From NCBI RefSeq assembly GCF_011388215.1, contig NZ_CP049989.1, positions 3,038,001 through 3,102,000 on the forward strand: 64,000 nucleotides of DNA, written 5' to 3'. Under the pieces are notes generated by a model, which was not told the DNA's origin, ran no database searches, and saw nothing but the letters and a program-made list of their open reading frames with translations. This document shows positions 1 through 64,000 of the stretch, piece by piece. A program made the position numbers and the translations under genes. Numbering within the stretch: the first letter of the stretch is position 1; each line of letters starts with the position of its first letter. The stretch is from Hydrogenophaga crocea (GTDB lineage Bacteria; Pseudomonadota; Gammaproteobacteria; Burkholderiales; Burkholderiaceae_C).

Positions 1-54
1 CGCAACCGGCGTGTTGCGGGAGCCATCCGCGATGGCGGAGGCGGTGGGCTTAGC

Positions 55-85
55 AAAAATGCCACCGCAGCGGAACTGCGGTGGC
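55..85 (-). terminator. Intrinsic terminator after rpsK
   Basis: Read on the minus strand, a perfect 10-bp stem (plus-strand GCCACCGCAG at 61-70 pairing with 76-85, 5-nt loop) is followed by ATTTTTG (plus-strand 54-60). It lies about 55 nt past the rpsK stop, so the long ribosomal transcript probably ends here, before any rpsD-rpoA-rplQ genes that may lie off the window. Confidence 0.8.
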
Positions 86-138
86 GCTCGAAAAACCCGG
101 CATTCTACCGCCGAAGCGGAGAGCCGGTGATTCGGGGG

Positions 139-546
139 TCAGATGCGGCGGCGCTTCTGGGGGCGGCAGCCGTTGTGCGGCACGGGCGTCACATCGGCAA
201 TCGACTTGATGCGGATACCCAGGGCGCCCAGGGCGCGCACCGACGACTCGCGGCCAGGACCGGGGCCCTTGATCTCGACGTCGAGTTCCTTGATGCCCTG
301 TTCCATGGCGGCACGGCCAGCCACTTCCGAAGCCACCTGGGCGGCGAAGGGGGTCGATTTGCGCGAACCCTTGAAGCCCTGGCCACCGGAAGAAGCCCAC
401 GACAGTGCGTTGCCCTGACGGTCGGTGATGGTGATGATGGTGTTGTTGAACGACGCGTGCACGTGCGCGATGCCGTCCGCAATGTTCTTGCGAACCTTTT
501 TGCGAACACGCGCAGCGGCGTTGTTGCTGGACTGCTGCTTGGCCAT
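139..546 (-). CDS. rpsK: 30S ribosomal protein S11
   Basis: S11 sits on the platform of the 30S subunit, contacting 16S rRNA near the decoding region together with S7 and S18. The 135-residue protein is the usual length, has the conserved [10 protein letters not shown] segment near residues 33-42, the [12 protein letters not shown] stretch, and ends in the typical basic tail RPQKRRRI. It is the last gene of the ribosomal operon in this window, 18 nt after rpsM, and is followed by a strong terminator rather than by rpsD, which usually comes next in the alpha operon. Confidence 0.98.
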
Positions 547-564
547 GGTTTTCCTTCGAACCGA

Positions 565-930
565 TTATTTCTTCAAGGACTGAGCCGCCTTGCGCGGGCC
601 CTTGCGGGTGCGTGCGTTGGTCTTGGTGCGCTGACCACGCATCGGCAGACCACGGCGGTGACGGAAGCCACGGTAGCAGCCGATGTCCATCAGGCGCTTG
701 ATGTTCATCGTGGTTTCACGGCGCAGGTCACCTTCGATGGTGAAGGTGTTCACCTGGTCGCGCACCTTCTCGAGCTCGGCGTCGCTCAGGTCCTTGATCT
801 TCTTGCTGTATGCGATGCCGCAAGCGTCGCAGATCTGGCGAGCGCGGGTGCGGCCGATACCGAAAATGGCGGTCAGACCGATCTCAGCGTGCTTGTGCGG
901 CGGAATGTTGATGCCTGCAATACGGGCCAT
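565..930 (-). CDS. rpsM: 30S ribosomal protein S13
   Basis: S13 is in the head of the 30S subunit and forms inter-subunit bridges and contacts the P-site tRNA through its basic C-terminal tail. The 121-residue product starts [20 protein letters not shown], as in other S13 proteins, has the helix-two-turn-helix region with FGIGRTRA, and the conserved [20 protein letters not shown] tail. It follows rpmJ by 21 nt and precedes rpsK in the usual order. Confidence 0.98.
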
Positions 931-951
931 GTGAGTCCTCTTACGAAACGA

Positions 952-1065
952 TCAGCCTTGACGCTGCTTGTGGCGGGGATCGGTGCAGATCACGCGCACG
1001 ATGCCGGCGCGCTTGATGATCTTGCAGTTGCGGCACATCTTCTTGACAGAAGCCGAAACTCTCAT
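952..1065 (-). CDS. rpmJ: 50S ribosomal protein L36
   Basis: This 37-residue protein begins [19 protein letters not shown] and ends [10 protein letters not shown]36 is the smallest 50S protein and binds 23S rRNA domain V. The four zinc-ribbon ligands are present (Cys11, Cys14, Cys27, His32), so this is the zinc-binding C+ form rather than the zinc-independent paralogue. A GGAGAAG ribosome-binding site lies just upstream of the ATG. The gene sits between infA and rpsM, the standard position. Confidence 0.95.
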
Positions 1066-1107
1066 TTTCTTCTCCTAGAAATCCAGTAAACGTTCAGGTC
1101 GTGCGCT

Positions 1108-1326
1108 TCACTTGGCGCGGAACACGATGCGGGCGCGGGTCAGGTCGTAGGGCGTGAGCTCCACCTTGACCTTGTCACCAGGCAGGATGCGGATGTAGTG
1201 CATGCGCATCTTGCCGGAGATGTGACCGAGAACGACATGACCGTTCTCCAGCTTGACCCGGAAAGTTGCATTGGGCAGGTTTTCGACCACCTCCCCTTGC
1301 ATCTCGATCACATCGTCCTTGGCCAT
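1108..1326 (-). CDS. infA: Translation initiation factor IF-1
   Basis: IF-1 occupies the ribosomal A site during initiation and works with IF-2 and IF-3. The 72-residue single OB-fold protein has the family hallmarks: start [20 protein letters not shown], the [18 protein letters not shown] core and the closing [10 protein letters not shown]. Its ATG lies 3 nt past the secY stop, implying translational coupling. Position between secY and rpmJ is usual for betaproteobacteria. Confidence 0.97.
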
Positions 1327-1329
1327 GGT

Positions 1330-2649
1330 TCAGTTGCCGAGGGAGGTTTTGAAATTGGCCTTCTTCAGCAGCGACTCGTATTGCTGCGACATCATGTAGT
1401 TCTGCACCTGGGTCATGAAGTCCATGGTCACGACCACGATGATCAGGAGCGAGGTGCCGCCGAAATAGAACGGCACGTTGTACTCGAGGATCAGGAACTC
1501 CGGCAGCAGGCACACCGCGGTGATGTAGATCGCACCGGCCAGGGTCAGGCGCAGCAGGATCTTGTCGATGTGGCGCGCCGTCTGGTCGCCCGGGCGAATG
1601 CCCGGAATGAACGCACCACTCTTCTTCAGGTTGTCGGCGGTTTCCCGGCTGTTGAACACCAGGGCCGTGTAGAAGAAGCAGAAGAAGATGATCGCCGCTG
1701 CGTACAAGGCCACGTAGATCGGTTGCCCCGGCGACAGCGCCGACGCCAGGTCGCGCAGCCAACGGGTGGAATCGCCCGTGCTCACCCAGCTCACCACCGT
1801 GGTGGGCAGCAGGATGATCGACGAAGCGAAGATCGGCGGGATCACGCCGGCCATGTTCAGCTTGAGCGGCAGGTGCGACGACTGACCGCCGTACACCTTG
1901 TTGCCCACCTGACGGCGCGCATAGTTCACGAGGATCTTGCGCTGACCGCGCTCCACGAACACCACGAAGTAGGTCACCAGCACCACGAGGGCGATGATGA
2001 ACAGGGCCACGAGGATGTTCATGGCGCCGGTGCGAACCAGCTCGAGCAGACCGCCAATGGCATTGGGCAGACCGGCCACGATGCCCGCGAAGATCAGCAG
2101 CGAAATGCCGTTGCCCAGACCACGCTCGGTGATCTGCTCGCCGAGCCACATCAGGAACATGGTTCCGGCCACCAGGCTGACGACCGCGGTGAGGCGAAAG
2201 CCCATGCCGGGATCGATCACCAGGTTGGCCTGCCCCTCGAGCGCGAGCGCAATGCCCGTGGCCTGGAAGATCGCCAGCGCCAGCGTGCCGTAGCGCGTGT
2301 ACTGCGTGATCTTGCGACGACCCGCCTCGCCTTCCTTCTTCAGCTGCTCGAACGTGGGAACCACGTAGGTCATGAGCTGCATGATGATGGATGCCGAGAT
2401 GTACGGCATGATGCCCAACGCGAACACGGTGAAGCGCGACAGCGCCCCGCCCGAGAACATGTTGAACAGGCTCAGGATGCCACCCTGCTGCCCCTGGAAC
2501 AGCTGCTGGAGCTGCTCGGGGTTGATGCCCGGCACCGGGATGTGCGCGCCAATGCGGTACACCACCAGTGCCAGCAGCAGGAAGACCAGCCGGCGACGCA
2601 GGTCGCCGTACTTGCCGGTCTTGGCCAGGGACGTGGAAGCGGTTGCCAC
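1330..2649 (-). CDS. secY: Preprotein translocase subunit SecY
   Basis: SecY forms the protein-conducting channel of the inner membrane together with SecE and SecG and receives substrates from SecA or signal-recognition-particle-bound ribosomes. The 439-residue product is of normal length with ten predicted membrane segments, the conserved second-segment region [15 protein letters not shown], the plug-adjacent [20 protein letters not shown] stretch and the cytosolic loop with [17 protein letters not shown] used for SecA and ribosome docking. It lies within the ribosomal operon between rplO and infA. Confidence 0.98.
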
Positions 2650-2672
2650 GGAGTCCTTTCGAACGGGCGTGA

Positions 2673-3113
2673 TCAGGCGGCGGCGGCCACCTGGCCGCCA
2701 GCGGCTTCGATCGCGGCTTTGGCGCCGGCGGTGGGCACCACGTCCTTGAGGGTCACCGCACGGGTGATCTCACCGGACTTGATGACCTTCACGCGCTTGG
2801 CCAGCTGGTGCACGAGGCCTTGCTGCTTGAGCAGCAGCACGTCGATTTCCTTGGCTTCCAGACCATTGAGGTCCGACAGCGTGACTTCGGCGTTGAACTG
2901 CAGCAGCGCGGACTTGAAGCCACGCTTGGGCAGGCGACGCTGCAGCGGCATCTGGCCGCCTTCGAAGCCCACCTTGTGGTAGCCACCTGCGCGCGACTTC
3001 TGGCCCTTGTGACCACGGCCGGCGGTTTTGCCCAGGCCGGAGCCGATGCCACGGCCCACGCGGCGCTTGGCGTGCTTGGCGCCATCGGCCGGTTTGATGT
3101 TGTTGAGTTCCAT
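2673..3113 (-). CDS. rplO: 50S ribosomal protein L15
   Basis: L15 is a late-assembling 50S protein with an extended basic N-terminus that threads through 23S rRNA. The 146-residue product begins [20 protein letters not shown] and has the glycine/lysine-rich [17 protein letters not shown] stretch and the [17 protein letters not shown] motif. The C-terminus ends in an alanine-rich tail (GGQVAAAA). It follows rpmD by 15 nt and precedes secY, the standard order. Confidence 0.97.
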
Positions 3114-3128
3114 GTCGTCGGTCTCCGA

Positions 3129-3311
3129 TCAGAGCACTTGGACCAGGTAGCTGATCTTGTTGATCATGCCGCGCACGGCCGGCGTGTCCTGCAGCGTGCT
3201 GGTGCTGTTGAGCTTGCGCAGGCCCAGGCCGCGCACGGTGGCACGGTGGTCCTCTTTGCAGCCGATGGGGCTGCGCACGAGCTTGACCGTGACGGTGTTC
3301 GTGTTGCTCAT
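3129..3311 (-). CDS. rpmD: 50S ribosomal protein L30
   Basis: This 60-residue protein is the bacterial short form of L30, a peripheral 50S protein. Diagnostic features are the [20 protein letters not shown] stretch (residues about 9-28) and the [20 protein letters not shown] segment. It starts 11 nt after rpsE and is followed by rplO. Confidence 0.96.
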
Positions 3312-3322
3312 GGTGATTCCTC

Positions 3323-3841
3323 TCAGCCCAGGATTTCCTCGACCGTCTTGCCGCGCTTGGCAGCAACTTCAGCCGGGGTGGTGGACTTTTCGAGCGCGTC
3401 CAGGGTGGCGCGCACCAGGTTGTAGGGGTTGCTCGAGCCGTGGCTCTTGGCCACGACGTCGGTCACGCCCAGCACTTCGAAGACGGCGCGCATCGGGCCG
3501 CCCGCGATGATGCCGGTACCCTTGACAGCCGGCAGCATCATGACGTTCGAGGCGCCATGCTCGCCGTGCACCGCGTGGTGCAGGCTGCCGTCCTTGAGGG
3601 ACACCTTGATCATGTTGCGGCGGGCCTGCTCCATGGCCTTTTGCACGGCCACGGGCACTTCACGTGCCTTGCCTTTGCCCATGCCCACGCGGCCGTCGCC
3701 ATCGCCGACCACGGTCAGCGCGGCGAAACCGAGGATGCGACCACCCTTGACCACCTTGGTCACGCGGTTGATCGCGATCATCTTCTCGCGAAGACCGTCC
3801 TCGTTCGCTTCGTTCTTGATGTTTGCCTGAAACTTAGCCAT
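3323..3841 (-). CDS. rpsE: 30S ribosomal protein S5
   Basis: S5 contributes to decoding fidelity and to the mRNA helicase activity of the 30S entry tunnel. The 172-residue protein has the N-terminal double-stranded-RNA-binding fold with [18 protein letters not shown] and the glycine-rich [20 protein letters not shown] loop where ram and spectinomycin-resistance changes map in other bacteria, then the C-terminal S5 fold with [18 protein letters not shown]. No change from the normal consensus is evident in that loop. It lies between rplR and rpmD. Confidence 0.98.
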
Positions 3842-3859
3842 GTCGTGTATCCCGTTTCA

Positions 3860-4228
3860 TCAGAACTGCAGACCGGCCTCGCGGGCGGCATCTGCAAGGG
3901 CCTTGACGCGGCCGTGGTAGGCGAAACCGGCGCGATCGAACGCGACTTTCTCGATACCGGCGGCCTTGGCCTTCTCGGCAATGCGCTTGCCGATCAGGGA
4001 CGCAGCGGCGGTGTTGCCACCTTTGCCCGCGGCGCCGAGCTGGGCGCGCACTTCCTTCTCGGCGGTCGAGGCGGAGGCGAGCACCTTTGCGCCGTCGGCG
4101 GAGATCACGCTGGCGTAGATGTGCAGGTTCGTGCGGTTGACCGTCAGACGCACCGCGCCCTGCTGGGCAATGCGGATGCGGGTCTGGCGGGCGCGACGCA
4201 GGCGTTGTTCTTTCTTGGTCAGAGACAT
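3860..4228 (-). CDS. rplR: 50S ribosomal protein L18
   Basis: L18 binds 5S rRNA with L5 and L25 and places it in the central protuberance. The 122-residue product has the basic N-terminus ([12 protein letters not shown]), the [15 protein letters not shown] segment and the C-terminal [20 protein letters not shown] motif typical of the family. It starts 11 nt after the rplF stop and precedes rpsE. Confidence 0.97.
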
Positions 4229-4239
4229 GATCGGACTCC

Positions 4240-4773
4240 TTATTTCTTCTTGGTTTCCTTGATCACGACCTTCTCATCCGCATAGCGGATGCCCTTGCCC
4301 TTGTAGGGCTCGGGCGGACGCACGGCGCGCACTTCGGCGGCCACCTGGCCGACACGCTGGCGGTCGGCACCCTTGATCAGGATTTCGGTCGGGGCAGGCG
4401 TTTCCACCTTGATGCCGGCCGGCATGTCCATGATCACGGGGTGCGAGAAACCCACCGTGAGGTTGAGCTTGGCGCCCTGGGCCTGGGCCTTGAAACCCAC
4501 GCCGACGAGGCTGAGCTTCTTCTCAAAGCCCTTGCTCACGCCCGTGACCATGTTGTTCACCAGCTGGCGCATGGTGCCGGACATGGCGTTGGCGTCGCGC
4601 GATTCGTCCACCGGGGCGAAGGTGATCTTGCCCGCGTTGACATCGATCTTGACGAGGCTGTTCAGCGCCAGGCTGAGCGCACCGTTGGCGCCCTTGACGT
4701 TGACCAAACCGTCCTTGACGGTCACCTCGACCCCGCTGGGGACGGTGACCGGCAGTTTTCCAATACGTGACAT
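4240..4773 (-). CDS. rplF: 50S ribosomal protein L6
   Basis: L6 lies near the factor-binding stalk base of the 50S subunit and interacts with helix 97 of 23S rRNA. The 177-residue product begins [17 protein letters not shown], consists of the duplicated L6 fold, and carries the C-terminal signature [17 protein letters not shown]. The order rpsH-rplF-rplR is the standard spc arrangement. Confidence 0.97.
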
Positions 4774-4796
4774 TCAAATTCTCCTTGAAGCCCGCA

Positions 4797-5192
4797 TCAG
4801 GCGACGTAGCACAGCACTTCGCCGCCAACACCGTTGGCGCGGGCTTTGCGGTCGGTCATCACGCCGCGCGGGGTGGTCACGATCGCCACACCCAGGCCGT
4901 TCTGCACCTGAGGGATGGCGTTGCGACCGCGGTAAACGCGCAGGCCGGGGCGGCTGACGCGCTCGATGCGCTCGATCACAGGACGACCAGCGTAGTACTT
5001 CAGGGCGATTTCGAGTTCGCTCTTGCCGCCTTCGTTGACGACCTTGAAACCGTCGATGTAGCCCTCGTCCTTCAGGACCTGGGCGATCGCCGTCTTCACT
5101 TTCGACGCCGGCATCGACACGGTGGCCTTCTCGACCATCTGCGCGTTGCGGATGCGGGTCAACATGTCGGCGATGGGATCACTCATGCTCAT
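4797..5192 (-). CDS. rpsH: 30S ribosomal protein S8
   Basis: S8 binds the central domain of 16S rRNA and nucleates platform assembly. In Escherichia coli it also represses translation of this operon by binding a 16S-like site at the start of rplE; whether that happens here was not established. The 131-residue protein starts [18 protein letters not shown] and has the C-terminal [20 protein letters not shown] motif. It is located between rpsN and rplF. Confidence 0.97.
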
Positions 5193-5210
5193 GTGGGGAT
5201 CTCCTGAGGC

Positions 5211-5516
5211 TTACCAGCTGGCTTTGGTGATGCCGGGGATTTCACCGGCGAACGCCATCTCGCGCACCTTGGCGCGAGCCAGACCGAAGTGGTTGAAGGT
5301 GCCACGCGGACGACCGGTGATCTCGCAGCGGTTGCGCTGGCGGGTCGGGTTCGCGTTGCGCGGCAGCTTCTGCAGCGCCAGGCGCGCGGCATCACGCTCT
5401 TCGTCGCTCTTCTGGGCGTCGCCGGCGATGGACTTCAGTTCGTTGTATTTCTTGGCGAACTTGGCGGCGAGCTTCTCGCGTTTCAGTTCACGTTGGAGCA
5501 GTGCTTGTTTGGCCAT
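5211..5516 (-). CDS. rpsN: 30S ribosomal protein S14 (zinc-independent form)
   Basis: The ATG at 5516 gives the canonical start [20 protein letters not shown] and a 101-residue protein, the usual length; an in-frame upstream ATG would add 18 unrelated residues and was not used. S14 lies in the 30S head. It lacks the Cys-x2-Cys zinc site of the short S14 form, so it is the long zinc-independent type. The C-terminal part has the [19 protein letters not shown] signature. It lies 8 nt after rplE. Confidence 0.96.
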
Positions 5517-5524
5517 GCGCCACC

Positions 5525-6064
5525 TCAGTTCTTGAAGGGGAAACGGAAACCCGCCAGCAGTGCCTTGCACTCCTCGTCGGTCTTGGCGGTCGTCGTGATG
5601 CTGATGTTCAGACCACGCAGGGCATCGACCTTGTCGTACTCGATCTCGGGGAAGATGATCTGTTCCTTGACGCCGACGTTGTAGTTGCCACGGCCATCGA
5701 ACGAGCGACCCGAAATGCCGCGGAAGTCGCGCACGCGGGGCAGGGCCACGGTGACGAAGCGGTCGAGGAATTCGTACATGCGGGCGCCACGCAGCGTGAC
5801 CATGCAGCCGATGGCCTGCTGTTCACGGATCTTGAAGCCGGCGATGGCCTTGCGGGCCTTGGTCACGACGGGCTTCTGGCCGGCGATCTTGGTGAGGTCG
5901 CCAACGGCGTTGTCCATGACCTTCTTGTCGGCCACGGCTTCGCTCACGCCCATGTTCAGCGTGATCTTGGTGATGCGGGGCACCTCCATCACGGACTTGT
6001 AGCCGAACTTCTTGGTCAGCTCGGGGACCACCTTCTCGGCGTAGTGTTGCTTGAATCGTGCCAT
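5525..6064 (-). CDS. rplE: 50S ribosomal protein L5
   Basis: L5 binds 5S rRNA and contacts the P-site tRNA in the central protuberance. I chose the ATG at 6064, giving [16 protein letters not shown] and 179 residues, because the AAGGTGG ribosome-binding site is well spaced for it; the ATG two codons earlier (6070) overlaps the rplX stop as ATGA but is almost on top of that site. Family motifs seen are [33 protein letters not shown] and the C-terminal [17 protein letters not shown]. Confidence 0.95.
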
Positions 6065-6066
6065 GG

Positions 6067-6387
6067 TCATGCCACCTTGATTTCTTCGCCGCTGGACTTG
6101 TACACGCGCACGCGCTTGCCATCGGCCAGGACCTTGATGCCCACGCGATCGGCCTTGCCGCTGGTGGCATTGAAGATCGCCACGTTGGACTGGTCGATGG
6201 GCATGGTCTTCTCGACGATGCCGCCGGTCACACCCTTCATGGGGTTCGGCTTGGCGTGCTTCTTGACGGTGTTGACGCCCTCGACCACGACGTGCTGCTC
6301 GTCGGCGCGGGAGAGCACCTTGCCGCGCTTGCCCTTGTCGCGGCCGGCGATCACGATGACTTCGTCACCGGTACGGATCTTGTTCAT
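6067..6387 (-). CDS. rplX: 50S ribosomal protein L24
   Basis: L24 is an early assembly protein of the 50S subunit that lines the exit-tunnel rim. The 106-residue protein has the N-terminal KOW motif ([20 protein letters not shown], residues about 5-24) and the [17 protein letters not shown] segment. It lies 10 nt after rplN and overlaps the alternative rplE start. Confidence 0.97.
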
Positions 6388-6397
6388 GGATGCTTCC

Positions 6398-6766
6398 TCA
6401 GAGGACCTCGGGGGCCAGCGACACGATCTTCATGAACTTCTCGGTACGCAGTTCGCGCGTGACCGGGCCGAAGATACGGGTGCCAATGGGTTCGAGCTTG
6501 GCGTTGAGCAACACCGCGGCGTTGCCGTCGAATTTGATCAGCGCGCCATCCTGGCGGCGGATGCCCTTGGCGGTGCGCACCACCACAGCGTTGTAGACCT
6601 CGCCCTTTTTGACGCGGCCGCGCGGCGCTGCTTCCTTGATGCTGACCTTGATGACGTCGCCCACGCTGGCGTAGCGACGCTTGGAGCCACCGAGCACCTT
6701 GATGCACATCACGGACTTGGCACCCGTGTTGTCAGCAACATCGAGTCGAGATTGCGTTTGAATCAT
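6398..6766 (-). CDS. rplN: 50S ribosomal protein L14
   Basis: L14 forms part of the inter-subunit bridge region and binds the silencing factor RsfS. The 122-residue product has the family start [20 protein letters not shown] and the [16 protein letters not shown] segment. It is the first gene of the transcription unit: glpD lies upstream on the same strand rather than rpsQ, and a consensus promoter precedes it with a leader of about 165 nt. This corresponds to the start of the spc operon in Escherichia coli. Confidence 0.97.
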
Positions 6767-6911
6767 TTGATTTAAGTCCCAACTTGAATCCTGAAGGCCA
6801 CCGCGGCCGACAGCGATCAGTCTTGGGCCCGTCGTCCGGTGACATCCACTGCATGCGGCTGCTGCCGCGGCGGATGCCCCCTTTCGGTGGGCAGAAGGCT
6901 TGCGCCAGACA

Positions 6912-6931
6912 CTTCACCCCAAAGGGCGAAG
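6912..6931 (-). other. 5'-end hairpin of the rplN leader
   Basis: Read on the minus strand the sequence is CTTCGCCC-TTT-GGGGTGAAG, a near-perfect stem (one G-U pair) starting at the transcription start expected from the -10 box. A hairpin at the very 5' end could protect the long ribosomal mRNA from decay; this role is inferred. Confidence 0.45.
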
Positions 6932-6937
6932 CCGCGC

Positions 6938-6966
6938 ATTATGGCATGCCGGCCAAATGACGTCAA
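6938..6966 (-). promoter_or_regulatory. Sigma-70 promoter of the rplN (spc/alpha) operon
   Basis: On the minus strand TTGACG (6966-6961), a 17-nt spacer and CATAAT (6943-6938) make a near-consensus sigma-70 promoter. The -35 hexamer overlaps the stop codon of glpD (6963-6965). It fits a new transcription unit starting at rplN. Confidence 0.75.
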
Positions 6967-8513
6967 ACGCCCGGGGCTGCGTAGCGTTGCGCGAGTGCCA
7001 GGAAATCGTCGAGCCGCGGTTCGGCCACGCCCTCCTCGCGCATCACCTGAGCCACCTCGGGCGCCATGCGGGCCGCTTCTGCGGCGTCGAGGAACAAGGC
7101 GCGCCAACGGCGCGCCAGCACATCTTCAACAGTAAGCGCGTACTCATGTCGCGCAGCAAAGCGCACCATGGCCACGCAGAGCCCCATGCCCAGGTGGCGG
7201 TCGGCGCCGGGCAAGGCGCGCACGCGCTCGGCCTCGGCCCCATACAAATGCCAGCCCGGCGCCGCATGGATGGGCACCGATGCGGAGGGCGGCGCGCCCA
7301 CCAGGCGGTGGCGCGCGCTCTGCCCCCCGGGCCGAGCCGGCAGCCGCCCGGCCTCGAAGCAGCGGTCCAGCACGTCTTCGGCCATGGCGCGATAGGTGGT
7401 CCATTTGCCCCCGGTGACCGTGACCAGGCCATTGGGGTCGACGAGCACGGTGTGCTCGCGCGACAGGCCCTTGGTCGCGCCGCCGCCGTCGCTGGGCGGC
7501 GCCACGAGCGGGCGCAGGCCGACCCACACGCTGCGGATGTCCTCGCGGCGGACCGGCCGGCTGAGCACGCGCGAGGCCTCGTCGAGGATGAAGGCCAGTT
7601 CGTCGGCAAAGGGCTCGGGCTCGCGCGCCAGATCCTGCCGCGGCGTGTCGGTGGTGCCGAGGATGAGCTTGCCCAGCCAGGGCACCGCGAACAGCACGCG
7701 GCCGTCCTGCGTCTTGGGCACCAGCAGTGCGTGCTCGCCGCCCAGGAACGCGCGGTCGACCACCACGTGCACGCCCTGGCTCGGGCTCACCATGTGCGAG
7801 GGCGTGCCGGCGGCCTCGCGCAGCGCATCGACCCACACCCCGGTGGCATTGACCACGCAGCGCGCGCGCACGGTGTGCTCGGCACCGTGCAGGCGGTCGC
7901 GCACGGTCACGCAATGGCCCTCGCCGTCGGGCGCGATCGCGGTCACCTGGGCGTGGTTGAGCACACGCGCCCCGGCCGCCTCGGCGCTGCGCGCCAGCGC
8001 GATCGCCAGCCGGGCGTCGTCGAACTGGCCGTCCCAGTAGCGCACGCCGCCACGCAGGCCGTCGGGGTTCACGCCCGGCAGGGCCGCGAGCGTGCGGGCG
8101 CGGTCGAGGAATTCGGTGGCGCCCAGGCCGGCGCGGCCCGCGAGCAGGTCGTAGAGCTTGAGGCCGATGCCGTAGAACGGGGTTTCCCACCAGTGCCGGC
8201 TCGGCATCACGAACGGCAGGGGTTGCGCCAGGTGCGGCGCGATCGCCATCACGGCGGTGCGCTCGGCCAGCGCCTCGCGCACCAGGGCCACATTGCCCTG
8301 GGCCAGGTAGCGCACACCGCCGTGCAGCAGCTTGGTGGCGCGCGACGAGGTGCCGCCCGCGAAATCGTGCGACTCGAACAGCGCCACCGAGAAGCCCCGC
8401 AGCGCCGCGTCGAGCGCCACGCCCAGGCCGGTCGCGCCGCCGCCCACCACCAGCAGATCGAACACAGGGGTGCGATCGACGGCCGCCCAGACCGGCCCGC
8501 GCCAGGCGCTCAT
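6963..8513 (-). CDS. glpD: Aerobic glycerol-3-phosphate dehydrogenase
   Basis: This FAD-dependent membrane-associated enzyme oxidises sn-glycerol 3-phosphate to dihydroxyacetone phosphate and passes electrons to ubiquinone. The ATG at 8513 gives 516 residues; longer in-frame extensions lack support. The N-terminus has the dinucleotide-binding motif VVGGGATGLG (residues 22-31), followed by the GlpD signature GGTSSRATKLLHGGVRYL, and the C-terminal half has WVGLRPLVAPP and VTGGKWTTYR. It is divergent from proC. No glpK, glpF or glpR lies in the window, so glycerol genes are dispersed. Confidence 0.93.
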   Translation of the reverse strand: MSAWRGPVWAAVDRTPVFDLLVVGGGATGLGVALDAALRGFSVALFESHDFAGGTSSRATKLLHGGVRYLAQGNVALVREALAERTAVMAIAPHLAQPLPFVMPSRHWWETPFYGIGLKLYDLLAGRAGLGATEFLDRARTLAALPGVNPDGLRGGVRYWDGQFDDARLAIALARSAEAAGARVLNHAQVTAIAPDGEGHCVTVRDRLHGAEHTVRARCVVNATGVWVDALREAAGTPSHMVSPSQGVHVVVDRAFLGGEHALLVPKTQDGRVLFAVPWLGKLILGTTDTPRQDLAREPEPFADELAFILDEASRVLSRPVRREDIRSVWVGLRPLVAPPSDGGGATKGLSREHTVLVDPNGLVTVTGGKWTTYRAMAEDVLDRCFEAGRLPARPGGQSARHRLVGAPPSASVPIHAAPGWHLYGAEAERVRALPGADRHLGMGLCVAMVRFAARHEYALTVEDVLARRWRALFLDAAEAARMAPEVAQVMREEGVAEPRLDDFLALAQRYAAPGV

Positions 8514-8654
8514 GCCGTCCACCCGGGCGCGCACGCGGCGCCCGACCCGATCGTGCCCTTGTGCAGGGCCCACACCGATGCGTCGTTGTCTGCAGGCATT
8601 CTGCGAAGATACCGCAGGCCCGCGACACCTCGTGGGCGCGCTTTCCCTCACCCC

Positions 8655-9473
8655 ATGACCCCTTCCCTCATCACCTTCATCGGCGGCGGCAACATGGCCA
8701 GCGCCATCGTCGGCGGCCTGCTGCGCCAGGGCCATGTGGCCGAACGCATCCAGATCGTCGAACCCTGGGACGAGCAACGCGGCCGCCTCGCGCAGCAGTT
8801 TCCCGGCGTGGCGGTGTTCGCCGCGGCCGATGGCGGTCTGCAGCCGTCGGACCTGGTGGTCTGGGCCGTGAAGCCGCAGACCTTCAAGGACGCCGCGCTC
8901 GCCGCCGGCCCGCACCTGGGCGGCGCGCTGCACCTGAGCGTGGCCGCGGGCATCACCAGCGAGAGCATGGCCGGCTGGCTGGGCACGCAGCGCATCGTGC
9001 GCGCCATGCCCAACACGCCCGCGCTCGTGGGCCTGGGCATGACCGGCCTGTTCGCGCGCGAAGGCGCATCCGCCGCCGACCGTGCGCTGGTGGAATCGGT
9101 GGTGAAGACCACGGGCGAGCTCGTGTGGGTGGTCAGCGAGCGCGACCTCGACGCCGTCACCGCGCTCTCGGGCTCGGGCCCGGCCTACGTGTTCTATTTC
9201 CTCGAGGCCATGCGCGACGCGGGTGCGCGCATGGGCCTGCCAGCCGACACCGCGCTGCAGCTCGCGATCGGCACCTTCCTGGGCGCGTCCACGCTGGCGC
9301 AGCGTTCGAACGAGCCGCCGCAGGTGCTGCGCGAGCGCGTCACGTCCAAGGGCGGCACCACGTACGCGGCGCTCACCGCCATGGACGCGGCGGGCATCAA
9401 GGCCTCGTTCGAGGCGGCCCTGAGAGCCGCGCAGCAGCGCGCCGAGGAACTGGGGCGCGAGTTCGGCCGCTGA
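8655..9473 (+). CDS. proC: Pyrroline-5-carboxylate reductase
   Basis: ProC catalyses the last step of proline synthesis, NAD(P)H reduction of 1-pyrroline-5-carboxylate. The 272-residue product has the N-terminal Rossmann motif FIGGGNMASAIVGGL (residues 8-22), AMPNTPALVGLGMTGL in the middle, and the C-terminal signature region ALSGSGPAYVFYFLEAMRDA through TSKGGTTYAAL. The stop codon is immediately adjacent, with no gap, to the stop of the convergent ubiA. Confidence 0.96.
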   Translation: MTPSLITFIGGGNMASAIVGGLLRQGHVAERIQIVEPWDEQRGRLAQQFPGVAVFAAADGGLQPSDLVVWAVKPQTFKDAALAAGPHLGGALHLSVAAGITSESMAGWLGTQRIVRAMPNTPALVGLGMTGLFAREGASAADRALVESVVKTTGELVWVVSERDLDAVTALSGSGPAYVFYFLEAMRDAGARMGLPADTALQLAIGTFLGASTLAQRSNEPPQVLRERVTSKGGTTYAALTAMDAAGIKASFEAALRAAQQRAEELGREFGR

Positions 9474-10352
9474 TCAGGCCAGCGCCAGCACCACGCCGGC
9501 GAACAGCGTGAAGCCCAGCCAGTGGTTGGCACGGAACGCCGCGAAACAGCCTTCGCGCGTGCGGTGGCGGATCAGCGTGAAGTGCCACGCCACCTGGGCC
9601 AGCGCCGCGAGCAGCGCCGCGGCCCAGAGCGCGTGGTCCACACGGTCCCACAGCGCCCAGGTCCACACCGCGAGGTGCACCAGGTAGAAGGCCGTCACCG
9701 CGGCCACGTCGGCGCGGCCCAGCGTGATCGCCGAGGTCTTCATGCCGATCTTCAGGTCGTCGTCGCGGTCGACCATGGCGTATTCGGTGTCGTAGGCCAG
9801 CACCCAGAAGGCGTTGCCCAGCAACAGCACCCAGGCCAGCGGCGGCACCGCGCCCTGCACCGCCGAAAAGGCCATGGGAATGCCGAAGCTGAAGGCCACG
9901 CCCAGCACCGCCTGCGGCATGGACACAACGCGCTTGGCAAAGGGGTAGGCCAGCGTGATGGCCAGCGCCGCGAACGACCAGGCGATGGTGGCCGCATTGG
10001 TGGTGAGCACCAGGCCGAAGGCCGCGAGCGCGAGCACCGCGCCCACGGCGAGCGCCTCTTTCGTGGACACGCGGCCCGAGGTGACGGGGCGCTGTGCGGT
10101 GCGCTTGACGTGGCGGTCGAAGTCGCGGTCGGCCACGTCGTTGACGCAGCAGCCCGCGCTGCGCATGAGGATGGTGCCGAACGTGAACACCGCGAGCAGG
10201 TGCCAGCCCGGGAAGCCGCCCGCGGCCACCCACAGCGCCGACAGCGTGGGCCACAGCAGCAGCAGCCAGCCCGCTGGGCGGTTCCAGCGGATCAGGTCGA
10301 GCCAGAGCGACAGGCGCGACGGCGTGTGGGGCGCGGGCGCGATGGCGTTCAC
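9474..10352 (-). CDS. ubiA: 4-hydroxybenzoate octaprenyltransferase
   Basis: UbiA attaches the polyprenyl tail to 4-hydroxybenzoate in ubiquinone synthesis, in the inner membrane. The GTG at 10352 overlaps the oxyR stop as GTGA and gives 292 residues, the usual length. Both magnesium/diphosphate-binding aspartate motifs are present: NDVADRDFD at 71-79 and DTEYAMVD at 188-195, among about eight hydrophobic segments. Overlap with oxyR implies co-translation. Confidence 0.94.
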
Positions 10353-11308
10353 GAGAGCCTCTTCACGCCCGGCAGCTCGCAGGCGTAGATCGAATTGCGC
10401 AGCTCGGCGATCGCCTCGTAGCGCGGGAAGCTGCGCCGCCAGGCCAGCACCACGCGGCGCGTGGGCGCGTCGCCGTCGAACGGCAGGTAGCGCACGTAGG
10501 GCGAATCGCCGAAGTCGACGCCGGGTTTCATGGCCGCGTCGAGCGCCGAACGCGGCACCGACAAGCGCGGCACCAGCGTCACGCCCATGCCCGCGGCCAC
10601 CATGTGCTTGATGGTCTCGAGCGACGAACCTTCGAAACTCTTGCGGATGCCTTCGGTGTCGTTGGAGTAGCGCGCGAACTCGGGGCAGACCTCGAGCACG
10701 TGGTCGCGGAAGCAATGGCCCGTGCCCAGCAGCAGCATGGTCTCGCGCTTGAGCTCCTCGGCCGTGATGCGGCCCTTGGCCACCAGCGGGTGCGTGTGCG
10801 GCACCGCGGCCATGAAGGGCTCGTCGTAGAGCGGCGCGAGCGCGAGGTTGGTGTCGGGAAACGGCTCGGCGAGGATGGCGCAGTCGATCTCGCCCAGGCG
10901 CAGCTGCTCGAGCAGCTTGGTGGTGAAGTTCTCCTGCAGCACCAGCGGCATCTGCGGCGTGCGGTCGATCACCTGGCGCACCAGCTCGGGCAGCAGGTAG
11001 GGGCCGATGGTGTAGATCACACCGAGCTTGAGCGGGCCGGCCAGCGGGTCTTTGCCGCGCTTGGCGATTTCCTTGATGGCCGCGGCCTGTTCGAGCACGG
11101 TCTGGGCCTGGCGCACGATCTCCTCGCCCAGCGGCGTCACGGCGATTTCGGCCGCGTTGCGTTCGAAGATCTTGAGTTCGAGCTCTTCCTCGAGCTTCTT
11201 GATCGCCACCGACAGCGTGGGCTGCGACACGAAGCAGGCCTCGGCGGCCTTGCCGAAGTGCCGCTCGCGCGCCACGGCGACGATGTACTTGAGTTCGGTG
11301 AGCGTCAT
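10349..11308 (-). CDS. oxyR: Peroxide-sensing LysR-type regulator OxyR
   Basis: The 319-residue LysR-family regulator begins with the winged-helix domain [20 protein letters not shown] and has the peroxide-sensing cysteine pair at Cys199 and Cys208 ([12 protein letters not shown]), at the same numbering as in Escherichia coli. Oxidation by hydrogen peroxide forms the disulfide that switches the protein to its activating form. It lies 59 nt downstream of recG and overlaps ubiA, an arrangement I associate with betaproteobacteria. No catalase or ahpC lies in the window. Confidence 0.95.
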
Positions 11309-11367
11309 AGGGCGCGTATTGTGCGTTCTCGGGTGCGGCCACACCAGCCGCCAGGGCTTGCCCCCGC

Positions 11368-13464
11368 TCAGGCCTTGAGGTACTCGGCCTTGCTGCCGAG
11401 CCAGCGCGCGATGTGCTGCTCGGCCAGGGCGGGGTGGCGCTCCAGCATCAGCGGCGCGGCCTCGCGCGCCCAGGCCAGCAGGTGGGTGTCGGTGGCGAGA
11501 TCGGCAAACCGCAGCAGCGGCGCGCCCGACTGGCGCGCACCCAGGAACTCGCCCGGGCCGCGGATCTCCAGGTCGCGGCGCGCGATCTCGAAGCCGTCGT
11601 GCGTCTCGGCCATGGCGCGCAGGCGCTCGCGCGCGGTCTCGCCGAGCCGCCCGCCCTCGGGCGCGCTGTAGAGCAGCACGCAGGCCGATGCCGCGGCCCC
11701 GCGCCCCACGCGGCCGCGCAGCTGGTGCAGCTGGCTCAGGCCGAAGCGCTCGGCGTGCTCGATCACCATCAGCGAGGCGTTGGGCACGTCCACCCCCACT
11801 TCGATCACCGTGGTCGACACCAGCACGCCCATCTGCCCGCCCACGAAGAGCGACATCACGGCCTTCTTCTCGGGCGGCGGCATGCGCGAATGCAGCAGGC
11901 CCACCAGCACCCCGGGCAGGGCCTGCGAGAGTTCGGCGTGCGTGGCGGTGGCGTTCGACAGGTCGAGCGCCTCGCTCTCTTCGATCAGCGGGCACACCCA
12001 GTACACCTGCCGGCCCTGGTCGAGCTGGCTGCGGATGCGCTCGACCACCTCGGCGCGTCGCTGGTCGCTCACGACCTTGGTCACGATGGGCGTGCGCCCC
12101 GGCGGCAGTTCGTCGATGGTCGACACATCGAGGTCGGCGTAGTAGCTCATGGCCAGGGTGCGCGGGATGGGCGTGGCCGTCATCATCAGCAGGTGCGGCT
12201 CCAGCGTGCCGCCGGTCTTGCCGCGCAGCGCCAGGCGTTGCGCCACGCCGAAGCGGTGCTGCTCGTCGATCAGCGCGAGCGCCAGGCGCTGGAACACCAC
12301 CTGGTCCTGAATGACCGCGTGCGTGCCCACCACCAGCGCAGCCTCGCCGCTGGCGATCAGGTCGAGCATGGCCTGGCGCTGTTTCTTCTTCTGCCCGCCC
12401 GTGAGCCAGGCCACGCGCTTGCCCAGGGGTTCGAGCAGCGGCTCGAGCCAGCCCACGAGTTTGCGGAAGTGCTGCGCGGCCAGGATCTCGGTGGGCGCCA
12501 TGAGCGCGCATTGCCAGCCGGCGTCGATCGCGATGGTGGCGGCCAGCGCGGCCACCACGGTCTTGCCCGAGCCCACGTCGCCCTGCAGCAGCCGGTGCAT
12601 GGGCACGCGGCGCGCGAGGTCGAGCGCGATCTCTTCGCCCACGCGGCGCTGCGCCGCCGTGAGCGCGAACGGCAGCGTGGCAAGCAACTGCTCGTGCAGG
12701 CCGCCGCGGCGCAGGGGCAGCTGGGGCGCGTTCAGCGCGTCGCGTTCGCGCTTGGCCAGGGCCTGCGAGAGCTGCTGCGCGAGCAGTTCTTCGGCCTTCA
12801 GGCGCTGCCAGGCCGGGTGGCTGCGGTCCTCGAGCGCGGCCAGCGAGGCCTCGGGCCCGGGGTGGTGCAGCACCTGCAGCGCCTCGCGCAGGGTGGGGCT
12901 CACGCGCGCCGTGCGCTGCAGGCCCGCCAGCAGCGGCGGCGGCAGGGTCTCGTGCAGATCGGCGCGTTTGAGCGCGCCCACCACGGCCTTGCGCAGGTAG
13001 GCCTGCGGCAATTGCGCGCTCGTGGGGTACACGGGCGTGAGCGCCGTGGGCAGTTCGCCGCCCGCCAGCTTGAACGCGGGGTGCAGCAGCGTGTAGCCCG
13101 CGAAGCCGCCGCGGATCTCGCCGCGCGCGCGCACCACCGCGCCCACGGCGAGCGTCTTCTGGTGCGAGGGGTAGAAGCTGAAAAAGCGCAGCGTGCAGGT
13201 GTCGGTGCCGTCGTCGAGCGTGACCAGCAGCTGGCGGCGGCCCCGGTATTGCACCTCGCTGTGCGTCACCGTGCCCTCGATCTGCACCAGCTCGCCGTTG
13301 CGCACGTCGCGCAGCTGCACGATGCGGGTTTCGTCCTCGTAGCGCAGCGGCAGGTGCAGCGCCAGGTCGATGTCGCGCTTGAGGCCGAGCTTGTGCAAGG
13401 CCTTCTGCGGCGCCGACAAGGGCTTGGAGGCGGAGGACGTGGCGGGGGCGGCGGGTTCGGCCAT
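11368..13464 (-). CDS. recG: ATP-dependent DNA helicase RecG
   Basis: RecG is a superfamily-2 helicase that regresses stalled forks and processes D-loops and R-loops. The 698-residue protein has an N-terminal wedge OB domain (near residues 50-150), Walker A GDVGSGKT near residue 295, DEQH box near 398 (IDEQHRFGV), [17 protein letters not shown], and helicase motif VI in QLRGRVGRG. Length and motifs are normal. It is divergent from queA across 66 nt. Confidence 0.96.
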
Positions 13465-13530
13465 GGGACAATTCTGCCTTCCGCCATTCCCCCTCTTCCT
13501 TGGAACGGGCCCGTCCGGCCCTCAAGCGAC

Positions 13531-14574
13531 ATGAACCCATCCCCCGGCCCACGCGCCTTCACGCTGAGCGATTTCGACTTCGCCCTGCCCCCCGAACTCA
13601 TCGCCCAGCACCCCGCACCCGAACGCAGCGCCTCGCGCCTGCTCGACGGCCGCGCCGACACCCCCGCCGACCGCGTGTTCCGCGAGCTGCCCGGCCTGCT
13701 GAACCCCGGCGACCTGCTGGTCTTCAACAACACCCAGGTGATCAAGGCCCGCCTGTTCGGCCGCAAGGCCAGCGGCGGCGCGCTCGAGCTGCTGGTGGAG
13801 CGCGTGCTGCCCGGCCACGAGGTGGTGGCCCACATGAAGGTGAGCAAGAAGCCGCCCGTGGGCGCGGTGCTGTCCATGGACGGCGGCTTCGAGGCCGAGC
13901 TGCTGGGCCGCTGGCCCGACGATCACGGCGCGCTGTTCCGCCTGCGTTTCAGCGACGAGCCGCACATGCTCATGGCCGCACACGGCCACGTACCGCTGCC
14001 GCCCTACATCGAGCATGCCGACTCCGCCGAGGACGAACGCCGCTACCAGACGGTGTTCGCCAAGCACCCCGGCGCCGTCGCCGCGCCCACGGCGGCGCTG
14101 CATTTCGACGATGGCGTGCTGGCCGGGCTGCGCGCGCGGGGCATCGAGACCGCCGAGGTCACGCTGCACGTGGGCGCGGGCACCTTCCAGCCCGTGAAGA
14201 CCGAGAACATCGCCGAGCACACCATGCACGCCGAGTGGTACCGGGTGCCGGCCGAGACCATCGCCGCCATCGACGCCTGCCGCGCGCGCGGCGGACGCGT
14301 GGTGGCCGTGGGCACCACCACCGTGCGCACGCTCGAAAGCTGGGCCGCCTTCGGCCGCACCGAGGGCGACACCCAGATCTTCATCACGCCGGGCTTTCGC
14401 TTCCAGGTGATCGACGCGCTGATCACCAACTTCCACCTCCCCAAGAGCACGCTGATGATGCTGGTGAGCGCGTTGGCCGGGTACGAGCGCGTGATGGCGC
14501 TGTACCGCCACGCCATCGAACAGCGCTACCGCTTCTTCAGCTACGGCGACGCCATGCTGTTGCAGCGGCGCTGA
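13531..14574 (+). CDS. queA: S-adenosylmethionine:tRNA ribosyltransferase-isomerase
   Basis: QueA adds the cyclopentenediol moiety (as epoxyqueuosine) to 7-aminomethyl-deazaguanine in tRNA wobble position 34. The 347-residue protein starts after a short polar leader with [20 protein letters not shown], and has [35 protein letters not shown] and [20 protein letters not shown], all QueA signatures. It lies close to tgt, the preceding enzyme of the same queuosine pathway, with an inserted cytochrome gene on the opposite strand. Confidence 0.97.
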
Positions 14575-14587
14575 GCGCCCGGGCCGT

Positions 14588-15022
14588 TCAGGGCGTTTGC
14601 AGCCGGCTGATGTACTCGATCAGCGTGAGGATGCGCGCCCGCACCACCTCGGCCGGCTCGTAGTGCCCCCGGGCCTCGCGCAGGCGCTGCGCCTCCTCGA
14701 TGCGGTACTCGCGGCCCCACACCGGCATGTCGCGCGTGCCGTGGCTCGGCACCGTGGCGGTGCCCTCGATGACCGCGTACATGCGGTTGACCGGCAGCAC
14801 CCCGCCGTTCTTCTTCGCCAGTTGCGACAGATCGGGCGGGCTCTTCTGCAGCAAGCCGCCCAAGGGCCCGTTGCCCTTGCCGTCCAGGCCGTGACAGGCA
14901 GCGCAGTTGTCGCTGAACTCCAGCCGGCCCAGATCGACGGGCGCCTGGGGCGCCTGTGCCTGCGCGAACGCGGTGCCCAGCGCGCAGCCGAGCAGAACCA
15001 TGCCCTTGATCATTTTCTTCAT
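14588..15022 (-). CDS. Small periplasmic cytochrome c
   Basis: The 144-residue product has a Sec signal peptide (MKKMIKGMVLLGCALGTAFA, cleavage probably around residue 22-24) and one haem c attachment site CAACH near residues 40-44, followed by GLDGKGNGPLGG. A distal methionine ligand could be in the DMPVWGREY segment. It belongs to the class I/CccA-like cytochromes that carry electrons in the periplasm; the partner is unknown. It is convergent with queA and divergent from tgt, so it is probably a single-gene unit. Confidence 0.85.
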   Translation of the reverse strand: MKKMIKGMVLLGCALGTAFAQAQAPQAPVDLGRLEFSDNCAACHGLDGKGNGPLGGLLQKSPPDLSQLAKKNGGVLPVNRMYAVIEGTATVPSHGTRDMPVWGREYRIEEAQRLREARGHYEPAEVVRARILTLIEYISRLQTP

Positions 15023-15071
15023 GGGGTGTCTCCAGTGGGGTTGAAGCCAGGGCCCACCGACAGGCCGGTGA

Positions 15072-16343
<1,272 letters not shown>

Positions 16344-16397
16344 ACCGCGGGTTTGTGCCGCCGTGCAAGCCCATCGCGCGCGATTAAGCTGGGCGCG

Positions 16398-17582
16398 ATG
16401 AGCCACGCGTCCGCCGTCCCCCGCCACGTCCTCCCCGTGCTGGTCCTGGCCCAGTTCGCGGGCACCTCGTTGTGGTTCGCGGTCAACGCCGTCATGCCCG
16501 ATCTGCAGCGCGAGCTCGGCTGGGCCACGGGGGCGGTGGGCACGCTCACCTCGGGGCTGCAATTCGGCTTCATCGCAGGCACGCTGGTGTTCGCGCTGCT
16601 GGCCATCGCCGACCGGTTCCCGCCACGCACCGTCTTCCTGGTGTGCGCGCTGGCGGGCGCGGCCTGCACCGTGGGCGCGTGGTGGTCGGTGCGCGACTTC
16701 GCGGCACTGCTGGCCTGGCGCGTGGCGACGGGCTTCTTCCTCGCGGGCATCTACCCCGTGGGCATGAAGATCGCCGCGCAGTGGTACAGCCGCGGCCTGG
16801 GCGCGGCGCTGGGGGTGCTGATCGCGGCACTGGTGCTCGGCTCGGCCAGCGCGCACGCGCTGCGCGCGATGGGCCACACCCTGCCCTGGCCCACGCTGAT
16901 GCTGGGCGTGGCCCTGCTCGCGGCGTTTGGCGGTGTGCTGCTGTTCTTCGGGCTCGGCGATCCGCCGAGGGCGGTGGCGCGCGTGAGCCGCCTGCAGTGG
17001 CAGGCGCTGGGCACGCTGTGGACCGATGCGCGCGTGCGCAGTTCGGTGCTGGGTTACTTCGGCCACATGTGGGAGCTTTACACCGTGTGGGTCATGGTGC
17101 CCCTGATCCTGGCCACGCGGCTCGAAGGAGTGGCGCTGTCGTGGGCCGCGTTCGGTGTGCTGGGCGCGGGCGCCATCGGCTGCGCGGGCGGTGGCTGGCT
17201 TGCGCAGCGCCTGGGCAGCGCGCGCGTCGCCGGGGCCCAACTCGCCACCAGCGGCGCCTGCTGTCTGGCCGCGCCGATGCTGCTCGGCGCGCCCGATCCG
17301 GCCTTCTATGCCTGGCTGGCGCTCTGGGGCATCACCGTGTCGGGCGACTCGCCGCAATTCAGCGCACTCACCGCGCGCAACGCACCAGCGCAGGCCGTGG
17401 GCAGCGTGCTCACGCTCACCAACAGCATCGGCTTCGGCATCAGCATCGTGAGCATCCTGCTGTTCGTGTGGCTGGCCGACTCGGTGCCACTGGGCGCACT
17501 GCTGCCCTGGCTCGCGATCGGCCCGGCGCTGGGGCTGTGGGCGCTGCGGCCGCTGCTGGCGGCCGCAGACGCGTCACGTTGA
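16398..17582 (+). CDS. Major facilitator superfamily transporter
   Basis: The 394-residue product is almost wholly hydrophobic with about 12 membrane segments in two halves, matching the MFS fold. An N-terminal LAQFAGTSLWFAVNAVMPDL segment with a tryptophan-phenylalanine pair and the loop after the second segment are typical of the CynX/NimT-like or YfkF-like branch, but substrate cannot be read from the sequence. It follows tgt by 54 nt on the same strand and could be read through from it. Other possibility: an efflux rather than uptake protein. Confidence 0.75.
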   Translation: MSHASAVPRHVLPVLVLAQFAGTSLWFAVNAVMPDLQRELGWATGAVGTLTSGLQFGFIAGTLVFALLAIADRFPPRTVFLVCALAGAACTVGAWWSVRDFAALLAWRVATGFFLAGIYPVGMKIAAQWYSRGLGAALGVLIAALVLGSASAHALRAMGHTLPWPTLMLGVALLAAFGGVLLFFGLGDPPRAVARVSRLQWQALGTLWTDARVRSSVLGYFGHMWELYTVWVMVPLILATRLEGVALSWAAFGVLGAGAIGCAGGGWLAQRLGSARVAGAQLATSGACCLAAPMLLGAPDPAFYAWLALWGITVSGDSPQFSALTARNAPAQAVGSVLTLTNSIGFGISIVSILLFVWLADSVPLGALLPWLAIGPALGLWALRPLLAAADASR

Positions 17583-17608
17583 AGCGCAGCGCCAGGGGCT
17601 GGGGAGCA

Positions 17609-17770
17609 TCAGCGGCGCAACAGCCCCGCCACAAAGGTGATCAGCGCGAACACCAGGAAGACCACGAAGAGGATCTTGGCGATGCCCGCGGCACCGGCGG
17701 CGATGCCCCCGAAGCCCAGCAGGGCCGCGATGAGGGCGATGACGAAAAAGACCACGGCGTAGTGCAGCAT
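17609..17770 (-). CDS. DUF1328 (YtjA-like) small membrane protein
   Basis: This 53-residue peptide ([20 protein letters not shown], then a glycine/alanine hinge, then a second hydrophobic segment ending AGLLRR) is a DUF1328-family protein with two membrane helices. Function is unknown; members commonly neighbour stress genes. Its promoter carries the 18-bp palindrome and TACAGT -10 box shared with two other genes of this island, which is good evidence that the gene is real and stress-regulated. The mRNA leader is about 65 nt. Confidence 0.88.
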
Positions 17771-17842
17771 GTCGGACTCCTTGGTTGACCGGCCGGGGCC
17801 GGTCTTTCGGGGGTTCGCGACGACCACCGCCGCGATGGGTTC

Positions 17843-17910
17843 ACTGTAGGCACGGGCCCGGGCGCGTGGTGTCGGCAAGCCGCGCTGCCCCGCGTAGGAC
17901 GCTGCCGACA
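17843..17910 (-). promoter_or_regulatory. Stress-island promoter of the DUF1328 gene
   Basis: An imperfect 18-bp palindrome (plus-strand CGTAGGACGCTGCCGACA, 17893-17910) lies exactly 44 nt upstream of a minus-strand -10 box CTACAGTG (TACAGT at 17848-17843). The same geometry occurs at 20194-20261 and 23621-23688. A weak CACACT at 17955-17960 stands 44 nt on the other side, in the right place to serve the divergent cardiolipin-synthase-like gene. No -35 hexamer is evident, suggesting activator dependence. Confidence 0.6.
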
Positions 17911-17995
17911 CGCGCCGCCCCCGGCGGCCTACTGCGCGGGCCCCGGGCAAAGGCCACACTGCGCCAACCCTCAGCCCATCCATGGACGCATCGCC

Positions 17996-19441
17996 ATGAC
18001 GCCACTGCCACGCCCCCCTGCGAATCCCGGTCCAGGTCTGGCCCGTCGGCGTGCCTGGGTCTGGGCCTGGGTCGGCAGCGCCCTGCTGTTCGCGCTCGGC
18101 GGCTGCAGCGCGCTGCCTGCGCGCACGCCCGAGGCCGCGGGCGCCACACCTGGCCGCGTGAACGTGCAGGGCGCGCAAGGCGAGCTCTCGCGCGAGCAGC
18201 GCCGCGCGACCTTGCTCAACGTGGCCGCCGAGGGCCGGCACGCGCTGTTCGAACACCACCTGCGCACGCTCACGCGCAGCGGCGACGCCGACCTCTACCG
18301 GGGCAACCGCACCCGGCTGCTGGTGGACGGCCCCGCCACCTTCGCGGCCATGAAGGCCGCGATCGCCCAGGCGCGCCACCGCGTGCTGCTGCAGAGCTAC
18401 ATCTTCGAAGACCAGGGCGTGGCGGCCGACGTGGCCGAGCTGCTGCTCCAGCGCGCCGCCCAGGGCGTGCAGGTGCGTGTGATCTACGACGCCGTGGGCT
18501 CGATCACCACGCCCACCGAGTTCTTCAAGCGCCTCACCGACGGTGGCGTGGGCGTGTGCGAGTTCAACCCCATCAACCCGGTGCGCCGGCCCGGCCACTG
18601 GAGCATCACGCACCGCGACCACCGCAAGCTGCTGGTGGTCGACCAGGACGCGGCCTTCACGGGCGGCATCAACATCAGCCGCGTCTACGGCTCGGGCTCG
18701 GCCGCGTTGCGGCGCAGCGCGCCCGCACGCACCAAGGACGCCGCCGACGACGGCTGGCGCGACACGCAGATCGAGCTGCGCGGCCCGGTGGTGCCCGCGA
18801 TCGCGCAGGTGTTCGAAGACACCTGGCGCGAACAGGGCTGCAAGGGCGAACTGCCCGCGGCCCAGGGCCGGCCCGCGGCGCCCGAGCCCGGCGACCGCGT
18901 GGTCAAGGTGCTCGCGAGCGACCCGCGCGACGAAGGCAACCGCATTTACACCGCGCTGCTCGCGGCGATCGACGCCGCGCAGCAAGAGGTGCACATCGCC
19001 ATGGCCTACTTCGCGCCGGGCGAGGCCTTCGTGCAGGCGCTGTGCGACGCGGCGCAGCGCGGCGTGTCGGTGGCGCTGGTGCTGCCCGGGCGCAGCGATT
19101 CGCGCCTGGCGCTGCACGCGGGGCGCTCGTACTACACGCGGTTGCTGCAGGCGGGCGTGCGCATCCACGAGATGGACCAGGCCGTGATGCACGCCAAGAC
19201 CGCGGTGATCGACGGCGTGTTCTCCACCGTGGGGTCGAGCAACCTCGACTGGCTGAGCTTCGTGGCCAACAACGAGCTCAACGTGATCGTGCTCGGCGAC
19301 GAATTCGGCAGCCAGATGAACGCGCTGTTCGACAAGGACCGCCGCGAGTCGCGCCCCGTCGCGCTCGAGGACTGGCAGCGCCGTGGCCTCGGTCAGCGCG
19401 TCATGGAAGGCGTGGGGCGGCTGATGGAGCGCTGGCTCTGA
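17996..19441 (+). CDS. Cardiolipin-synthase-like phospholipase D lipoprotein
   Basis: The 481-residue protein has an N-terminal membrane/lipoprotein signal ending [11 protein letters not shown] (Cys near residue 39), then two phospholipase D domains with complete HKD motifs: HRKLLVVD from His209 and HAKTAVID from His399. This is the ClsA/ClsB-type catalytic core that condenses phosphatidylglycerol or phosphatidylethanolamine donors into cardiolipin. The lipobox is unusual for a cardiolipin synthase and would place it at the periplasmic face. It shares an intergenic region containing the stress-island palindrome with the divergent DUF1328 gene. Confidence 0.82.
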
Positions 19442-19455
19442 GCCCGCTCACCGAC

Positions 19456-20088
19456 TCACTGGATGAGGCCGTTCTTGAGCGCGTAGTAGGTGAGTTCGCT
19501 GTTGCTGCCGAGCTTGAGCTTTTCGAGCACCCGCGTGCGGTAGGTGCTCACGGTCTTCACGCTCAGGAACATGGCCTCGGCGATGCCGCCCACGCTCTCG
19601 CCCTTGGCCAGCCGCAGGAACACCTGCAGCTCGCGCTCGGACAGCGCCGCGTGCGGCGCCTGGTCGCCCTCGCCGAGCGCGTTGTCGGCCAGCAGCTCGG
19701 CCACCGCGGGGCTGATGTAGCGGCGCCCGCGCGCGACCACGCGGATGGCGTTCACGATCTCGTCGGGCGAGCACTCTTTGTTGAGGTAACCGCTGGCGCC
19801 GTGGCGCATGAGCTGCGTGGCGTACTGCGCCTCGGGAAAGCCGCTGAGGATGAGCACCGCCAGATCGGGGAAGCGCGCCTTGATGGCCTGCAGCGCATCG
19901 ACCCCGCCGTGCTCGGGCATGGACAGGTCCATCAGCAGCACATCGACCTCGCCGCCGCGCGCGAGTTCGAGCGCTTCGCGGCCGTTGTTCGCTTCACCCG
20001 TCACGCGCAGGTCCACGTGCTCGCTGAGGAACTGGCGCAAACCCGTTCGCACGATGGCGTGGTCGTCGACGATGCCTACCTTGATCAT
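19456..20088 (-). CDS. NarL/FixJ-type response regulator
   Basis: The 210-residue protein has an N-terminal receiver domain (acidic pair Asp8-Asp9, phosphorylation site Asp54 in LLMDLSMPE, Lys near 104 in LNKECSPDEI) and a C-terminal LuxR-type helix-turn-helix (LSERELQVFLRLAKGES, then VKTVSTYRTRVLEKL). Regulators of this class bind short inverted repeats. It is convergent with the cardiolipin-synthase-like gene and divergent from csbD. A NarX-like kinase without its own full regulator lies 2 kb away, so the two are likely partners and the shared palindromes of this island are the best candidate targets (inference). Confidence 0.9.
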   Translation of the reverse strand: MIKVGIVDDHAIVRTGLRQFLSEHVDLRVTGEANNGREALELARGGEVDVLLMDLSMPEHGGVDALQAIKARFPDLAVLILSGFPEAQYATQLMRHGASGYLNKECSPDEIVNAIRVVARGRRYISPAVAELLADNALGEGDQAPHAALSERELQVFLRLAKGESVGGIAEAMFLSVKTVSTYRTRVLEKLKLGSNSELTYYALKNGLIQ

Positions 20089-20150
20089 GGTGTCCTTCTG
20101 AGGGCTGATGGGGGGCAGCGCGCATTGTGGCAGGGCCTTGCGCGCGCAGG

Positions 20151-20168
20151 CGTCGGACGCTTCCTACA
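20151..20168 (+). promoter_or_regulatory. Stress-island palindrome, upstream copy
   Basis: CGTCGGACGCTTCCTACA matches the TGTMGGAC-N2-GTCCKACA pattern seen at four other places in the island (M = A/C, K = G/T). It is centred 43 bp upstream of the second copy in front of csbD, so the csbD promoter may have tandem binding sites. Confidence 0.5.
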
Positions 20169-20193
20169 CGCGCTTCGCGGCGGCGGCCGGGGC

Positions 20194-20261
20194 CATCGGC
20201 CTTGTCCTACAGCGCCTCGGCGACGCCGCCGACACCGCGGCCGAACGCGGATTTCTACAGT
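20194..20261 (+). promoter_or_regulatory. Stress-island promoter of csbD operon
   Basis: CATCGGCCTTGTCCTACA (20194-20211; right half perfect, left half degenerate) is followed after exactly 44 nt by CTACAGTT, with the -10 hexamer TACAGT at 20256-20261. The arrangement is identical to that before the DUF1328 and 68-residue genes. The expected leader to the csbD start is about 85 nt. Confidence 0.6.
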
Positions 20262-20351
20262 TGATTCCACGGCCAGACGCCCTGCCGCAAATGCAGCGCA
20301 CCGGCCGACGTCCACCACCCGGTAGGCGTTCAACCAACCAAGGAGCACCAC

Positions 20352-20591
20352 ATGAACTGGGACCGCATCGAAGGCAACTGGAAGCAAGTCAAGGGCAAGG
20401 TGATCGAGAAGTGGGGCAAGCTCACCGACGACGACTTCGACGTCATCAAGGGCAAGCGCGAACAACTCGCCGGCAAGATCCAGGAACGCTACGGCGTGGC
20501 CAAGGACGTGGCCGAAAGCCAGGTGGCCGAGTGGGAGCGCAGCGCGAGCGACGACTGGTTCGACGCGCCCGCCCGCAACAAGCGCCACTGA
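20352..20591 (+). CDS. CsbD-family stress protein
   Basis: The 79-residue hydrophilic protein starts MNWDRIEGNWKQVKGKVIEK and has the KGKREQLAGKIQERYG repeat typical of CsbD/YjbJ proteins, which are induced under general stress or stationary phase in many bacteria; no biochemical function is established. An AAGGAG ribosome-binding site lies 8 nt upstream of the ATG. It is probably the first gene of a unit with the two BON-domain genes, separated from them by a GC-rich hairpin. Confidence 0.9.
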   Translation: MNWDRIEGNWKQVKGKVIEKWGKLTDDDFDVIKGKREQLAGKIQERYGVAKDVAESQVAEWERSASDDWFDAPARNKRH

Positions 20592-20625
20592 CCGGCGCCG
20601 CCGCCCACCCGCCCCGAATCCCTAT

Positions 20626-20645
20626 GCCGGCCCCCCGGGGCCGGC
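20626..20645 (+). other. GC-rich hairpin between csbD and the BON genes
   Basis: GCCGGCCCC and GGGGCCGGC flank a 2-nt centre, making a 20-bp palindrome. It has no T-tract on either side, so it is more likely an mRNA-stabilising or partial-attenuation hairpin than a true terminator. It stands 18 nt before the next start codon. Confidence 0.5.
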
Positions 20646-20663
20646 GCATGAAAGGACAGCACC

Positions 20664-21104
20664 ATGAACAGCACCCTCCGCCTCAGCGCCCTCACCGCCG
20701 CCCTCGCCGCGTCCGCCCTGGTCGTGGCCTGCGGTGAACGCGAAGACGCCACCATCGGCCAACGCGTGGACAACGCAAGCGAGCAGGTCCAGCAGTCGGC
20801 CAACCAGATGGGCCAGGACGCCCGCCAGGCCGGCCAGGAACTGAAAGCCGCCGGCAGCGAGGCCATGGACACCATCGCCCGCGGCGCTGCCGACGCCGCG
20901 ATCACCGCCAAGGTGAACGCCGCGCTCGCCGCCGACGACCAGCTGAAGGCGTTGAGCATCGACGTCGACACCACCAACGGCCGCGTGTCGCTGGAGGGCA
21001 AGGCCCCCAACGCCGAAGCGCGCGCCCGCGCCACGACCCTGGCCTCCGCCGTCGAAGGCGTGGTCCAGGTCGACAACCGCCTGACCATCGAAGGCCAGGG
21101 CTAA
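20664..21104 (+). CDS. BON-domain lipoprotein
   Basis: The 146-residue protein has a lipoprotein signal (SALTAALAASALVVACGE, Cys near residue 23), a Q/A-rich coiled linker (residues about 30-70) and one BON domain (residues about 75-145, ITAKVNAALAADDQLKALSI to VVQVDNRLTI). BON domains bind membranes or peptidoglycan, and related OsmY/DolP-type proteins protect the envelope under stress. It is followed after 12 nt by a second BON gene, so the pair is co-transcribed. Confidence 0.87.
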   Translation: MNSTLRLSALTAALAASALVVACGEREDATIGQRVDNASEQVQQSANQMGQDARQAGQELKAAGSEAMDTIARGAADAAITAKVNAALAADDQLKALSIDVDTTNGRVSLEGKAPNAEARARATTLASAVEGVVQVDNRLTIEGQG

Positions 21105-21116
21105 CCAGGAACCACC

Positions 21117-21428
21117 ATGAAACTGACCCACGCCCTTCTCGCCGCCAGCGCGGCGGTCCTCGTGATCCAGACCACCGGCTGCGCCGTCGCGCGCGACCAG
21201 CAGTCCGTTGGCGCCTACATCGACGACGCGACCATCACCACCCGTGTGAAGGCCAAGTTCGCCGAGGACAAGACCGTGAGCGCCATGGCGATCAACGTCG
21301 AAACGCTCAACGGCACAGTGCAGCTCTCGGGCTTCGCCAAGACCAACGCCGAGAAAAGCGCCGCGGCCCAGCTGGCCTCCAGCGTCTCGGGCGTGAAGTC
21401 GGTGCGCAACGACATCGTCGTGCGCTGA
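21117..21428 (+). CDS. Small BON-domain lipoprotein
   Basis: The 103-residue protein has a signal ending in VIQTTGCAVA (lipobox Cys near residue 22) and one BON domain (ITTRVKAKFAEDKTVSAMAI to SVKSVRNDIVVR). It is a short OsmY/DolP-like envelope protein. The gene is the third of the csbD-BON-BON set and is followed by a perfect copy of the island palindrome. Confidence 0.87.
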   Translation: MKLTHALLAASAAVLVIQTTGCAVARDQQSVGAYIDDATITTRVKAKFAEDKTVSAMAINVETLNGTVQLSGFAKTNAEKSAAAQLASSVSGVKSVRNDIVVR

Positions 21429-21447
21429 GCCCCCGAGCCGGTTCGCG

Positions 21448-21465
21448 TGTAGGACTTGTCCGACA
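21448..21465 (+). promoter_or_regulatory. Stress-island palindrome, best-matching copy
   Basis: TGTAGGACTTGTCCGACA is the most symmetric copy of the palindrome, lying 20 nt past the second BON gene and 124 nt upstream of the receiver-only gene. I see no TACAGT box 44 nt away, so its use as a promoter element for the downstream two-component genes is less certain. Confidence 0.5.
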
Positions 21466-21588
21466 CGCGAATCGGTGCGGCGGCATTGCCGGCGCGCGCG
21501 AACACGGCATCATGGCGGCGTTCGCGCGCGCCGGCCCGCATGGCCGGCCCTCGGCGCGCCCTGTGTCCACTGCTTCCCCTGCACTGTC

Positions 21589-21993
21589 GTGTCCTCTCCC
21601 CTGCGCACCTTCATCGTTGAAGACAACCTGCTGATCTTCGACAACCTGGTTTCCACCCTGAAGGAGCTGGCCGGTGTCGAGGTGATCGGGCACGCCCGCG
21701 ACGAGGCGAACGCGGTGCAATGGATGCAGCAGCGCGAACCCTTCGATCTCATGATCGTGGACATCTATCTGCTGTCGGGCTCCGGCCTGGGCGTGCTCAA
21801 GGCGGCGCAGGAAGCCGGCCTGGCGGGCCGCCGTGTGGTGCTCACCAACCGCGCCACGCCCGACATGCGCCGGCGCTGCTCCCAGCTCGGCGCCGATCGC
21901 GTGTTCGACAAGTCCTGCGAACTGGAAGAGTTGATCAGCTACTGCGAGCGCATCGCCGACGGCACGGCCACCTCACCGGGCGAACTGCATTGA
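21589..21993 (+). CDS. Receiver-only response regulator
   Basis: From the GTG at 21589 the 134-residue product is a single receiver domain: acidic residues in IVEDNLLIF, phosphorylation site Asp58 in LMIVDIYL and Lys in VFDKSCELEE. There is no output domain. Such proteins serve as phosphate sinks or relays. Its stop overlaps a possible TTG start of the kinase gene (TTGA), indicating co-translation. The start is uncertain because no ATG gives a clean receiver N-terminus. Confidence 0.8.
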   Translation: MSSPLRTFIVEDNLLIFDNLVSTLKELAGVEVIGHARDEANAVQWMQQREPFDLMIVDIYLLSGSGLGVLKAAQEAGLAGRRVVLTNRATPDMRRRCSQLGADRVFDKSCELEELISYCERIADGTATSPGELH

Positions 21994-23390
21994 GCCCTGC
22001 CCCGCGCCTGACGCCCGCCGGCCTTCTCCGGTCCTTGCGCATGCCCTGGTCGGCGGCCCTGGCCGTGGTGCTGGCGCTCGGTGTGTTCGCGGGCACCGAA
22101 TGGACCTACCAGCGCGCGATCGACTCGCTGGTCAACCTGGGCGGGCGCGGCATCGCGCGCACGGCGGCGCAGAACGTCATCCGCAGCCTGCTCGACCTCG
22201 AGTCGGCCCAGCGCGGCTACCTGCTCACCGGCCGCCAGCAGTACCTCGCGCCCTATGAAAGCGCGGGCGCCGAACTCGACGTGGCGATCCGCCGGCTGCG
22301 CGAACACTACCGCCACGACCCCGAGCTCTCGCGCCTGGTCGACACCCTGCAGCAGCGCGCCCAGGAGAAGGTCTCGGAAACGGCCGAAACGCTCTCGCTC
22401 TACAAGGCCGGCTCCACCCAGGCCTGGCAGGGCCTGATGCTCACCGACATCGGGCGCGAGAAGATGGAAGCCGTGCGCCGCGCGGCCGACGTGCTGCTCA
22501 TGACCGAAGAGCGCCGCATCGCGGCCGAACGCGTGGCCATCTACCGCACGCTGGGCGTGGGCCGTGTCTCGGTGCACCTGCTGGCCCTGCTCAGCCTGCT
22601 CGGTTATGTCTTCTTCCTGCGCAACAACGCGGCCCTGCAGGCCAGCCAGGCGGCGCACGCCACCCAACTGCAGGAAGAGCGCGACTCGCTCGAGCGCCAG
22701 GTGGCGCTGCGCACCACCGCGCTGCGCAACCTCGCGGGCCACCACGTCACCGCGCGCGAGGACGAGCGCGGCCGCGTGGCGCGCGAGCTGCACGACGAAA
22801 TGGGCGGCCTGCTCACCGCGATGAAGCTCGAACTCGCGCGCCTGCGCCGTGTGCCCGACGTGCCGCCGCTGGCGCTCGAACGCCTCGCGGGCATCGAGCA
22901 GCGGCTCAACGAGGGCATCGCGGTCAAGCGCCGCATCGTCGAGAACCTGCGGCCCTCGTCGCTCGACCAGCTCGGCCTGATCCCCGCGCTCGAAATGCTG
23001 TGCAGCGACGCCGCGGGCGTGCTGGGCATTCCGGTGCAGGCCGAGCTGTCGCCCGTTTCGCTGTGCAAGGACAGCGAACTCACGGTCTACCGGCTGGTGC
23101 AGGAATCGCTCACCAACATCAGCAAGTACGCGCAGGCCACACAGGTGCGCGTGCGCCTGCTGCAGGAGGGCGACCTGGTGCGGGTGACGGTGCAGGACAA
23201 CGGCCGCGGCTTCGACACCAGCGTGGTGCCGCCGGGCCACCACGGCCTGCTCGGCATGCGCGTGCGCGTCGAATCGCACGCGGGCCATTTCGACCTCATC
23301 AGCGCGCCCGGGCAGGGCACGCGCGTCGAGGCCGACCTGCCGGCCAAACCGGCCGATCACCGCGAAGACGCCGGTCCGGCCCAGGCCTGA
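21990..23390 (+). CDS. NarX-type sensor histidine kinase with CHASE3-like sensor
   Basis: The membrane kinase has a first transmembrane segment (SAALAVVLALGVFAGTEW), a periplasmic all-helical CHASE3-like region containing LLDLESAQRGYLLTGRQQYL, a second segment near LLALLSLLGYVFFL, then a HisKA_3 dimerisation domain with the phospho-accepting His268 in ARELHDEMGG and an ATP-binding domain (NGRGFD, HHGLLGMRVRV). The TTG at 21990 overlaps the receiver gene stop; an ATG at 22041 would give 449 residues instead of 466. Kinases of this class partner NarL-type regulators such as the one at 19456-20088. Confidence 0.88.
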   Translation: MSPAPRLTPAGLLRSLRMPWSAALAVVLALGVFAGTEWTYQRAIDSLVNLGGRGIARTAAQNVIRSLLDLESAQRGYLLTGRQQYLAPYESAGAELDVAIRRLREHYRHDPELSRLVDTLQQRAQEKVSETAETLSLYKAGSTQAWQGLMLTDIGREKMEAVRRAADVLLMTEERRIAAERVAIYRTLGVGRVSVHLLALLSLLGYVFFLRNNAALQASQAAHATQLQEERDSLERQVALRTTALRNLAGHHVTAREDERGRVARELHDEMGGLLTAMKLELARLRRVPDVPPLALERLAGIEQRLNEGIAVKRRIVENLRPSSLDQLGLIPALEMLCSDAAGVLGIPVQAELSPVSLCKDSELTVYRLVQESLTNISKYAQATQVRVRLLQEGDLVRVTVQDNGRGFDTSVVPPGHHGLLGMRVRVESHAGHFDLISAPGQGTRVEADLPAKPADHREDAGPAQA

Positions 23391-23597
23391 TCAGCGCGCC
23401 GTGCCGGCCTCGTCGAGGTCGTGGCTGGGCCAGCTCACCGCGCTCATCGCCACCTCGCTCAGCTCCGACACCGCCTTCACGAACTGCTGCTCGGAGCGGT
23501 GCGCGGCGTCGTCGAACCAGGGGTGGACGAGGGCCGCACCCACCGCGGTCACGAGGGTGACGGCATAGGCCAGCACGGCAGAGATGGGCAGTTGCAT
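23391..23597 (-). CDS. Uncharacterised 68-residue membrane peptide
   Basis: I do not recognise a family. The peptide starts MQLPISAVLAYAVTLVTAVG, one hydrophobic segment, followed by a polar C-terminal half with EQQFVKAVSELSEVAMSAV. A GGGAG ribosome-binding site and a promoter matching the DUF1328 and csbD promoters in sequence and geometry support a real gene. The leader is only about 15 nt. Its stop is next to that of the convergent kinase gene. Confidence 0.65.
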   Translation of the reverse strand: MQLPISAVLAYAVTLVTAVGAALVHPWFDDAAHRSEQQFVKAVSELSEVAMSAVSWPSHDLDEAGTAR

Positions 23598-23620
23598 GGT
23601 GGGCTCCCGGTGATGGAGCC

Positions 23621-23688
23621 ACTGTAGGCAAAGCGCCGCGGCGCGGCGACCGGACGGCGGCGGCTCGGCGTGTCGGCGCTGTCCTACA
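23621..23688 (-). promoter_or_regulatory. Stress-island promoter of the 68-residue peptide gene
   Basis: Plus-strand TGTCGGCGCTGTCCTACA (23671-23688) lies exactly 44 nt upstream, in the minus direction, of CTACAGTG with TACAGT at 23626-23621. Around the -10 box, TGCCTACAGTGNNNCCAT is shared with the DUF1328 promoter. Confidence 0.6.
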
Positions 23689-23801
23689 AGCCCCCGGGTG
23701 CGCGGCCGTTCCCCGCTTGTAACCCCGGCCCGATTGCTTTGTGGATAATTGAAATCAAATTACATCCGCGGCCAGCCCGGCCGCTTCTGGAGACCGCCCC
23801 C

Positions 23802-25229
23802 ATGCCCACCCGCGCCACCAAGATCGTCGCCACGCTCGGCCCTGCGTCCAGCGACCCCGCCCTGCTTGAAGCCATGATCCGCGCCGGCGTCAACGTGGTG
23901 CGGCTGAACTTCTCGCACGGCACGGCGCAAGACCACATCGACCGCGCGGCGCTGGTGCGCGAAGCGGCCCAGCGCGCTGGCCGCGAGGTCGGCATCATGG
24001 CCGACCTGCAGGGCCCCAAGATCCGCGTCGGCAAGTTCGCGCAGGGCAAGATCCAGCTGGTGCCGGGCGAGAAGTTCGTGCTCGACGCCGCGCGCACCGA
24101 GCCCGGCGACCAGGCCGGTGTGGGCCTGGACTACAAGGAACTGCCGCGCGACGTGAAGCCCGGCGACACCCTGCTGCTCAACGACGGCCTGATCGTGCTC
24201 ACGGTTGACGCGGTGCAAGGCGCCGCGGTGCACACCACGGTGAAGCTCGGCGGCGAGCTGTCCAACAACAAGGGCATCAACAAGCAGGGCGGCGGCCTCA
24301 CCGCGCCCGCGCTCACCGCCAAGGACATGGACGACATCAAGACCGCCATGGGCCTCAAGGCCGACTACGTGGCGGTGAGCTTTCCCAAGAACGCCACCGA
24401 CATGGAGCTCGCGCGCCAGCTCTGCGCGGTGGCCGGCGGCGGCCACAAGCCGGGTCTGATCGCCAAGATCGAGCGCGCCGAGGCCATCCCCGAGCTCGCC
24501 AACATCCTCAAGGCCTCCGACGGCATCATGGTCGCGCGCGGCGACCTCGCGGTCGAGGTGGGCAACGCGGCCGTGCCCGCGCTGCAAAAGCACATGATCC
24601 GGCTCGCGCGCGAGATGGACAAGGTGGTGATCACCGCCACGCAGATGATGGAAAGCATGATCGTGAACCCGGTGCCCACGCGCGCCGAGGTGAGCGACGT
24701 GGCCAACGCCGTGCTCGACGGCACCGACGCCGTGATGCTCAGCGCCGAGACCGCGGCGGGCCGCTTCCCGCTCGAGACGGTGAAGGAAATGGCCGCGATC
24801 TGCCTCGAGGCCGAGAAGGCCGACCTGCACGAGCTCGGTGCCGACTTTCAGGGCAAGACCTTCACGCGCATCGACCACAGCATCGCCATGGGCGCGCTGT
24901 TCACCGCGCACCACCTGGGGGCCAAGGCCATCGTGGCACTGACCGACTCGGGCTCCACCGCGCTGTGGATGAGCCGGCACATCGTGCGCACGCCCATCTA
25001 CGCGATGACGCCCAATCTCAACACGCAGCGCCGCATGACGCTCTACCGCAACGTGCGCCCGCTGCTGATGGAGACCAACGTCGACCGCGACAACGCGCTG
25101 GCCGACGCCGAGGCCCACCTCAAGAAGCGCGGCATCGTGCAGAGCGGCGACGTCTACGCCATCACCGTGGGCGAGCCCATGGGCCAGCCCGGCGGCACCA
25201 ACACGCTCAAGATCTGCCGCGCGGCCTGA
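23802..25229 (+). CDS. pyk: Pyruvate kinase
   Basis: Pyruvate kinase transfers phosphate from phosphoenolpyruvate to ADP. The 475-residue protein starts MPTRATKIVATLGPASSDP and has RLNFSHGTAQDH, the active-site lysine region GLIAKIERAEAI, MVARGDLAVEVG and TATQMMESMI, followed by the C-terminal regulatory domain. An AT-rich stretch with GATAAT (23744-23749) about 50 nt upstream of the start is probably the promoter -10 region. It is followed on the opposite strand by a DUF481 gene. Confidence 0.96.
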   Translation: MPTRATKIVATLGPASSDPALLEAMIRAGVNVVRLNFSHGTAQDHIDRAALVREAAQRAGREVGIMADLQGPKIRVGKFAQGKIQLVPGEKFVLDAARTEPGDQAGVGLDYKELPRDVKPGDTLLLNDGLIVLTVDAVQGAAVHTTVKLGGELSNNKGINKQGGGLTAPALTAKDMDDIKTAMGLKADYVAVSFPKNATDMELARQLCAVAGGGHKPGLIAKIERAEAIPELANILKASDGIMVARGDLAVEVGNAAVPALQKHMIRLAREMDKVVITATQMMESMIVNPVPTRAEVSDVANAVLDGTDAVMLSAETAAGRFPLETVKEMAAICLEAEKADLHELGADFQGKTFTRIDHSIAMGALFTAHHLGAKAIVALTDSGSTALWMSRHIVRTPIYAMTPNLNTQRRMTLYRNVRPLLMETNVDRDNALADAEAHLKKRGIVQSGDVYAITVGEPMGQPGGTNTLKICRAA

Positions 25230-25235
25230 ACGCGT

Positions 25236-26003
25236 TCAGTCGAAGCGCATCGACAACCCGGTCACGAACATCGCGTCGCCCTTCTTGAGGTTGGTGCCCG
25301 GGTCGCTGTCGTAGCGGTAGCTCAGGCCGGCCGAGAGGTTGATGGTCTGGGTCATGGCCACGGTCAGGCCGGTGTCGAACACCGCGCGGTACTTGCCGCG
25401 GTCGCGCAGGTCGGGGTAGAGCGCGAACTTCTGGCGAAAGCTCGTGGTGTCGGTGAGGCGGTGGCTCGACTCCTCGGCCAGCACGAGCTCGAGGCGGCCG
25501 TAGCGATCGCGCACCTCGCCGGCCACCACCGTCGGGTTGACGAAGCGGTCGTAGGCGTAACCGACACCGCCCGAAACGTCGAAGAAGCCGCGCCCGTCGC
25601 GCCACACGTGCCGGCCCACGCCGGTGGACACCGCGCTGCGGCCCTGGATGTTGGCGAGCCGGTCGCTCAGCAGCTCGCCGGCGCCGAAACCGAACCAGTC
25701 GATGCCGAAGTCGCGGTTGTACTGGGTGCGCAGGCCGTAGCGCTCGATGGTGTCGTTGCCGCCGGCGCGCGCGCGGTCGGCCTTGGCGTCCCAGGTCCAT
25801 TTGTCGTTGCCGGTCTGCCGCGCCCCTTCGGCCGAGAGGTTGAGCGAGCCCGCGTTGTTGTTGCCCGACGAGACGTTGGCGCCCGCGGTGAGCAGGTAGC
25901 GCCACTGGCCGTCGGGCTTGAGCGTGACCTGGGCCTGCGCGAGCGCGGGCGCGAGCAGCAGCGCGAAGCCCAGTGGCAGGAAGCGGGGGCGGCGGGAACA
26001 CAT
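25236..26003 (-). CDS. DUF481 (YdiY-like) outer-membrane protein
   Basis: The 255-residue protein has a Sec signal (LGFALLLAPALAQAQ, cleavage near residue 24), then alternating polar/hydrophobic strands suggestive of a beta-barrel, beginning with QWRYLLTAGANVSSGNNNAG and ending with the aromatic terminus SMRFD. This fits the DUF481 family of salt- or acid-induced outer-membrane proteins. The ATG at 26003 is preceded by a strong AAGGAG site, so the upstream in-frame ATG was not used. It is divergent from the esterase-like gene. Confidence 0.8.
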   Translation of the reverse strand: MCSRRPRFLPLGFALLLAPALAQAQVTLKPDGQWRYLLTAGANVSSGNNNAGSLNLSAEGARQTGNDKWTWDAKADRARAGGNDTIERYGLRTQYNRDFGIDWFGFGAGELLSDRLANIQGRSAVSTGVGRHVWRDGRGFFDVSGGVGYAYDRFVNPTVVAGEVRDRYGRLELVLAEESSHRLTDTTSFRQKFALYPDLRDRGKYRAVFDTGLTVAMTQTINLSAGLSYRYDSDPGTNLKKGDAMFVTGLSMRFD

Positions 26004-26125
26004 GGCAACTCCTTCGGCGAACAAAACCGGAAGGGTCGGCCCGGCCGCCCCGCGGTTCCCCCGGGTTTGTGACGATTTGTCGCACCAGCCGCATCCAGCA
26101 GGGCTTCGATGGCGTAATCAACGCC

Positions 26126-27007
26126 ATGCCCGATCTCATCCGCCGCGGACTCACCGCCCTGGGCCTGCTGCCGCTGCTGCAGGCCTGCTCGCCGCTGCGC
26201 GTCATCGACGCGCTGGTGCCCTCCGACACCCACACGCGCGTGCCCGACCAGGCCTATGGCCCCGATCCGCGCCAGCGCCTGGACGTGTACCTGCCCGCGC
26301 GACCCTTGCCGCAGGCGCCCATCGCGGTGTTCTTCTACGGCGGCAGCTGGACCACCGGCGAACGCGCCGACTACCGCTTCGCGGGTGAGGCCCTGGCATC
26401 GCGCGGCATCGTCACCGTGGTGCCCGACTACCGGCTCAGCCCCGCGGTGCGCTACCCCGGCTTCGTGCGCGACAGCGCGCTCGCGCTGCACTGGGCTCGC
26501 GAGCACGCGCGCGAATTCGGCGCCGACCCTGAGCGGCTCTACGTGACCGGCCACAGCGCGGGCGCCTACAACGCGGCCATGCTCGCGCTCGACCCGCGCT
26601 GGCTGGGCGAGGTGGGCCTGCAGCCCGGGCAGCTCGCGGGCTGGGCCGGCCTGGCCGGCCCCTACGATTTCCTGCCCATCGTGCAGGCCGAAACCCGCGT
26701 GGCCTTCGAATGGCCCGACACCCCGCCCGACTCGCAGCCGCTGTTCCACGCACAGCGGCTGCGCGGCGCGGCCCCGCCCGCGCTGCTGCTGGCGCCGCAG
26801 AAAGACCCGCTGGTGGATCCGCGGCGCAACACGGAGGCGCTGGCCGCCGCGCTGCAGGCGCGCGGTGTGCCGGTGCAACACGCGCTGCTGCCGCGCGTGA
26901 ACCACGCCACGCTGGTCGCCACGCTGGCCCCGCCGCTGCGGCCCCTGGCCCCGACACTCGAACGCCTCGCCGGCTTCATGGGCGTCCCGCCACAGGCCCA
27001 AAGCTAG
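26126..27007 (+). CDS. Alpha/beta-hydrolase lipoprotein (carboxylesterase-like)
   Basis: The 293-residue protein has a lipoprotein signal (LGLLPLLQACSPL, Cys near residue 21) and an alpha/beta-hydrolase fold of the BD-FAE/esterase type: oxyanion-hole region FFYGGSWTTGERADY, nucleophile motif GHSAGAYNAAM, an acidic residue in QKDPLVDP and a C-terminal His in RVNHATLVA. It would act at the outer or inner membrane on an unknown ester. The stop codon TAG is part of the TAGAAT -10-like box of fba. Confidence 0.82.
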   Translation: MPDLIRRGLTALGLLPLLQACSPLRVIDALVPSDTHTRVPDQAYGPDPRQRLDVYLPARPLPQAPIAVFFYGGSWTTGERADYRFAGEALASRGIVTVVPDYRLSPAVRYPGFVRDSALALHWAREHAREFGADPERLYVTGHSAGAYNAAMLALDPRWLGEVGLQPGQLAGWAGLAGPYDFLPIVQAETRVAFEWPDTPPDSQPLFHAQRLRGAAPPALLLAPQKDPLVDPRRNTEALAAALQARGVPVQHALLPRVNHATLVATLAPPLRPLAPTLERLAGFMGVPPQAQS

Positions 27008-27043
27008 AATCGCCGGTTGTCCTGACAGCCCCCGCGGGCTGTC
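27005..27043 (+). promoter_or_regulatory. fba promoter -10 and leader hairpin
   Basis: TAGAAT (27005-27010) fits a -10 box. It is followed by an 8-bp stem GACAGCCC (27024-27031) pairing with GGGCTGTC (27036-27043) in the fba leader. No good -35 was found, and the hairpin has no T-tract, so it is not a terminator. Confidence 0.4.
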
Positions 27044-27076
27044 GATCCGCCCACCCGATCACCCGAAGGAACCCCC

Positions 27077-28141
27077 ATGGCCCTCGTCTCCATGCGCGAA
27101 CTGCTCGACCATGCCGCCGCCAACGGCTATGGCATCCCGGCGTTCAACGTGAACAACCTCGAACAGGTGCAGGCCGTGATGGCCGCGGCCGACGAAGTGG
27201 GCGCGCCGGTGATCCTGCAGGCCAGCGCGGGCGCTCGCAAGTACGCGGGCGAGCCCTTCATCAAGCACCTGATCCAGGCCGCGATCGAGATGTACCCGCA
27301 CATCCCGCTCGTGATGCACCAGGACCACGGCCAGAGCCCCGACGTCTGCCGCGGTGCGATCGACCTCGGCTTCTCGTCCGTGATGATGGACGGCAGCCTT
27401 GAGGCCGACGGCAAGACCATCGCCAGCTACGACTACAACGTCGACGTGACCCGCAAGGTGGTGGACATGGCCCACAAGCTGGGCGTGACGGTCGAAGGCG
27501 AGCTGGGCTGCCTGGGCAGCCTGGAAACCATGAAAGGCGACAAGGAAGACGGCCACGGCACCGACGCCACCATGACGCGCGAGCAGCTGCTGACCGACCC
27601 CGAGCAGGCCGCCGACTTCGTCAAGAAGACCCAGCTCGACGCGCTCGCCATCGCCATCGGCACCAGCCACGGCGCCTACAAGTTCACCCGCAAGCCCACG
27701 GGCGACATCCTGGCCATCGACCGCATCGCCGAGATCCACCGCCGCCTGCCCAACACCCACCTGGTGATGCACGGTTCGTCCAGCGTGCCGCAGGAACTGC
27801 TGGCGCAGATCAACCAGTACGGCGGCAAGATGAAGGAAACCTACGGCGTGCCCGTCGAGGAAATCCAGAAGGCCATCCAGTTCGGCGTGCGCAAGATCAA
27901 CATCGACACCGACATCCGCCTGGCCATGACCGGCGCGGTGCGCAAGTTCCTCACCGAGAACCCCGACAAGTTCGACGCCCGCGAATGGCTCAAGCCCGCG
28001 CGCGAGGCCGCCAAGCAGGTCTGCAAGCAGCGCTACATCGAGTTCGGCTGCGAAGGCCAGGCCGGCAAGATCAAGGGCGAGCCGCTGCAGGTGGTGGCCG
28101 CCAAGTACGCCAAGGGCGAACTGGCGCAAGTGGTGAACTGA
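27077..28141 (+). CDS. fba: Class II fructose-bisphosphate aldolase
   Basis: This zinc-dependent enzyme cleaves fructose 1,6-bisphosphate into dihydroxyacetone phosphate and glyceraldehyde 3-phosphate in glycolysis, gluconeogenesis and the Calvin cycle. The 354-residue protein has the first zinc-ligand motif HQDHG (His81, His84), [15 protein letters not shown], the [10 protein letters not shown] segment and [11 protein letters not shown]. It is of the CbbA/FbaA-like long form. A GAAGGAA ribosome-binding site precedes the ATG. It is convergent with the IclR-type regulator. Confidence 0.96.
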
Positions 28142-28154
28142 GGCCGCGCCGGCT

Positions 28155-28982
28155 TCAGTCCTCCCACGCGGCGGCCTGGATGGCCGCCACGATCTCGCGT
28201 CCCGTGCGCACCAGCGCGGGCGCGAAATCCTCGTGCAGCAGCGCACCGCGCAGCCGCGCCGCCGGCCCGCCCACGGTGAGCGCCAGCGGCTCGCGGCCGT
28301 CGCCCAGGTCCAGCGCCACACCGATCGCGGCGATCTCCTGCTCCCATTCCGAGGCCGAGGCCACGTAGCCGCACTGCGCGTGGTCGGCTTCGGCGCGCCG
28401 CAGGCCGGCCTCGCGCGCGGGCCAGCGCACCGCGTCTTCGGCCTGCAGCCGGCGCGCGATCAGCGCGCGCATGCCCGGCGTCGACGCACACCACATCGCG
28501 CGTCCCATGGCCGTTTCGGCGAACGGCAGCCGCGTGCCCACGTCCAGGCCCAGCAGCAGCCGCGCCGTGCTGCGGCAATGCGCCACGTAGACCACCGAGG
28601 TGTCGTGCCGCACCCCGAGCGAGATCGCGGCCTGCGTGTGCTCGGCCAGCGCCTCCATGAAGGGCCGCGCGATGCGCCCGATCTGGAAGTTCGACAGCAT
28701 GCTGAAGCCCAGCGTGAGCACCGCGGGGCCGAGCGCGTACTCGCCGGTGGCGGCGCGGTGGCGCAGGTAGCCCAGGCTGCACAGCGTGAACGTCAGTCGC
28801 GAGACCGTGGCCTGCGGCAGGCCGCTGCGCCGGGCGAGCGCCTGGTGCGCGAGCCAGCGGTCCGCCGGGCCGAAGCAGCGCAGCAGCGCCAGGCCGCGCG
28901 CGAGCGCGGTCACGAAGCGGCGGTCCTGGGCGGGGTCGGCGCCGGCGTCCGGGGTGGGCGGGGTCAGGCGCTGTCGGCCCAT
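28155..28982 (-). CDS. IclR-family transcriptional regulator
   Basis: The 275-residue protein has an N-terminal winged helix-turn-helix (RFVTALARGLALLRCFGPAD, ALARRSGLPQATVSRLTFTL, residues about 23-75) and the IclR effector domain (GFSMLSNFQIGRIARPFMEA; LDVGTRLPFAETAMGRAM). IclR-type proteins in this setting commonly control the adjacent aromatic/acyl-CoA catabolic genes. It is divergent from an acyl-CoA synthetase and the shared interval holds three TTCCG-N5-CGGAA-type sites, so it probably regulates both itself and that operon. Confidence 0.92.
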   Translation of the reverse strand: MGRQRLTPPTPDAGADPAQDRRFVTALARGLALLRCFGPADRWLAHQALARRSGLPQATVSRLTFTLCSLGYLRHRAATGEYALGPAVLTLGFSMLSNFQIGRIARPFMEALAEHTQAAISLGVRHDTSVVYVAHCRSTARLLLGLDVGTRLPFAETAMGRAMWCASTPGMRALIARRLQAEDAVRWPAREAGLRRAEADHAQCGYVASASEWEQEIAAIGVALDLGDGREPLALTVGGPAARLRGALLHEDFAPALVRTGREIVAAIQAAAWED

Positions 28983-28993
28983 GGCGGCTCCTT

Positions 28994-29008
28994 TTCTGCA
29001 GATCGGAA
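28994..29008. promoter_or_regulatory. IclR-type operator, copy 1
   Basis: TTCTGCAGATCGGAA matches the pattern TTCCG-N5-CGGAA with one mismatch. It lies about 12 bp upstream of the IclR gene start, well placed for autorepression. Confidence 0.5.
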
Positions 29009-29033
29009 TACCCACCGCCGTCGGCGACGGCTT

Positions 29034-29050
29034 ATTCCGCGGATCGGAAT
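29034..29050. promoter_or_regulatory. IclR-type operator, copy 2 (perfect palindrome)
   Basis: ATTCCGCGGATCGGAAT is a palindrome with 6-bp arms around a 5-nt centre, centred 41 bp (about four helical turns) from copy 1, allowing cooperative binding on one DNA face. Confidence 0.6.
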
Positions 29051-29148
29051 TCTCGGGCCAGTCCGTCGGATGGCAGGTGCTCGCTTTCCCTGAACCGCAT
29101 TGACGGCAGCGGGCGCAGCGCCGCATATTGAACCCGCTGCCCACCGTG

Positions 29149-29163
29149 TTCCGATCAGCGGAA
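29149..29163. promoter_or_regulatory. IclR-type operator, copy 3 (acyl-CoA synthetase side)
   Basis: TTCCGATCAGCGGAA has both arms perfect. It lies 12 bp before the acyl-CoA synthetase start codon and 114 bp from copy 2, so it is placed to block that gene. Confidence 0.55.
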
Positions 29164-29175
29164 TAACCGCACCCC

Positions 29176-30861
29176 ATGACGCCCGCCGCCGCCCCGCACT
29201 GGCCCCCCGAGCTGCCGCACCACCTGGCGCTGCCGCCCACGCACGTCTTTCACAACCTCGAGGCCTCGGCCGCGCGGCACCCGGACAAGCCCTTCATCGT
29301 TTTCTACGGCTCGGTGCTCACCTACGGCCAGGCGCTGCGCGAGGCCGAGCGCCTGGCCGGCCACCTGCAGCAGCGCTGCGGCGTGCGCGCCGGCGACCGC
29401 GTGCTGCTGTGCCTGCAGAACAGCCCGCAGTGGGCGCTGGCCTTCTACGCCATCCTGCGCGCCAACGCGGTGGTGGTGCCGGTGAACCCCATGAACCGCG
29501 TCGAAGAGCTGCGCCACTGCATCGCCGACAGCGGCGCGCGCGTGGCCTTCGTGGCGCAAGACCTGCTGCCCCAGCTGCAGCCGCTGCTCGCGCCCGCGGG
29601 CGAGGCCGGCCTGCAGCGCGCCCTCGTCGCCACCTACAGCGACCACCTGCACACGCCCACCGACCTGCGCGTGCCCGACTTCGTGCTGGCGCCGCGCGCG
29701 CCGCTCGACGACCCGCGCTGCACCGCCTGGGCCGACGCGCTCGCCGACGCGCCCGCGCCCGGCCCCGTCACCACCGGCCCCGACGACCTCTGCGCCCTGC
29801 CCTACACCTCGGGCACCACCGGCCTGCCCAAGGGCTGCATGCACACGCACCGCAGCGTGATGGCCACGCTGGTGGGCGGCGTGCGCTGGTTCGGCACCAC
29901 GGCCGACGCGGTCTGCCTCTCGGTGCTGCCCTTCTTCCACGTCACCGGCCTGGCGGGCAGCCTCAATGGGCCGCTGTACGCGGGCGCCACGCTGGTGGTG
30001 CTTGCACGCTGGGACCGCGAGGTGGCTGCGCTGTGCATGCAGCGCCACCGCGTCACCATGTGGCAGGCCATCTCCACCATGGTGATCGACTTCCTGGCCC
30101 AGCCCGGCCTCGACCGCTTCGACCTCTCGAGCCTGACCTGCGTGCGCGGTGGCGGCGCAGCCATGCCCGAGGCGCTGGCTGCGCGGCTCAAGGCCCTCAC
30201 GGGCCGCGATTACATCGAGGGCTACGGCATGACCGAGACCATGGCCGCGACCCACATCAACCCGCTGCACCGGCCCAAGCGCCAGTGCCTGGGCCTGCCG
30301 GTGTTCGACGTGGACGCGCGCGTGATCGACCCCGAGACCCTGGCCGAGCGGCCCACGGGCGAAACCGGCGAGATCGTGGTGCACGGCCCGCAACTCATGC
30401 AGGGCTACTGGAACCACCCGCAGGCCACGCGGGAGGCCTTCATCGACATCGGCGGCAAGCGCTTCCTGCGCACCGGCGACCTCGGCCACGTCGACGCCGA
30501 GGGCTACTTCTTCATGACCGACCGGCTCAAGCGCATGATCAACGCGAGCGGCTACAAGGTCTGGCCCGCCGAGGTGGAGGCCCTGCTCTATCACCACCCC
30601 GCGATCCAGGAGGCCTGCGTGATCGGCGCGCGCGACGCGCGCCGCGGCGAGACCGTGAAAGCGCTGGTGGTGCTGCGGCCCGAGCACCGCGGCCGGCTCG
30701 CCGAGAAGGACCTGATCGACTGGGCGCACGGCCACATGGCGGCCTACAAGAGCCCGCGCATCGTCGAATTCGTGGACGCGCTGCCCCGCTCGGGCAGCGG
30801 CAAGGTGATGTGGCGCGAACTGCAGGCGCAGCAGGCCGCGCGCGATGCCACCGCCCCCTGA
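29176..30861 (+). CDS. AMP-forming acyl-CoA synthetase (long-chain/aromatic type)
   Basis: The 561-residue protein belongs to the adenylate-forming ANL superfamily, which activates a carboxylic acid with ATP and transfers it to CoA. Core motifs are present: P-loop YTSGTTGLPKG at 210-220, YGMTETMAATH (A5), RTGDLGHVDAEGYFFMTDR (A7/A8) and the C-terminal catalytic lysine in PRSGSGKVMWREL (A10). Substrate cannot be read from the sequence; control by an IclR regulator and linkage to a Bug-type solute receptor suggest an imported organic acid. Confidence 0.88.
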   Translation: MTPAAAPHWPPELPHHLALPPTHVFHNLEASAARHPDKPFIVFYGSVLTYGQALREAERLAGHLQQRCGVRAGDRVLLCLQNSPQWALAFYAILRANAVVVPVNPMNRVEELRHCIADSGARVAFVAQDLLPQLQPLLAPAGEAGLQRALVATYSDHLHTPTDLRVPDFVLAPRAPLDDPRCTAWADALADAPAPGPVTTGPDDLCALPYTSGTTGLPKGCMHTHRSVMATLVGGVRWFGTTADAVCLSVLPFFHVTGLAGSLNGPLYAGATLVVLARWDREVAALCMQRHRVTMWQAISTMVIDFLAQPGLDRFDLSSLTCVRGGGAAMPEALAARLKALTGRDYIEGYGMTETMAATHINPLHRPKRQCLGLPVFDVDARVIDPETLAERPTGETGEIVVHGPQLMQGYWNHPQATREAFIDIGGKRFLRTGDLGHVDAEGYFFMTDRLKRMINASGYKVWPAEVEALLYHHPAIQEACVIGARDARRGETVKALVVLRPEHRGRLAEKDLIDWAHGHMAAYKSPRIVEFVDALPRSGSGKVMWRELQAQQAARDATAP

Positions 30862-30907
30862 TTTCCCGCCCCGCCACCCGGCAGAACAACCGCAAGGAGA
30901 CACCGCG

Positions 30908-31906
30908 ATGACCCCCACCGACCCGTCCACCGCCCCCACCATCGGCCGCCGGCGCCTGCTGCTCGCCGGCCTCGCGGCCGGCACCGCCGCGCCCTGGATC
31001 GGCGCGCAGGCCCAGAGCTACCCGAGCCGGCCCATCACGCTCATCGTGCCCTGGCCCGCGGGCGGGTCCACCGACCGCCACCTGCGCACGCTGGCCGAGA
31101 TCGCGAGCAAGCACCTGGGCCAGTCCATCGTGATCGAGAACCGCCCCGGCGCGGGCGGCACGCTGGGCCCGGCCACCATGGCGCAGACCGCCAGGCCCGA
31201 CGGCTACACCATCGCCCAGTTCCCGCTCGGGCTGCTGCGCATGCCGCACATGCAGAAGACCGCCTGGGACCCGCTCAACGACTTCACCTACATCATCGGT
31301 GTCTCGGGCTACACCTTCGGCCTCACGGTGAAGGCCGACTCGCCCTACAAGACCTTCAAGGACTACATCGAGGCCGCGCGCAAGCAGCCGGGCCAGATCA
31401 ACTACGGCTCGACCGGCACCGGCAGCAGCCCGCACCTGCTGATGGAAGAACTGGCCGGCAACGCCAAGGTGCAGCTCACGCACATCCCGTTCAAGGGCAA
31501 CGCCGACCTGCAGGCCGCGCTGCTGGGCGGGCACATCATGGCCCAGAGCGACGCCAGCGGCTGGGACAAATACGTCGATGGCGGTCAGATGCGCCTGCTC
31601 GTGACCTTCGGCGAGCAGCGCACCCAGCGCTGGCCCGAGGTGCCCACGGCGCAGGAGCTCGGCTACGGCGTGGTGTCCACCTCGCCCTACGGCCTGGCCG
31701 GCCCCAAGGGCATGGACCCGGCCGTGGTGAAGACCCTGCACGACGCCTTCAAGAAGGCCATGGACGACCCCAAGCACATGGAGGTGCTGGGCCAGCTCAA
31801 CCAGGCCGTGTGGTACCGCAACGGCGAGGACTACCGCAAGTGGGCCGGCGAAACCTTCGCCAAGGACAAGGCCCTGATCGAGCGGCTGGGGCTGGCGGCC
31901 AAGTGA
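30908..31906 (+). CDS. Bug/TctC-family periplasmic solute-binding protein
   Basis: The 332-residue protein has a twin-arginine-like export signal (GRRRLLLAGLAAGTAAPWIG, mature start after AQA) and the TctC fold with YPSRPITLIVPWPAGGSTD, ENRPGAGGTLGPATMAQ and INYGSTGTGSSPHLLMEELA. Such receptors bind carboxylates and are greatly expanded in Burkholderiales, often without cognate TctAB membrane proteins, as here. An AAGGAG site precedes the ATG. It is 46 nt behind the acyl-CoA synthetase and is probably in its operon, supplying the acid that the synthetase activates. Confidence 0.9.
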   Translation: MTPTDPSTAPTIGRRRLLLAGLAAGTAAPWIGAQAQSYPSRPITLIVPWPAGGSTDRHLRTLAEIASKHLGQSIVIENRPGAGGTLGPATMAQTARPDGYTIAQFPLGLLRMPHMQKTAWDPLNDFTYIIGVSGYTFGLTVKADSPYKTFKDYIEAARKQPGQINYGSTGTGSSPHLLMEELAGNAKVQLTHIPFKGNADLQAALLGGHIMAQSDASGWDKYVDGGQMRLLVTFGEQRTQRWPEVPTAQELGYGVVSTSPYGLAGPKGMDPAVVKTLHDAFKKAMDDPKHMEVLGQLNQAVWYRNGEDYRKWAGETFAKDKALIERLGLAAK

Positions 31907-31928
31907 GCGCCGGGCCGCGGACCGGGCT

Positions 31929-31959
31929 TTGACCGGGCGCCGCGGCAACTTGCGATAAT
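31929..31959 (+). promoter_or_regulatory. Putative purC promoter
   Basis: TTGACC (31929-31934) and GATAAT (31954-31959) are separated by 19 nt, slightly long for sigma-70. The expected transcription start is near 31966, immediately before an intrinsic terminator-like hairpin. Confidence 0.45.
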
Positions 31960-31974
31960 CCCGCCGAACTGCGC

Positions 31975-32006
31975 AAGGCCCGTTGAGCGTTCAACGGGCC
32001 TTTTTC
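31975..32006 (+). terminator. Intrinsic terminator between the Bug-protein gene and purC
   Basis: A 10-bp stem (GGCCCGTTGA at 31977-31986 with TCAACGGGCC at 31991-32000, 4-nt loop) is followed by TTTTTCTT. It probably ends the acyl-CoA synthetase operon; because a promoter-like sequence lies just upstream it could also act as an attenuator in the purC leader. Confidence 0.8.
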
Positions 32007-32033
32007 TTGCCCTTCGATCACCCCTGCCGTGCC

Positions 32034-32942
32034 ATGACCTCTGCCCTGCACACGTCCAATCTCACGTCGCTGCCGCTGCTCGCGCGCGGCAAGGTGCGCG
32101 ACAACTACGCCGTGGGCGACGACCGCATCCTCATGGTGGCCAGCGACCGCATCAGCGCCTTCGACGTGATCATGGGCGAGCCCATCCCGGGCAAGGGCGA
32201 GTTGCTCACGCGGCTGTCGCTGTACTGGTTCGACCGCCTGGGCCCCAAGGGCCTGGGCATCTGCCCCATCCACCTCACGGGCGAAGACCCCGAGAGCGTG
32301 GTCACGCCCGAGGAGCGCGCGCAGGTGCGCGGCCGCTCCATGCTCGTGCAGCGGCTCAAGCCGATTCCGGTCGAGGCCGTGGTGCGCGGCTACCTCGCGG
32401 GCAGCGGCTGGAAGGAATACCAGGAGAGCCGTTCGGTGTGCGGCGTGAAGCTGCCCGAGGGGCTGCAGAACGCCTCCAAGCTGCCCGAGCCCATCTACAC
32501 GCCGGCCGCCAAGGCCGCGGTGGGCGAGCACGACGAGAACATCACCTACGAGCGCACCGTGGAAATGGTGGGCGCCGACATCGCGGCCCAGGTGCGCGAC
32601 ACCGCGATCGCGCTCTACAAGGCCGCGGCCGCGATCGCGCTCGAGAAGGGCATCATCATCGCCGACACCAAGTTCGAGTTCGGCCTCGATGCCGCGGGCC
32701 GCGTGGTGCTGATGGACGAGGTGCTCACGCCCGACAGTTCGCGCTACTGGCCCGCCGAGCAGTACTTGGTGGGCAGCAACCCGCCGAGCTACGACAAGCA
32801 GTTCCTGCGCGACTGGCTCGAACAGGCCAAGGTGAGCGGCAAGCCCTGGGACAAGACCCCGCCCGCGCCGCGACTGCCGCGCGAGGTGATCGAGAAGACC
32901 GCCGAGAAGTACCGCGAGGCGCTCACGCGCCTCTTGGGGTGA
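32034..32942 (+). CDS. purC: Phosphoribosylaminoimidazole-succinocarboxamide synthase
   Basis: PurC ligates aspartate to CAIR to make SAICAR in purine synthesis. The 302-residue protein is of the longer SAICAR-synthase form, with [56 protein letters not shown] and [13 protein letters not shown]. The related purE and purK lie about 1.1 kb downstream, separated by a minus-strand thioredoxin-like gene. Confidence 0.97.
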
Positions 32943-32943
32943 T

Positions 32944-33027
32944 GGAGCCCCCACGCTCCGCCGCTGCGCGGGTCGCTGCCCCCCGGGGGGGCTGATCCGG
33001 CTTGGGGCGGCCCGGCGCCGGATCCCG
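32944..33027. repeat. GC-rich Comamonadaceae-type intergenic repeat
   Basis: This stretch between convergent purC and the thioredoxin-like gene (core CGCTGCCCCCCGGGGGGGC, then CTTGGGGCGGCCCGGCG) resembles a short repeat that I recall between genes in Comamonadaceae genomes. Only one copy lies in this window, so repetition could not be confirmed here. Confidence 0.45.
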
Positions 33028-33033
33028 CCTCGC

Positions 33034-33942
33034 TCAGCTGAGCACCACCGACGAGAGCCGGCGGCGGTAGGTCGCCACCACCGGGTCTTCGGGCGGCACC
33101 TGGCCTTCGGCCACCTTGGGCTTGGGCGGCTCGATCACGTCGAGGATCGCGATGTAGGTCTTGCGCGCGAGGTCCTCGCTCCAGGCCTTGTCGCGCATCA
33201 GGATCTCCAGCAGCTCGTCCATCGCGGCCGTCCACTGGTTGTAGGCCATGAGCAGCTGCGCGCGCGCGAAGCGCGCGTCGAAGTTGCGCTTGTTGGCCGC
33301 GATCGCGGCGTCGAGCTCGGCCATGCGCGCCTCGGGATCGGCCACGTTCGCCTGGGCGTCGCGCGCGTCCATCCAGCGCTTGAGCGAGTCGAGCCGGCGC
33401 ACCGCGCCGGCCTTGGCGATCACGGGCGCAAAAGCCACCTTGGCCTCGTCGTCCTCGCCGAGTTCGAGCAGCAGCTTCACGAGGTCGAAGCGCGCGTCGT
33501 CGTTATCGGGCGCGGCCTGCACCGCCTGGCGCAGCCGCTCGATCGCGCCTTCCATGTCGCCATCGGCCAGGGCCTCGTGCGCGGCCGCTTCGTCGGCCTC
33601 GGCCTCGACCTCGCCCGCGCTGGGCACGTGCTTGTCGAGGAAGGCCTTGATCTGGCCCTCGGGCAGCGCGCCCATGAAGCCGTCGACCGGCTGGCCGTTC
33701 TTGAGCAGCACGCAGGTGGGGATGCTGCGGATGCCGAAGGCCTGGGCCAGCTGCTGCTCCTGGTCGGAGTCGATCTTGACCAGCTTGAAGCGGCCCGCGT
33801 ACTCGGTCTCGAGCTTCTCGAGGATGGGGCCGATGACCTTGCAGGGCCCGCACCAGGGGGCCCAGAAATCCACCAGCACAGGGGTCTGCATGGAGGCTTC
33901 GATGACCTCGGCTTCGAAGTTGGCGATGGTGACGTCGATCAT
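33034..33942 (-). CDS. Thioredoxin-domain co-chaperone with TPR tail (CnoX/YbbN-like)
   Basis: The 302-residue protein has an N-terminal thioredoxin fold with an intact redox site WCGPC in VLVDFWAPWCGPCKVI (residues about 22-37), cis-proline region IRSIPTCVLLKNG, and a C-terminal tetratricopeptide-like region (AAHEALADGDMEGAIERLRQ onward, residues about 120-280). This is the YbbN/CnoX architecture, which in other bacteria protects proteins from oxidation and hands them to GroEL. Unlike Escherichia coli YbbN, whose site is SxxC, both cysteines are kept here, so it may also be an active oxidoreductase. Confidence 0.88.
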   Translation of the reverse strand: MIDVTIANFEAEVIEASMQTPVLVDFWAPWCGPCKVIGPILEKLETEYAGRFKLVKIDSDQEQQLAQAFGIRSIPTCVLLKNGQPVDGFMGALPEGQIKAFLDKHVPSAGEVEAEADEAAAHEALADGDMEGAIERLRQAVQAAPDNDDARFDLVKLLLELGEDDEAKVAFAPVIAKAGAVRRLDSLKRWMDARDAQANVADPEARMAELDAAIAANKRNFDARFARAQLLMAYNQWTAAMDELLEILMRDKAWSEDLARKTYIAILDVIEPPKPKVAEGQVPPEDPVVATYRRRLSSVVLS

Positions 33943-34029
33943 GGCGGGCGCGCGCGGGCCGGGGGCCGCGGGGGTGAAACGTAAAATCGCGACTTTACCG
34001 GAGGCCCCGCGGGCCGAAAGCCGAATGCC

Positions 34030-34527
34030 ATGAACCCCATCCCCGTGGGCGTGGTCATGGGTTCCAGCAGCGACTGGGACACCATGCAGCACGCCGTGCA
34101 GATCCTTTCCCAGTTCGGCGTGGCGCACGAAGCGCGCGTGGTCTCGGCACACCGCATGCCCGACGACATGTTCGCCTACGCCGAAGCGGCTGCAGGCCGC
34201 GGCCTGCAGGCCATCATCGCGGGCGCGGGCGGCGCCGCCCACCTGCCGGGCATGCTGGCCGCCAAGACCGTGGTGCCCGTGCTCGGCGTGCCCGTGGCCA
34301 GCCGGCACCTGCAGGGCGTGGATTCGCTGCACAGCATCGTGCAGATGCCCAAGGGCGTGCCCGTGGCCACCTTCGCCATCGGCCCCGCGGGCGCGGCCAA
34401 CGCCGCGCTGTTCGCGGTGGCCCTGCTCGCCAACCACGACCCGGCGCTGCGCGCGAAGCTCGAGGCCTTCCGCGCCGAGCAGACCGAAGTGGCGCGCGCC
34501 ATGGTCGTCCCGCCGCCGGCGTCATGA
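34030..34527 (+). CDS. purE: N5-carboxyaminoimidazole ribonucleotide mutase
   Basis: PurE (class I) converts N5-CAIR to CAIR. The 165-residue protein has the family signature [12 protein letters not shown] (residues 8-19), [16 protein letters not shown] and [17 protein letters not shown]. It overlaps purK by ATGA, and PurK makes its substrate. A TAAAAT -10-like box is at 33982-33987. Confidence 0.97.
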
Positions 34528-35765
34528 GCGCTCCCGCCCCCCTGCTCCCGGGCGCGCTCGGCGCCGACGGCCGCCCCATCACGCTGGGCGTCATGGGCGG
34601 CGGCCAGCTCGGCCGCATGTTCGTTCAGGCCGCGCAGGCCATGGGCTACTTCACCGCCGTGCTCGACCCCGATGCCGACAGCCCCGCGGGCCTGGTGAGC
34701 CACCACCACGTGCGGGCCGCGTACGACGACCCGGCCGGCCTGGCCGAGCTCGCGCGCCTGAGCCACGCCATCACAACGGAATTCGAGAACGTGCCCGCGC
34801 CCGCGCTGGCCACGCTCGCGCAGCAGCGTCCGGTGGCGCCGGCCGCGGCCTGCGTGGCCATCGCGCAGGACCGACTGCAGGAGAAGACCCACTTCGAGCG
34901 CAGCGCCGCCCACAGCGGGGTGCGCCCCGCGCCGCACGCCGCCATCGAAACGCCCGAACAGCTCGCGGCCGTGCCGGCCGCGCTGCTGCCCGGCGTGCTC
35001 AAGACCGCGCGCATGGGCTACGACGGCAAAGGCCAGGTGCGCGTGAAAGACCGCGCCGAACTCGCCGCCGCCTGGGACCGCCTGGGCCGCGTGGCCTGCG
35101 TGCTCGAACGGCTCATGCCGCTGCGCGCCGAGTGCTCGGTGATCGTGGCGCGCGGCGCCGACGGCCAGTGCGTGGTCTTCCCGGTGCAGAAGAACACGCA
35201 CCGCGACGGCATCCTCGCCATCACCGAGGTGCACGAAGGCGCGATCGACCCGGCCCTTGCGCAACGCGCGCAAGCCGCCACGCAGGCCATCGCGCAGCAG
35301 ATCGGCTACGTGGGCGTGCTCTGTGTCGAGTACTTCATCGTCGACGACGGCCGGGGCGGCCTCGACCTCGTGGTCAACGAGATGGCGCCGCGCCCGCACA
35401 ACAGCGGCCACTACACGCAGAACGCCTGCGACGTGTCGCAGTTCGAGGCCCAGGTGCGCGCGCTCGCGGGCCTGCCGCTGCGCACACCGGTGCAGCACAG
35501 CCCCGCGATCATGGTGAACCTGCTCGGCGACCTGTGGTTCGCACCGAACGGCGTGCGCGCCCAGGCCAGTACCGAGGCGGTGAGCCCGCCGTGGGACGAG
35601 CTGCTGGCCTTGCCGGGGACCCACCTGCACCTGTACGGCAAGCGCAGCGCGCGCGTGGGCCGCAAGATGGGGCACCTGAACATCACGGGCCCGAGCGTGG
35701 CCGCCGTGCGCGACACGGCGGCGCGCGCGCTCGCGCTGCTGGGCCTGCCTGCCCTGGACGCCTGA
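34524..35765 (+). CDS. purK: N5-carboxyaminoimidazole ribonucleotide synthase
   Basis: PurK uses ATP and bicarbonate to carboxylate aminoimidazole ribonucleotide. The 413-residue ATP-grasp protein has the N-terminal [23 protein letters not shown]-binding region [36 protein letters not shown] and [20 protein letters not shown]. Coupled to purE by a 4-nt overlap and followed by a tsaC-like gene after 10 nt. Confidence 0.97.
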
Positions 35766-35775
35766 GGTCCGCGCC

Positions 35776-36774
35776 ATGCCCCTGTTGCTTGGCCAGGACC
35801 CGGCCGCCATCGAGCAGGCGGCGCAGCGGCTGGCGCACGGCGGGCTGGTGGGCCTGCCCACCGAAACCGTCTACGGCCTCGCGGCCGACGCCGAGAACGC
35901 CAGCGCGGTGCGCGGCATCTTCGCGGCCAAGGGCCGGCCGGCCGATCACCCGCTGATCGTGCACGTGGGCCCCGACGCCCCGCGCACCGCGATCGACGCC
36001 TTCGCGCGCGAGGTGCCGGCCTTCGCCGAGCGCCTGATCGCGGCTTTCTGGCCCGGCCCGCTCACGCTGATCCTGCCGCGCCGCGCCGATGTGGCCGCCG
36101 TGGCCGCGGGCGGCCAGGATTCGGTGGGCCTGCGCTGCCCTGCGCACCCGGTGGCGCAGGCCGTGCTGAGCGCCGCGGCGGCCCACGGCGTGCGCGGCCT
36201 GGCCGCGCCCAGCGCCAACCGCTTCGGCCGTGTGAGCCCCACCACGGCCGCGCACGTGGCCGAGGAATTCGCCGACCTCGGCGAAAGCGAGCTGCTGATC
36301 CTCGACGGCGGCGCCTGCCCCGTGGGCATCGAATCGACCATCATCGACTGCACGCGCGGCCACCCGGTGCTGCTGCGCCCCGGCGTGCTCACGGCGGCGC
36401 AACTCGAAGCCGCCGCCGGCGAGCCCCTGCGCGCGCGCGACGGCGCCGCGCCGCGCGCCTCGGGCACGCTGGAATCGCACTACGCGCCGCGCGCCAAGGT
36501 GCGCCTGATGGACGCCAGGCAACTGCGCGCGGCCTTCGAGGTGCTGGGCCAGGACACGAAGCACATCGCGCTCTACACCCGCAGCGCGATCGACGCCGCC
36601 CGCGGCACGCCCCACCGCCGCATGCCCGACAACGCGGTGGCCGCGGCGCAAGAGCTGTTCGCGGTGCTGCGCGAACTCGACGCCACGGGCGTGCGCCTGA
36701 TCTGGGTGGAAACGCCGCCGGATGGGCCGGAGTGGGACGGGGTGCGGGACCGGTTGGGGCGGGCGGCGGCTTGA
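35776..36774 (+). CDS. tsaC: Threonylcarbamoyl-AMP synthase (Sua5 type)
   Basis: This enzyme makes threonylcarbamoyl-AMP from threonine, bicarbonate and ATP for t6A37 modification of ANN-decoding tRNAs. The 332-residue length shows the Sua5 two-domain form: YrdC domain (GLVGLPTETVYGLAADAENA, KGRPADHPLIVH, PSANRFGRVSPTTAAHVAEE) plus the C-terminal Sua5 domain after the SHYAPRAKVRL linker. The partner tsaB lies about 10 kb away in the same window. Confidence 0.94.
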   Translation: MPLLLGQDPAAIEQAAQRLAHGGLVGLPTETVYGLAADAENASAVRGIFAAKGRPADHPLIVHVGPDAPRTAIDAFAREVPAFAERLIAAFWPGPLTLILPRRADVAAVAAGGQDSVGLRCPAHPVAQAVLSAAAAHGVRGLAAPSANRFGRVSPTTAAHVAEEFADLGESELLILDGGACPVGIESTIIDCTRGHPVLLRPGVLTAAQLEAAAGEPLRARDGAAPRASGTLESHYAPRAKVRLMDARQLRAAFEVLGQDTKHIALYTRSAIDAARGTPHRRMPDNAVAAAQELFAVLRELDATGVRLIWVETPPDGPEWDGVRDRLGRAAA

Positions 36775-36787
36775 GCGGCCAGGCTGT

Positions 36788-37528
36788 TCAGTTCAGGTAG
36801 GGAAACGCTTCATCAACACCGGCGCGCTCGGCCTCTTCATTCCAGATGCGCTTGGCCACTTCATGCGGCATCTGGTGGGTGTAGAAGAACGGGTCCACCT
36901 CGGTGAAGTAGTCGAACGCCTCTCGTTCCCTGTTCGCTTTCTGCGCCGCGAACATGGCGCGCAGCATGTGACGCACATGGAATTCGTCGCCCCCGTCGCC
37001 GCCGCCACCACCGACCAGGTTGCCTTGCCAGATGCGCTTGTAGATCACGGCGCTCTTTGACACGTCGTCCCAGTAGATCGTGAAGGAACTCCCGTCGTAT
37101 TCACTGGTATCCATACCAACTTTAAATGGCTCAAAACCATGTTCAGTCCTGAGGTAGATGCCACGTGGAAACTTGAGCAAGACAGGCATGCGATGGGGAT
37201 TTTTGAACATCTCCTTGTGAGCCGACGTGATGACATCGCACCATCCGTCGCCATCGATATCGACCCATGTCACATCCACCGCATCGTCCTTTCGCCACTG
37301 TGCGGTCAGTCTTGTGATTGTCGATTCTGTATCTCCCTTTTGTCTTAGCCGATTCCAAGGCGAGAAGGTTTGCCACCCGAGCATGTCTCGCTTGCACGCC
37401 GGCATGTCGATCGTCCAATCCACCGAAGGAGTGGATGGACTGCTGACAGATTCACTGGATGCCTTGGCTGCATAACCGCCGAATGCTGCCAATGCGCATA
37501 CGAAAGCCAACGCCTGCGTTCGCCTCAT
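36788..37528 (-). CDS. Exported immunity-like protein, paralogue 2
   Basis: The 246-residue product begins with a Sec signal (MRRTQALAFVCALAAFGGYA) and is an evident paralogue, well over half identical by eye, of the product at 39239-39979. Shared features include CKRDM, FSPWNRLR, a calcium-loop-like VDIDGDGWCD, SEYDGSSF, GDEFHVR and EEAERAGV. No family name is recognised. Each paralogue directly follows an RHS C-terminal module, so I infer a periplasmic immunity protein for the displaced toxin at 37542-39092. An AAGGAG site precedes the ATG. Base composition is lower in GC than its neighbours. Confidence 0.7.
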   Translation of the reverse strand: MRRTQALAFVCALAAFGGYAAKASSESVSSPSTPSVDWTIDMPACKRDMLGWQTFSPWNRLRQKGDTESTITRLTAQWRKDDAVDVTWVDIDGDGWCDVITSAHKEMFKNPHRMPVLLKFPRGIYLRTEHGFEPFKVGMDTSEYDGSSFTIYWDDVSKSAVIYKRIWQGNLVGGGGGDGGDEFHVRHMLRAMFAAQKANREREAFDYFTEVDPFFYTHQMPHEVAKRIWNEEAERAGVDEAFPYLN

Positions 37529-37541
37529 TTCCACTCTCCTT

Positions 37542-39092
37542 CTACTTGAAGGCTCTCTTGGTTGGATCCAGTGCCATTCGCGGTACATCCAGGCGTACGC
37601 AGGGCACCTTGTCGAAGTCTTTCCAGATCGCTATCAGTCCCTGGGAATACGCAAAGCCTCGTGCGATTGAAAGATCGCTCACGTCAGAACCGGCGTTGTG
37701 AAAATAGCCTAAACGCGTCGCGATGTCCTGCTCCGACTCGTTGGGGAACTGGCTGCGGTACTGCGCGTACTTCCAGCGAATCTCACGGTCCGAAATCAGG
37801 CCGAACTTCTCGCGGCTCTTGAACAAGGCGTCGGTACTCTTCAATAAGGCAGCCTCGACAACAGGATCAATGAACACAGCCGCCGTGGCAAAGCCCTGCC
37901 AGCCTTCGTTCCAGATCCGCTGACGCAGGTAAGGGCGGAAGCCGCGCCGGTTCATTCCCAGGTCGAGCAACAAGCTGTCAAACCTTTGCTCCACCGTCGG
38001 ATTCACGCCCTCTTGCGTTTGCGCCAGCGACCTCTGATGCAGCAGGGAATAGGCGGCATTGGGGTCACCACCACCATCCACCAGAAACCGCTCCATCAGT
38101 TCCCCCATCTGCGCCCACTTCACCATCTTCACGTACATCGTGTACGCCTCGCTGCTTGTGCTGTCGGGTGAGTGGCTGAAACCCGTCTCGGTCGCGAAAA
38201 GTTGGAGTTGAATTGGATCTGGCGGTGAGATGGGTGTACTTGCATTCAGTCGAACCCTCCAGCCACGCACGAGCTTTCCGGCGTAGATGCCTCCGACCAC
38301 ATTGACCGCCCGCCATGCGGCCCGGTCGAGCCTCTGCCGCAACTCGCTGTCCCTCCCCTGCGCATCCACAAACCCCAATTGCCGCCGCTCCTCGTCCGTC
38401 ATGCTTGCCTGGCTGTCGAACAACACGCGGAACGCAAGGTTCTTGTTGGTGCTCGGCTTGCGCATGTCCGAAAACGTCAGCAAGCGATCCACAAACGTAG
38501 ACACCACAAATTGCGTCGGCCCGTAGCTCGCGGGCGTGCCCGCGGGGTTCTGCGTGCCCGCGGGGCAGCCGGTCTGCGAGCAGTCCGCGCCGCCCGATTC
38601 CTTGAGCTCCACCGCGCGCTTGAGCCGCTGGAAGGCGCGCTCGGGCGTCATGCCCTGCTGGCAGCTCAGGCTGTCCTGGCCCTGGTCCACGCGCTGGCCG
38701 CCGGGGGCATCGTTCTGGCCGGCAACGCCGCCGGGCGACAAGGCGAGGCCGCGCAGTTGCACGGGCGGCAGCACCAGCCGGTCGCTGCCCGGGCAGGCGC
38801 CACCCAGGTACTTGTGCACCACATCCCCCTGCGTCTGCAGTTCGTCGAGCAGTTGCAGCGCGGCGGCGTCCTCGATGTCGAGCGTGAAGCTGTCGGGCGA
38901 GATCAGGTCGTTGACGTAGTACGCAACGAAGGCCAGGGCCGGGTCCACGTTGCCCGGTGCCGACGGTGTCCAGCGCGCGTAGGTGTCGCTCACGAAGGCC
39001 GTGTCCGATCCCGCGAGCGGGTTCGACGCCGACCCCAGGAAGCCGCCGCCGCGGTCGTACAGCACCTGCGTCTGCGCCTCCGTGAACGGCAT
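37542..39092 (-). CDS. Displaced RHS C-terminal toxin module (orphan tip)
   Basis: From the ATG at 39092 this is a 516-residue open frame. Residues about 6-434 match residues about 1184-1612 of the full RHS protein apparently without difference, while the last 82 or so differ (RWKYAQYRSQFPNESEQDIA against RWKYAAYRIQHPDESESDIV). Upstream of the ATG a relic of the RHS core remains in another frame. The module has no signal peptide or RHS cage of its own, so it is either a silent recombination reservoir or a degraded gene copy. The open frame has been kept throughout, which argues against long neutral decay. Confidence 0.7.
   Translation of the reverse strand: MPFTEAQTQVLYDRGGGFLGSASNPLAGSDTAFVSDTYARWTPSAPGNVDPALAFVAYYVNDLISPDSFTLDIEDAAALQLLDELQTQGDVVHKYLGGACPGSDRLVLPPVQLRGLALSPGGVAGQNDAPGGQRVDQGQDSLSCQQGMTPERAFQRLKRAVELKESGGADCSQTGCPAGTQNPAGTPASYGPTQFVVSTFVDRLLTFSDMRKPSTNKNLAFRVLFDSQASMTDEERRQLGFVDAQGRDSELRQRLDRAAWRAVNVVGGIYAGKLVRGWRVRLNASTPISPPDPIQLQLFATETGFSHSPDSTSSEAYTMYVKMVKWAQMGELMERFLVDGGGDPNAAYSLLHQRSLAQTQEGVNPTVEQRFDSLLLDLGMNRRGFRPYLRQRIWNEGWQGFATAAVFIDPVVEAALLKSTDALFKSREKFGLISDREIRWKYAQYRSQFPNESEQDIATRLGYFHNAGSDVSDLSIARGFAYSQGLIAIWKDFDKVPCVRLDVPRMALDPTKRAFK
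37789..39077 (-). repeat. 1289-bp direct repeat, orphan copy
   Basis: This segment appears identical to 40240-41528 at a constant offset of 2451 bp. It covers the shared part of the two RHS C-terminal modules. At one end the homology stops inside the toxin tip; at the other it ends at the junction of a 182-bp deletion relative to the full gene. Confidence 0.9.
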
Positions 39093-39200
39093 CGGCGATG
39101 CCCGACGGGTTGGGGCCGATGAAGCGCCCCTCGCGCGCCTCGAAGTACAGCGTGCCGTGCTGGACCAGGCCGCTGTCGTCGTCGTGCATTTGGCCCACGT
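39093..39200 (-). pseudogene. RHS core remnant upstream of the orphan module
   Basis: In a different frame from the orphan toxin this stretch encodes GQMHDDDSGLVQHGTLYFEA and then REGRFIGPNPSGIADAVHGG, matching the RHS core end GQVHDDDSGLEQHGARFFEA and REGRFISPDPSGIADALHG of the full protein. Relative to the full gene (41529-41710) 182 bp are missing at the join, shifting the frame. It shows the orphan module came from a former complete RHS gene. Confidence 0.75.
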
Positions 39201-39238
39201 GGCGACATACGACCCGAGGAAACGAATGACAAGCCCGG

Positions 39239-39979
39239 TCACCGGTCCATATAAGGGAATTCCAGATCGACACCGGCGCGCTCGGCCTCTTCTTTCCAGA
39301 TCTGCTTAACCACCGGGCGAGGGATGCCACTTCGGTGGAAGAAGGGGTCGATTTCCGCAAGATAAGCGTTCTCCACGTCCGTGTTGCCGGCTCTGTGTCC
39401 AGCAAACGCCGCGCGCAACATCTGGCGCACATGGAACTCATCGCCCTCTCCCCCGAGGCCCTGGATAAGGTTCCCCTGATATACGCGGATGACGATCACC
39501 GCGTTCTTTGCGGACTTCTGCCAATAGACGACGAATGAACTGCCGTCGTACTCGCTCGTGATCATGCCTGGCCTGAAGGGCGTGAAACCTTGCGCCGTTC
39601 GCAGGTAGATACCACGCGGTGCGTACAGCAGCATGGGCTTGACAGACGCCTTGAAGATTTCCTTCTGGCCCGAAGTGATGGCGTCGCACCAGCCATCTCC
39701 GTCGATATCGACCCAGGTCACGTCCACCGCATCTTCTTTGCGCCAGTGCGCGGACAACCTTGCGATCGTTGCGTCTGAGTCTCCCTCGTGGCGCAGGCGA
39801 TTCCATGGCGAGAACGCGCGCCACATGACCATGTCTCGCTTGCAAACAGGCAGATCGATCGTCAAGTCGTTCGCGATGAACCCCGAACCGCTCTGTGGGT
39901 CATCGGCCGACCCGGCCCATGCTGGCCCGAGCGGCATCGTCAGGGCTACGGCCAAAGCCCATGCGCGAATACGTTTCAT
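39239..39979 (-). CDS. Exported immunity-like protein, paralogue 1
   Basis: The 246-residue product begins with a Sec signal (MKRIRAWALAVALTMPLGPA, cleavage after AWA) and follows the RHS gene by 13 nt on the same strand. Motifs shared with the paralogue at 36788-37528 are CKRDM, FSPWNRLR, VDIDGDGWCD (an EF-hand or FG-GAP-like calcium loop), SEYDGSSF and GDEFHVR. No database family is recognised. Position and pairing suggest it neutralises the RHS C-terminal toxin in the periplasm (inference). The gene is less GC-rich than the housekeeping genes around it. Confidence 0.72.
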   Translation of the reverse strand: MKRIRAWALAVALTMPLGPAWAGSADDPQSGSGFIANDLTIDLPVCKRDMVMWRAFSPWNRLRHEGDSDATIARLSAHWRKEDAVDVTWVDIDGDGWCDAITSGQKEIFKASVKPMLLYAPRGIYLRTAQGFTPFRPGMITSEYDGSSFVVYWQKSAKNAVIVIRVYQGNLIQGLGGEGDEFHVRQMLRAAFAGHRAGNTDVENAYLAEIDPFFHRSGIPRPVVKQIWKEEAERAGVDLEFPYMDR

Positions 39980-39992
39980 TGGACTTCTCCGA

Positions 39993-42900
39993 CTACTTAC
40001 CGGATTTCCGGCCCGGGTCTAGCGACAGTCGCGAAACCTCCATATGGGCGCAAGGAACTTGTGTTGTATCGCTCCAAATCGACATCAGGCCTTTGGAATA
40101 GCCGAAGCTGCGTGCGGCGACGAGATCGCGAACGTCGGACCCCGCGTTGTGGAAGTAACCCACGCGCGCGACGATGTCCGACTCAGATTCGTCAGGGTGT
40201 TGGATGCGATAGGCCGCGTACTTCCATCGAAGCTCCCGATCCGAAATCAGGCCGAACTTCTCGCGGCTCTTGAACAAGGCGTCGGTACTCTTCAATAAGG
40301 CAGCCTCGACAACAGGATCAATGAACACAGCCGCCGTGGCAAAGCCCTGCCAGCCTTCGTTCCAGATCCGCTGACGCAGGTAAGGGCGGAAGCCGCGCCG
40401 GTTCATTCCCAGGTCGAGCAACAAGCTGTCAAACCTTTGCTCCACCGTCGGATTCACGCCCTCTTGCGTTTGCGCCAGCGACCTCTGATGCAGCAGGGAA
40501 TAGGCGGCATTGGGGTCACCACCACCATCCACCAGAAACCGCTCCATCAGTTCCCCCATCTGCGCCCACTTCACCATCTTCACGTACATCGTGTACGCCT
40601 CGCTGCTTGTGCTGTCGGGTGAGTGGCTGAAACCCGTCTCGGTCGCGAAAAGTTGGAGTTGAATTGGATCTGGCGGTGAGATGGGTGTACTTGCATTCAG
40701 TCGAACCCTCCAGCCACGCACGAGCTTTCCGGCGTAGATGCCTCCGACCACATTGACCGCCCGCCATGCGGCCCGGTCGAGCCTCTGCCGCAACTCGCTG
40801 TCCCTCCCCTGCGCATCCACAAACCCCAATTGCCGCCGCTCCTCGTCCGTCATGCTTGCCTGGCTGTCGAACAACACGCGGAACGCAAGGTTCTTGTTGG
40901 TGCTCGGCTTGCGCATGTCCGAAAACGTCAGCAAGCGATCCACAAACGTAGACACCACAAATTGCGTCGGCCCGTAGCTCGCGGGCGTGCCCGCGGGGTT
41001 CTGCGTGCCCGCGGGGCAGCCGGTCTGCGAGCAGTCCGCGCCGCCCGATTCCTTGAGCTCCACCGCGCGCTTGAGCCGCTGGAAGGCGCGCTCGGGCGTC
41101 ATGCCCTGCTGGCAGCTCAGGCTGTCCTGGCCCTGGTCCACGCGCTGGCCGCCGGGGGCATCGTTCTGGCCGGCAACGCCGCCGGGCGACAAGGCGAGGC
41201 CGCGCAGTTGCACGGGCGGCAGCACCAGCCGGTCGCTGCCCGGGCAGGCGCCACCCAGGTACTTGTGCACCACATCCCCCTGCGTCTGCAGTTCGTCGAG
41301 CAGTTGCAGCGCGGCGGCGTCCTCGATGTCGAGCGTGAAGCTGTCGGGCGAGATCAGGTCGTTGACGTAGTACGCAACGAAGGCCAGGGCCGGGTCCACG
41401 TTGCCCGGTGCCGACGGTGTCCAGCGCGCGTAGGTGTCGCTCACGAAGGCCGTGTCCGATCCCGCGAGCGGGTTCGACGCCGACCCCAGGAAGCCGCCGC
41501 CGCGGTCGTACAGCACCTGCGTCTGCGCGTTCGCGCCCGGCAGGTCGCGCAGCCAGAAGGCCCAGCGCCCGGTCACGGTGCTCGCGGCCACGGCCTCGGG
41601 CTCGGTGTCGATCAGGTAGTAGGTGAGGCGGGCCGCGCCATCGGGGTCGAAATAGGCCTCGGGCTGGCCGCCCGCGTAGGCGTACAGATCGAGCAGTTGC
41701 GGCGGCCGCACGCCGTGGAGGGCATCGGCGATGCCCGACGGGTCGGGGCTGATGAAGCGCCCTTCGCGCGCCTCGAAAAAGCGCGCGCCGTGCTGCTCCA
41801 GGCCGCTGTCGTCGTCGTGCACCTGGCCCACGTCGCGCAGCGGCTGGTGCAGGCCCGAAGGCGCTTCGTCGCGCCACACGGTCTGCCCGGCCTCGGTGGC
41901 GCGCTGCACGCGGCCCACGCCATCGGTGTGCAGGTGCCGCACGCGCGGCCCAAAGACCAGGGCCTGCAAGGCCTGCCAGCCGCGCTCGGGGTTCATCACG
42001 ATCTGCGCCACCGGCCGGTGGCCCAGGTGCACATAGGCGTGGGTCACGCGGCCGCGCGCATCGGCCTCGGCAGCGAGGCGGCTGCCGTCGTAGACGCTCA
42101 CGGCGGCGTGCGTGTGGCCGCGGGCGTCGGTCACCAGCTTGAGCACGCGGCGGCCGCGCGGGTCGTACAGGTAGCGGCTGTGGCCGCCGTCGTCGCGTGC
42201 GCTGTGCGCCAGTTGCCCGGCCGCGTTCCAGCGCAGCCGCTGCAGGCCCTGTTCGCTCAGCACGGTCGCGGGCAGACCGGCGGCGTCGTGGTGCAGGCCG
42301 GGGGGCGGCAGGGGCGGTGACGGGTCCGCAGGCCCATAGGCAAGCGCCTCGCCGGCCGTGCGGCCGGGCCCGCGCGGCGCACGCGGCACCACAGGGTCGT
42401 AGCGGTCCACCGTGCCGTCCCCGTGGTGGAGCGCGAGGGCGCGCCGCCAGGGCATGCCGTCGGGCGCCTGCCATTCGATGCGGGCCAGGATCTCGCGCTC
42501 GCCGCCGAGCCCGCCGGGCAGCATGCCCTGGACCGCGAGGCGCACCGGCCGACCACTCGCGTCGAGGGCCTGGGTCAGCGCCAGCGCCTGGCCCGTGGCG
42601 TCGGTGAGCACGCGGCCCAGCGCGCGGCCGGCCGGGTCGCGCCGGTGCGCGAGCGTGAACACCAGCGGCTGGGCCAGCACCGCCTGGAGCGCACCCGCCG
42701 GCTCGATGCGCAGCGTCTCGCTCGCCAGCGCGCCGCTCGCCGCGTGCGTGTAGCGAAGCCGGCGCGTGCCGTCGGCGTCGCTCACGCTTTCTTCGGTGAG
42801 CCGCCCCTGCGCGTGGCGGCGCTCCACTACCTGCTCGGGCTCGGTGGCGCCCGGCGCGAAGCGTTCGATGCGGACCAGCCGGCCCGCCAGGTCCCAGGCC

Positions 42901-45077
42901 AGGCGCTGGCGCGCGCCGCGCGGGTCGGTGGTGTGCACGACGCGCCCGGCCGCATCGTGCTGCGCGAACCGCCAGCCCTGGCCAGGGTTGCGAATGGCCA
43001 CCACGCGGCCGAAGTCGTCGATCAGGCGGCGGGCCTGGGCGTGGGCATGACCGATCTCCAGGGCCTGTTGTTCGGCGGCGCTGCCGAGCGGCCCCCAGGC
43101 GGCCTGCAGCAAGAGCGCGCCATCGGCGCTGCGCCAGGCCACGGGACGGCCGAGTTCGTCGCGCTCGGGGTTCGGCCGGTCATCGGCCGCGAGGGGCTCG
43201 GGCCGCGCCGCGGGTGCCTGGACGGGCGGCAGTGGCTCGCGCACACGGCCGGTGTCGGCCTCCTGCCCCACCCGCACCCCCTCACCCCCCGGCCCTGTGA
43301 TCTGCACCACCCGATCGCCGCGCGCGTCCCAGCCGTAGCGCGTGATGTCCGAGTCGGCCGGGCTGTTCAGCGGCCCGTTGGGCAAGGGCCCGTCCTGTTG
43401 CACCCGCACGCTGCGCCCGTTGATCGTCGCGTAGCCGTATCCGGTGCTGCGTTCGATCGCCACGCCGTTGGGCACGACGCGGCCTTGCCCGTCCACCGGG
43501 CTGTACCCGCTCTCGTCCACCCGCAGCAGCTGCCGCGCCGCGTTGTAGGCCAAACGCAGCGTGTGCACCCGCCCCGCCACCACGCTCGGGCGCTCGATGC
43601 GCAGCGGCTGCGGCTCGGGCAGCGCGTCGGGGTCGGTCGTGTCGAGCGGCGCGTAGGCGTAGCGCACGCGCCATTGCGCGGGCAGGGGCCGGCCGCGGCG
43701 GTAGCGCACGAGGCTGCGCTGCGTGACGCGGCCCTGCGCGTCGCGCTCGCTGCGCTGGGTGAGCACGGGCCGGCCTCGCGCGTCGAGCCGGGTTTCTTCG
43801 ACGAGCCGGCCCAGGCGGTCATAGGCGTAGCGCACGTTGGCCGGCCCGCAGGCGGCGCAGCCCGCGCCGCGCACCTGCAGGATGCGCGGCTGGCCCGCCA
43901 CGAGGGCCGTGGTGTAGTCGGTGGTCTGGCCCAGGCTGTTGGTGAGCCGGGTGTGGCCCTGGCCGGCGCGGCCGCCGTGCGCGGGCAGCCATTGCAGCTG
44001 CACCTGTTCGAGGCCGGGCGCACCGGCGCGGCGCTCACCCTTGAAGCTGAGCACGGCGCGGCCCTGTGCGTCGTAGGCCCAGGTGCTCAGGCGCTGCGAG
44101 GGCGGCTCGCCCTGCTGTTCGCTGATGCCGGTGAGCAGCACGGGCCAGCGCGGGTCTTCGTGGTGGTAGTGGCGCACGCGCGCGGGCAGGCCCGCGGCGG
44201 CGGGGGCGGTGACGCGCACCAGGCTGGCGATGCTTTCGCGCGGGTCGGCGCGCGAGCCCGCGGGCAGCGCGGCGCCGTGCGCGTAGCCGAAACGGCCCAC
44301 GGGGGTGTCGATGGCGTACACGCCGCGGAAGCCCCCTTCGCTGGGGTCTTCGCGGTGTTCGCCGCGGCGGCCCGGGTAGTGCAGCACCAGCCGCCGCCCC
44401 GCGGGGTCGATGACCTCGCGCAGCCAGCCGCGTTCGTCGTGGCGCAGGCTCAGGAATTCGCCGCTGGGCACGCGGATCTGTTCGAGCCGGCCCTGGCGGT
44501 TGAAGCGCAGTTCGCGGCCGTCGGCCCAGGTCCAGACGTGTTGGGTGCCGCCGGCCACGGCCTGCGCGCGCACCCGGCCTTGCAGGGGCTCGCGGGTGCG
44601 GTAGGTGTCGGGGCGCTGGGGCACGCGCTCGAAGCGCAGCCGCGTGCCGTCGCCCTGCACGATCTGCAGGCCGTCGCCGCGCACGCTGAGTTCGCTCTCG
44701 TAGCTCAGCCGCCAGCCGCGCCCGAGCACGCCTTTGCCGTGTTCGGCGCTGTTGTAGTGGCGCACGAGTTCGAGCCCGAGCACGCCGGGCAGCGCGGCCA
44801 TATCGACCTCGCGCTGGTGCTTGTTGCCGCCGATGACGTGGATGGGGTTGCCCACGCCCTGGTCGGTGCCCGAGGCATTGCCCAGCGTGGCCACGCCCGC
44901 GCCGCCGCAGGGGCTGCCCAGACCCGCGCCGTCGCCGCCGGCGCAGCACATCTGGGTGGGGTCGCAGGCGGTCGCTGCGGCCCCGGCGGGCGCGGCCACG
45001 GCCCATGCCACCGCGAGGGCCAGGAGAAAACCGCCACAACGCGAGCGCAAGCCCGCGCGGCGCAGGCGCTGGTCCAT
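39993..45077 (-). CDS. Sec-exported RHS/YD-repeat polymorphic toxin
   Basis: The 1694-residue protein has a Sec signal (LLALAVAWAVAAPAGAAA, residues about 18-35), a cysteine/glycine-rich patch, a DUF6531-like domain (GNPIHVIGGNKHQREVDMAA, near 76-95), about 1000 residues of YD repeats forming the expected shell, and an RHS core end (REGRFISPDPSGIADALHG, then YAYAGGQPEAYFDPDG). The C-terminal module from about 1165 has a lysozyme/transglycosylase-like pattern (Glu1343 in KESGG, then YGPTQF at 1368-1373). No PAAR or VgrG partner is present, so type VI delivery is unsupported; the route beyond the periplasm is unknown. GGGAG precedes the ATG. Confidence 0.85.
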   Translation of the reverse strand: MDQRLRRAGLRSRCGGFLLALAVAWAVAAPAGAAATACDPTQMCCAGGDGAGLGSPCGGAGVATLGNASGTDQGVGNPIHVIGGNKHQREVDMAALPGVLGLELVRHYNSAEHGKGVLGRGWRLSYESELSVRGDGLQIVQGDGTRLRFERVPQRPDTYRTREPLQGRVRAQAVAGGTQHVWTWADGRELRFNRQGRLEQIRVPSGEFLSLRHDERGWLREVIDPAGRRLVLHYPGRRGEHREDPSEGGFRGVYAIDTPVGRFGYAHGAALPAGSRADPRESIASLVRVTAPAAAGLPARVRHYHHEDPRWPVLLTGISEQQGEPPSQRLSTWAYDAQGRAVLSFKGERRAGAPGLEQVQLQWLPAHGGRAGQGHTRLTNSLGQTTDYTTALVAGQPRILQVRGAGCAACGPANVRYAYDRLGRLVEETRLDARGRPVLTQRSERDAQGRVTQRSLVRYRRGRPLPAQWRVRYAYAPLDTTDPDALPEPQPLRIERPSVVAGRVHTLRLAYNAARQLLRVDESGYSPVDGQGRVVPNGVAIERSTGYGYATINGRSVRVQQDGPLPNGPLNSPADSDITRYGWDARGDRVVQITGPGGEGVRVGQEADTGRVREPLPPVQAPAARPEPLAADDRPNPERDELGRPVAWRSADGALLLQAAWGPLGSAAEQQALEIGHAHAQARRLIDDFGRVVAIRNPGQGWRFAQHDAAGRVVHTTDPRGARQRLAWDLAGRLVRIERFAPGATEPEQVVERRHAQGRLTEESVSDADGTRRLRYTHAASGALASETLRIEPAGALQAVLAQPLVFTLAHRRDPAGRALGRVLTDATGQALALTQALDASGRPVRLAVQGMLPGGLGGEREILARIEWQAPDGMPWRRALALHHGDGTVDRYDPVVPRAPRGPGRTAGEALAYGPADPSPPLPPPGLHHDAAGLPATVLSEQGLQRLRWNAAGQLAHSARDDGGHSRYLYDPRGRRVLKLVTDARGHTHAAVSVYDGSRLAAEADARGRVTHAYVHLGHRPVAQIVMNPERGWQALQALVFGPRVRHLHTDGVGRVQRATEAGQTVWRDEAPSGLHQPLRDVGQVHDDDSGLEQHGARFFEAREGRFISPDPSGIADALHGVRPPQLLDLYAYAGGQPEAYFDPDGAARLTYYLIDTEPEAVAASTVTGRWAFWLRDLPGANAQTQVLYDRGGGFLGSASNPLAGSDTAFVSDTYARWTPSAPGNVDPALAFVAYYVNDLISPDSFTLDIEDAAALQLLDELQTQGDVVHKYLGGACPGSDRLVLPPVQLRGLALSPGGVAGQNDAPGGQRVDQGQDSLSCQQGMTPERAFQRLKRAVELKESGGADCSQTGCPAGTQNPAGTPASYGPTQFVVSTFVDRLLTFSDMRKPSTNKNLAFRVLFDSQASMTDEERRQLGFVDAQGRDSELRQRLDRAAWRAVNVVGGIYAGKLVRGWRVRLNASTPISPPDPIQLQLFATETGFSHSPDSTSSEAYTMYVKMVKWAQMGELMERFLVDGGGDPNAAYSLLHQRSLAQTQEGVNPTVEQRFDSLLLDLGMNRRGFRPYLRQRIWNEGWQGFATAAVFIDPVVEAALLKSTDALFKSREKFGLISDRELRWKYAAYRIQHPDESESDIVARVGYFHNAGSDVRDLVAARSFGYSKGLMSIWSDTTQVPCAHMEVSRLSLDPGRKSGK
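40240..41528 (-). repeat. 1289-bp direct repeat, copy within the full RHS gene
   Basis: Same sequence as 37789-39077. It encodes RHS residues about 1184-1612. The C-terminal 82 codons beyond it are diverged between the copies. Confidence 0.9.
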
Positions 45078-45210
45078 GTCTCACTCCCTGGGTGCCGGCG
45101 GGCCGGACGGCCTCGACACAGCGGCGCGGATGCTAGTCAGGCCGGCCGCGTTCCAGGGCTTGCGGGCGCAAGCATCACGCCATCATCCGAACCACTGAAC
45201 AGGCGTTCGT

Positions 45211-46707
45211 TCAGTCGGGCAGGCGCGCGGTCCACTCCACCAGCGCGTCGAGCGCGGGCCGCGCCGCGCCCGCGTTGGGGTGGTTCACGAAGGCCACGAG
45301 CACGTAGCGCGTGCCATTGGCCGCGTTGACATAGCCCGCGATGCCGGTCACGTCGCGCAGCGTGCCGGTCTTGAGCCACGCCCGGCCGTTGGCCGGGTTG
45401 CGCGGATCGCTCGCGTAGCGCTTGGCGGTGCCGCTGACACCGGCCACGGGCAGCGAGGCGACGAAGGCCTCGGCGCGCGGATGGCGCGCCGCGTGGCGCA
45501 GCAGCAGGGCCAGCGCCTCGGGCGTGATGCGCTCGTCGCGCGAGAGGCCCGAGCCGTTCTCGAGCACGGGCGCGGGCACCGCGGGACCGAAGGTGCGCTG
45601 CCACCAGCCGAGCAGCACCTGGCGCGCCTGCGCGAAGCCGCTGCGCGGCTGCGGCAGCGGCAAGGGCCCCGCGCCGGGCAGCGGCGTGGCCTGCGGCGCG
45701 AGCTGGCCGAGGGTGAGGAACACCTGCTGCGCCATCACGTTGTTGCTCCACTGGTTCACGTCGAGCAGGATCTCCGACAGCGGCAGCGAGGGCGCGTCGA
45801 GCAGCAGCGTGGCCCCGGCCGGCACCAGGCCTTCGCGCACGCGGCCCGTGAGCAGGCCGCCCGAGCTGCGCCACAGGCCTTCGAGGGCGCGCGCCGCGTA
45901 GCTCGACGGCTCCTGGTAGGCCACGGGCCACTGGCCTTCGCCGCAGCGCGAGGGGTAGCGGCCTTCGAAGTAGATGCGTGCCGGGTCGTCGAAGCGCGCG
46001 CGCAGCGCACCGCGCCAGTCGCCACAGGCGGCGTTGGCCAGCGGCACGGTGGCGTCGATCTGCATGCCGGCCATGGGCGGCTCGCTGAGCACGCGCGCCA
46101 CGCCGGCCGCGGGGTCGGGCACGAACTTGAGGATCAGCGACTTGAAGTTGACCAGCAGCGCGTCGGGCGTGGCGTTGTAGGGCCGCAGGGCCTCGCCGTC
46201 GAAGGCGCCGGGGTCGCTCGGGGGCAGGTCGAAGGCGCTGTGGTCGAGCACCAGGTCGCCCAGGATCACGCGCGCGCCCTGGGCCTGCAGCGCCTCGAAA
46301 GCGGCCTGGATGCGTTCGAGCACGAACTTGGGATCACCGCCGCCGCGGATGTAGAGGTTGCCGCGCAGCGCACCGCCATCGACCGCGCCGTCGGTGTAGA
46401 AGCGCGTGCGCCAGGTGTGCTCGGGGCCCAGCAGGTCGAGCGCGGCGTAGGTGGTGACGAGCTTCATCACCGAGGCCGGGTTCACCGGCGCGGCCGACTG
46501 GTGCCGCAGCCGCGCCTCGGCCCCGCTCACCGGCGCCACCACGGCCGAGAACGCGCTCGGCGGCACCTGGGCGCGCTGCAGCGCGGCCAGCACCGGCGCA
46601 GGCAGTTCCTCGAGCGACGGGCCCTGGGCGTGGGCGGCGGGGCTCAGGACGGACACCAGGGCGGCACAGCACCCCAGCGCGGCGGACAGCAGGCGGTGGC
46701 GGATCAT
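45211..46707 (-). CDS. dacB: D-alanyl-D-alanine carboxypeptidase/endopeptidase (PBP4 family)
   Basis: This periplasmic penicillin-binding protein trims and cleaves peptidoglycan cross-links. The 498-residue protein has a signal peptide (LVSVLSPAAHA, residues about 17-27) and the three active-site motifs of the S13 family: SVMK at 79-82, SNN from Ser321 and KTG from Lys446. The ATG at 46707 follows an in-frame GTG; the ATG is used because it gives a normal signal peptide. It is divergent from tsaB over 35 nt. Confidence 0.94.
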   Translation of the reverse strand: MIRHRLLSAALGCCAALVSVLSPAAHAQGPSLEELPAPVLAALQRAQVPPSAFSAVVAPVSGAEARLRHQSAAPVNPASVMKLVTTYAALDLLGPEHTWRTRFYTDGAVDGGALRGNLYIRGGGDPKFVLERIQAAFEALQAQGARVILGDLVLDHSAFDLPPSDPGAFDGEALRPYNATPDALLVNFKSLILKFVPDPAAGVARVLSEPPMAGMQIDATVPLANAACGDWRGALRARFDDPARIYFEGRYPSRCGEGQWPVAYQEPSSYAARALEGLWRSSGGLLTGRVREGLVPAGATLLLDAPSLPLSEILLDVNQWSNNVMAQQVFLTLGQLAPQATPLPGAGPLPLPQPRSGFAQARQVLLGWWQRTFGPAVPAPVLENGSGLSRDERITPEALALLLRHAARHPRAEAFVASLPVAGVSGTAKRYASDPRNPANGRAWLKTGTLRDVTGIAGYVNAANGTRYVLVAFVNHPNAGAARPALDALVEWTARLPD

Positions 46708-46742
46708 CACGCCCGGGATTATCGGCCGGGGATAATCGCCCG

Positions 46743-47525
46743 ATGCCCCCTGCCCTGCCCGATCACCCGCCCGCAAGCGCGCGCTTCCTGGCCATCGAGA
46801 CCAGCACCGACACGCTGTCGCTCGCGCTGGGCGAGGCACGGCCGGGCGGCGCGCTGCACCGCTTCAGCGGCGCCGGTGGCGCCCAGGCCTCGACCACGCT
46901 GCTGCCCCAGGTGCAGGCCCTGCTCGACGCCGCGGGCTGGCGGCTCGGCGATCTCGATGCCATCGCCTTCGGCCGCGGGCCCGGCTCGTTCACCGGCCTG
47001 CGCACGGCCTGCGCCGTGGCCCAGGGCCTGGCCTACGGCACACGCAATGCGCGCCACCCGCACGGGCTGCCGCTGTTGCCGGTGGACACGCTGCTCGCGC
47101 TGGCCGAGCAGGCGCGCGCCGACCACGCGGCCGACGGCCACCCCGCGCCGCGCCACACCGCCGCGCTGCTCGACGCGCGCATGGACGAGCTTTATGTGGC
47201 GGCCTACGCGCACACGCCGCAGGGCCTGGTCGAGATCGCACCGGCGCGCCTGTGCGCGCCCGCGGCGCTCGCGGGCTGGCTGGCCGACCAGGGCCTGGAC
47301 GGCCCCGACACCCTGCTCGCGGGCAACGCCTTCGGCGTGTACGGCGACGCGCTGGGCCAGCTGAACGGCCAGCGCCGCAGCGCCCTGCCCACGGCCGAGG
47401 CGCTGCTGCGCCTGGCGCCCGGCCTGCTGGCCGCGGGCCGCGCCGTGGCCGCGCGCGACGCGCTGCCGCTGTACGTGCGCGACAAGGTCGCGCGCACCAC
47501 GGCCGAACGCGAGGGCAGCGCATGA
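46743..47525 (+). CDS. tsaB: t6A biosynthesis scaffold protein TsaB
   Basis: TsaB is the inactive ASKHA-fold partner that binds TsaD and TsaE in the complex that transfers the threonylcarbamoyl group to A37 of tRNA. The 260-residue protein has FLAIETSTDTLSLAL near the start, the FGRGPGSFTGLRTACAVAQG motif and a DARMDELYVAAY segment. It overlaps rimI by 4 nt, a common tsaB-rimI arrangement. Confidence 0.95.
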   Translation: MPPALPDHPPASARFLAIETSTDTLSLALGEARPGGALHRFSGAGGAQASTTLLPQVQALLDAAGWRLGDLDAIAFGRGPGSFTGLRTACAVAQGLAYGTRNARHPHGLPLLPVDTLLALAEQARADHAADGHPAPRHTAALLDARMDELYVAAYAHTPQGLVEIAPARLCAPAALAGWLADQGLDGPDTLLAGNAFGVYGDALGQLNGQRRSALPTAEALLRLAPGLLAAGRAVAARDALPLYVRDKVARTTAEREGSA

Positions 47526-48085
47526 CCACCGCCTGCGCCGACCTTCCCCTGCCGGCCCAGGCCGCGGCCAGCGAACGCGCGGTGCGCTTCGCGCCCATGA
47601 CCGAGGCCGACCTGGAGGCGGTGCACGCCATCGAGACCCGTGCCTACGGCCACCCCTGGACGCGCAAGCATTTCCGCGATTCGCTGCAGGCCGGCCACCG
47701 GGCGGTGCTGCTGCTGGGCCAGGTGCTGCCTGGCGAACAGCCCTTCCCGGTGCGCGACGACGGCCTGTGCCTGCTGGGTTACCTGGTGGCCATGCGCGGC
47801 GTGGACGAGGTGCACCTGCTCAACATCACGGTGGCGCCGGCGCACCAGCGCCAGGGCTGGGCCCGGGTGCTGATGGACGCGCTCGCCCTCTGGTCGCGCG
47901 GCGAAGGCGCGCACACGCTGTGGCTCGAGGTGCGCCAGAGCAACGCACCCGCGCGGCGGCTGTACGAACGCTGCGGCTTCGAGGCCGTGGGTCTGCGCCG
48001 CGCCTACTACCCGCTGTCGGGCACGCAGCGCGAGGACGCGATCGTGATGAAACTGCCGCTGCACGCGCCGGAGCCGCAGGCATGA
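47522..48085 (+). CDS. rimI: Ribosomal-protein-S18-alanine N-acetyltransferase
   Basis: The 187-residue GNAT protein has the acetyl-CoA-binding motif LLNITVAPAHQRQGWARVLM (consensus Q/R-x2-G-x-G/A, residues about 100-119) and the C-terminal SNAPARRLYERCGFEAVGLR typical of RimI, which acetylates the N-terminal alanine of S18. The first 25 or so residues are an extra polar extension. It overlaps tsaB at its start and the DNA glycosylase gene at its end (ATGA). Confidence 0.92.
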   Translation: MTTACADLPLPAQAAASERAVRFAPMTEADLEAVHAIETRAYGHPWTRKHFRDSLQAGHRAVLLLGQVLPGEQPFPVRDDGLCLLGYLVAMRGVDEVHLLNITVAPAHQRQGWARVLMDALALWSRGEGAHTLWLEVRQSNAPARRLYERCGFEAVGLRRAYYPLSGTQREDAIVMKLPLHAPEPQA

Positions 48086-48936
48086 CCGCCGACGACCGCT
48101 GGGTGCGCGAACTCGATGCCCGCCAGCGCGCGATGCTGGCCGAGATGGGCGTGAAACTGTGGCTGCCCAAGCCCCGGCCCGCGGCCGCCACCGCCACCGC
48201 GGCAGACCCCGAACCGCCGGCCGCCCCGGTGGTGGCCGAGCCGGCGCCGCCCGCGGTGTCCGCGGCCCGCCACCCGGCACCTGCCCCGGTCCAGGCGCCC
48301 ACCGCGGCACCTGCTGCAGCGCCCGTCATCGCCGCCGCGGCTGCCCCCGCCACGGTCGCCGCGCGCGCCGACATCGCCACCCTCGACTGGCCCGCGCTGC
48401 GCGAGGCCGTGGCCGGCTGCCGCGCCTGCGGCCTGTGCGAATCGCGCCGCAACACCGTCTTCGGCGTCGGCCACACGCAGGCCGACTGGATGATCGTGGG
48501 TGAGGCCCCGGGTGAGAACGAAGACCGCCAGGGCGAGCCTTTCGTGGGCGCGGCCGGTCAATTGCTCGACGCCATGCTGCGCGCCTGCGGCCGCTCGCGC
48601 ACCAGCGACGAGGCCGCGCGCAGCGTGTACATCGCCAACGTGCTCAAGTGCCGCCCGCCGGCCAACCGCAACCCCGCGCCCGAAGAGGTGCTGCGCTGCG
48701 AGCCCTACCTCGCGCGCCAGGTGGCGCTCGTGAAGCCGCGGCTCATCATCGCCATGGGGCGCTTCGCGGTGCAGTCGCTGCTCAAGACCACCGAGCCCAT
48801 CGGCCGCCTGCGCGGCCGCGTGCACCACTACGAAGGCGTGCCGGTGATCGTCACCTACCACCCGGCCTACCTGCTGCGCACGCCGATCGACAAGGCCAAG
48901 GCCTGGGCCGATCTGTGCATGGCGATGGCGCAGTGA
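48082..48936 (+). CDS. Family 4/5-type uracil-DNA glycosylase
   Basis: The 284-residue protein removes uracil from DNA. After a low-complexity Ala/Pro linker (residues about 35-95) the catalytic domain begins with iron-sulfur ligands Cys113 and Cys116 (CRACGLCE), then VGEAPGENEDRQGEPFVG (uracil pocket), NVLKCRPPANRNPAPEEV with a third cysteine, a fourth in VLRCEPYL, and TYHPAYLLRTP. This is the UdgA/family-4 pattern. It ends the tsaB-rimI-udg operon. The N-terminal extension is variable in the family. Confidence 0.93.
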   Translation: MTADDRWVRELDARQRAMLAEMGVKLWLPKPRPAAATATAADPEPPAAPVVAEPAPPAVSAARHPAPAPVQAPTAAPAAAPVIAAAAAPATVAARADIATLDWPALREAVAGCRACGLCESRRNTVFGVGHTQADWMIVGEAPGENEDRQGEPFVGAAGQLLDAMLRACGRSRTSDEAARSVYIANVLKCRPPANRNPAPEEVLRCEPYLARQVALVKPRLIIAMGRFAVQSLLKTTEPIGRLRGRVHHYEGVPVIVTYHPAYLLRTPIDKAKAWADLCMAMAQ

Positions 48937-48939
48937 GGC

Positions 48940-49833
48940 TCAGCGCGCCCCGGCGGCGCGCGCGGGCCACAACACCGATGCGATGGCCACCATGATCAGC
49001 ACCACGGCGGCCCAGTCCTGCCAGTGCAGCACCTCGCCCAGCCACCACGCGCCGGTGAACACGCCCAGCACCGGGATCATCATCACGCTCAGGGTCGACG
49101 CGATCGGCGGCAGGTCGCGCGCCAGGATCAGCCAGGCCACCTGCGCGAACGCGAACACGCCGAGCGCGTTGTAGACGATGGTGGCCCACACCGTGGGCGA
49201 GGGCAGCGCCGTCCACAGGTGGCGCTCGAGCAGCCAGGCCATGAAGCTCATCCAGACCGTGGCCACCACGGTCATCCAGAAACACAGCGTGAGCGTGGAA
49301 TAGGGCAGCGTGGTGCGCCGCATCATCTGCGTGCCCACGGCCCACACGGCCGCGGCCACCAGCATCATGGCCACGCCTTGCGGCGCGCCCGACAGGCGCA
49401 CGAATTCGTGCCAGAGCAGCAGCGTCACGCCCAGCGCGGCGGCCGCCACGCCGGCCCAGGCGCGCCAGGGCAGGCGCTGGCCGAACCACACCGCGCCCAC
49501 GATGGCGGAGAACACCGGCATGGTGTAGCCCAGAATGGCCGCGCGCCCGCTGGAGAGCGACTGCACCGCCAGCACCGCGAGCGTGTGCCACACCAGCATG
49601 TTGAACACCGTGAGCCACACCAGCGGGCCCCAGTGCTCGCGCGCCACGCGAAACGGCACCTTGCGCCACACCAGCACCAGGCCCAGCACCGGCAGGCCGA
49701 TCCACATGCTCAGCACGCGAAAGCTCAGCGGGTGGTAGCCCATGATGCCCACCTTCATGATGGGCCAGTTGACGCCCCAGATGAGCGTGAGCAGGACGAG
49801 CAGGACCAGGTGCTGGCGGGAGATCGAATGCAT
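48940..49833 (-). CDS. EamA/DMT-superfamily transporter
   Basis: The 297-residue membrane protein has about ten hydrophobic segments in two EamA repeats (LVLLVLLTLIWGVNWPIMKV at the start; GVAMMLVAAAVWAVGTQMM at the second repeat). It belongs to the drug/metabolite transporter superfamily, usually exporters of amino acids or metabolites; the substrate cannot be inferred. The ATG at 49833 is preferred over an upstream in-frame ATG that would add a non-hydrophobic 20-residue extension. Convergent with the DNA glycosylase, divergent from pyrF. Confidence 0.82.
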   Translation of the reverse strand: MHSISRQHLVLLVLLTLIWGVNWPIMKVGIMGYHPLSFRVLSMWIGLPVLGLVLVWRKVPFRVAREHWGPLVWLTVFNMLVWHTLAVLAVQSLSSGRAAILGYTMPVFSAIVGAVWFGQRLPWRAWAGVAAAALGVTLLLWHEFVRLSGAPQGVAMMLVAAAVWAVGTQMMRRTTLPYSTLTLCFWMTVVATVWMSFMAWLLERHLWTALPSPTVWATIVYNALGVFAFAQVAWLILARDLPPIASTLSVMMIPVLGVFTGAWWLGEVLHWQDWAAVVLIMVAIASVLWPARAAGAR

Positions 49834-49894
49834 GGGCGCGGATGCTAGCGGCCCGCCGGCGCCGGCCCGGTCGCGCCCGCTACAAGGCCCCACC

Positions 49895-49900
49895 TAAAAT
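49895..49900 (+). promoter_or_regulatory. pyrF -10 box
   Basis: TAAAAT ends 6 nt before the pyrF ATG, so transcription would begin at or next to the start codon. No clear -35 was seen. Confidence 0.35.
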
Positions 49901-49906
49901 CGGCCC

Positions 49907-50749
49907 ATGACCTTCATCGACCAGTTGCAGGCCGCCACGCGCGCCAACACCAGTCTGCTGTGCGTGGGCCTCGACCCGGACCCGGCGAAGTTCCCCGGCC
50001 GCTTCCGCAACGACGCCTCGCGCATCCACGACTTCTGCGCCGCCATCGTCGACGCCACCGCCGACCTGGCCTGCGCCTTCAAGCCGCAGATCGCCTACTT
50101 CGCCGCGCACCGCGCCGAAGACCAGCTCGAACGCCTGATCGCCCACATCCACCGCAGCGCGCCGCAGGTGCCCGTGATCCTCGACGCCAAGCGCGGCGAC
50201 ATCGGCAGCACCGCCGAGCAATACGCCATCGAGGCCTTCGAGCGCTACGGCGCCGACGCTGTCACGCTCTCGCCCTTCATGGGTTTCGATTCGGTGCAGC
50301 CCTACCTCAAGCACCACGGCAAGGGCGCGTTCCTGCTGTGCCGCACCTCCAACCCCGGCGGCGACGACCTGCAGGCCCAGCGCCTGGCCTCCATCGACGG
50401 CCAGCCCCTGGTCTACGAACACGTGGCGCGGCTCGCGCAAGGGCCCTGGAACCTCAACGGCCAGCTCGGCCTCGTGGTGGGCGCCACCTACCCCAACGAG
50501 ATCGAGCGCGTGCGCGCGCTCGCGCCCACGCTGCCCCTGCTGATCCCCGGCGTGGGGGCGCAGGGCGGCGACGCCGCGGCCACGGTGCGCGCCGGCCTGC
50601 GCATGCAGGGCGACACCATCACCGGCCCGGTGGTGGTGAATTCCTCGCGCGCCATCCTCTACGCGTCGGCGGGCGACGACTTCGCCGCCGCCGCGCGCGC
50701 CGCGGCCGAGCGCACGCGTGCGGAATTGCACGCCGCGCGCAGCCTCTGA
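49907..50749 (+). CDS. pyrF: Orotidine-5'-phosphate decarboxylase (type 2)
   Basis: PyrF makes UMP from OMP. The 280-residue length and motifs [47 protein letters not shown] and [17 protein letters not shown] place it in the longer type 2 branch rather than the Escherichia coli-type. The catalytic Asp-Lys-x-x-Asp set is within [15 protein letters not shown] -10-like box ends only 6 nt before the ATG, so the mRNA may be leaderless. Confidence 0.95.
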
Positions 50750-50764
50750 ACGACAAGCGGCCTT

Positions 50765-50787
50765 GGCATACCCCCTAGTGGTATGCC
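50765..50787. other. Palindromic hairpin downstream of pyrF
   Basis: GGCATACC (50765-50772) and GGTATGCC (50780-50787) flank CCCTAGT. There is no T-tract, so a terminator role is doubtful. The ATACCCCCTAG-GGTAT layout resembles G/C-tract operators of CsoR/CstR-type repressors, but no such regulator gene is nearby. Confidence 0.35.
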
Positions 50788-50898
50788 GTCCAGCGGCTGG
50801 CGCGGCGCCGCGACAACCGTCTGTAACGACTCGCAACCTGCTCTCACGGCGCCATCACGCCTGCCTAGACTCGCGCCCCATCGATCAGGAGGTGGAGC

Positions 50899-52764
50899 AT
50901 GGCAGCGAAGGAACAGGACGCCTGGACCGACGGATGCATCGCGGATGACGCGGCGGCGGCGCAGGCCGCGGCCGGGCCCGAGGCCGGCAGCGACCGCGCG
51001 CTGAAGGCCGCGGCGGGCGTGGCCGCGGCGGCGGCGCTGGCCGCGTGCGGCGGCGGCGGCGGCTCGGGCGGCGGCTCGGCCGACGAAACGCCCTTCGTGC
51101 CGGTGGTCGACTTCTCCACCGCGGGCTACAGCAGCCTCGCCCCGGCCAGCGACGCCGAGGCCGCGCGCTTCCTGCAGCAGGCGCAGTTCTCGTCCACGCG
51201 CGCCGAGATCGCCGCGCTGCGCGGCGAGGGCTACCCCATGTGGCTCGCGCGCCAGTTCCAGCAGCCGCTGCGCTCCAGCGGCTGGGACTGGCTCGAGGCG
51301 CGCGGCTACGGCGCCAACAACAGCAACAACTACTACTTCAACACCTACCCGGCCGATTTCATGATCTGGGCCCAGCTGCTCAGCGGCCCGGACATGATGC
51401 GCAAGCGCTGCGCGCTCGCGCTTTCCGAGCTCTTCGTCACCTCGATGACCTCGGCCGAGTTCACCTGGCGCAGCCACGCCTACGCGGCCTGGTGGGACAT
51501 GCTGGTGCGCAACGCCTTCGGCAACTTCCGCCAGCTGCTCGAAGACGTGACCCTGCACCCCGCGATGGGCTGGTTCCTCAACACCAAGGGCAACCAGAAG
51601 GAAAACCCCGCCACCGGCCGCGTGCCCGACGAGAACTACGCGCGCGAGGTGATGCAGCTCTTCACCATCGGCCTGCTCGAACTCAACATCGACGGCACGC
51701 CGCGCCTGAGCGGCGGCCGTCCGATCGAGACCTACACGCAAGACGACGTGACCCACCTCGCCCGCGTGTTCACGGGCTGGGACTTCGACACCTCCGACGG
51801 CGTGCGCATCACCCCGCCGGGCCAGAGCTACACCGTGGAATCGAGCGCCTTCGCGCGCAAGCCCATGAGCCTGCGCGAGAACCGCCATTCCACGCTCGAA
51901 GCGCGCTTTCTCGGCGCGGTGGTGCCCGCGGGCACGCCGGGCCGCGCGGCGCTGCAGACCGCGCTCGACACGCTGTTCAACCACCCCAACGTGGGCCCGT
52001 TCTTCGCGCGCCAGATGATCCAGCGCCTGGTCACGAGCGACCCGAGCCCGGGCTACGTCGAGCGCGTGGCGCGCAAGTTCAACGACAACGGAAAGGGCGT
52101 GCGCGGCGATCTCAAGGCCGTGTGGCTGGCCATCCTGCTCGACGACGAGGCGCGCGGCGCGGCCTCGCTCGCCAGCCCCACGCACGGCCGGCTGCGCGAG
52201 CCCATGCTGCGCTTCATCCAGTGGGCGCGCACCTTCTCGGTCACCTCGGCCGCGGGCAGCTGGAAGATCTTCGAGCTGAGCAACGCCGGCACGCAACTGG
52301 GCCAGAGCCCGCTGCGCGCGCCCTCGGTGTTCAACTTCTTCCGCCCCGGCTACGTGCCGCCCGGCACCGCCATGGCCAACGCCAACGCCACGGCGCCCGA
52401 GTTCCAGCTCGTCAACGAAACCAGCGTGGGCGGCTACCTCAACTTCATGCAGGGCGTGATCGAGCGCGGCATCAACTGCCCCAACCCGACCGTGCCCGAG
52501 GCCTCGTGGACCAACTACGTGTACGACGTCAAGGCCAACTACGCGACCGAACTCGCGCTGGCGCTCGACGCCACCGCGCTGGTCAACCACCTCGATCTCG
52601 TGCTCACCGCGGGCCAGCTCAGCAGCGCCACGCGCAGCGTGATCGTCAATGCCCTGCAGGCCACGCCGCTGACCGCGTCGAGCAGCGCCGACGCGCGCAA
52701 CCGCCGCGTCTGGGCCGCGATCCTGCTGGTCATGGGCTGCCCCGAATACCTGGTTCAGAAGTGA
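50899..52764 (+). CDS. DUF1800 family protein
   Basis: The 621-residue product has an alanine-rich segment followed by a Cys and glycine run (AAALAACGGGGG near residues 44-56) that could be an export/lipoprotein signal, although it lies unusually far from the N-terminus. The body carries the DUF1800 signature (PDENYAREVMQLFTIGLLEL, VFTGWDF, FFARQMIQRLVTSDPSPGY). Function is unknown; DUF1800 genes nearly always pair with DUF1501 genes, as here, 10 nt downstream. Proposed roles elsewhere are tied to cell-surface or exported metabolism, which this sequence neither proves nor excludes. Confidence 0.87.
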   Translation: MAAKEQDAWTDGCIADDAAAAQAAAGPEAGSDRALKAAAGVAAAAALAACGGGGGSGGGSADETPFVPVVDFSTAGYSSLAPASDAEAARFLQQAQFSSTRAEIAALRGEGYPMWLARQFQQPLRSSGWDWLEARGYGANNSNNYYFNTYPADFMIWAQLLSGPDMMRKRCALALSELFVTSMTSAEFTWRSHAYAAWWDMLVRNAFGNFRQLLEDVTLHPAMGWFLNTKGNQKENPATGRVPDENYAREVMQLFTIGLLELNIDGTPRLSGGRPIETYTQDDVTHLARVFTGWDFDTSDGVRITPPGQSYTVESSAFARKPMSLRENRHSTLEARFLGAVVPAGTPGRAALQTALDTLFNHPNVGPFFARQMIQRLVTSDPSPGYVERVARKFNDNGKGVRGDLKAVWLAILLDDEARGAASLASPTHGRLREPMLRFIQWARTFSVTSAAGSWKIFELSNAGTQLGQSPLRAPSVFNFFRPGYVPPGTAMANANATAPEFQLVNETSVGGYLNFMQGVIERGINCPNPTVPEASWTNYVYDVKANYATELALALDATALVNHLDLVLTAGQLSSATRSVIVNALQATPLTASSSADARNRRVWAAILLVMGCPEYLVQK

Positions 52765-52774
52765 GGGCCCCGCC

Positions 52775-54211
52775 ATGTACCTGATCGACCCCGCCAAACA
52801 CACGCGCCGCGCCTTCCTGCGCCGCGCCGGCCAGCTCGCCTTCACCGGCACCGCCCTGCCCGCCGCGCTCAACCTCGCGGCCATCGGCGAGGCCGCGGCC
52901 TTCGACGCCACCGACTACAAGGCCCTGGTCTGCGTGTTCCTGTTCGGCGGCAACGACTACGCCAACACCGTCATCAACTACGACACCACGAGCCACAGCC
53001 AGTACGCCACCATCCGCGGCGGCATCGCCATCCCGCGCGCCGACCTCGCGGCCACGGTGCTCAACCCCACCACGCCGCTGCCCGACGGCAAGCAGTACGC
53101 GCTACACCCCGCCATGACCGGCCTGGCCGGCCTGTTCAACGGCGGCGTGGCCGCGGTGCAGCTCAACGTGGGGCCGCTGGTGGTGCCGCTCACGCGCCAG
53201 CAGTACAACAGCAGCAACAACGTGCTCTACCCCAAGCCGCCCAAGCTGTTCTCGCACAACGACCAGCAATCGGTGTGGATGACCTCGGCCCCCGAAGGCA
53301 CCACCACCGGCTGGGGCGGCCAGACCGGCGACCTCGCGCGGTCCTCCAACACCAACAACGTGCTCACCTGCATCTCGGTCGCGGGCAACACCGTGTTCCT
53401 CTCGGGCGACCAGGCGCTGAGCTACCAGGTGAGCAGCAACGGCGCGGTGCGCATCAACAGCCTCAACGGCAACGTGTACGGTTCGGCCCAGGTGCGCGCG
53501 GCCATGACCACGCTCGCGCTGCAGTCGCGCAGCCACGTGCTCGAGAACGAATACAACCTGGTGACGGCGCGCGCCTACAGCACCGAGGGCGCGCTCACCA
53601 ACGCGCTCAACCAGTTCCCCGCCGCCAACGCGCCGTTCAACGCCTTCCCCGCCAACAACGGCCTGGCCAACCAGCTGCGCCTGGTGGCGCGCCTGATCGC
53701 TGCGCGCAACGTGCTGGGCACCAAGCGCCAGGTGTTCTTCGTGTCCATGGGCGGCTTCGACCTGCACGACAACCTCATCAGCGGTCAGGCCAACCTCATG
53801 GGCCAGTTGAGCGGCGCGCTCAGCGCTTTCTACGACGCCACGGTGCAGCTCGGCGTGGCCAACAGCGTCACGGCCTTCACCGCCTCGGACTTCGGCCGCA
53901 CGCTCACCTCCAACGGCGACGGCTCGGACCACGGCTGGGGCTCGCACCACTTCGTGGTGGGCGGCGCGGTGCAGGGCGCGCGCTTCGTGGGCAAGGCGCC
54001 GCCGGTGAGCGTCACCAACAGCACCAGCGACGCCTTCGACCAGTGGCACGTGGGCCAGGGCCGGCTGCTGCCCAGCACCTCGGTCGACCAGTACGCGGCC
54101 ACGCTGGCGCGCTGGTTCGGCGTGAGCAACGCCGAGCTGGGCCAGATCCTGCCGCACATCGGCAACTTCGGCGGCACCGACTACCCGGTGGACCTGGGCT
54201 TCATGGCCTGA
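52775..54211 (+). CDS. DUF1501 family protein, probably Tat-exported
   Basis: The 478-residue protein has a twin-arginine-type N-terminus (TRRAFLRRAGQLAFTGTALP) and the DUF1501 alkaline-phosphatase-like fold: VCVFLFGGNDYANTVINYD, QLNVGPLVVPL, FFVSMGGFDLHDN and TASDFGRTLTSNGDGSDHGW. Conserved Asp and His residues in these motifs suggest a metal site. It is co-transcribed with the DUF1800 gene. Function is not established. Confidence 0.87.
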   Translation: MYLIDPAKHTRRAFLRRAGQLAFTGTALPAALNLAAIGEAAAFDATDYKALVCVFLFGGNDYANTVINYDTTSHSQYATIRGGIAIPRADLAATVLNPTTPLPDGKQYALHPAMTGLAGLFNGGVAAVQLNVGPLVVPLTRQQYNSSNNVLYPKPPKLFSHNDQQSVWMTSAPEGTTTGWGGQTGDLARSSNTNNVLTCISVAGNTVFLSGDQALSYQVSSNGAVRINSLNGNVYGSAQVRAAMTTLALQSRSHVLENEYNLVTARAYSTEGALTNALNQFPAANAPFNAFPANNGLANQLRLVARLIAARNVLGTKRQVFFVSMGGFDLHDNLISGQANLMGQLSGALSAFYDATVQLGVANSVTAFTASDFGRTLTSNGDGSDHGWGSHHFVVGGAVQGARFVGKAPPVSVTNSTSDAFDQWHVGQGRLLPSTSVDQYAATLARWFGVSNAELGQILPHIGNFGGTDYPVDLGFMA

Positions 54212-54252
54212 GCGGTCGCGCAGCCGACACCGCCCGCGCGGTGTCGCGCTTG

Positions 54253-54333
54253 GTGTGCTGTCCCGCCAATAGCCGACGTTTCGCTGCGCCGCATCCATCG
54301 AACGAAACGTCGGCTATTGGCGGGACAGCACAC
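54253..54333. repeat. 31-bp perfect inverted repeat (large hairpin)
   Basis: The arms 54253-54283 and 54303-54333 are exact reverse complements (arm starts GTGTGCTGTCCCGCCAATAG) with a 19-nt loop. It ends 12 nt before the downstream glutathione-transferase-like start codon. There is no T-tract. It could be a MITE or REP-type element, or an mRNA structure insulating the DUF1501 gene from the next unit. Confidence 0.85.
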
Positions 54334-54345
54334 TAACATGCGGCC

Positions 54346-55062
54346 ATGATCGACCTCTACACCGCCGCCACGCCCAATGGCCACAAGGCCTCGATCGCGC
54401 TCGAGGAGCTGGGCCTGCCCTACGAACTGCACGTGCTCGACCTCACGAAGGGCGAGCAGAAGACGCCGGCCTTCCTGGCCATCAACCCCAACGGCCGCAT
54501 CCCCGCCATCGTCGACCGCGAGGCCGGCGGCTTCGCGGTGTTCGAGTCGGGCGCGGTGCTGGTCTACCTGGCCGAGAAGACCGGCCGCCTCATGCCCGCC
54601 GATGCGAAGGGCCGCTCGCGCGTGATGCAGTGGCTGATGTTCCAGATGGGCGGCATCGGGCCCATGATGGGCCAGGCCAATGTGTTCTTCCGCTACTTCC
54701 CCGAGAAGATCCCCGCGGTGATCGAGCGCTACCAGGGCGAGAGCAAGCGCCTGTTTCGCGTGCTCGACGGCCACCTGCGCGAGCACGAGTACCTCGCGGG
54801 CGACTATTCCATCGCCGACATCGCCAACTGGGCCTGGGTGCGCACGCACCGCTGGTCCGGCGTGGACATCGACGACCTGCCGCACCTCAAGCGCTGGCGC
54901 GACGCGATCCGCGCGCGGCCCGCGGTGCAGCGCGGCATCGAACGCCCGGCCCCGGCGGTCGACCTCTCGCGCGACGGCGAGGCCGCGGCGCAGCGCTTCG
55001 CCGAAGACGCGCGCAAGCTCATGGAGACCGGCCAGAGCCTCAAACCCGGGGGCGCGGCATGA
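54346..55062 (+). CDS. Glutathione-S-transferase-like protein (YfcG/YghU type)
   Basis: The 238-residue protein has an N-terminal thioredoxin-like domain ([47 protein letters not shown]) and an all-helical C-terminal domain with [18 protein letters not shown]. The TPNG/HK active-site region places it near the disulfide-bond reductase YfcG/YghU branch. It overlaps the next GST-like gene by ATGA, so the two are co-translated. Confidence 0.88.
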
Positions 55063-55673
55063 AGCTCTACGTGTCCGAGCGCGCCCCCAACCCGCGCCGC
55101 GTGCAGATGTTCATCGCCGAGAAGGGCATCACCGGCATCGAGCAGGTGTTGGTCGACATCAACGCGCACGAGCACCGCGCGCACCCGCTGCTCTCGCGCG
55201 GCCCGATGGCGCGCATCCCCGTGCTCGAACTCGGCGACGGCCGCGTGCTGAGCGAGTCGCGCGCGATCTGCACCTACCTCGAAGGCCTGCACCCCGAGCC
55301 CGACCTCATGGGCCGCAACGCCGAGGAGCGCGCCTTCATCGAGATGGCCGACCGCCAGGTGGAGTGGTCCATCACGCTGCCGCTGGCCCAGGCGATCCGC
55401 CACCAGCACCCGGGGCTCGCGGTGCTCGAACAGCCGCAGTTCCCCGACTTCGGCGCCTCGCAGCAGGCCAAGGCGCTCGAGACCCTGCGCTGGCTCGACG
55501 CGCAACTGCAGCGCCAGCCCTGGGTCGCGGGCGAGCGCTTCACCATCGCCGACATCACGGCCTTCTGCACCATCGAGTTCGCGCGCCTGCTCAAGTGGAA
55601 GCCGGCCGAGCTGGGCCTGCCCGCGCTGGCGGCCTGGCGCGACCGGATGGCCGCCCGCCCCTCGGCGGCCTGA
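55059..55673 (+). CDS. Glutathione-S-transferase-like protein
   Basis: The 204-residue protein has a thioredoxin-like N-terminal domain ([52 protein letters not shown]) and a helical C-terminal domain with [20 protein letters not shown]. It starts within the stop of the preceding GST-like gene. Substrate is not predictable. Confidence 0.88.
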
Positions 55674-55755
55674 TCCCTCCCGCCGCCCCTGCCCCTCGCC
55701 CCGCGGCCCGGGCCGGCCTGCCGGCTGGCGGCTGGCCACCGTGCCGCGCCACGGG

Positions 55756-55793
55756 TTGGCATTGGTCTTGCCTCACATCTTGTATCCAAGATG
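55756..55793 (+). promoter_or_regulatory. Promoter and GntR-like operator of the atzF operon
   Basis: TTGGCA (55756-55761) and TTGTAT (55780-55785) with an 18-nt spacer form a plausible sigma-70 promoter. The -10 hexamer lies inside the palindrome CATCTTGTATCCAAGATG (55776-55793), which resembles operators of FadR/FCD-subfamily GntR repressors. No GntR gene is present in the window, so the regulator would be encoded elsewhere. Confidence 0.5.
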
Positions 55794-55805
55794 GGATGAC
55801 CCAAG

Positions 55806-57521
55806 ATGGTGCCAACCGATTCCACCCCCCGTGCCCCGGCCGCGGCCTGGCAGACCGCCTGGCTGCACCAACCGCCCCAGCCCCTGAGCGGCGCGGCCAG
55901 CGGCCCGCTCGCGGGCCTGCGCTTCGCGGTCAAGGACAACATCGACGTGGCCGGCTGGCCCACCACCGCGGCCTGCCCCGCTTTCGCGCACACGCCCACC
56001 GCCCACGCCACCGTGGTGCAGCGCCTGCTCGACGCCGGGGCCACGCTGGTCGGCAAGACCAACCTCGACCAGTTCGCCTGCGGTCTCAACGGCACGCGCT
56101 CCCCGTACGGGGCCGTGCCCAACAGCTTCGACCCGGCGCTGGTCTCGGGCGGCTCCAGTTCCGGCTCGGCCGTGGTGGTGGCGCGCGGCGAGGTCGATTT
56201 CTCGCTCGGCACCGACACCGCCGGCTCGGGCCGCGTGCCCGCGGGCCTGAACAACATCGTCGGCCTGAAGCCCTCACGCGGCCTGGTGAGCGCCCGGGGC
56301 GTGGTGCCCGCCGCGCAGAGCATCGACTGCGTGTCGGTGTTCGCGCGCACCGTGGCCACCGCCGCGCGCGTGCTGACCCAGATCGCCGCGCCCGATGCAC
56401 AAGACCCGTACTCGCGCGAGCTCGCGCTGGTGCGCCAGCCCTGGGGTCGCCGCTTCCGCTTCGGCGTGCCCGACGACCTCTCGGCCTGCGACGCGCCCAG
56501 CCGCGCCGCCTTCGAGCAGGCCATCGCGCAGCTGCAGGCCCTGGGCGGCGAGCCCGTGCGCTTCACCTACCGCCCCTTCGCCGAAGCCGCCGACCTGCTC
56601 TATGAAAGCGCGCTGGTGGCCGAGCGCTACGCCGCCATCCGCGCCTTCTTCGACGCCCACGAAGACCAGGTGATCGAACCCGTGCGCAGCATCGTGGCCA
56701 AGGGCCGCGGCTACTCGGCGGCCGACTGGTGCGAGGCGCAGGTCAGGCTGCAGGCACTGTCGCAACAGACGCGCCAGGCCTGGCGGGCCTTCGACGTGAT
56801 GGTGGTGCCGACCGCACCGCGCCACGTGGCCATCGCCGACATGCAGGCCGACCCGGTGGCGCTCAACCGCGCGCTCGGGGCGTACACCAACTTCGTCAAC
56901 CTGCTCGACCACGCGGCGCTCGCGGTGCCCGTCAGCCTGCGGCCCGACGGCCTGCCCTTCGGCGTGACGCTGATCGCGCCTGCGGGCATGGACTGGCCGC
57001 TGCTCGAGCTGGGCCAGCGCCTGCACCACGCCAGCGGTCTCACCCAGGGCGCCACCGGCGAACCGCTGCCCGCGCCCGAAGCCCTGCCACTCGATGCCCC
57101 CGAGCCCCGCGTGAAGCTCGCGGTGGTGGGCGCGCACCTGAGCGGCATGCCGCTCAACGCCCAGCTCACCGAGCGCGACGCGCGCCTGATCACCAGCACC
57201 TTCACCAGCGCCGACTACCGCTTCTACGCGCTGCCCGGCACCACGCCGCCCAAACCCGGTCTGGTGCGCGTGGCACCGGGCCAGGGCGCGCCGATCGCGG
57301 TCGAGGTCTGGGACATGCCGCTGCGCCACTACGGCAGCTTCGTCGCCCTGATCCCCGCGCCGCTGGGCATCGGCACGCTGGACCTCGTCAACGGCGAGCG
57401 CGTGCAGGGCTTCGTCTGCGAACAGCAGGCCACGCTGGGCGCACTCGACATCACCGGCCACGGCGGCTGGCGCAACTACCTCGCGCAGGCCGCGCGCAGC
57501 GCGCCGGCCGCCACCGCCTGA
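55806..57521 (+). CDS. atzF: Allophanate hydrolase
   Basis: The 571-residue protein has an amidase-signature domain with Lys43 in AVKDNID, GGSSSGS at 115-121 and the nucleophile Ser141 in GTDTAGSGR, followed from about residue 435 by the AtzF/DUR2-type C-terminal domain (VKLAVVGAHLSGMPLNAQLT to TGHGGWRNYLAQA). It hydrolyses allophanate to ammonia and carbon dioxide, the last step of urea-amidolyase, cyanuric-acid and related ureide pathways. Linkage to atzG, atzE and atzH-like genes further down supports this reading. No urea carboxylase is seen. Confidence 0.9.
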   Translation: MVPTDSTPRAPAAAWQTAWLHQPPQPLSGAASGPLAGLRFAVKDNIDVAGWPTTAACPAFAHTPTAHATVVQRLLDAGATLVGKTNLDQFACGLNGTRSPYGAVPNSFDPALVSGGSSSGSAVVVARGEVDFSLGTDTAGSGRVPAGLNNIVGLKPSRGLVSARGVVPAAQSIDCVSVFARTVATAARVLTQIAAPDAQDPYSRELALVRQPWGRRFRFGVPDDLSACDAPSRAAFEQAIAQLQALGGEPVRFTYRPFAEAADLLYESALVAERYAAIRAFFDAHEDQVIEPVRSIVAKGRGYSAADWCEAQVRLQALSQQTRQAWRAFDVMVVPTAPRHVAIADMQADPVALNRALGAYTNFVNLLDHAALAVPVSLRPDGLPFGVTLIAPAGMDWPLLELGQRLHHASGLTQGATGEPLPAPEALPLDAPEPRVKLAVVGAHLSGMPLNAQLTERDARLITSTFTSADYRFYALPGTTPPKPGLVRVAPGQGAPIAVEVWDMPLRHYGSFVALIPAPLGIGTLDLVNGERVQGFVCEQQATLGALDITGHGGWRNYLAQAARSAPAATA

Positions 57522-57570
57522 TCCCCCTTTTTCTTTTCCATTGCCTTCACCGACCTTGCAGGAGTTGTCC

Positions 57571-58581
57571 ATGAAACACCACGCCGCCCCCGCCACCGTT
57601 TCTTCCCGCCGCCGCCAGCTGATCCAGCTCGGCGCCGGCGCCACCGTGCTCGGCGCCCTGGGTGCGCCGCAGGTGCACGCGCAGGCCGCGCCCAAGGTGC
57701 GCATCGGCTACTGGCCGATCGCGGCCGGCCTGCCGTTCTACGCGGCCATCGAACTCGGCTACTTCAAGGAGGCCGGGCTCGACGTGGAGCCGCTGAAGTT
57801 CGCGGGCGCGCAGCAGGTGATGGAGGCCGTGCTGTCCAACCGCGCCGACGGCACGGCCAACGGCACCGGCTCGGCCAACATCGCCATCGGCGAGATCGCC
57901 CAGCCCGGCACCTTCAAGATCTTCTGCTCCAACCCGAGCAACGTGAAGAACGTGCTCGACGAGGTGATCGTGCCCGTGGCCAGCCCGGCCAAGGTCATGG
58001 CCGACCTCAAGGGCAAGCGCGTCGCCTCGGGCCCGGGCATCCAGAACGTCACCCTGGCCAAGACCATCCTCGAGCGCGGCGGCGCCACCGGCGCCACCGT
58101 GGTCGAACTGCCGATCGGCCAGCACGTGGCCGCGCTCGCCGCGGGCCAGGTCGACGGCGCCTACACGCTCGAACCCACCGGCACCATCGGCCGCCTCAAC
58201 GGCACCACCCGCGTGCTCGAGGCCGGCGTGATCGCGCGCTACGTGCTCGGCGACCCCATGGCGCCGTGGTTCGGCGGCTCGGCCTCGCTGTCGTCGGACT
58301 TCATCAAGAAGAACCCCGAGGCCGCCAAGAAGTTCGTGGCCGCCTACGGCAAGGGCGTGACCTACGTGCGCACCAAGGCCACCGAAGCGCGCCAGTACCT
58401 CAAGGGCTACACCCCGATCGAAGGCGCGCTCACGGGCGAGGTGCCGCTGGCCGCGTACACCATGTACAACGAGTTCACGCCGGCCGACGTGGCGCACTTC
58501 CAGAAGTTCTTCGACCTGTTCAGCGAAAAGGGCATCTTCAGCTCGCGCCTGATGGTCGAGACCATGCTCTACAAGGGCTGA
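57571..58581 (+). CDS. ABC transporter substrate-binding protein (NMT1/SsuA-like)
   Basis: The 336-residue protein has an export signal with arginines (SSRRRQLIQLGAGATVLGAL, mature start after VHA) and the NMT1/THI5-type periplasmic fold (VRIGYWPIAAGLPFYAAIEL; LDVEPLKFAGAQQVMEAVLS). It binds the ligand for the permease and ATPase encoded next. Because the operon also makes allophanate hydrolase and an AtzE-type amidase, a nitrogen-rich ureide or triazine is a reasonable ligand guess, not shown by the sequence. Confidence 0.88.
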   Translation: MKHHAAPATVSSRRRQLIQLGAGATVLGALGAPQVHAQAAPKVRIGYWPIAAGLPFYAAIELGYFKEAGLDVEPLKFAGAQQVMEAVLSNRADGTANGTGSANIAIGEIAQPGTFKIFCSNPSNVKNVLDEVIVPVASPAKVMADLKGKRVASGPGIQNVTLAKTILERGGATGATVVELPIGQHVAALAAGQVDGAYTLEPTGTIGRLNGTTRVLEAGVIARYVLGDPMAPWFGGSASLSSDFIKKNPEAAKKFVAAYGKGVTYVRTKATEARQYLKGYTPIEGALTGEVPLAAYTMYNEFTPADVAHFQKFFDLFSEKGIFSSRLMVETMLYKG

Positions 58582-58585
58582 GGCG

Positions 58586-59401
58586 ATGGAAGCGGCCAAG
58601 CCCTGGAGCCCGCCCGCCTCGAGCGGCGCGCCCGCGCTCCCCAAGAAGACCGACTGGAGCCGCGCCCTGCCCTTCGTGGGCCCGCTGGTGCTGTTCATCG
58701 TGTGGGACCTGGTGGTGCGGCTGGGCTTCATCAAGCCCATCCTGCTGCCGCCGCCCATGGCCGCGCTGGGCGCGCTGTTCGGCGGCCTCGCGGGCGGCCC
58801 GCTGCTGGGCGATTTCCTCGTCACCGTGTGGCGCACGGTGCAGGCCTTCCTGATCGCGGCGGTGGTCGGCATGCCGCTGGGCATCGTGCTCGGCAGCACC
58901 GAGAAGGCCTACCGCAGCGTGGAGTTCCTGATTGACTTCTTCCGCTCCACGCCCTCGTCGGCGCTGATCCCGCTGTTCCTCATGATCTTCGGCGTGTCCG
59001 ACATCAACAAGGTCGCCATCGCGGCCTTCGGCGCGCTGCTCATCGTGGTGTTCAACAGCGCTTACGGCGTGATCAACGCTCGCAAGCAGCGGGTGATGGC
59101 GGCCAAGGTCATGGGCGCCAGCCGCTGGCAGGTGTTCAAGGACGTGCTGGTCTGGGAAAGCCTGCAACCGAGCTTCGTGGGCCTGCGCTCGGCGGTGTCC
59201 ATGGCGCTGGTGATCGTGATCGTGGCCGAGATGTTCATCGGCGCCGACAGCGGCCTGGGCAACCGCATCATCAACGCGCAGCAGGTGATGAACGTGAAGG
59301 ACATGTACGCGTCCATCCTCGCCGCGGGCGCGCTGGGCTATGCGCTCAACGTGCTGTTCCTGCTCATCGAACGCAAGATCGTGCACTGGAGCGGCCGATG
59401 A
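58586..59401 (+). CDS. ABC transporter permease (SsuC/TauC-like)
   Basis: The 271-residue membrane protein has about six hydrophobic segments and the inner-membrane ATPase-contact loop in GASRWQVFKDVLVWESLQPS. The family supplies the channel of nitrate/sulfonate/taurine-type importers. It follows the binding protein by 4 nt and overlaps the ATPase gene by ATGA, so the three form a complete importer. Confidence 0.9.
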   Translation: MEAAKPWSPPASSGAPALPKKTDWSRALPFVGPLVLFIVWDLVVRLGFIKPILLPPPMAALGALFGGLAGGPLLGDFLVTVWRTVQAFLIAAVVGMPLGIVLGSTEKAYRSVEFLIDFFRSTPSSALIPLFLMIFGVSDINKVAIAAFGALLIVVFNSAYGVINARKQRVMAAKVMGASRWQVFKDVLVWESLQPSFVGLRSAVSMALVIVIVAEMFIGADSGLGNRIINAQQVMNVKDMYASILAAGALGYALNVLFLLIERKIVHWSGR

Positions 59402-60219
59402 ACACCCTGGTCAACGCCCCCGTGTTCGCCGACGTGCCGGCGCCGCGCTTCCAGCCCGGGCCCGCGGGCACGCACATCACCATCCGCGGCCTCACCAAGT
59501 ACTTCGCGGGCTGGCCGCTGTACGAGAACTTCGACCTCGACATCCCCAAGCACAAGATCGTCTCGGTGTTCGGTCCCAACGGCTGCGGCAAGAGCACGCT
59601 GATCAACATGATCGCGGGCCTGATCCCGATCGACAGCGGCGAGATCCTGTTCGACGGCAAGTCGCTCAAGGACACCAAGATCGGCTACGTGTTCCAGAAC
59701 TACCGCGAAGCGATGTTCCCGTGGATGCGCACCATCGACAACATCGCCTACCCGCTCAAGCTCGAGGGCCGCAGCAAGGCCGAGGTCGACCGCCGCATGG
59801 AAGAGCTCGTGGCCTCGTTCGACGTCAAGTTCGACCTCAAGCGCTTCCCCTACGAGCTCTCGGGCGGCCAGCAGCAGACCGCGTCCATCATGCGCGCGCT
59901 CGCGCCCAAGCCCGAGGTGCTGTTCCTCGACGAACCCTTCTCGGCGCTCGACTTCGAGATGACGCTGTTCATCCGCGAGAAGCTGCAGGAGGTGTTCATG
60001 CAGACCGGCACCACCATGGTGCTGGTCTCGCACGATCTCGAAGAGGCGGTGTACCTGGCCGACCAGGTGCTGCTGCTCACCAAGCGGCCCACCAAGGTCG
60101 CCGAGATCCTGCCCTACGACGACCCGCGCCCGCGCACCACGGCCACGCTCTCCGAGGCCAGCTTCGTGGCCGCCAAGAAGCGCAGCCTGGAGATCTTCCA
60201 GCGCGAGGTGCGGCGGTGA
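59398..60219 (+). CDS. ABC transporter ATP-binding protein (SsuB/TauB-like)
   Basis: The 273-residue ATPase has Walker A GPNGCGKST at 59-67, signature LSGGQQQ, Walker B LFLDEPFSALD and the H-loop in VLVSHDLEEAVYL. A slight oddity is the QQQT signature flank in place of the usual QRQR. It is translationally coupled to the permease and to the atzG-like gene, whose GTG overlaps its stop (GTGA). Confidence 0.93.
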   Translation: MNTLVNAPVFADVPAPRFQPGPAGTHITIRGLTKYFAGWPLYENFDLDIPKHKIVSVFGPNGCGKSTLINMIAGLIPIDSGEILFDGKSLKDTKIGYVFQNYREAMFPWMRTIDNIAYPLKLEGRSKAEVDRRMEELVASFDVKFDLKRFPYELSGGQQQTASIMRALAPKPEVLFLDEPFSALDFEMTLFIREKLQEVFMQTGTTMVLVSHDLEEAVYLADQVLLLTKRPTKVAEILPYDDPRPRTTATLSEASFVAAKKRSLEIFQREVRR

Positions 60220-60431
60220 ACGGGGCCGCCACGCTCGCCTACGTGCAGGCCGCGGCCGCGCTGCTCGAACTGCCGCTGGACGCCGAGCGCGCCGCGCGCG
60301 TGGCCGGCCACCTGGAGCGCACCGCCGCGCTCGCTGCGCGGCTGCAGGCCTTCGCGCTCGACGACGAGACCGAGCCGGTGGCGCTCTACTGCCCCGCGCC
60401 GTTTCCATCGGCCCCGGCAACGCCGCGCTGA
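60216..60431 (+). CDS. atzG: AtzG-like amidase accessory subunit (DUF4089)
   Basis: From the GTG at 60216 the 71-residue product is a small helical protein (TLAYVQAAAALLELPLDAER; VAGHLERTAALAARLQAFAL) ending with a short proline-rich tail. It matches the DUF4089 family, known as AtzG in cyanuric-acid degradation (a GatC-like stabilising partner of AtzE) and as HpxX in oxalurate loci. The gene overlaps the ATPase stop as GTGA and precedes the atzE-like gene by 7 nt, the same order as in those systems. Confidence 0.82.
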   Translation: MNGAATLAYVQAAAALLELPLDAERAARVAGHLERTAALAARLQAFALDDETEPVALYCPAPFPSAPATPR

Positions 60432-60438
60432 GGTGCCC

Positions 60439-61824
60439 ATGCCCACGCTCAGCCAGACCGCCCACGCCATCGCCACCCGCCGCACCCGCGCCAGCGAGGT
60501 GCTGCAGGCCTGCATCGCGCGCATCGAGGCCACCGAACCGCGCCTCAACGCCTTCACCGGCACGCGCTTCGAGGCCGCGCGCGCACAGGCCGCGCAGATC
60601 GATGCGCGGCTGTCGCGCGGCGAGGCCGTGGGCCCGCTCGCGGGCGTGCCCTTCGCGGTCAAGAACCTGTTCGACATCGCGGGCGAGGTCACGCTCGCGG
60701 GCTCCAAGGTGAACCGCGCGAACCCGCCCGCGCCGGCCGACGCGGTGCTGGTGCAGCGCCTGCAGGCCGCGGGCGCGGTGCTCGTGGGCGCGCTCAACAT
60801 GGACGAGTACGCCTACGGCTTCACCACCGAGAACAGCCACGAGGGGCCCACGCACAACCCGCACCGACCGGGCCACAGCGCGGGCGGCTCCTCGGGCGGC
60901 TGCGGCGCCGCGGTGGGCGGCGGCCAGGTGCCGCTGGCCCTGGGCTCGGACACCAACGGCTCGATCCGCGTGCCCGCGTCGTTCTGCGGCGTGTGGGGGC
61001 TCAAGCCCACCTTCGGCCGGCTCTCGCGCCGCGGCAGCTTTCCCTTCGTGGCCAGCATCGACCACCTCGGCCCCTTCGCCGACGACGCGGCCGGCCTGGC
61101 GCTGGCCTACGACGCGCTGCAAGGCCCCGACCCGCTCGACCCCGGCTGCTTCGCCACCCGGGTGCAGCCCACGCACCGCGCGCTCGAGCAGGGCGTGCAG
61201 GGCCTGCGCATCGGCGTGCTCGGCGGCTACTTCGAAGCGCACGCGAACGCGCCCGCGCGCGAGGCGGTGGCCCAGGCCGCTGCCGCGCTCGGGGCGCGCG
61301 AGACCGTGCTCTGGCCCTTCGCGGCCGAGGCCCGCGCGGCCGCCTTCATCACCAGCGCGAGCGAGGGCGGCGCGCTGCACCTGCAGCGCCTGCGCGAGCG
61401 CATGGGCGATTTCGAACCGCTCTCGGTCGACCGCTTCATCGCCGGCGCGCTGCAGCCCGCCGCCTGGTACGTGCGCGCGCAGCGCTTTCGCCGCGTCTAC
61501 CGCGACCAGGTCAATGCCCTGTTCCGCGACTGGGACCTGCTGATCGCGCCGGCCACCCCCGTGCCCGCACCCGCGCTGGGCAGCGAGTGGATCGAGGTCA
61601 ACGGCCAGCGCCTGCCCTGCCGGCCCTCCATCGGCCTGCTCACCCAGCCGGTGTCCTACGCGGGCTGCCCGGTGGTGGCCGCGCCGATGTGGCCCTCGGG
61701 CACCGACGGCCTGCCCCTCGGCGTGCAACTGATCGCCGCGCCCTGGCGCGAAGACCTGGCCCTGCGCGCGGGCCGGGTGCTGGAACAGGCGGGCGCGGCC
61801 CGCGTGAAGGAAGCCCTGCCGTGA
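60439..61824 (+). CDS. atzE: AtzE/HpxY-family amidase
   Basis: The 461-residue amidase-signature protein has Lys75 in [15 protein letters not shown] and the nucleophile Ser175 in [12 protein letters not shown]. In Pseudomonas sp. ADP AtzE with AtzG deaminates 1-carboxybiuret; the homologous HpxY acts in oxalurate breakdown. The gene lies between atzG- and atzH-like genes and overlaps the latter by one base. A GTG at 60433 would add two residues. Confidence 0.87.
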
Positions 61825-62198
61825 TGCCCATCAACGACCCCGCGGTGCTGGCCGAGGTGACCGCGGCCTTCGAGCGCTACGAGACCGCGCTCGTGACCAA
61901 CGACGTGGCCGTGCTCGACGAGCTGTTCTGGAACAGCCCGCACACGCTGCGCTACGGCGCCACCGAAAACCTCTACGGCTACGCGCAGATCCAGGCCTTT
62001 CGCGCCGCGCGGCCCGCGGCCGGCCTGGCGCGCACCCTGGGCCGCACCGTCATCACCACCTACGGCCGCGACTTCGCCACCGCCAACACCGAGTTCCACC
62101 GCAGCGGCAGCGACCGCGTGGGCCGCCAGAGCCAGACCTGGCTGCGCACGCCCGAAGGCTGGCGCGTGGTGGCCGCCCACGTGAGCCTGCTGGCCTGA
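61824..62198 (+). CDS. atzH: AtzH/HpxZ-like protein (DUF3225)
   Basis: The 124-residue protein ([60 protein letters not shown]) has the NTF2-like fold of DUF3225. AtzH is reported as a decarboxylating amidohydrolase of 1,3-dicarboxyurea giving allophanate, the substrate of AtzF; HpxZ is its oxalurate-locus homologue. The ATG overlaps the last base of the atzE stop. Confidence 0.87.
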
Positions 62199-62235
62199 TT
62201 CCCCCGCCCCATCCACCCCCACCGGAGCCTTCGCC

Positions 62236-63342
62236 ATGAGCCTTCTCCTGCCCAACCGCCGCGATTCGATCAAGACCCTGGCTGCGCTCGGCGCGGCCGC
62301 CGCCTCGCCCCTGGCCTTCGCGCAGAAGCCGATCACGGTCGGCGTGATCTACGTCGGCCCGCGCGACGACTATGGCTACAACCAGGCCCAGGCCGAGGCC
62401 GCGGCCCAGCTCAAGAAGATGCCCGGCGTGAAGGTGGTGGAGGAAGAGAACGTGCCCGAGACCGCCGCGGTGCAACGCACCATGACCGGCATGATCGCGC
62501 AGGACGGCGCGAGCCTGATCTTCCCGACCTCGTTCGGCTACTTCGACCCGCACATGCTGGCCGTGGCCGCCAAGTACCCCGACGTGCGCTTCGCCCACTG
62601 CGGCGGCATGTGGACCGAAGGCAAGCACCCCAAGAACACCGCGAGCTTCTTCGGCTACATCGACGAGTGCCAGTACCTCAACGGCGTGATCGCCGCGCAC
62701 ATGAGCAAGAGCGGCAAGCTCGGTTTCATCGCGGCCAAGCCGATCCCGCAGGTGCTGCGCAACATCAACGCCTTCACCATGGGCGCGCGCTCGGTCAAGC
62801 CCGGCATCACCACCAGCGTGATCTTCACCGGCGACTGGTCGATGCCGGTGAAAGAGGCCGAGGCCACGAACAGCCTCGCCGACCAGGGCGTGGACGTGTT
62901 CACCATGCACGTGGACGGCCCCAAGGTGATCGTGGAAACCGCGGCCAAGCGCGGCAAGATGGTCTGCGGCTACCACGCCAGCCAGGCCAAGCTCGCGCCG
63001 CAGGCCTACCTCACCGGCGCCGAGTGGAACTGGCTCACCGCGTACACCACCTTCATCGAGGCCGCGCGCAGCGGCAAGCCGCACCCCAACTTCGTGCGCG
63101 GCGGCCTCAAGGAAGGCTTCGTCAAACCCTCGGCCTATGGCCCCGCCGTGACCGACGCCGCGAAGAAGCAGGCCGACGGCATCAAGGCGCAGATGGTCGC
63201 GGGCAGCTTCGACATCTTCAAGGGCCCGCTCAAGGACAACAAGGGCGCGACCGCGATCCCCGCGGGCAAGGCCTTCAAGCAGACCGATCTCGAGCTCGAG
63301 AAGATGAACTACCTGGTCGAAGGCGTCATCGGCAGCGTCTGA
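62236..63342 (+). CDS. BMP-family ABC transporter substrate-binding lipoprotein-like protein
   Basis: The 368-residue protein has an export signal (RRDSIKTLAALGAAAASPLA, mature after FAQ) and the BMP/PnrA-like fold (VGVIYVGPRDDYGYNQAQAE; NGVIAAHMSKSGKLGFIAAK; GADAxD-type ligand region DQGVDVFTMHVDGPK). PnrA relatives bind nucleosides or purine-like compounds. It has no lipobox cysteine. It precedes the permease gene by 13 nt, making a second importer in the same operon, suited to a cyclic nitrogen compound. Confidence 0.88.
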   Translation: MSLLLPNRRDSIKTLAALGAAAASPLAFAQKPITVGVIYVGPRDDYGYNQAQAEAAAQLKKMPGVKVVEEENVPETAAVQRTMTGMIAQDGASLIFPTSFGYFDPHMLAVAAKYPDVRFAHCGGMWTEGKHPKNTASFFGYIDECQYLNGVIAAHMSKSGKLGFIAAKPIPQVLRNINAFTMGARSVKPGITTSVIFTGDWSMPVKEAEATNSLADQGVDVFTMHVDGPKVIVETAAKRGKMVCGYHASQAKLAPQAYLTGAEWNWLTAYTTFIEAARSGKPHPNFVRGGLKEGFVKPSAYGPAVTDAAKKQADGIKAQMVAGSFDIFKGPLKDNKGATAIPAGKAFKQTDLELEKMNYLVEGVIGSV

Positions 63343-63355
63343 GCAGGCCCACGCC

Positions 63356-64000
63356 ATGCGCGACGCCCTCGCCGCCATCGCCCTGCCCACCGGCGCCATC
63401 GTGGCCGCGCTTGGCGTGTTCGGCCTCATCGTGTCCTTCGCGGGCGTGGACCCGGTGGCCGTGTGGGTGCTGCTGTTCAAGGGCGCGTTCGGCGACGCGT
63501 TCTCGTGGCAGAACACGCTGCAGCGCGCCGCGCCGCTGATGCTCACCGCGCTCTGCGTGGCCCTGCCCGCGCGCGCCGGTCTCACGGTGATCGGCGGCGA
63601 AGGCGCGCTGGTGCTGGGCGGCCTGGCCTGCGCGGCGCTCGCGCACGCGCTGCCGCTGCCCGCCAACGCCGTGGGCACGGTGCTGGTGTGCGCCGCGGGC
63701 GCGCTCGCGGGCGGCCTGTGGATCGCGCTCGCAGGCTGGCTGCGCCAGGTCCGCGGCATCAACGAGACCATCAGCAGCCTCTTGCTGGCCTACGTCGCCA
63801 TCGGCCTGTTCAAGCACCTGGTGGAGGGGCCGCTGCGCGATCCCGCGAGCCTGAACAAGCCGTCCACGCCCGCGCTGGGCGAGGGCCTGCTGATCGGCAC
63901 CATCGCGGGCTCGGACGTGCACTGGGGCCTGGTGGTGGGCACCCTGGCCTGCCTGCTGGCAGGCCTGTGGCTGCGCTTCACGCCCTCGGGCTTCTCGGTG
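63356..64000 (+). CDS. ABC transporter permease (BPD_transp_2/YufP-like), truncated by the window end
   Basis: The open frame runs from ATG at 63356 to the last base without a stop, 215 codons so far. It has several hydrophobic segments and the RGINETISSLLLAYVAIGLF motif typical of YufP/BmpC-type permeases that partner BMP-family receptors. The remainder and probably the second permease and ATPase lie past the window. Confidence 0.88.
   Translation, partial: MRDALAAIALPTGAIVAALGVFGLIVSFAGVDPVAVWVLLFKGAFGDAFSWQNTLQRAAPLMLTALCVALPARAGLTVIGGEGALVLGGLACAALAHALPLPANAVGTVLVCAAGALAGGLWIALAGWLRQVRGINETISSLLLAYVAIGLFKHLVEGPLRDPASLNKPSTPALGEGLLIGTIAGSDVHWGLVVGTLACLLAGLWLRFTPSGFSV

Follow-up and report, generated by a model that had tools for sequence, protein, structure and literature searches.

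A chimeric orphan RHS module with a candidate exported immunity protein behind a putative RHS toxin gene of Hydrogenophaga crocea

Four genes of Hydrogenophaga crocea probably form a polymorphic-toxin locus with an envelope-acting module, periplasmic immunity and, behind these, a recombined orphan cassette. They lie in a window of 64,000 nucleotides (contig NZ_CP049989.1, positions 3,038,001 to 3,102,000), the whole stretch of DNA that was analysed, and coordinates below are counted from its first letter. The orphan module is a chimera that joins main-gene sequence to a terminal segment carried, almost unchanged, by a long RHS protein in Hydrogenophaga sp. T2.

Organization of the locus

All four open frames listed in the initial annotation were confirmed in the window DNA, on the minus strand and at its coordinates. 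In the direction of reading, the order is RHS gene, exported protein 1, orphan RHS C-terminus and exported protein 2:

39993-45077, minus strand: full-length RHS gene (1694 aa)
39239-39979, minus strand: exported protein 1, candidate immunity protein to the main tip (246 aa; GGAG 5' of the ATG)
37542-39092, minus strand: orphan C-terminal module of the RHS type (516 aa with the ATG start, 566 aa with a GTG start at 39242)
36788-37528, minus strand: exported protein 2, candidate immunity protein to the orphan tip (246 aa; AAGGAG 5' of the ATG; frame open from 37588)

The RHS protein begins with a Sec-type signal peptide (all signal peptides here are by-eye assignments), which is followed by DUF6531, RHS repeats, the RHS-associated core and a C-terminal module of about 540 aa. 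PF05593, PF20148 and TIGR03696 of Pfam/NCBIfam exceed their curated cut-offs in this protein. The RHS repeats and core that characterize Rhs polymorphic toxins are present. The C-terminal module also varies behind a conserved delivery part: different ends on a nearly equal RHS part occur in strain T2, in the second RHS locus of the genome and at H. borbori contig ends.

Shine-Dalgarno-like sequences precede the RHS gene and both exported genes, and none was found upstream of the orphan ATG. The orphan GTG at 39242 overlaps the stop codon of exported protein 1 by 4 nt, and an orphan started there could be translationally coupled to exported protein 1; the resulting protein has no signal peptide. 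The orphan frame runs for 516 codons without a stop. The location of the exported genes directly downstream of a module would fit immunity genes. The features of an orphan rhs-CT/immunity cassette were all found, namely a displaced C-terminus, a core remnant, a partner gene of its own and main-gene sequence, with no delivery part. The proposed cassette architecture with paired exported genes is supported.

Exact repeat and core remnant

The two modules had been described as sharing 1289 bp. Alignment of 37789-39077 with 40240-41528 gave zero mismatches, a match far beyond chance, in which short-read polishing could mask a few differences given the 1.3-kb length of the repeat. The relevant segments are:

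40240-41528, minus strand: main-gene copy of the exact 1289-bp block
37789-39077, minus strand: orphan copy of the exact 1289-bp block
39080-39204, minus strand: remnant of the end of the RHS core, out of frame and 5' of the orphan (88% identical to 41713-41837)

Identity in the flanks is 84% at 37622-37921, an interval spanning the repeat edge, and 72-77% for portions of the exported genes. At 39077 the offset between the copies changes, going upstream, from 2451 to 2633, and the orphan is thus 182 bp shorter than the main gene at the end of the RHS core. The reading frame of the orphan's core remnant differs from that of the orphan.

Chimeric structure of the orphan

The module was divided into block A (203 aa), block B (226 aa) and block C (the last 82 aa):

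40920-41528, minus strand: block A in the main module (203 aa; invariant: E194, C200, C205, ASYG and QF; nearly invariant: S195 and T222)
40242-40919, minus strand: block B in the main module (226 aa; matched throughout by the orphan and at 143/226 residues by T2)
39993-40241, minus strand: main tip, block C (82 terminal codons plus stop; N495 and G497 nearly invariant)
37542-37790, minus strand: orphan tip, block C (82 terminal codons plus stop; 80/82 to the tip of the T2 RHS protein)

The main module agrees with the T2 RHS protein (P0028) at 202/203 residues in block A, 143/226 in block B and 48/82 in block C. The orphan is identical to the main module in blocks A (203/203) and B (226/226) and matches it at 49/82 residues in block C, where it matches P0028 at 80/82. 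At the 83 block-B residues that distinguish main from T2, the orphan has the main residue every time (83/83); at the 34 such residues of block C it has the T2 residue 32 times, the main residue once and neither once. The maximum-likelihood tree of block B unites main, orphan and P0005 (100/99) and, separately, P0028 and P0029 (94/99). In the block-C tree the orphan joins P0028 (99/95), with P0029 adjoining (82/93), and main joins P0005 (98/97). Grouping of the orphan with main in block C was rejected by the AU test. The block counts and the trees identify the orphan as a chimera. The crossover falls within the LISDRE-RWKYA segment, which is well conserved in the five aligned modules.

The other two proteins bear on which partner is recombinant. 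P0005 combines a main-type block B (199/226) with a main-type block C (72/82), while P0029 combines a T2-type block B (191/226 to P0028) with an orphan-type block C (67/82 to the orphan). Because of these pairings it looks as if the orphan, rather than the T2 protein, is the recombinant. The chimerism and the diverged core remnant are best read as a transfer of main-gene sequence into an older orphan. As the core remnant is 88% alike and the toxin body 100%, the identity would be mainly the mark of this past transfer. The initial annotation had regarded the identical DNA as a substrate for recombining the orphan tip into the full gene; the identity mainly records the earlier main-to-orphan event.

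Tip exchange in Hydrogenophaga sp. T2

The T2 RHS protein has 1083 aa and RHS repeats, in a record marked partial, and carries the orphan-type tip (80/82); the tip of an orphan cassette is thus found on a full-length gene elsewhere, with the reservation that the record is partial. Over its initial 545 residues, P0028 matches the window RHS protein at 523 of 544 aligned positions. Two related strains thus have a near-equal RHS part with different ends.

P0006 of T2 is 96% identical to exported protein 2. When the latter was used as a query, P0006 was the sole T2 protein among the matches with an organism name, most matches being nameless. P0028 and P0006 are each on a 657122-base contig, and their neighbourhood in T2 is inferred from this equal size. 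The orphan tip on a long T2 RHS protein, together with the 96% identical partner, probably represents a natural tip swap, and the suggested search for strains with exchanged tips was therefore positive. The window strain would hold the tip and partner of T2 in reserve.

Toxin module

The last 82 codons of the two modules do differ as had been noted, but they are only the end of the C-terminal module of about 540 aa, not a whole toxin. Twenty-two columns are invariant in 10/10 aligned modules, including E194, the cysteines 129, 173, 200 and 205, ASYG and QF, and every one of them precedes the last 82 residues; with all invariant columns in the shared part, the 82 residues are not the whole toxin. 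Nearly invariant are S195 and T222 and, within the tip, N495 and G497.

No family, PDB sequence or fold match identified the toxin module, in agreement with the initial statement that the family of the tip was not recognized. The four cysteines invariant in all ten modules fit an oxidising compartment. An envelope target is favoured by the Sec-type signal, the conserved cysteines, the exported partners and the phospholipase tip of a sister RHS gene. The sequences suggest an envelope-acting enzyme, perhaps a lysozyme-like one.

It is conceivable, at somewhat less than even chances, that the module is a lysozyme-superfamily (lytic-transglycosylase-like) peptidoglycan enzyme with E194 as the catalytic residue, followed by GxTQ and, in the exchanged tip, HNxG. 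This reading concerns chemistry and is compatible with the polymorphic-toxin explanation of the locus. The elements E, GxTQ and N-x-G recall three lytic transglycosylase motifs, all of which are displayed by the SLT domains of the genome itself. In the predicted model they lie at helix ends, the model being poor at 94-178 and 195-204. Against the assignment, Pfam/NCBIfam gave no SLT family profile match in the 10 modules scanned, hhalign of the module with three of the genome's own SLT domains gave a probability of 0.3, and no lytic transglycosylase was present among the titles of the matches listed. Approximately 270 residues separate the second and third motifs, far more than in the genome's own SLT domains.

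Exported proteins

No family, PDB sequence or fold match identified the exported protein. Its predicted fold has a beta-rich N-terminal part and a helical C-terminal part, with a weak resemblance to FG-GAP blades in weak matches of the profile search and of the fold search with the predicted model. When mature halves were compared, exported protein 2 shared 67/105 residues with P0008 in the N half, against 102/105 in the C half. The values for exported protein 1 were 88/105 and 103/105 with P0012, and 95/105 and 82/104 with P0011. The members of this family thus behave as mosaics.

The pairing of tip and partner appears not clean. P0030 and P0009, which may be neighbours, are each on a 17487-base contig; the P0030 tip is only 44/82 to that of the orphan, yet P0009 shares 96/105 residues of its C half with exported protein 2. 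In the orphan cassette itself, a main-type block B stands beside a T2-type exported partner.

Distribution and genomic setting

The window belongs to a single-contig chromosome of 4.56 Mb with an estimated completeness of 99.99%. The module and the exported gene occur together in the same 2 of 67 genus genomes, and the remaining 65 have neither. The module was found in 2/399 genomes of the family sample (one match distant) and, by profile, in 3/399 of the order sample; each of two database searches returned five proteins, one of those in the first search being the window's own. Relatives of the exported protein were found in 1/399 genomes of the family sample, at two loci in the species collection and as 22 proteins in the database.

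In L009 (Noviherbaspirillum) and L008 (H. borbori) the exported gene is directly 3' of an RHS module. In L015, L059 and L060 the gene after a related module is another one, whose product has a signal-like N-terminus, and in L016 a reading frame starts 183 bases after the module. H. borbori also has two exported-gene fragments of the present family downstream of another tip; these might be the residue of a partner that stayed in place when the tip was exchanged. In the loci read as DNA (the two of the window, L008, L009 and the L015 fragments), homologues of the exported protein were not consistently away from RHS genes, the pattern that would have spoken against an immunity role.

A tsaC match was found in 64/67 genus genomes, and the best 30 of these were used as loci. 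Beyond tsaC, dacB lies within 1.5 kb in 22 of the 29 loci other than the window and was not found there in 7. In the window the two genes are separated by the RHS island, which is therefore an insertion. In G401, taken as H. borbori, dacB adjoins tsaC, so its RHS genes must be elsewhere. G+C content in 2-kb windows is 60-66% over the modules and 73-77% in the adjoining DNA.

Of the two marks of a T6SS Rhs effector, neither was found. The gene for the sheath protein VipB (PF05943), the sole T6SS gene sought, was absent from the genome, with a positive E. coli control; Pfam/NCBIfam listed no N-terminal PAAR domain at E up to 1, and the N-terminus reads as a Sec signal. The genome has a second RHS gene (open frame C1:524328-530378) which is 97.2% identical to the window gene over 1743 bp of the N-terminal half. 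The N-terminal half is thus nearly the same, whereas the later part, the tip and three tandem downstream frames differ; the tip is a Tle1-like phospholipase, likewise with an envelope target.

Alternative explanations

A recent tandem duplication of module and exported gene, with fast selected divergence thereafter and no conversion, would also produce the tandem order and, over most of the unit, the offset near 2451. This origin is very improbable, because the orphan tip is 80/82 to T2 and only 49/82 to main, the orphan's exported gene is 96% identical to that of T2, and a core remnant of 88% adjoins a body of 100%; strong evidence against it also comes from the block-C tree, where the orphan joins T2 (99/95), and from the AU test, which rejects a union of the orphan with main. 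A recent crossover might instead have given the RHS gene the body of the orphan, making the main gene the recombinant. Identity alone gives no direction, and T2 and the window share block A (202/203), yet the P0005 and P0029 pairings, two independent rows only, leave the odd combination with the orphan; the main gene is thus unlikely to be the recombinant.

The orphan might also be a dead remnant, and the exported proteins ordinary envelope proteins hitch-hiking with the RHS island, as the orphan ATG has no ribosome-binding sequence and its frame is shifted relative to the core remnant. Such a view is rather improbable in the face of 516 stop-free codons, of exported genes that adjoin RHS modules in the DNA-read loci while 65/67 genus genomes have neither gene, and of other exported genes that occupy the same place after related modules.

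Proposed mechanism

In the favoured explanation, a polymorphic-toxin locus with a recombined orphan cassette, a Sec-exported RHS protein would deliver a C-terminal toxin module that acts in the cell envelope. A periplasmic immunity protein would be encoded just downstream of the RHS gene, with the orphan module-plus-immunity cassette behind it. Main-gene sequence would have overwritten the body of the orphan. Homologous recombination in the 1.3 kb of identity could then place the orphan tip at the end of the delivery gene, with the second immunity gene beside it. Before such an event the orphan would be silent or nearly so, and its immunity gene, with a ribosome-binding sequence of its own, may protect against strains such as T2. 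With both modules in the same toxin family and differing solely at the end, an exchange would alter the required immunity protein and not the type of damage. The specificity switch proposed initially is narrowed accordingly to an exchange of alleles within one toxin family rather than of toxin types.

The generalization that there are Sec-exported, T6SS-independent envelope RHS toxins, perhaps divergent enzymes of lysozyme-like type, in which an exchangeable C-terminal subdomain sets immunity specificity while activity is kept and the periplasmic immunity proteins are mosaic, is put forward as a speculative and rather doubtful one.

Comparison with known systems

In Salmonella Typhimurium, the available part of PMC3967940 describes rhs-main and rhs-CT-orphan, with orphan tips also present on full-length proteins of other strains. 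The architecture of that orphan rhs locus and its proposed switch are closely matched by the window locus. Compared with what is described there, the window repeat of 1289 bp at 100% reaches deep into the module, leaving 82 residues that differ; both modules are of one family, and the orphan is itself chimeric; a Sec-type signal is present on the RHS protein, in a genome without a T6SS sheath gene.

Tandem immunity genes of T7SS, esaG and tipC, recombine according to the portion of PMC9484751 at hand, and the exported family of the window is likewise mosaic (67/105 and 102/105 with P0008). Unlike esaG and tipC as presented there, it is Gram-negative and RHS-linked, with signal-like N-termini. 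The accessible sections of PMC3482391 list a Sec/T2SS route with RHS repeats and describe peptidoglycan-acting toxin domains; in contrast to those systems, the window module and exported family match none of the searched libraries. The apparently new elements are the unmatched module and partner family, the sequence evidence for a chimeric orphan, an exchange boundary that lies within the module, and a genome that lacks the T6SS sheath gene.

The locus offers a sequence-resolved case of a chimeric orphan Rhs module. Because the orphan is chimeric and its tip is on a long RHS protein of T2, the direction and boundaries of the exchange can be seen. The locus points to a candidate toxin/immunity family pair outside the searched libraries, and to RHS export in a genome without a T6SS sheath gene, a route included in the part of PMC3482391 cited above. 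The near-copy of T2's partner gene carried by the window strain suggests asymmetric competition between the two strains. For the way in which bacteria change their weapons, the locus is a clear fresh example of a known route.

Base composition and start of the orphan module

Third-position G+C of the exported genes within 36788-39979 is 0.65 and 0.73, against about 0.93-0.95 in the genes flanking the island. Such low values in the exported genes are a sign of foreign or often-exchanged DNA. At 39239-39242, the stop of exported protein 1 overlaps the GTG opening the frame of the displaced RHS module (the orphan) in the tetranucleotide GTGA. This overlap makes translational coupling of a 566-residue orphan lacking a signal peptide possible.

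Related RHS loci

The following loci are relevant here:
L019:6329-14127 (G000:C1:524328-532126), second RHS gene of the same chromosome and its downstream frames
L015:2-2829, end of an H. borbori contig, encoding a related RHS tip
L009:11693-12409, Noviherbaspirillum aridicola, additional gene with the motif DFDGDGNCD

The N-terminal half of the second RHS gene is 97.2% identical to the window's RHS gene across 1743 bp, and its tip is a Tle1-like phospholipase. The three tandem frames 3' of this gene gave no Pfam match; the first and second end in the same 61 residues. Immediately 5' of the gene is a stretch that by eye resembles TadE.

The H. borbori tip, 27% identical to the window's module, is related, yet different. 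It is followed by its own exported gene, carrying the motif DFNGDGWCD, and then by two exported-gene fragments of the window's family, which look as if they were remains of a partner after an exchange. The additional gene of N. aridicola is located 3' of the RHS-partner pair.

In two further genomes of the order (L059 and L060), RHS genes match the module profile through the end of block A, the module's first 203 residues, diverge beyond it and are followed by different exported genes. Block A therefore looks, from these sequences, like the stable core of a broader toxin family.
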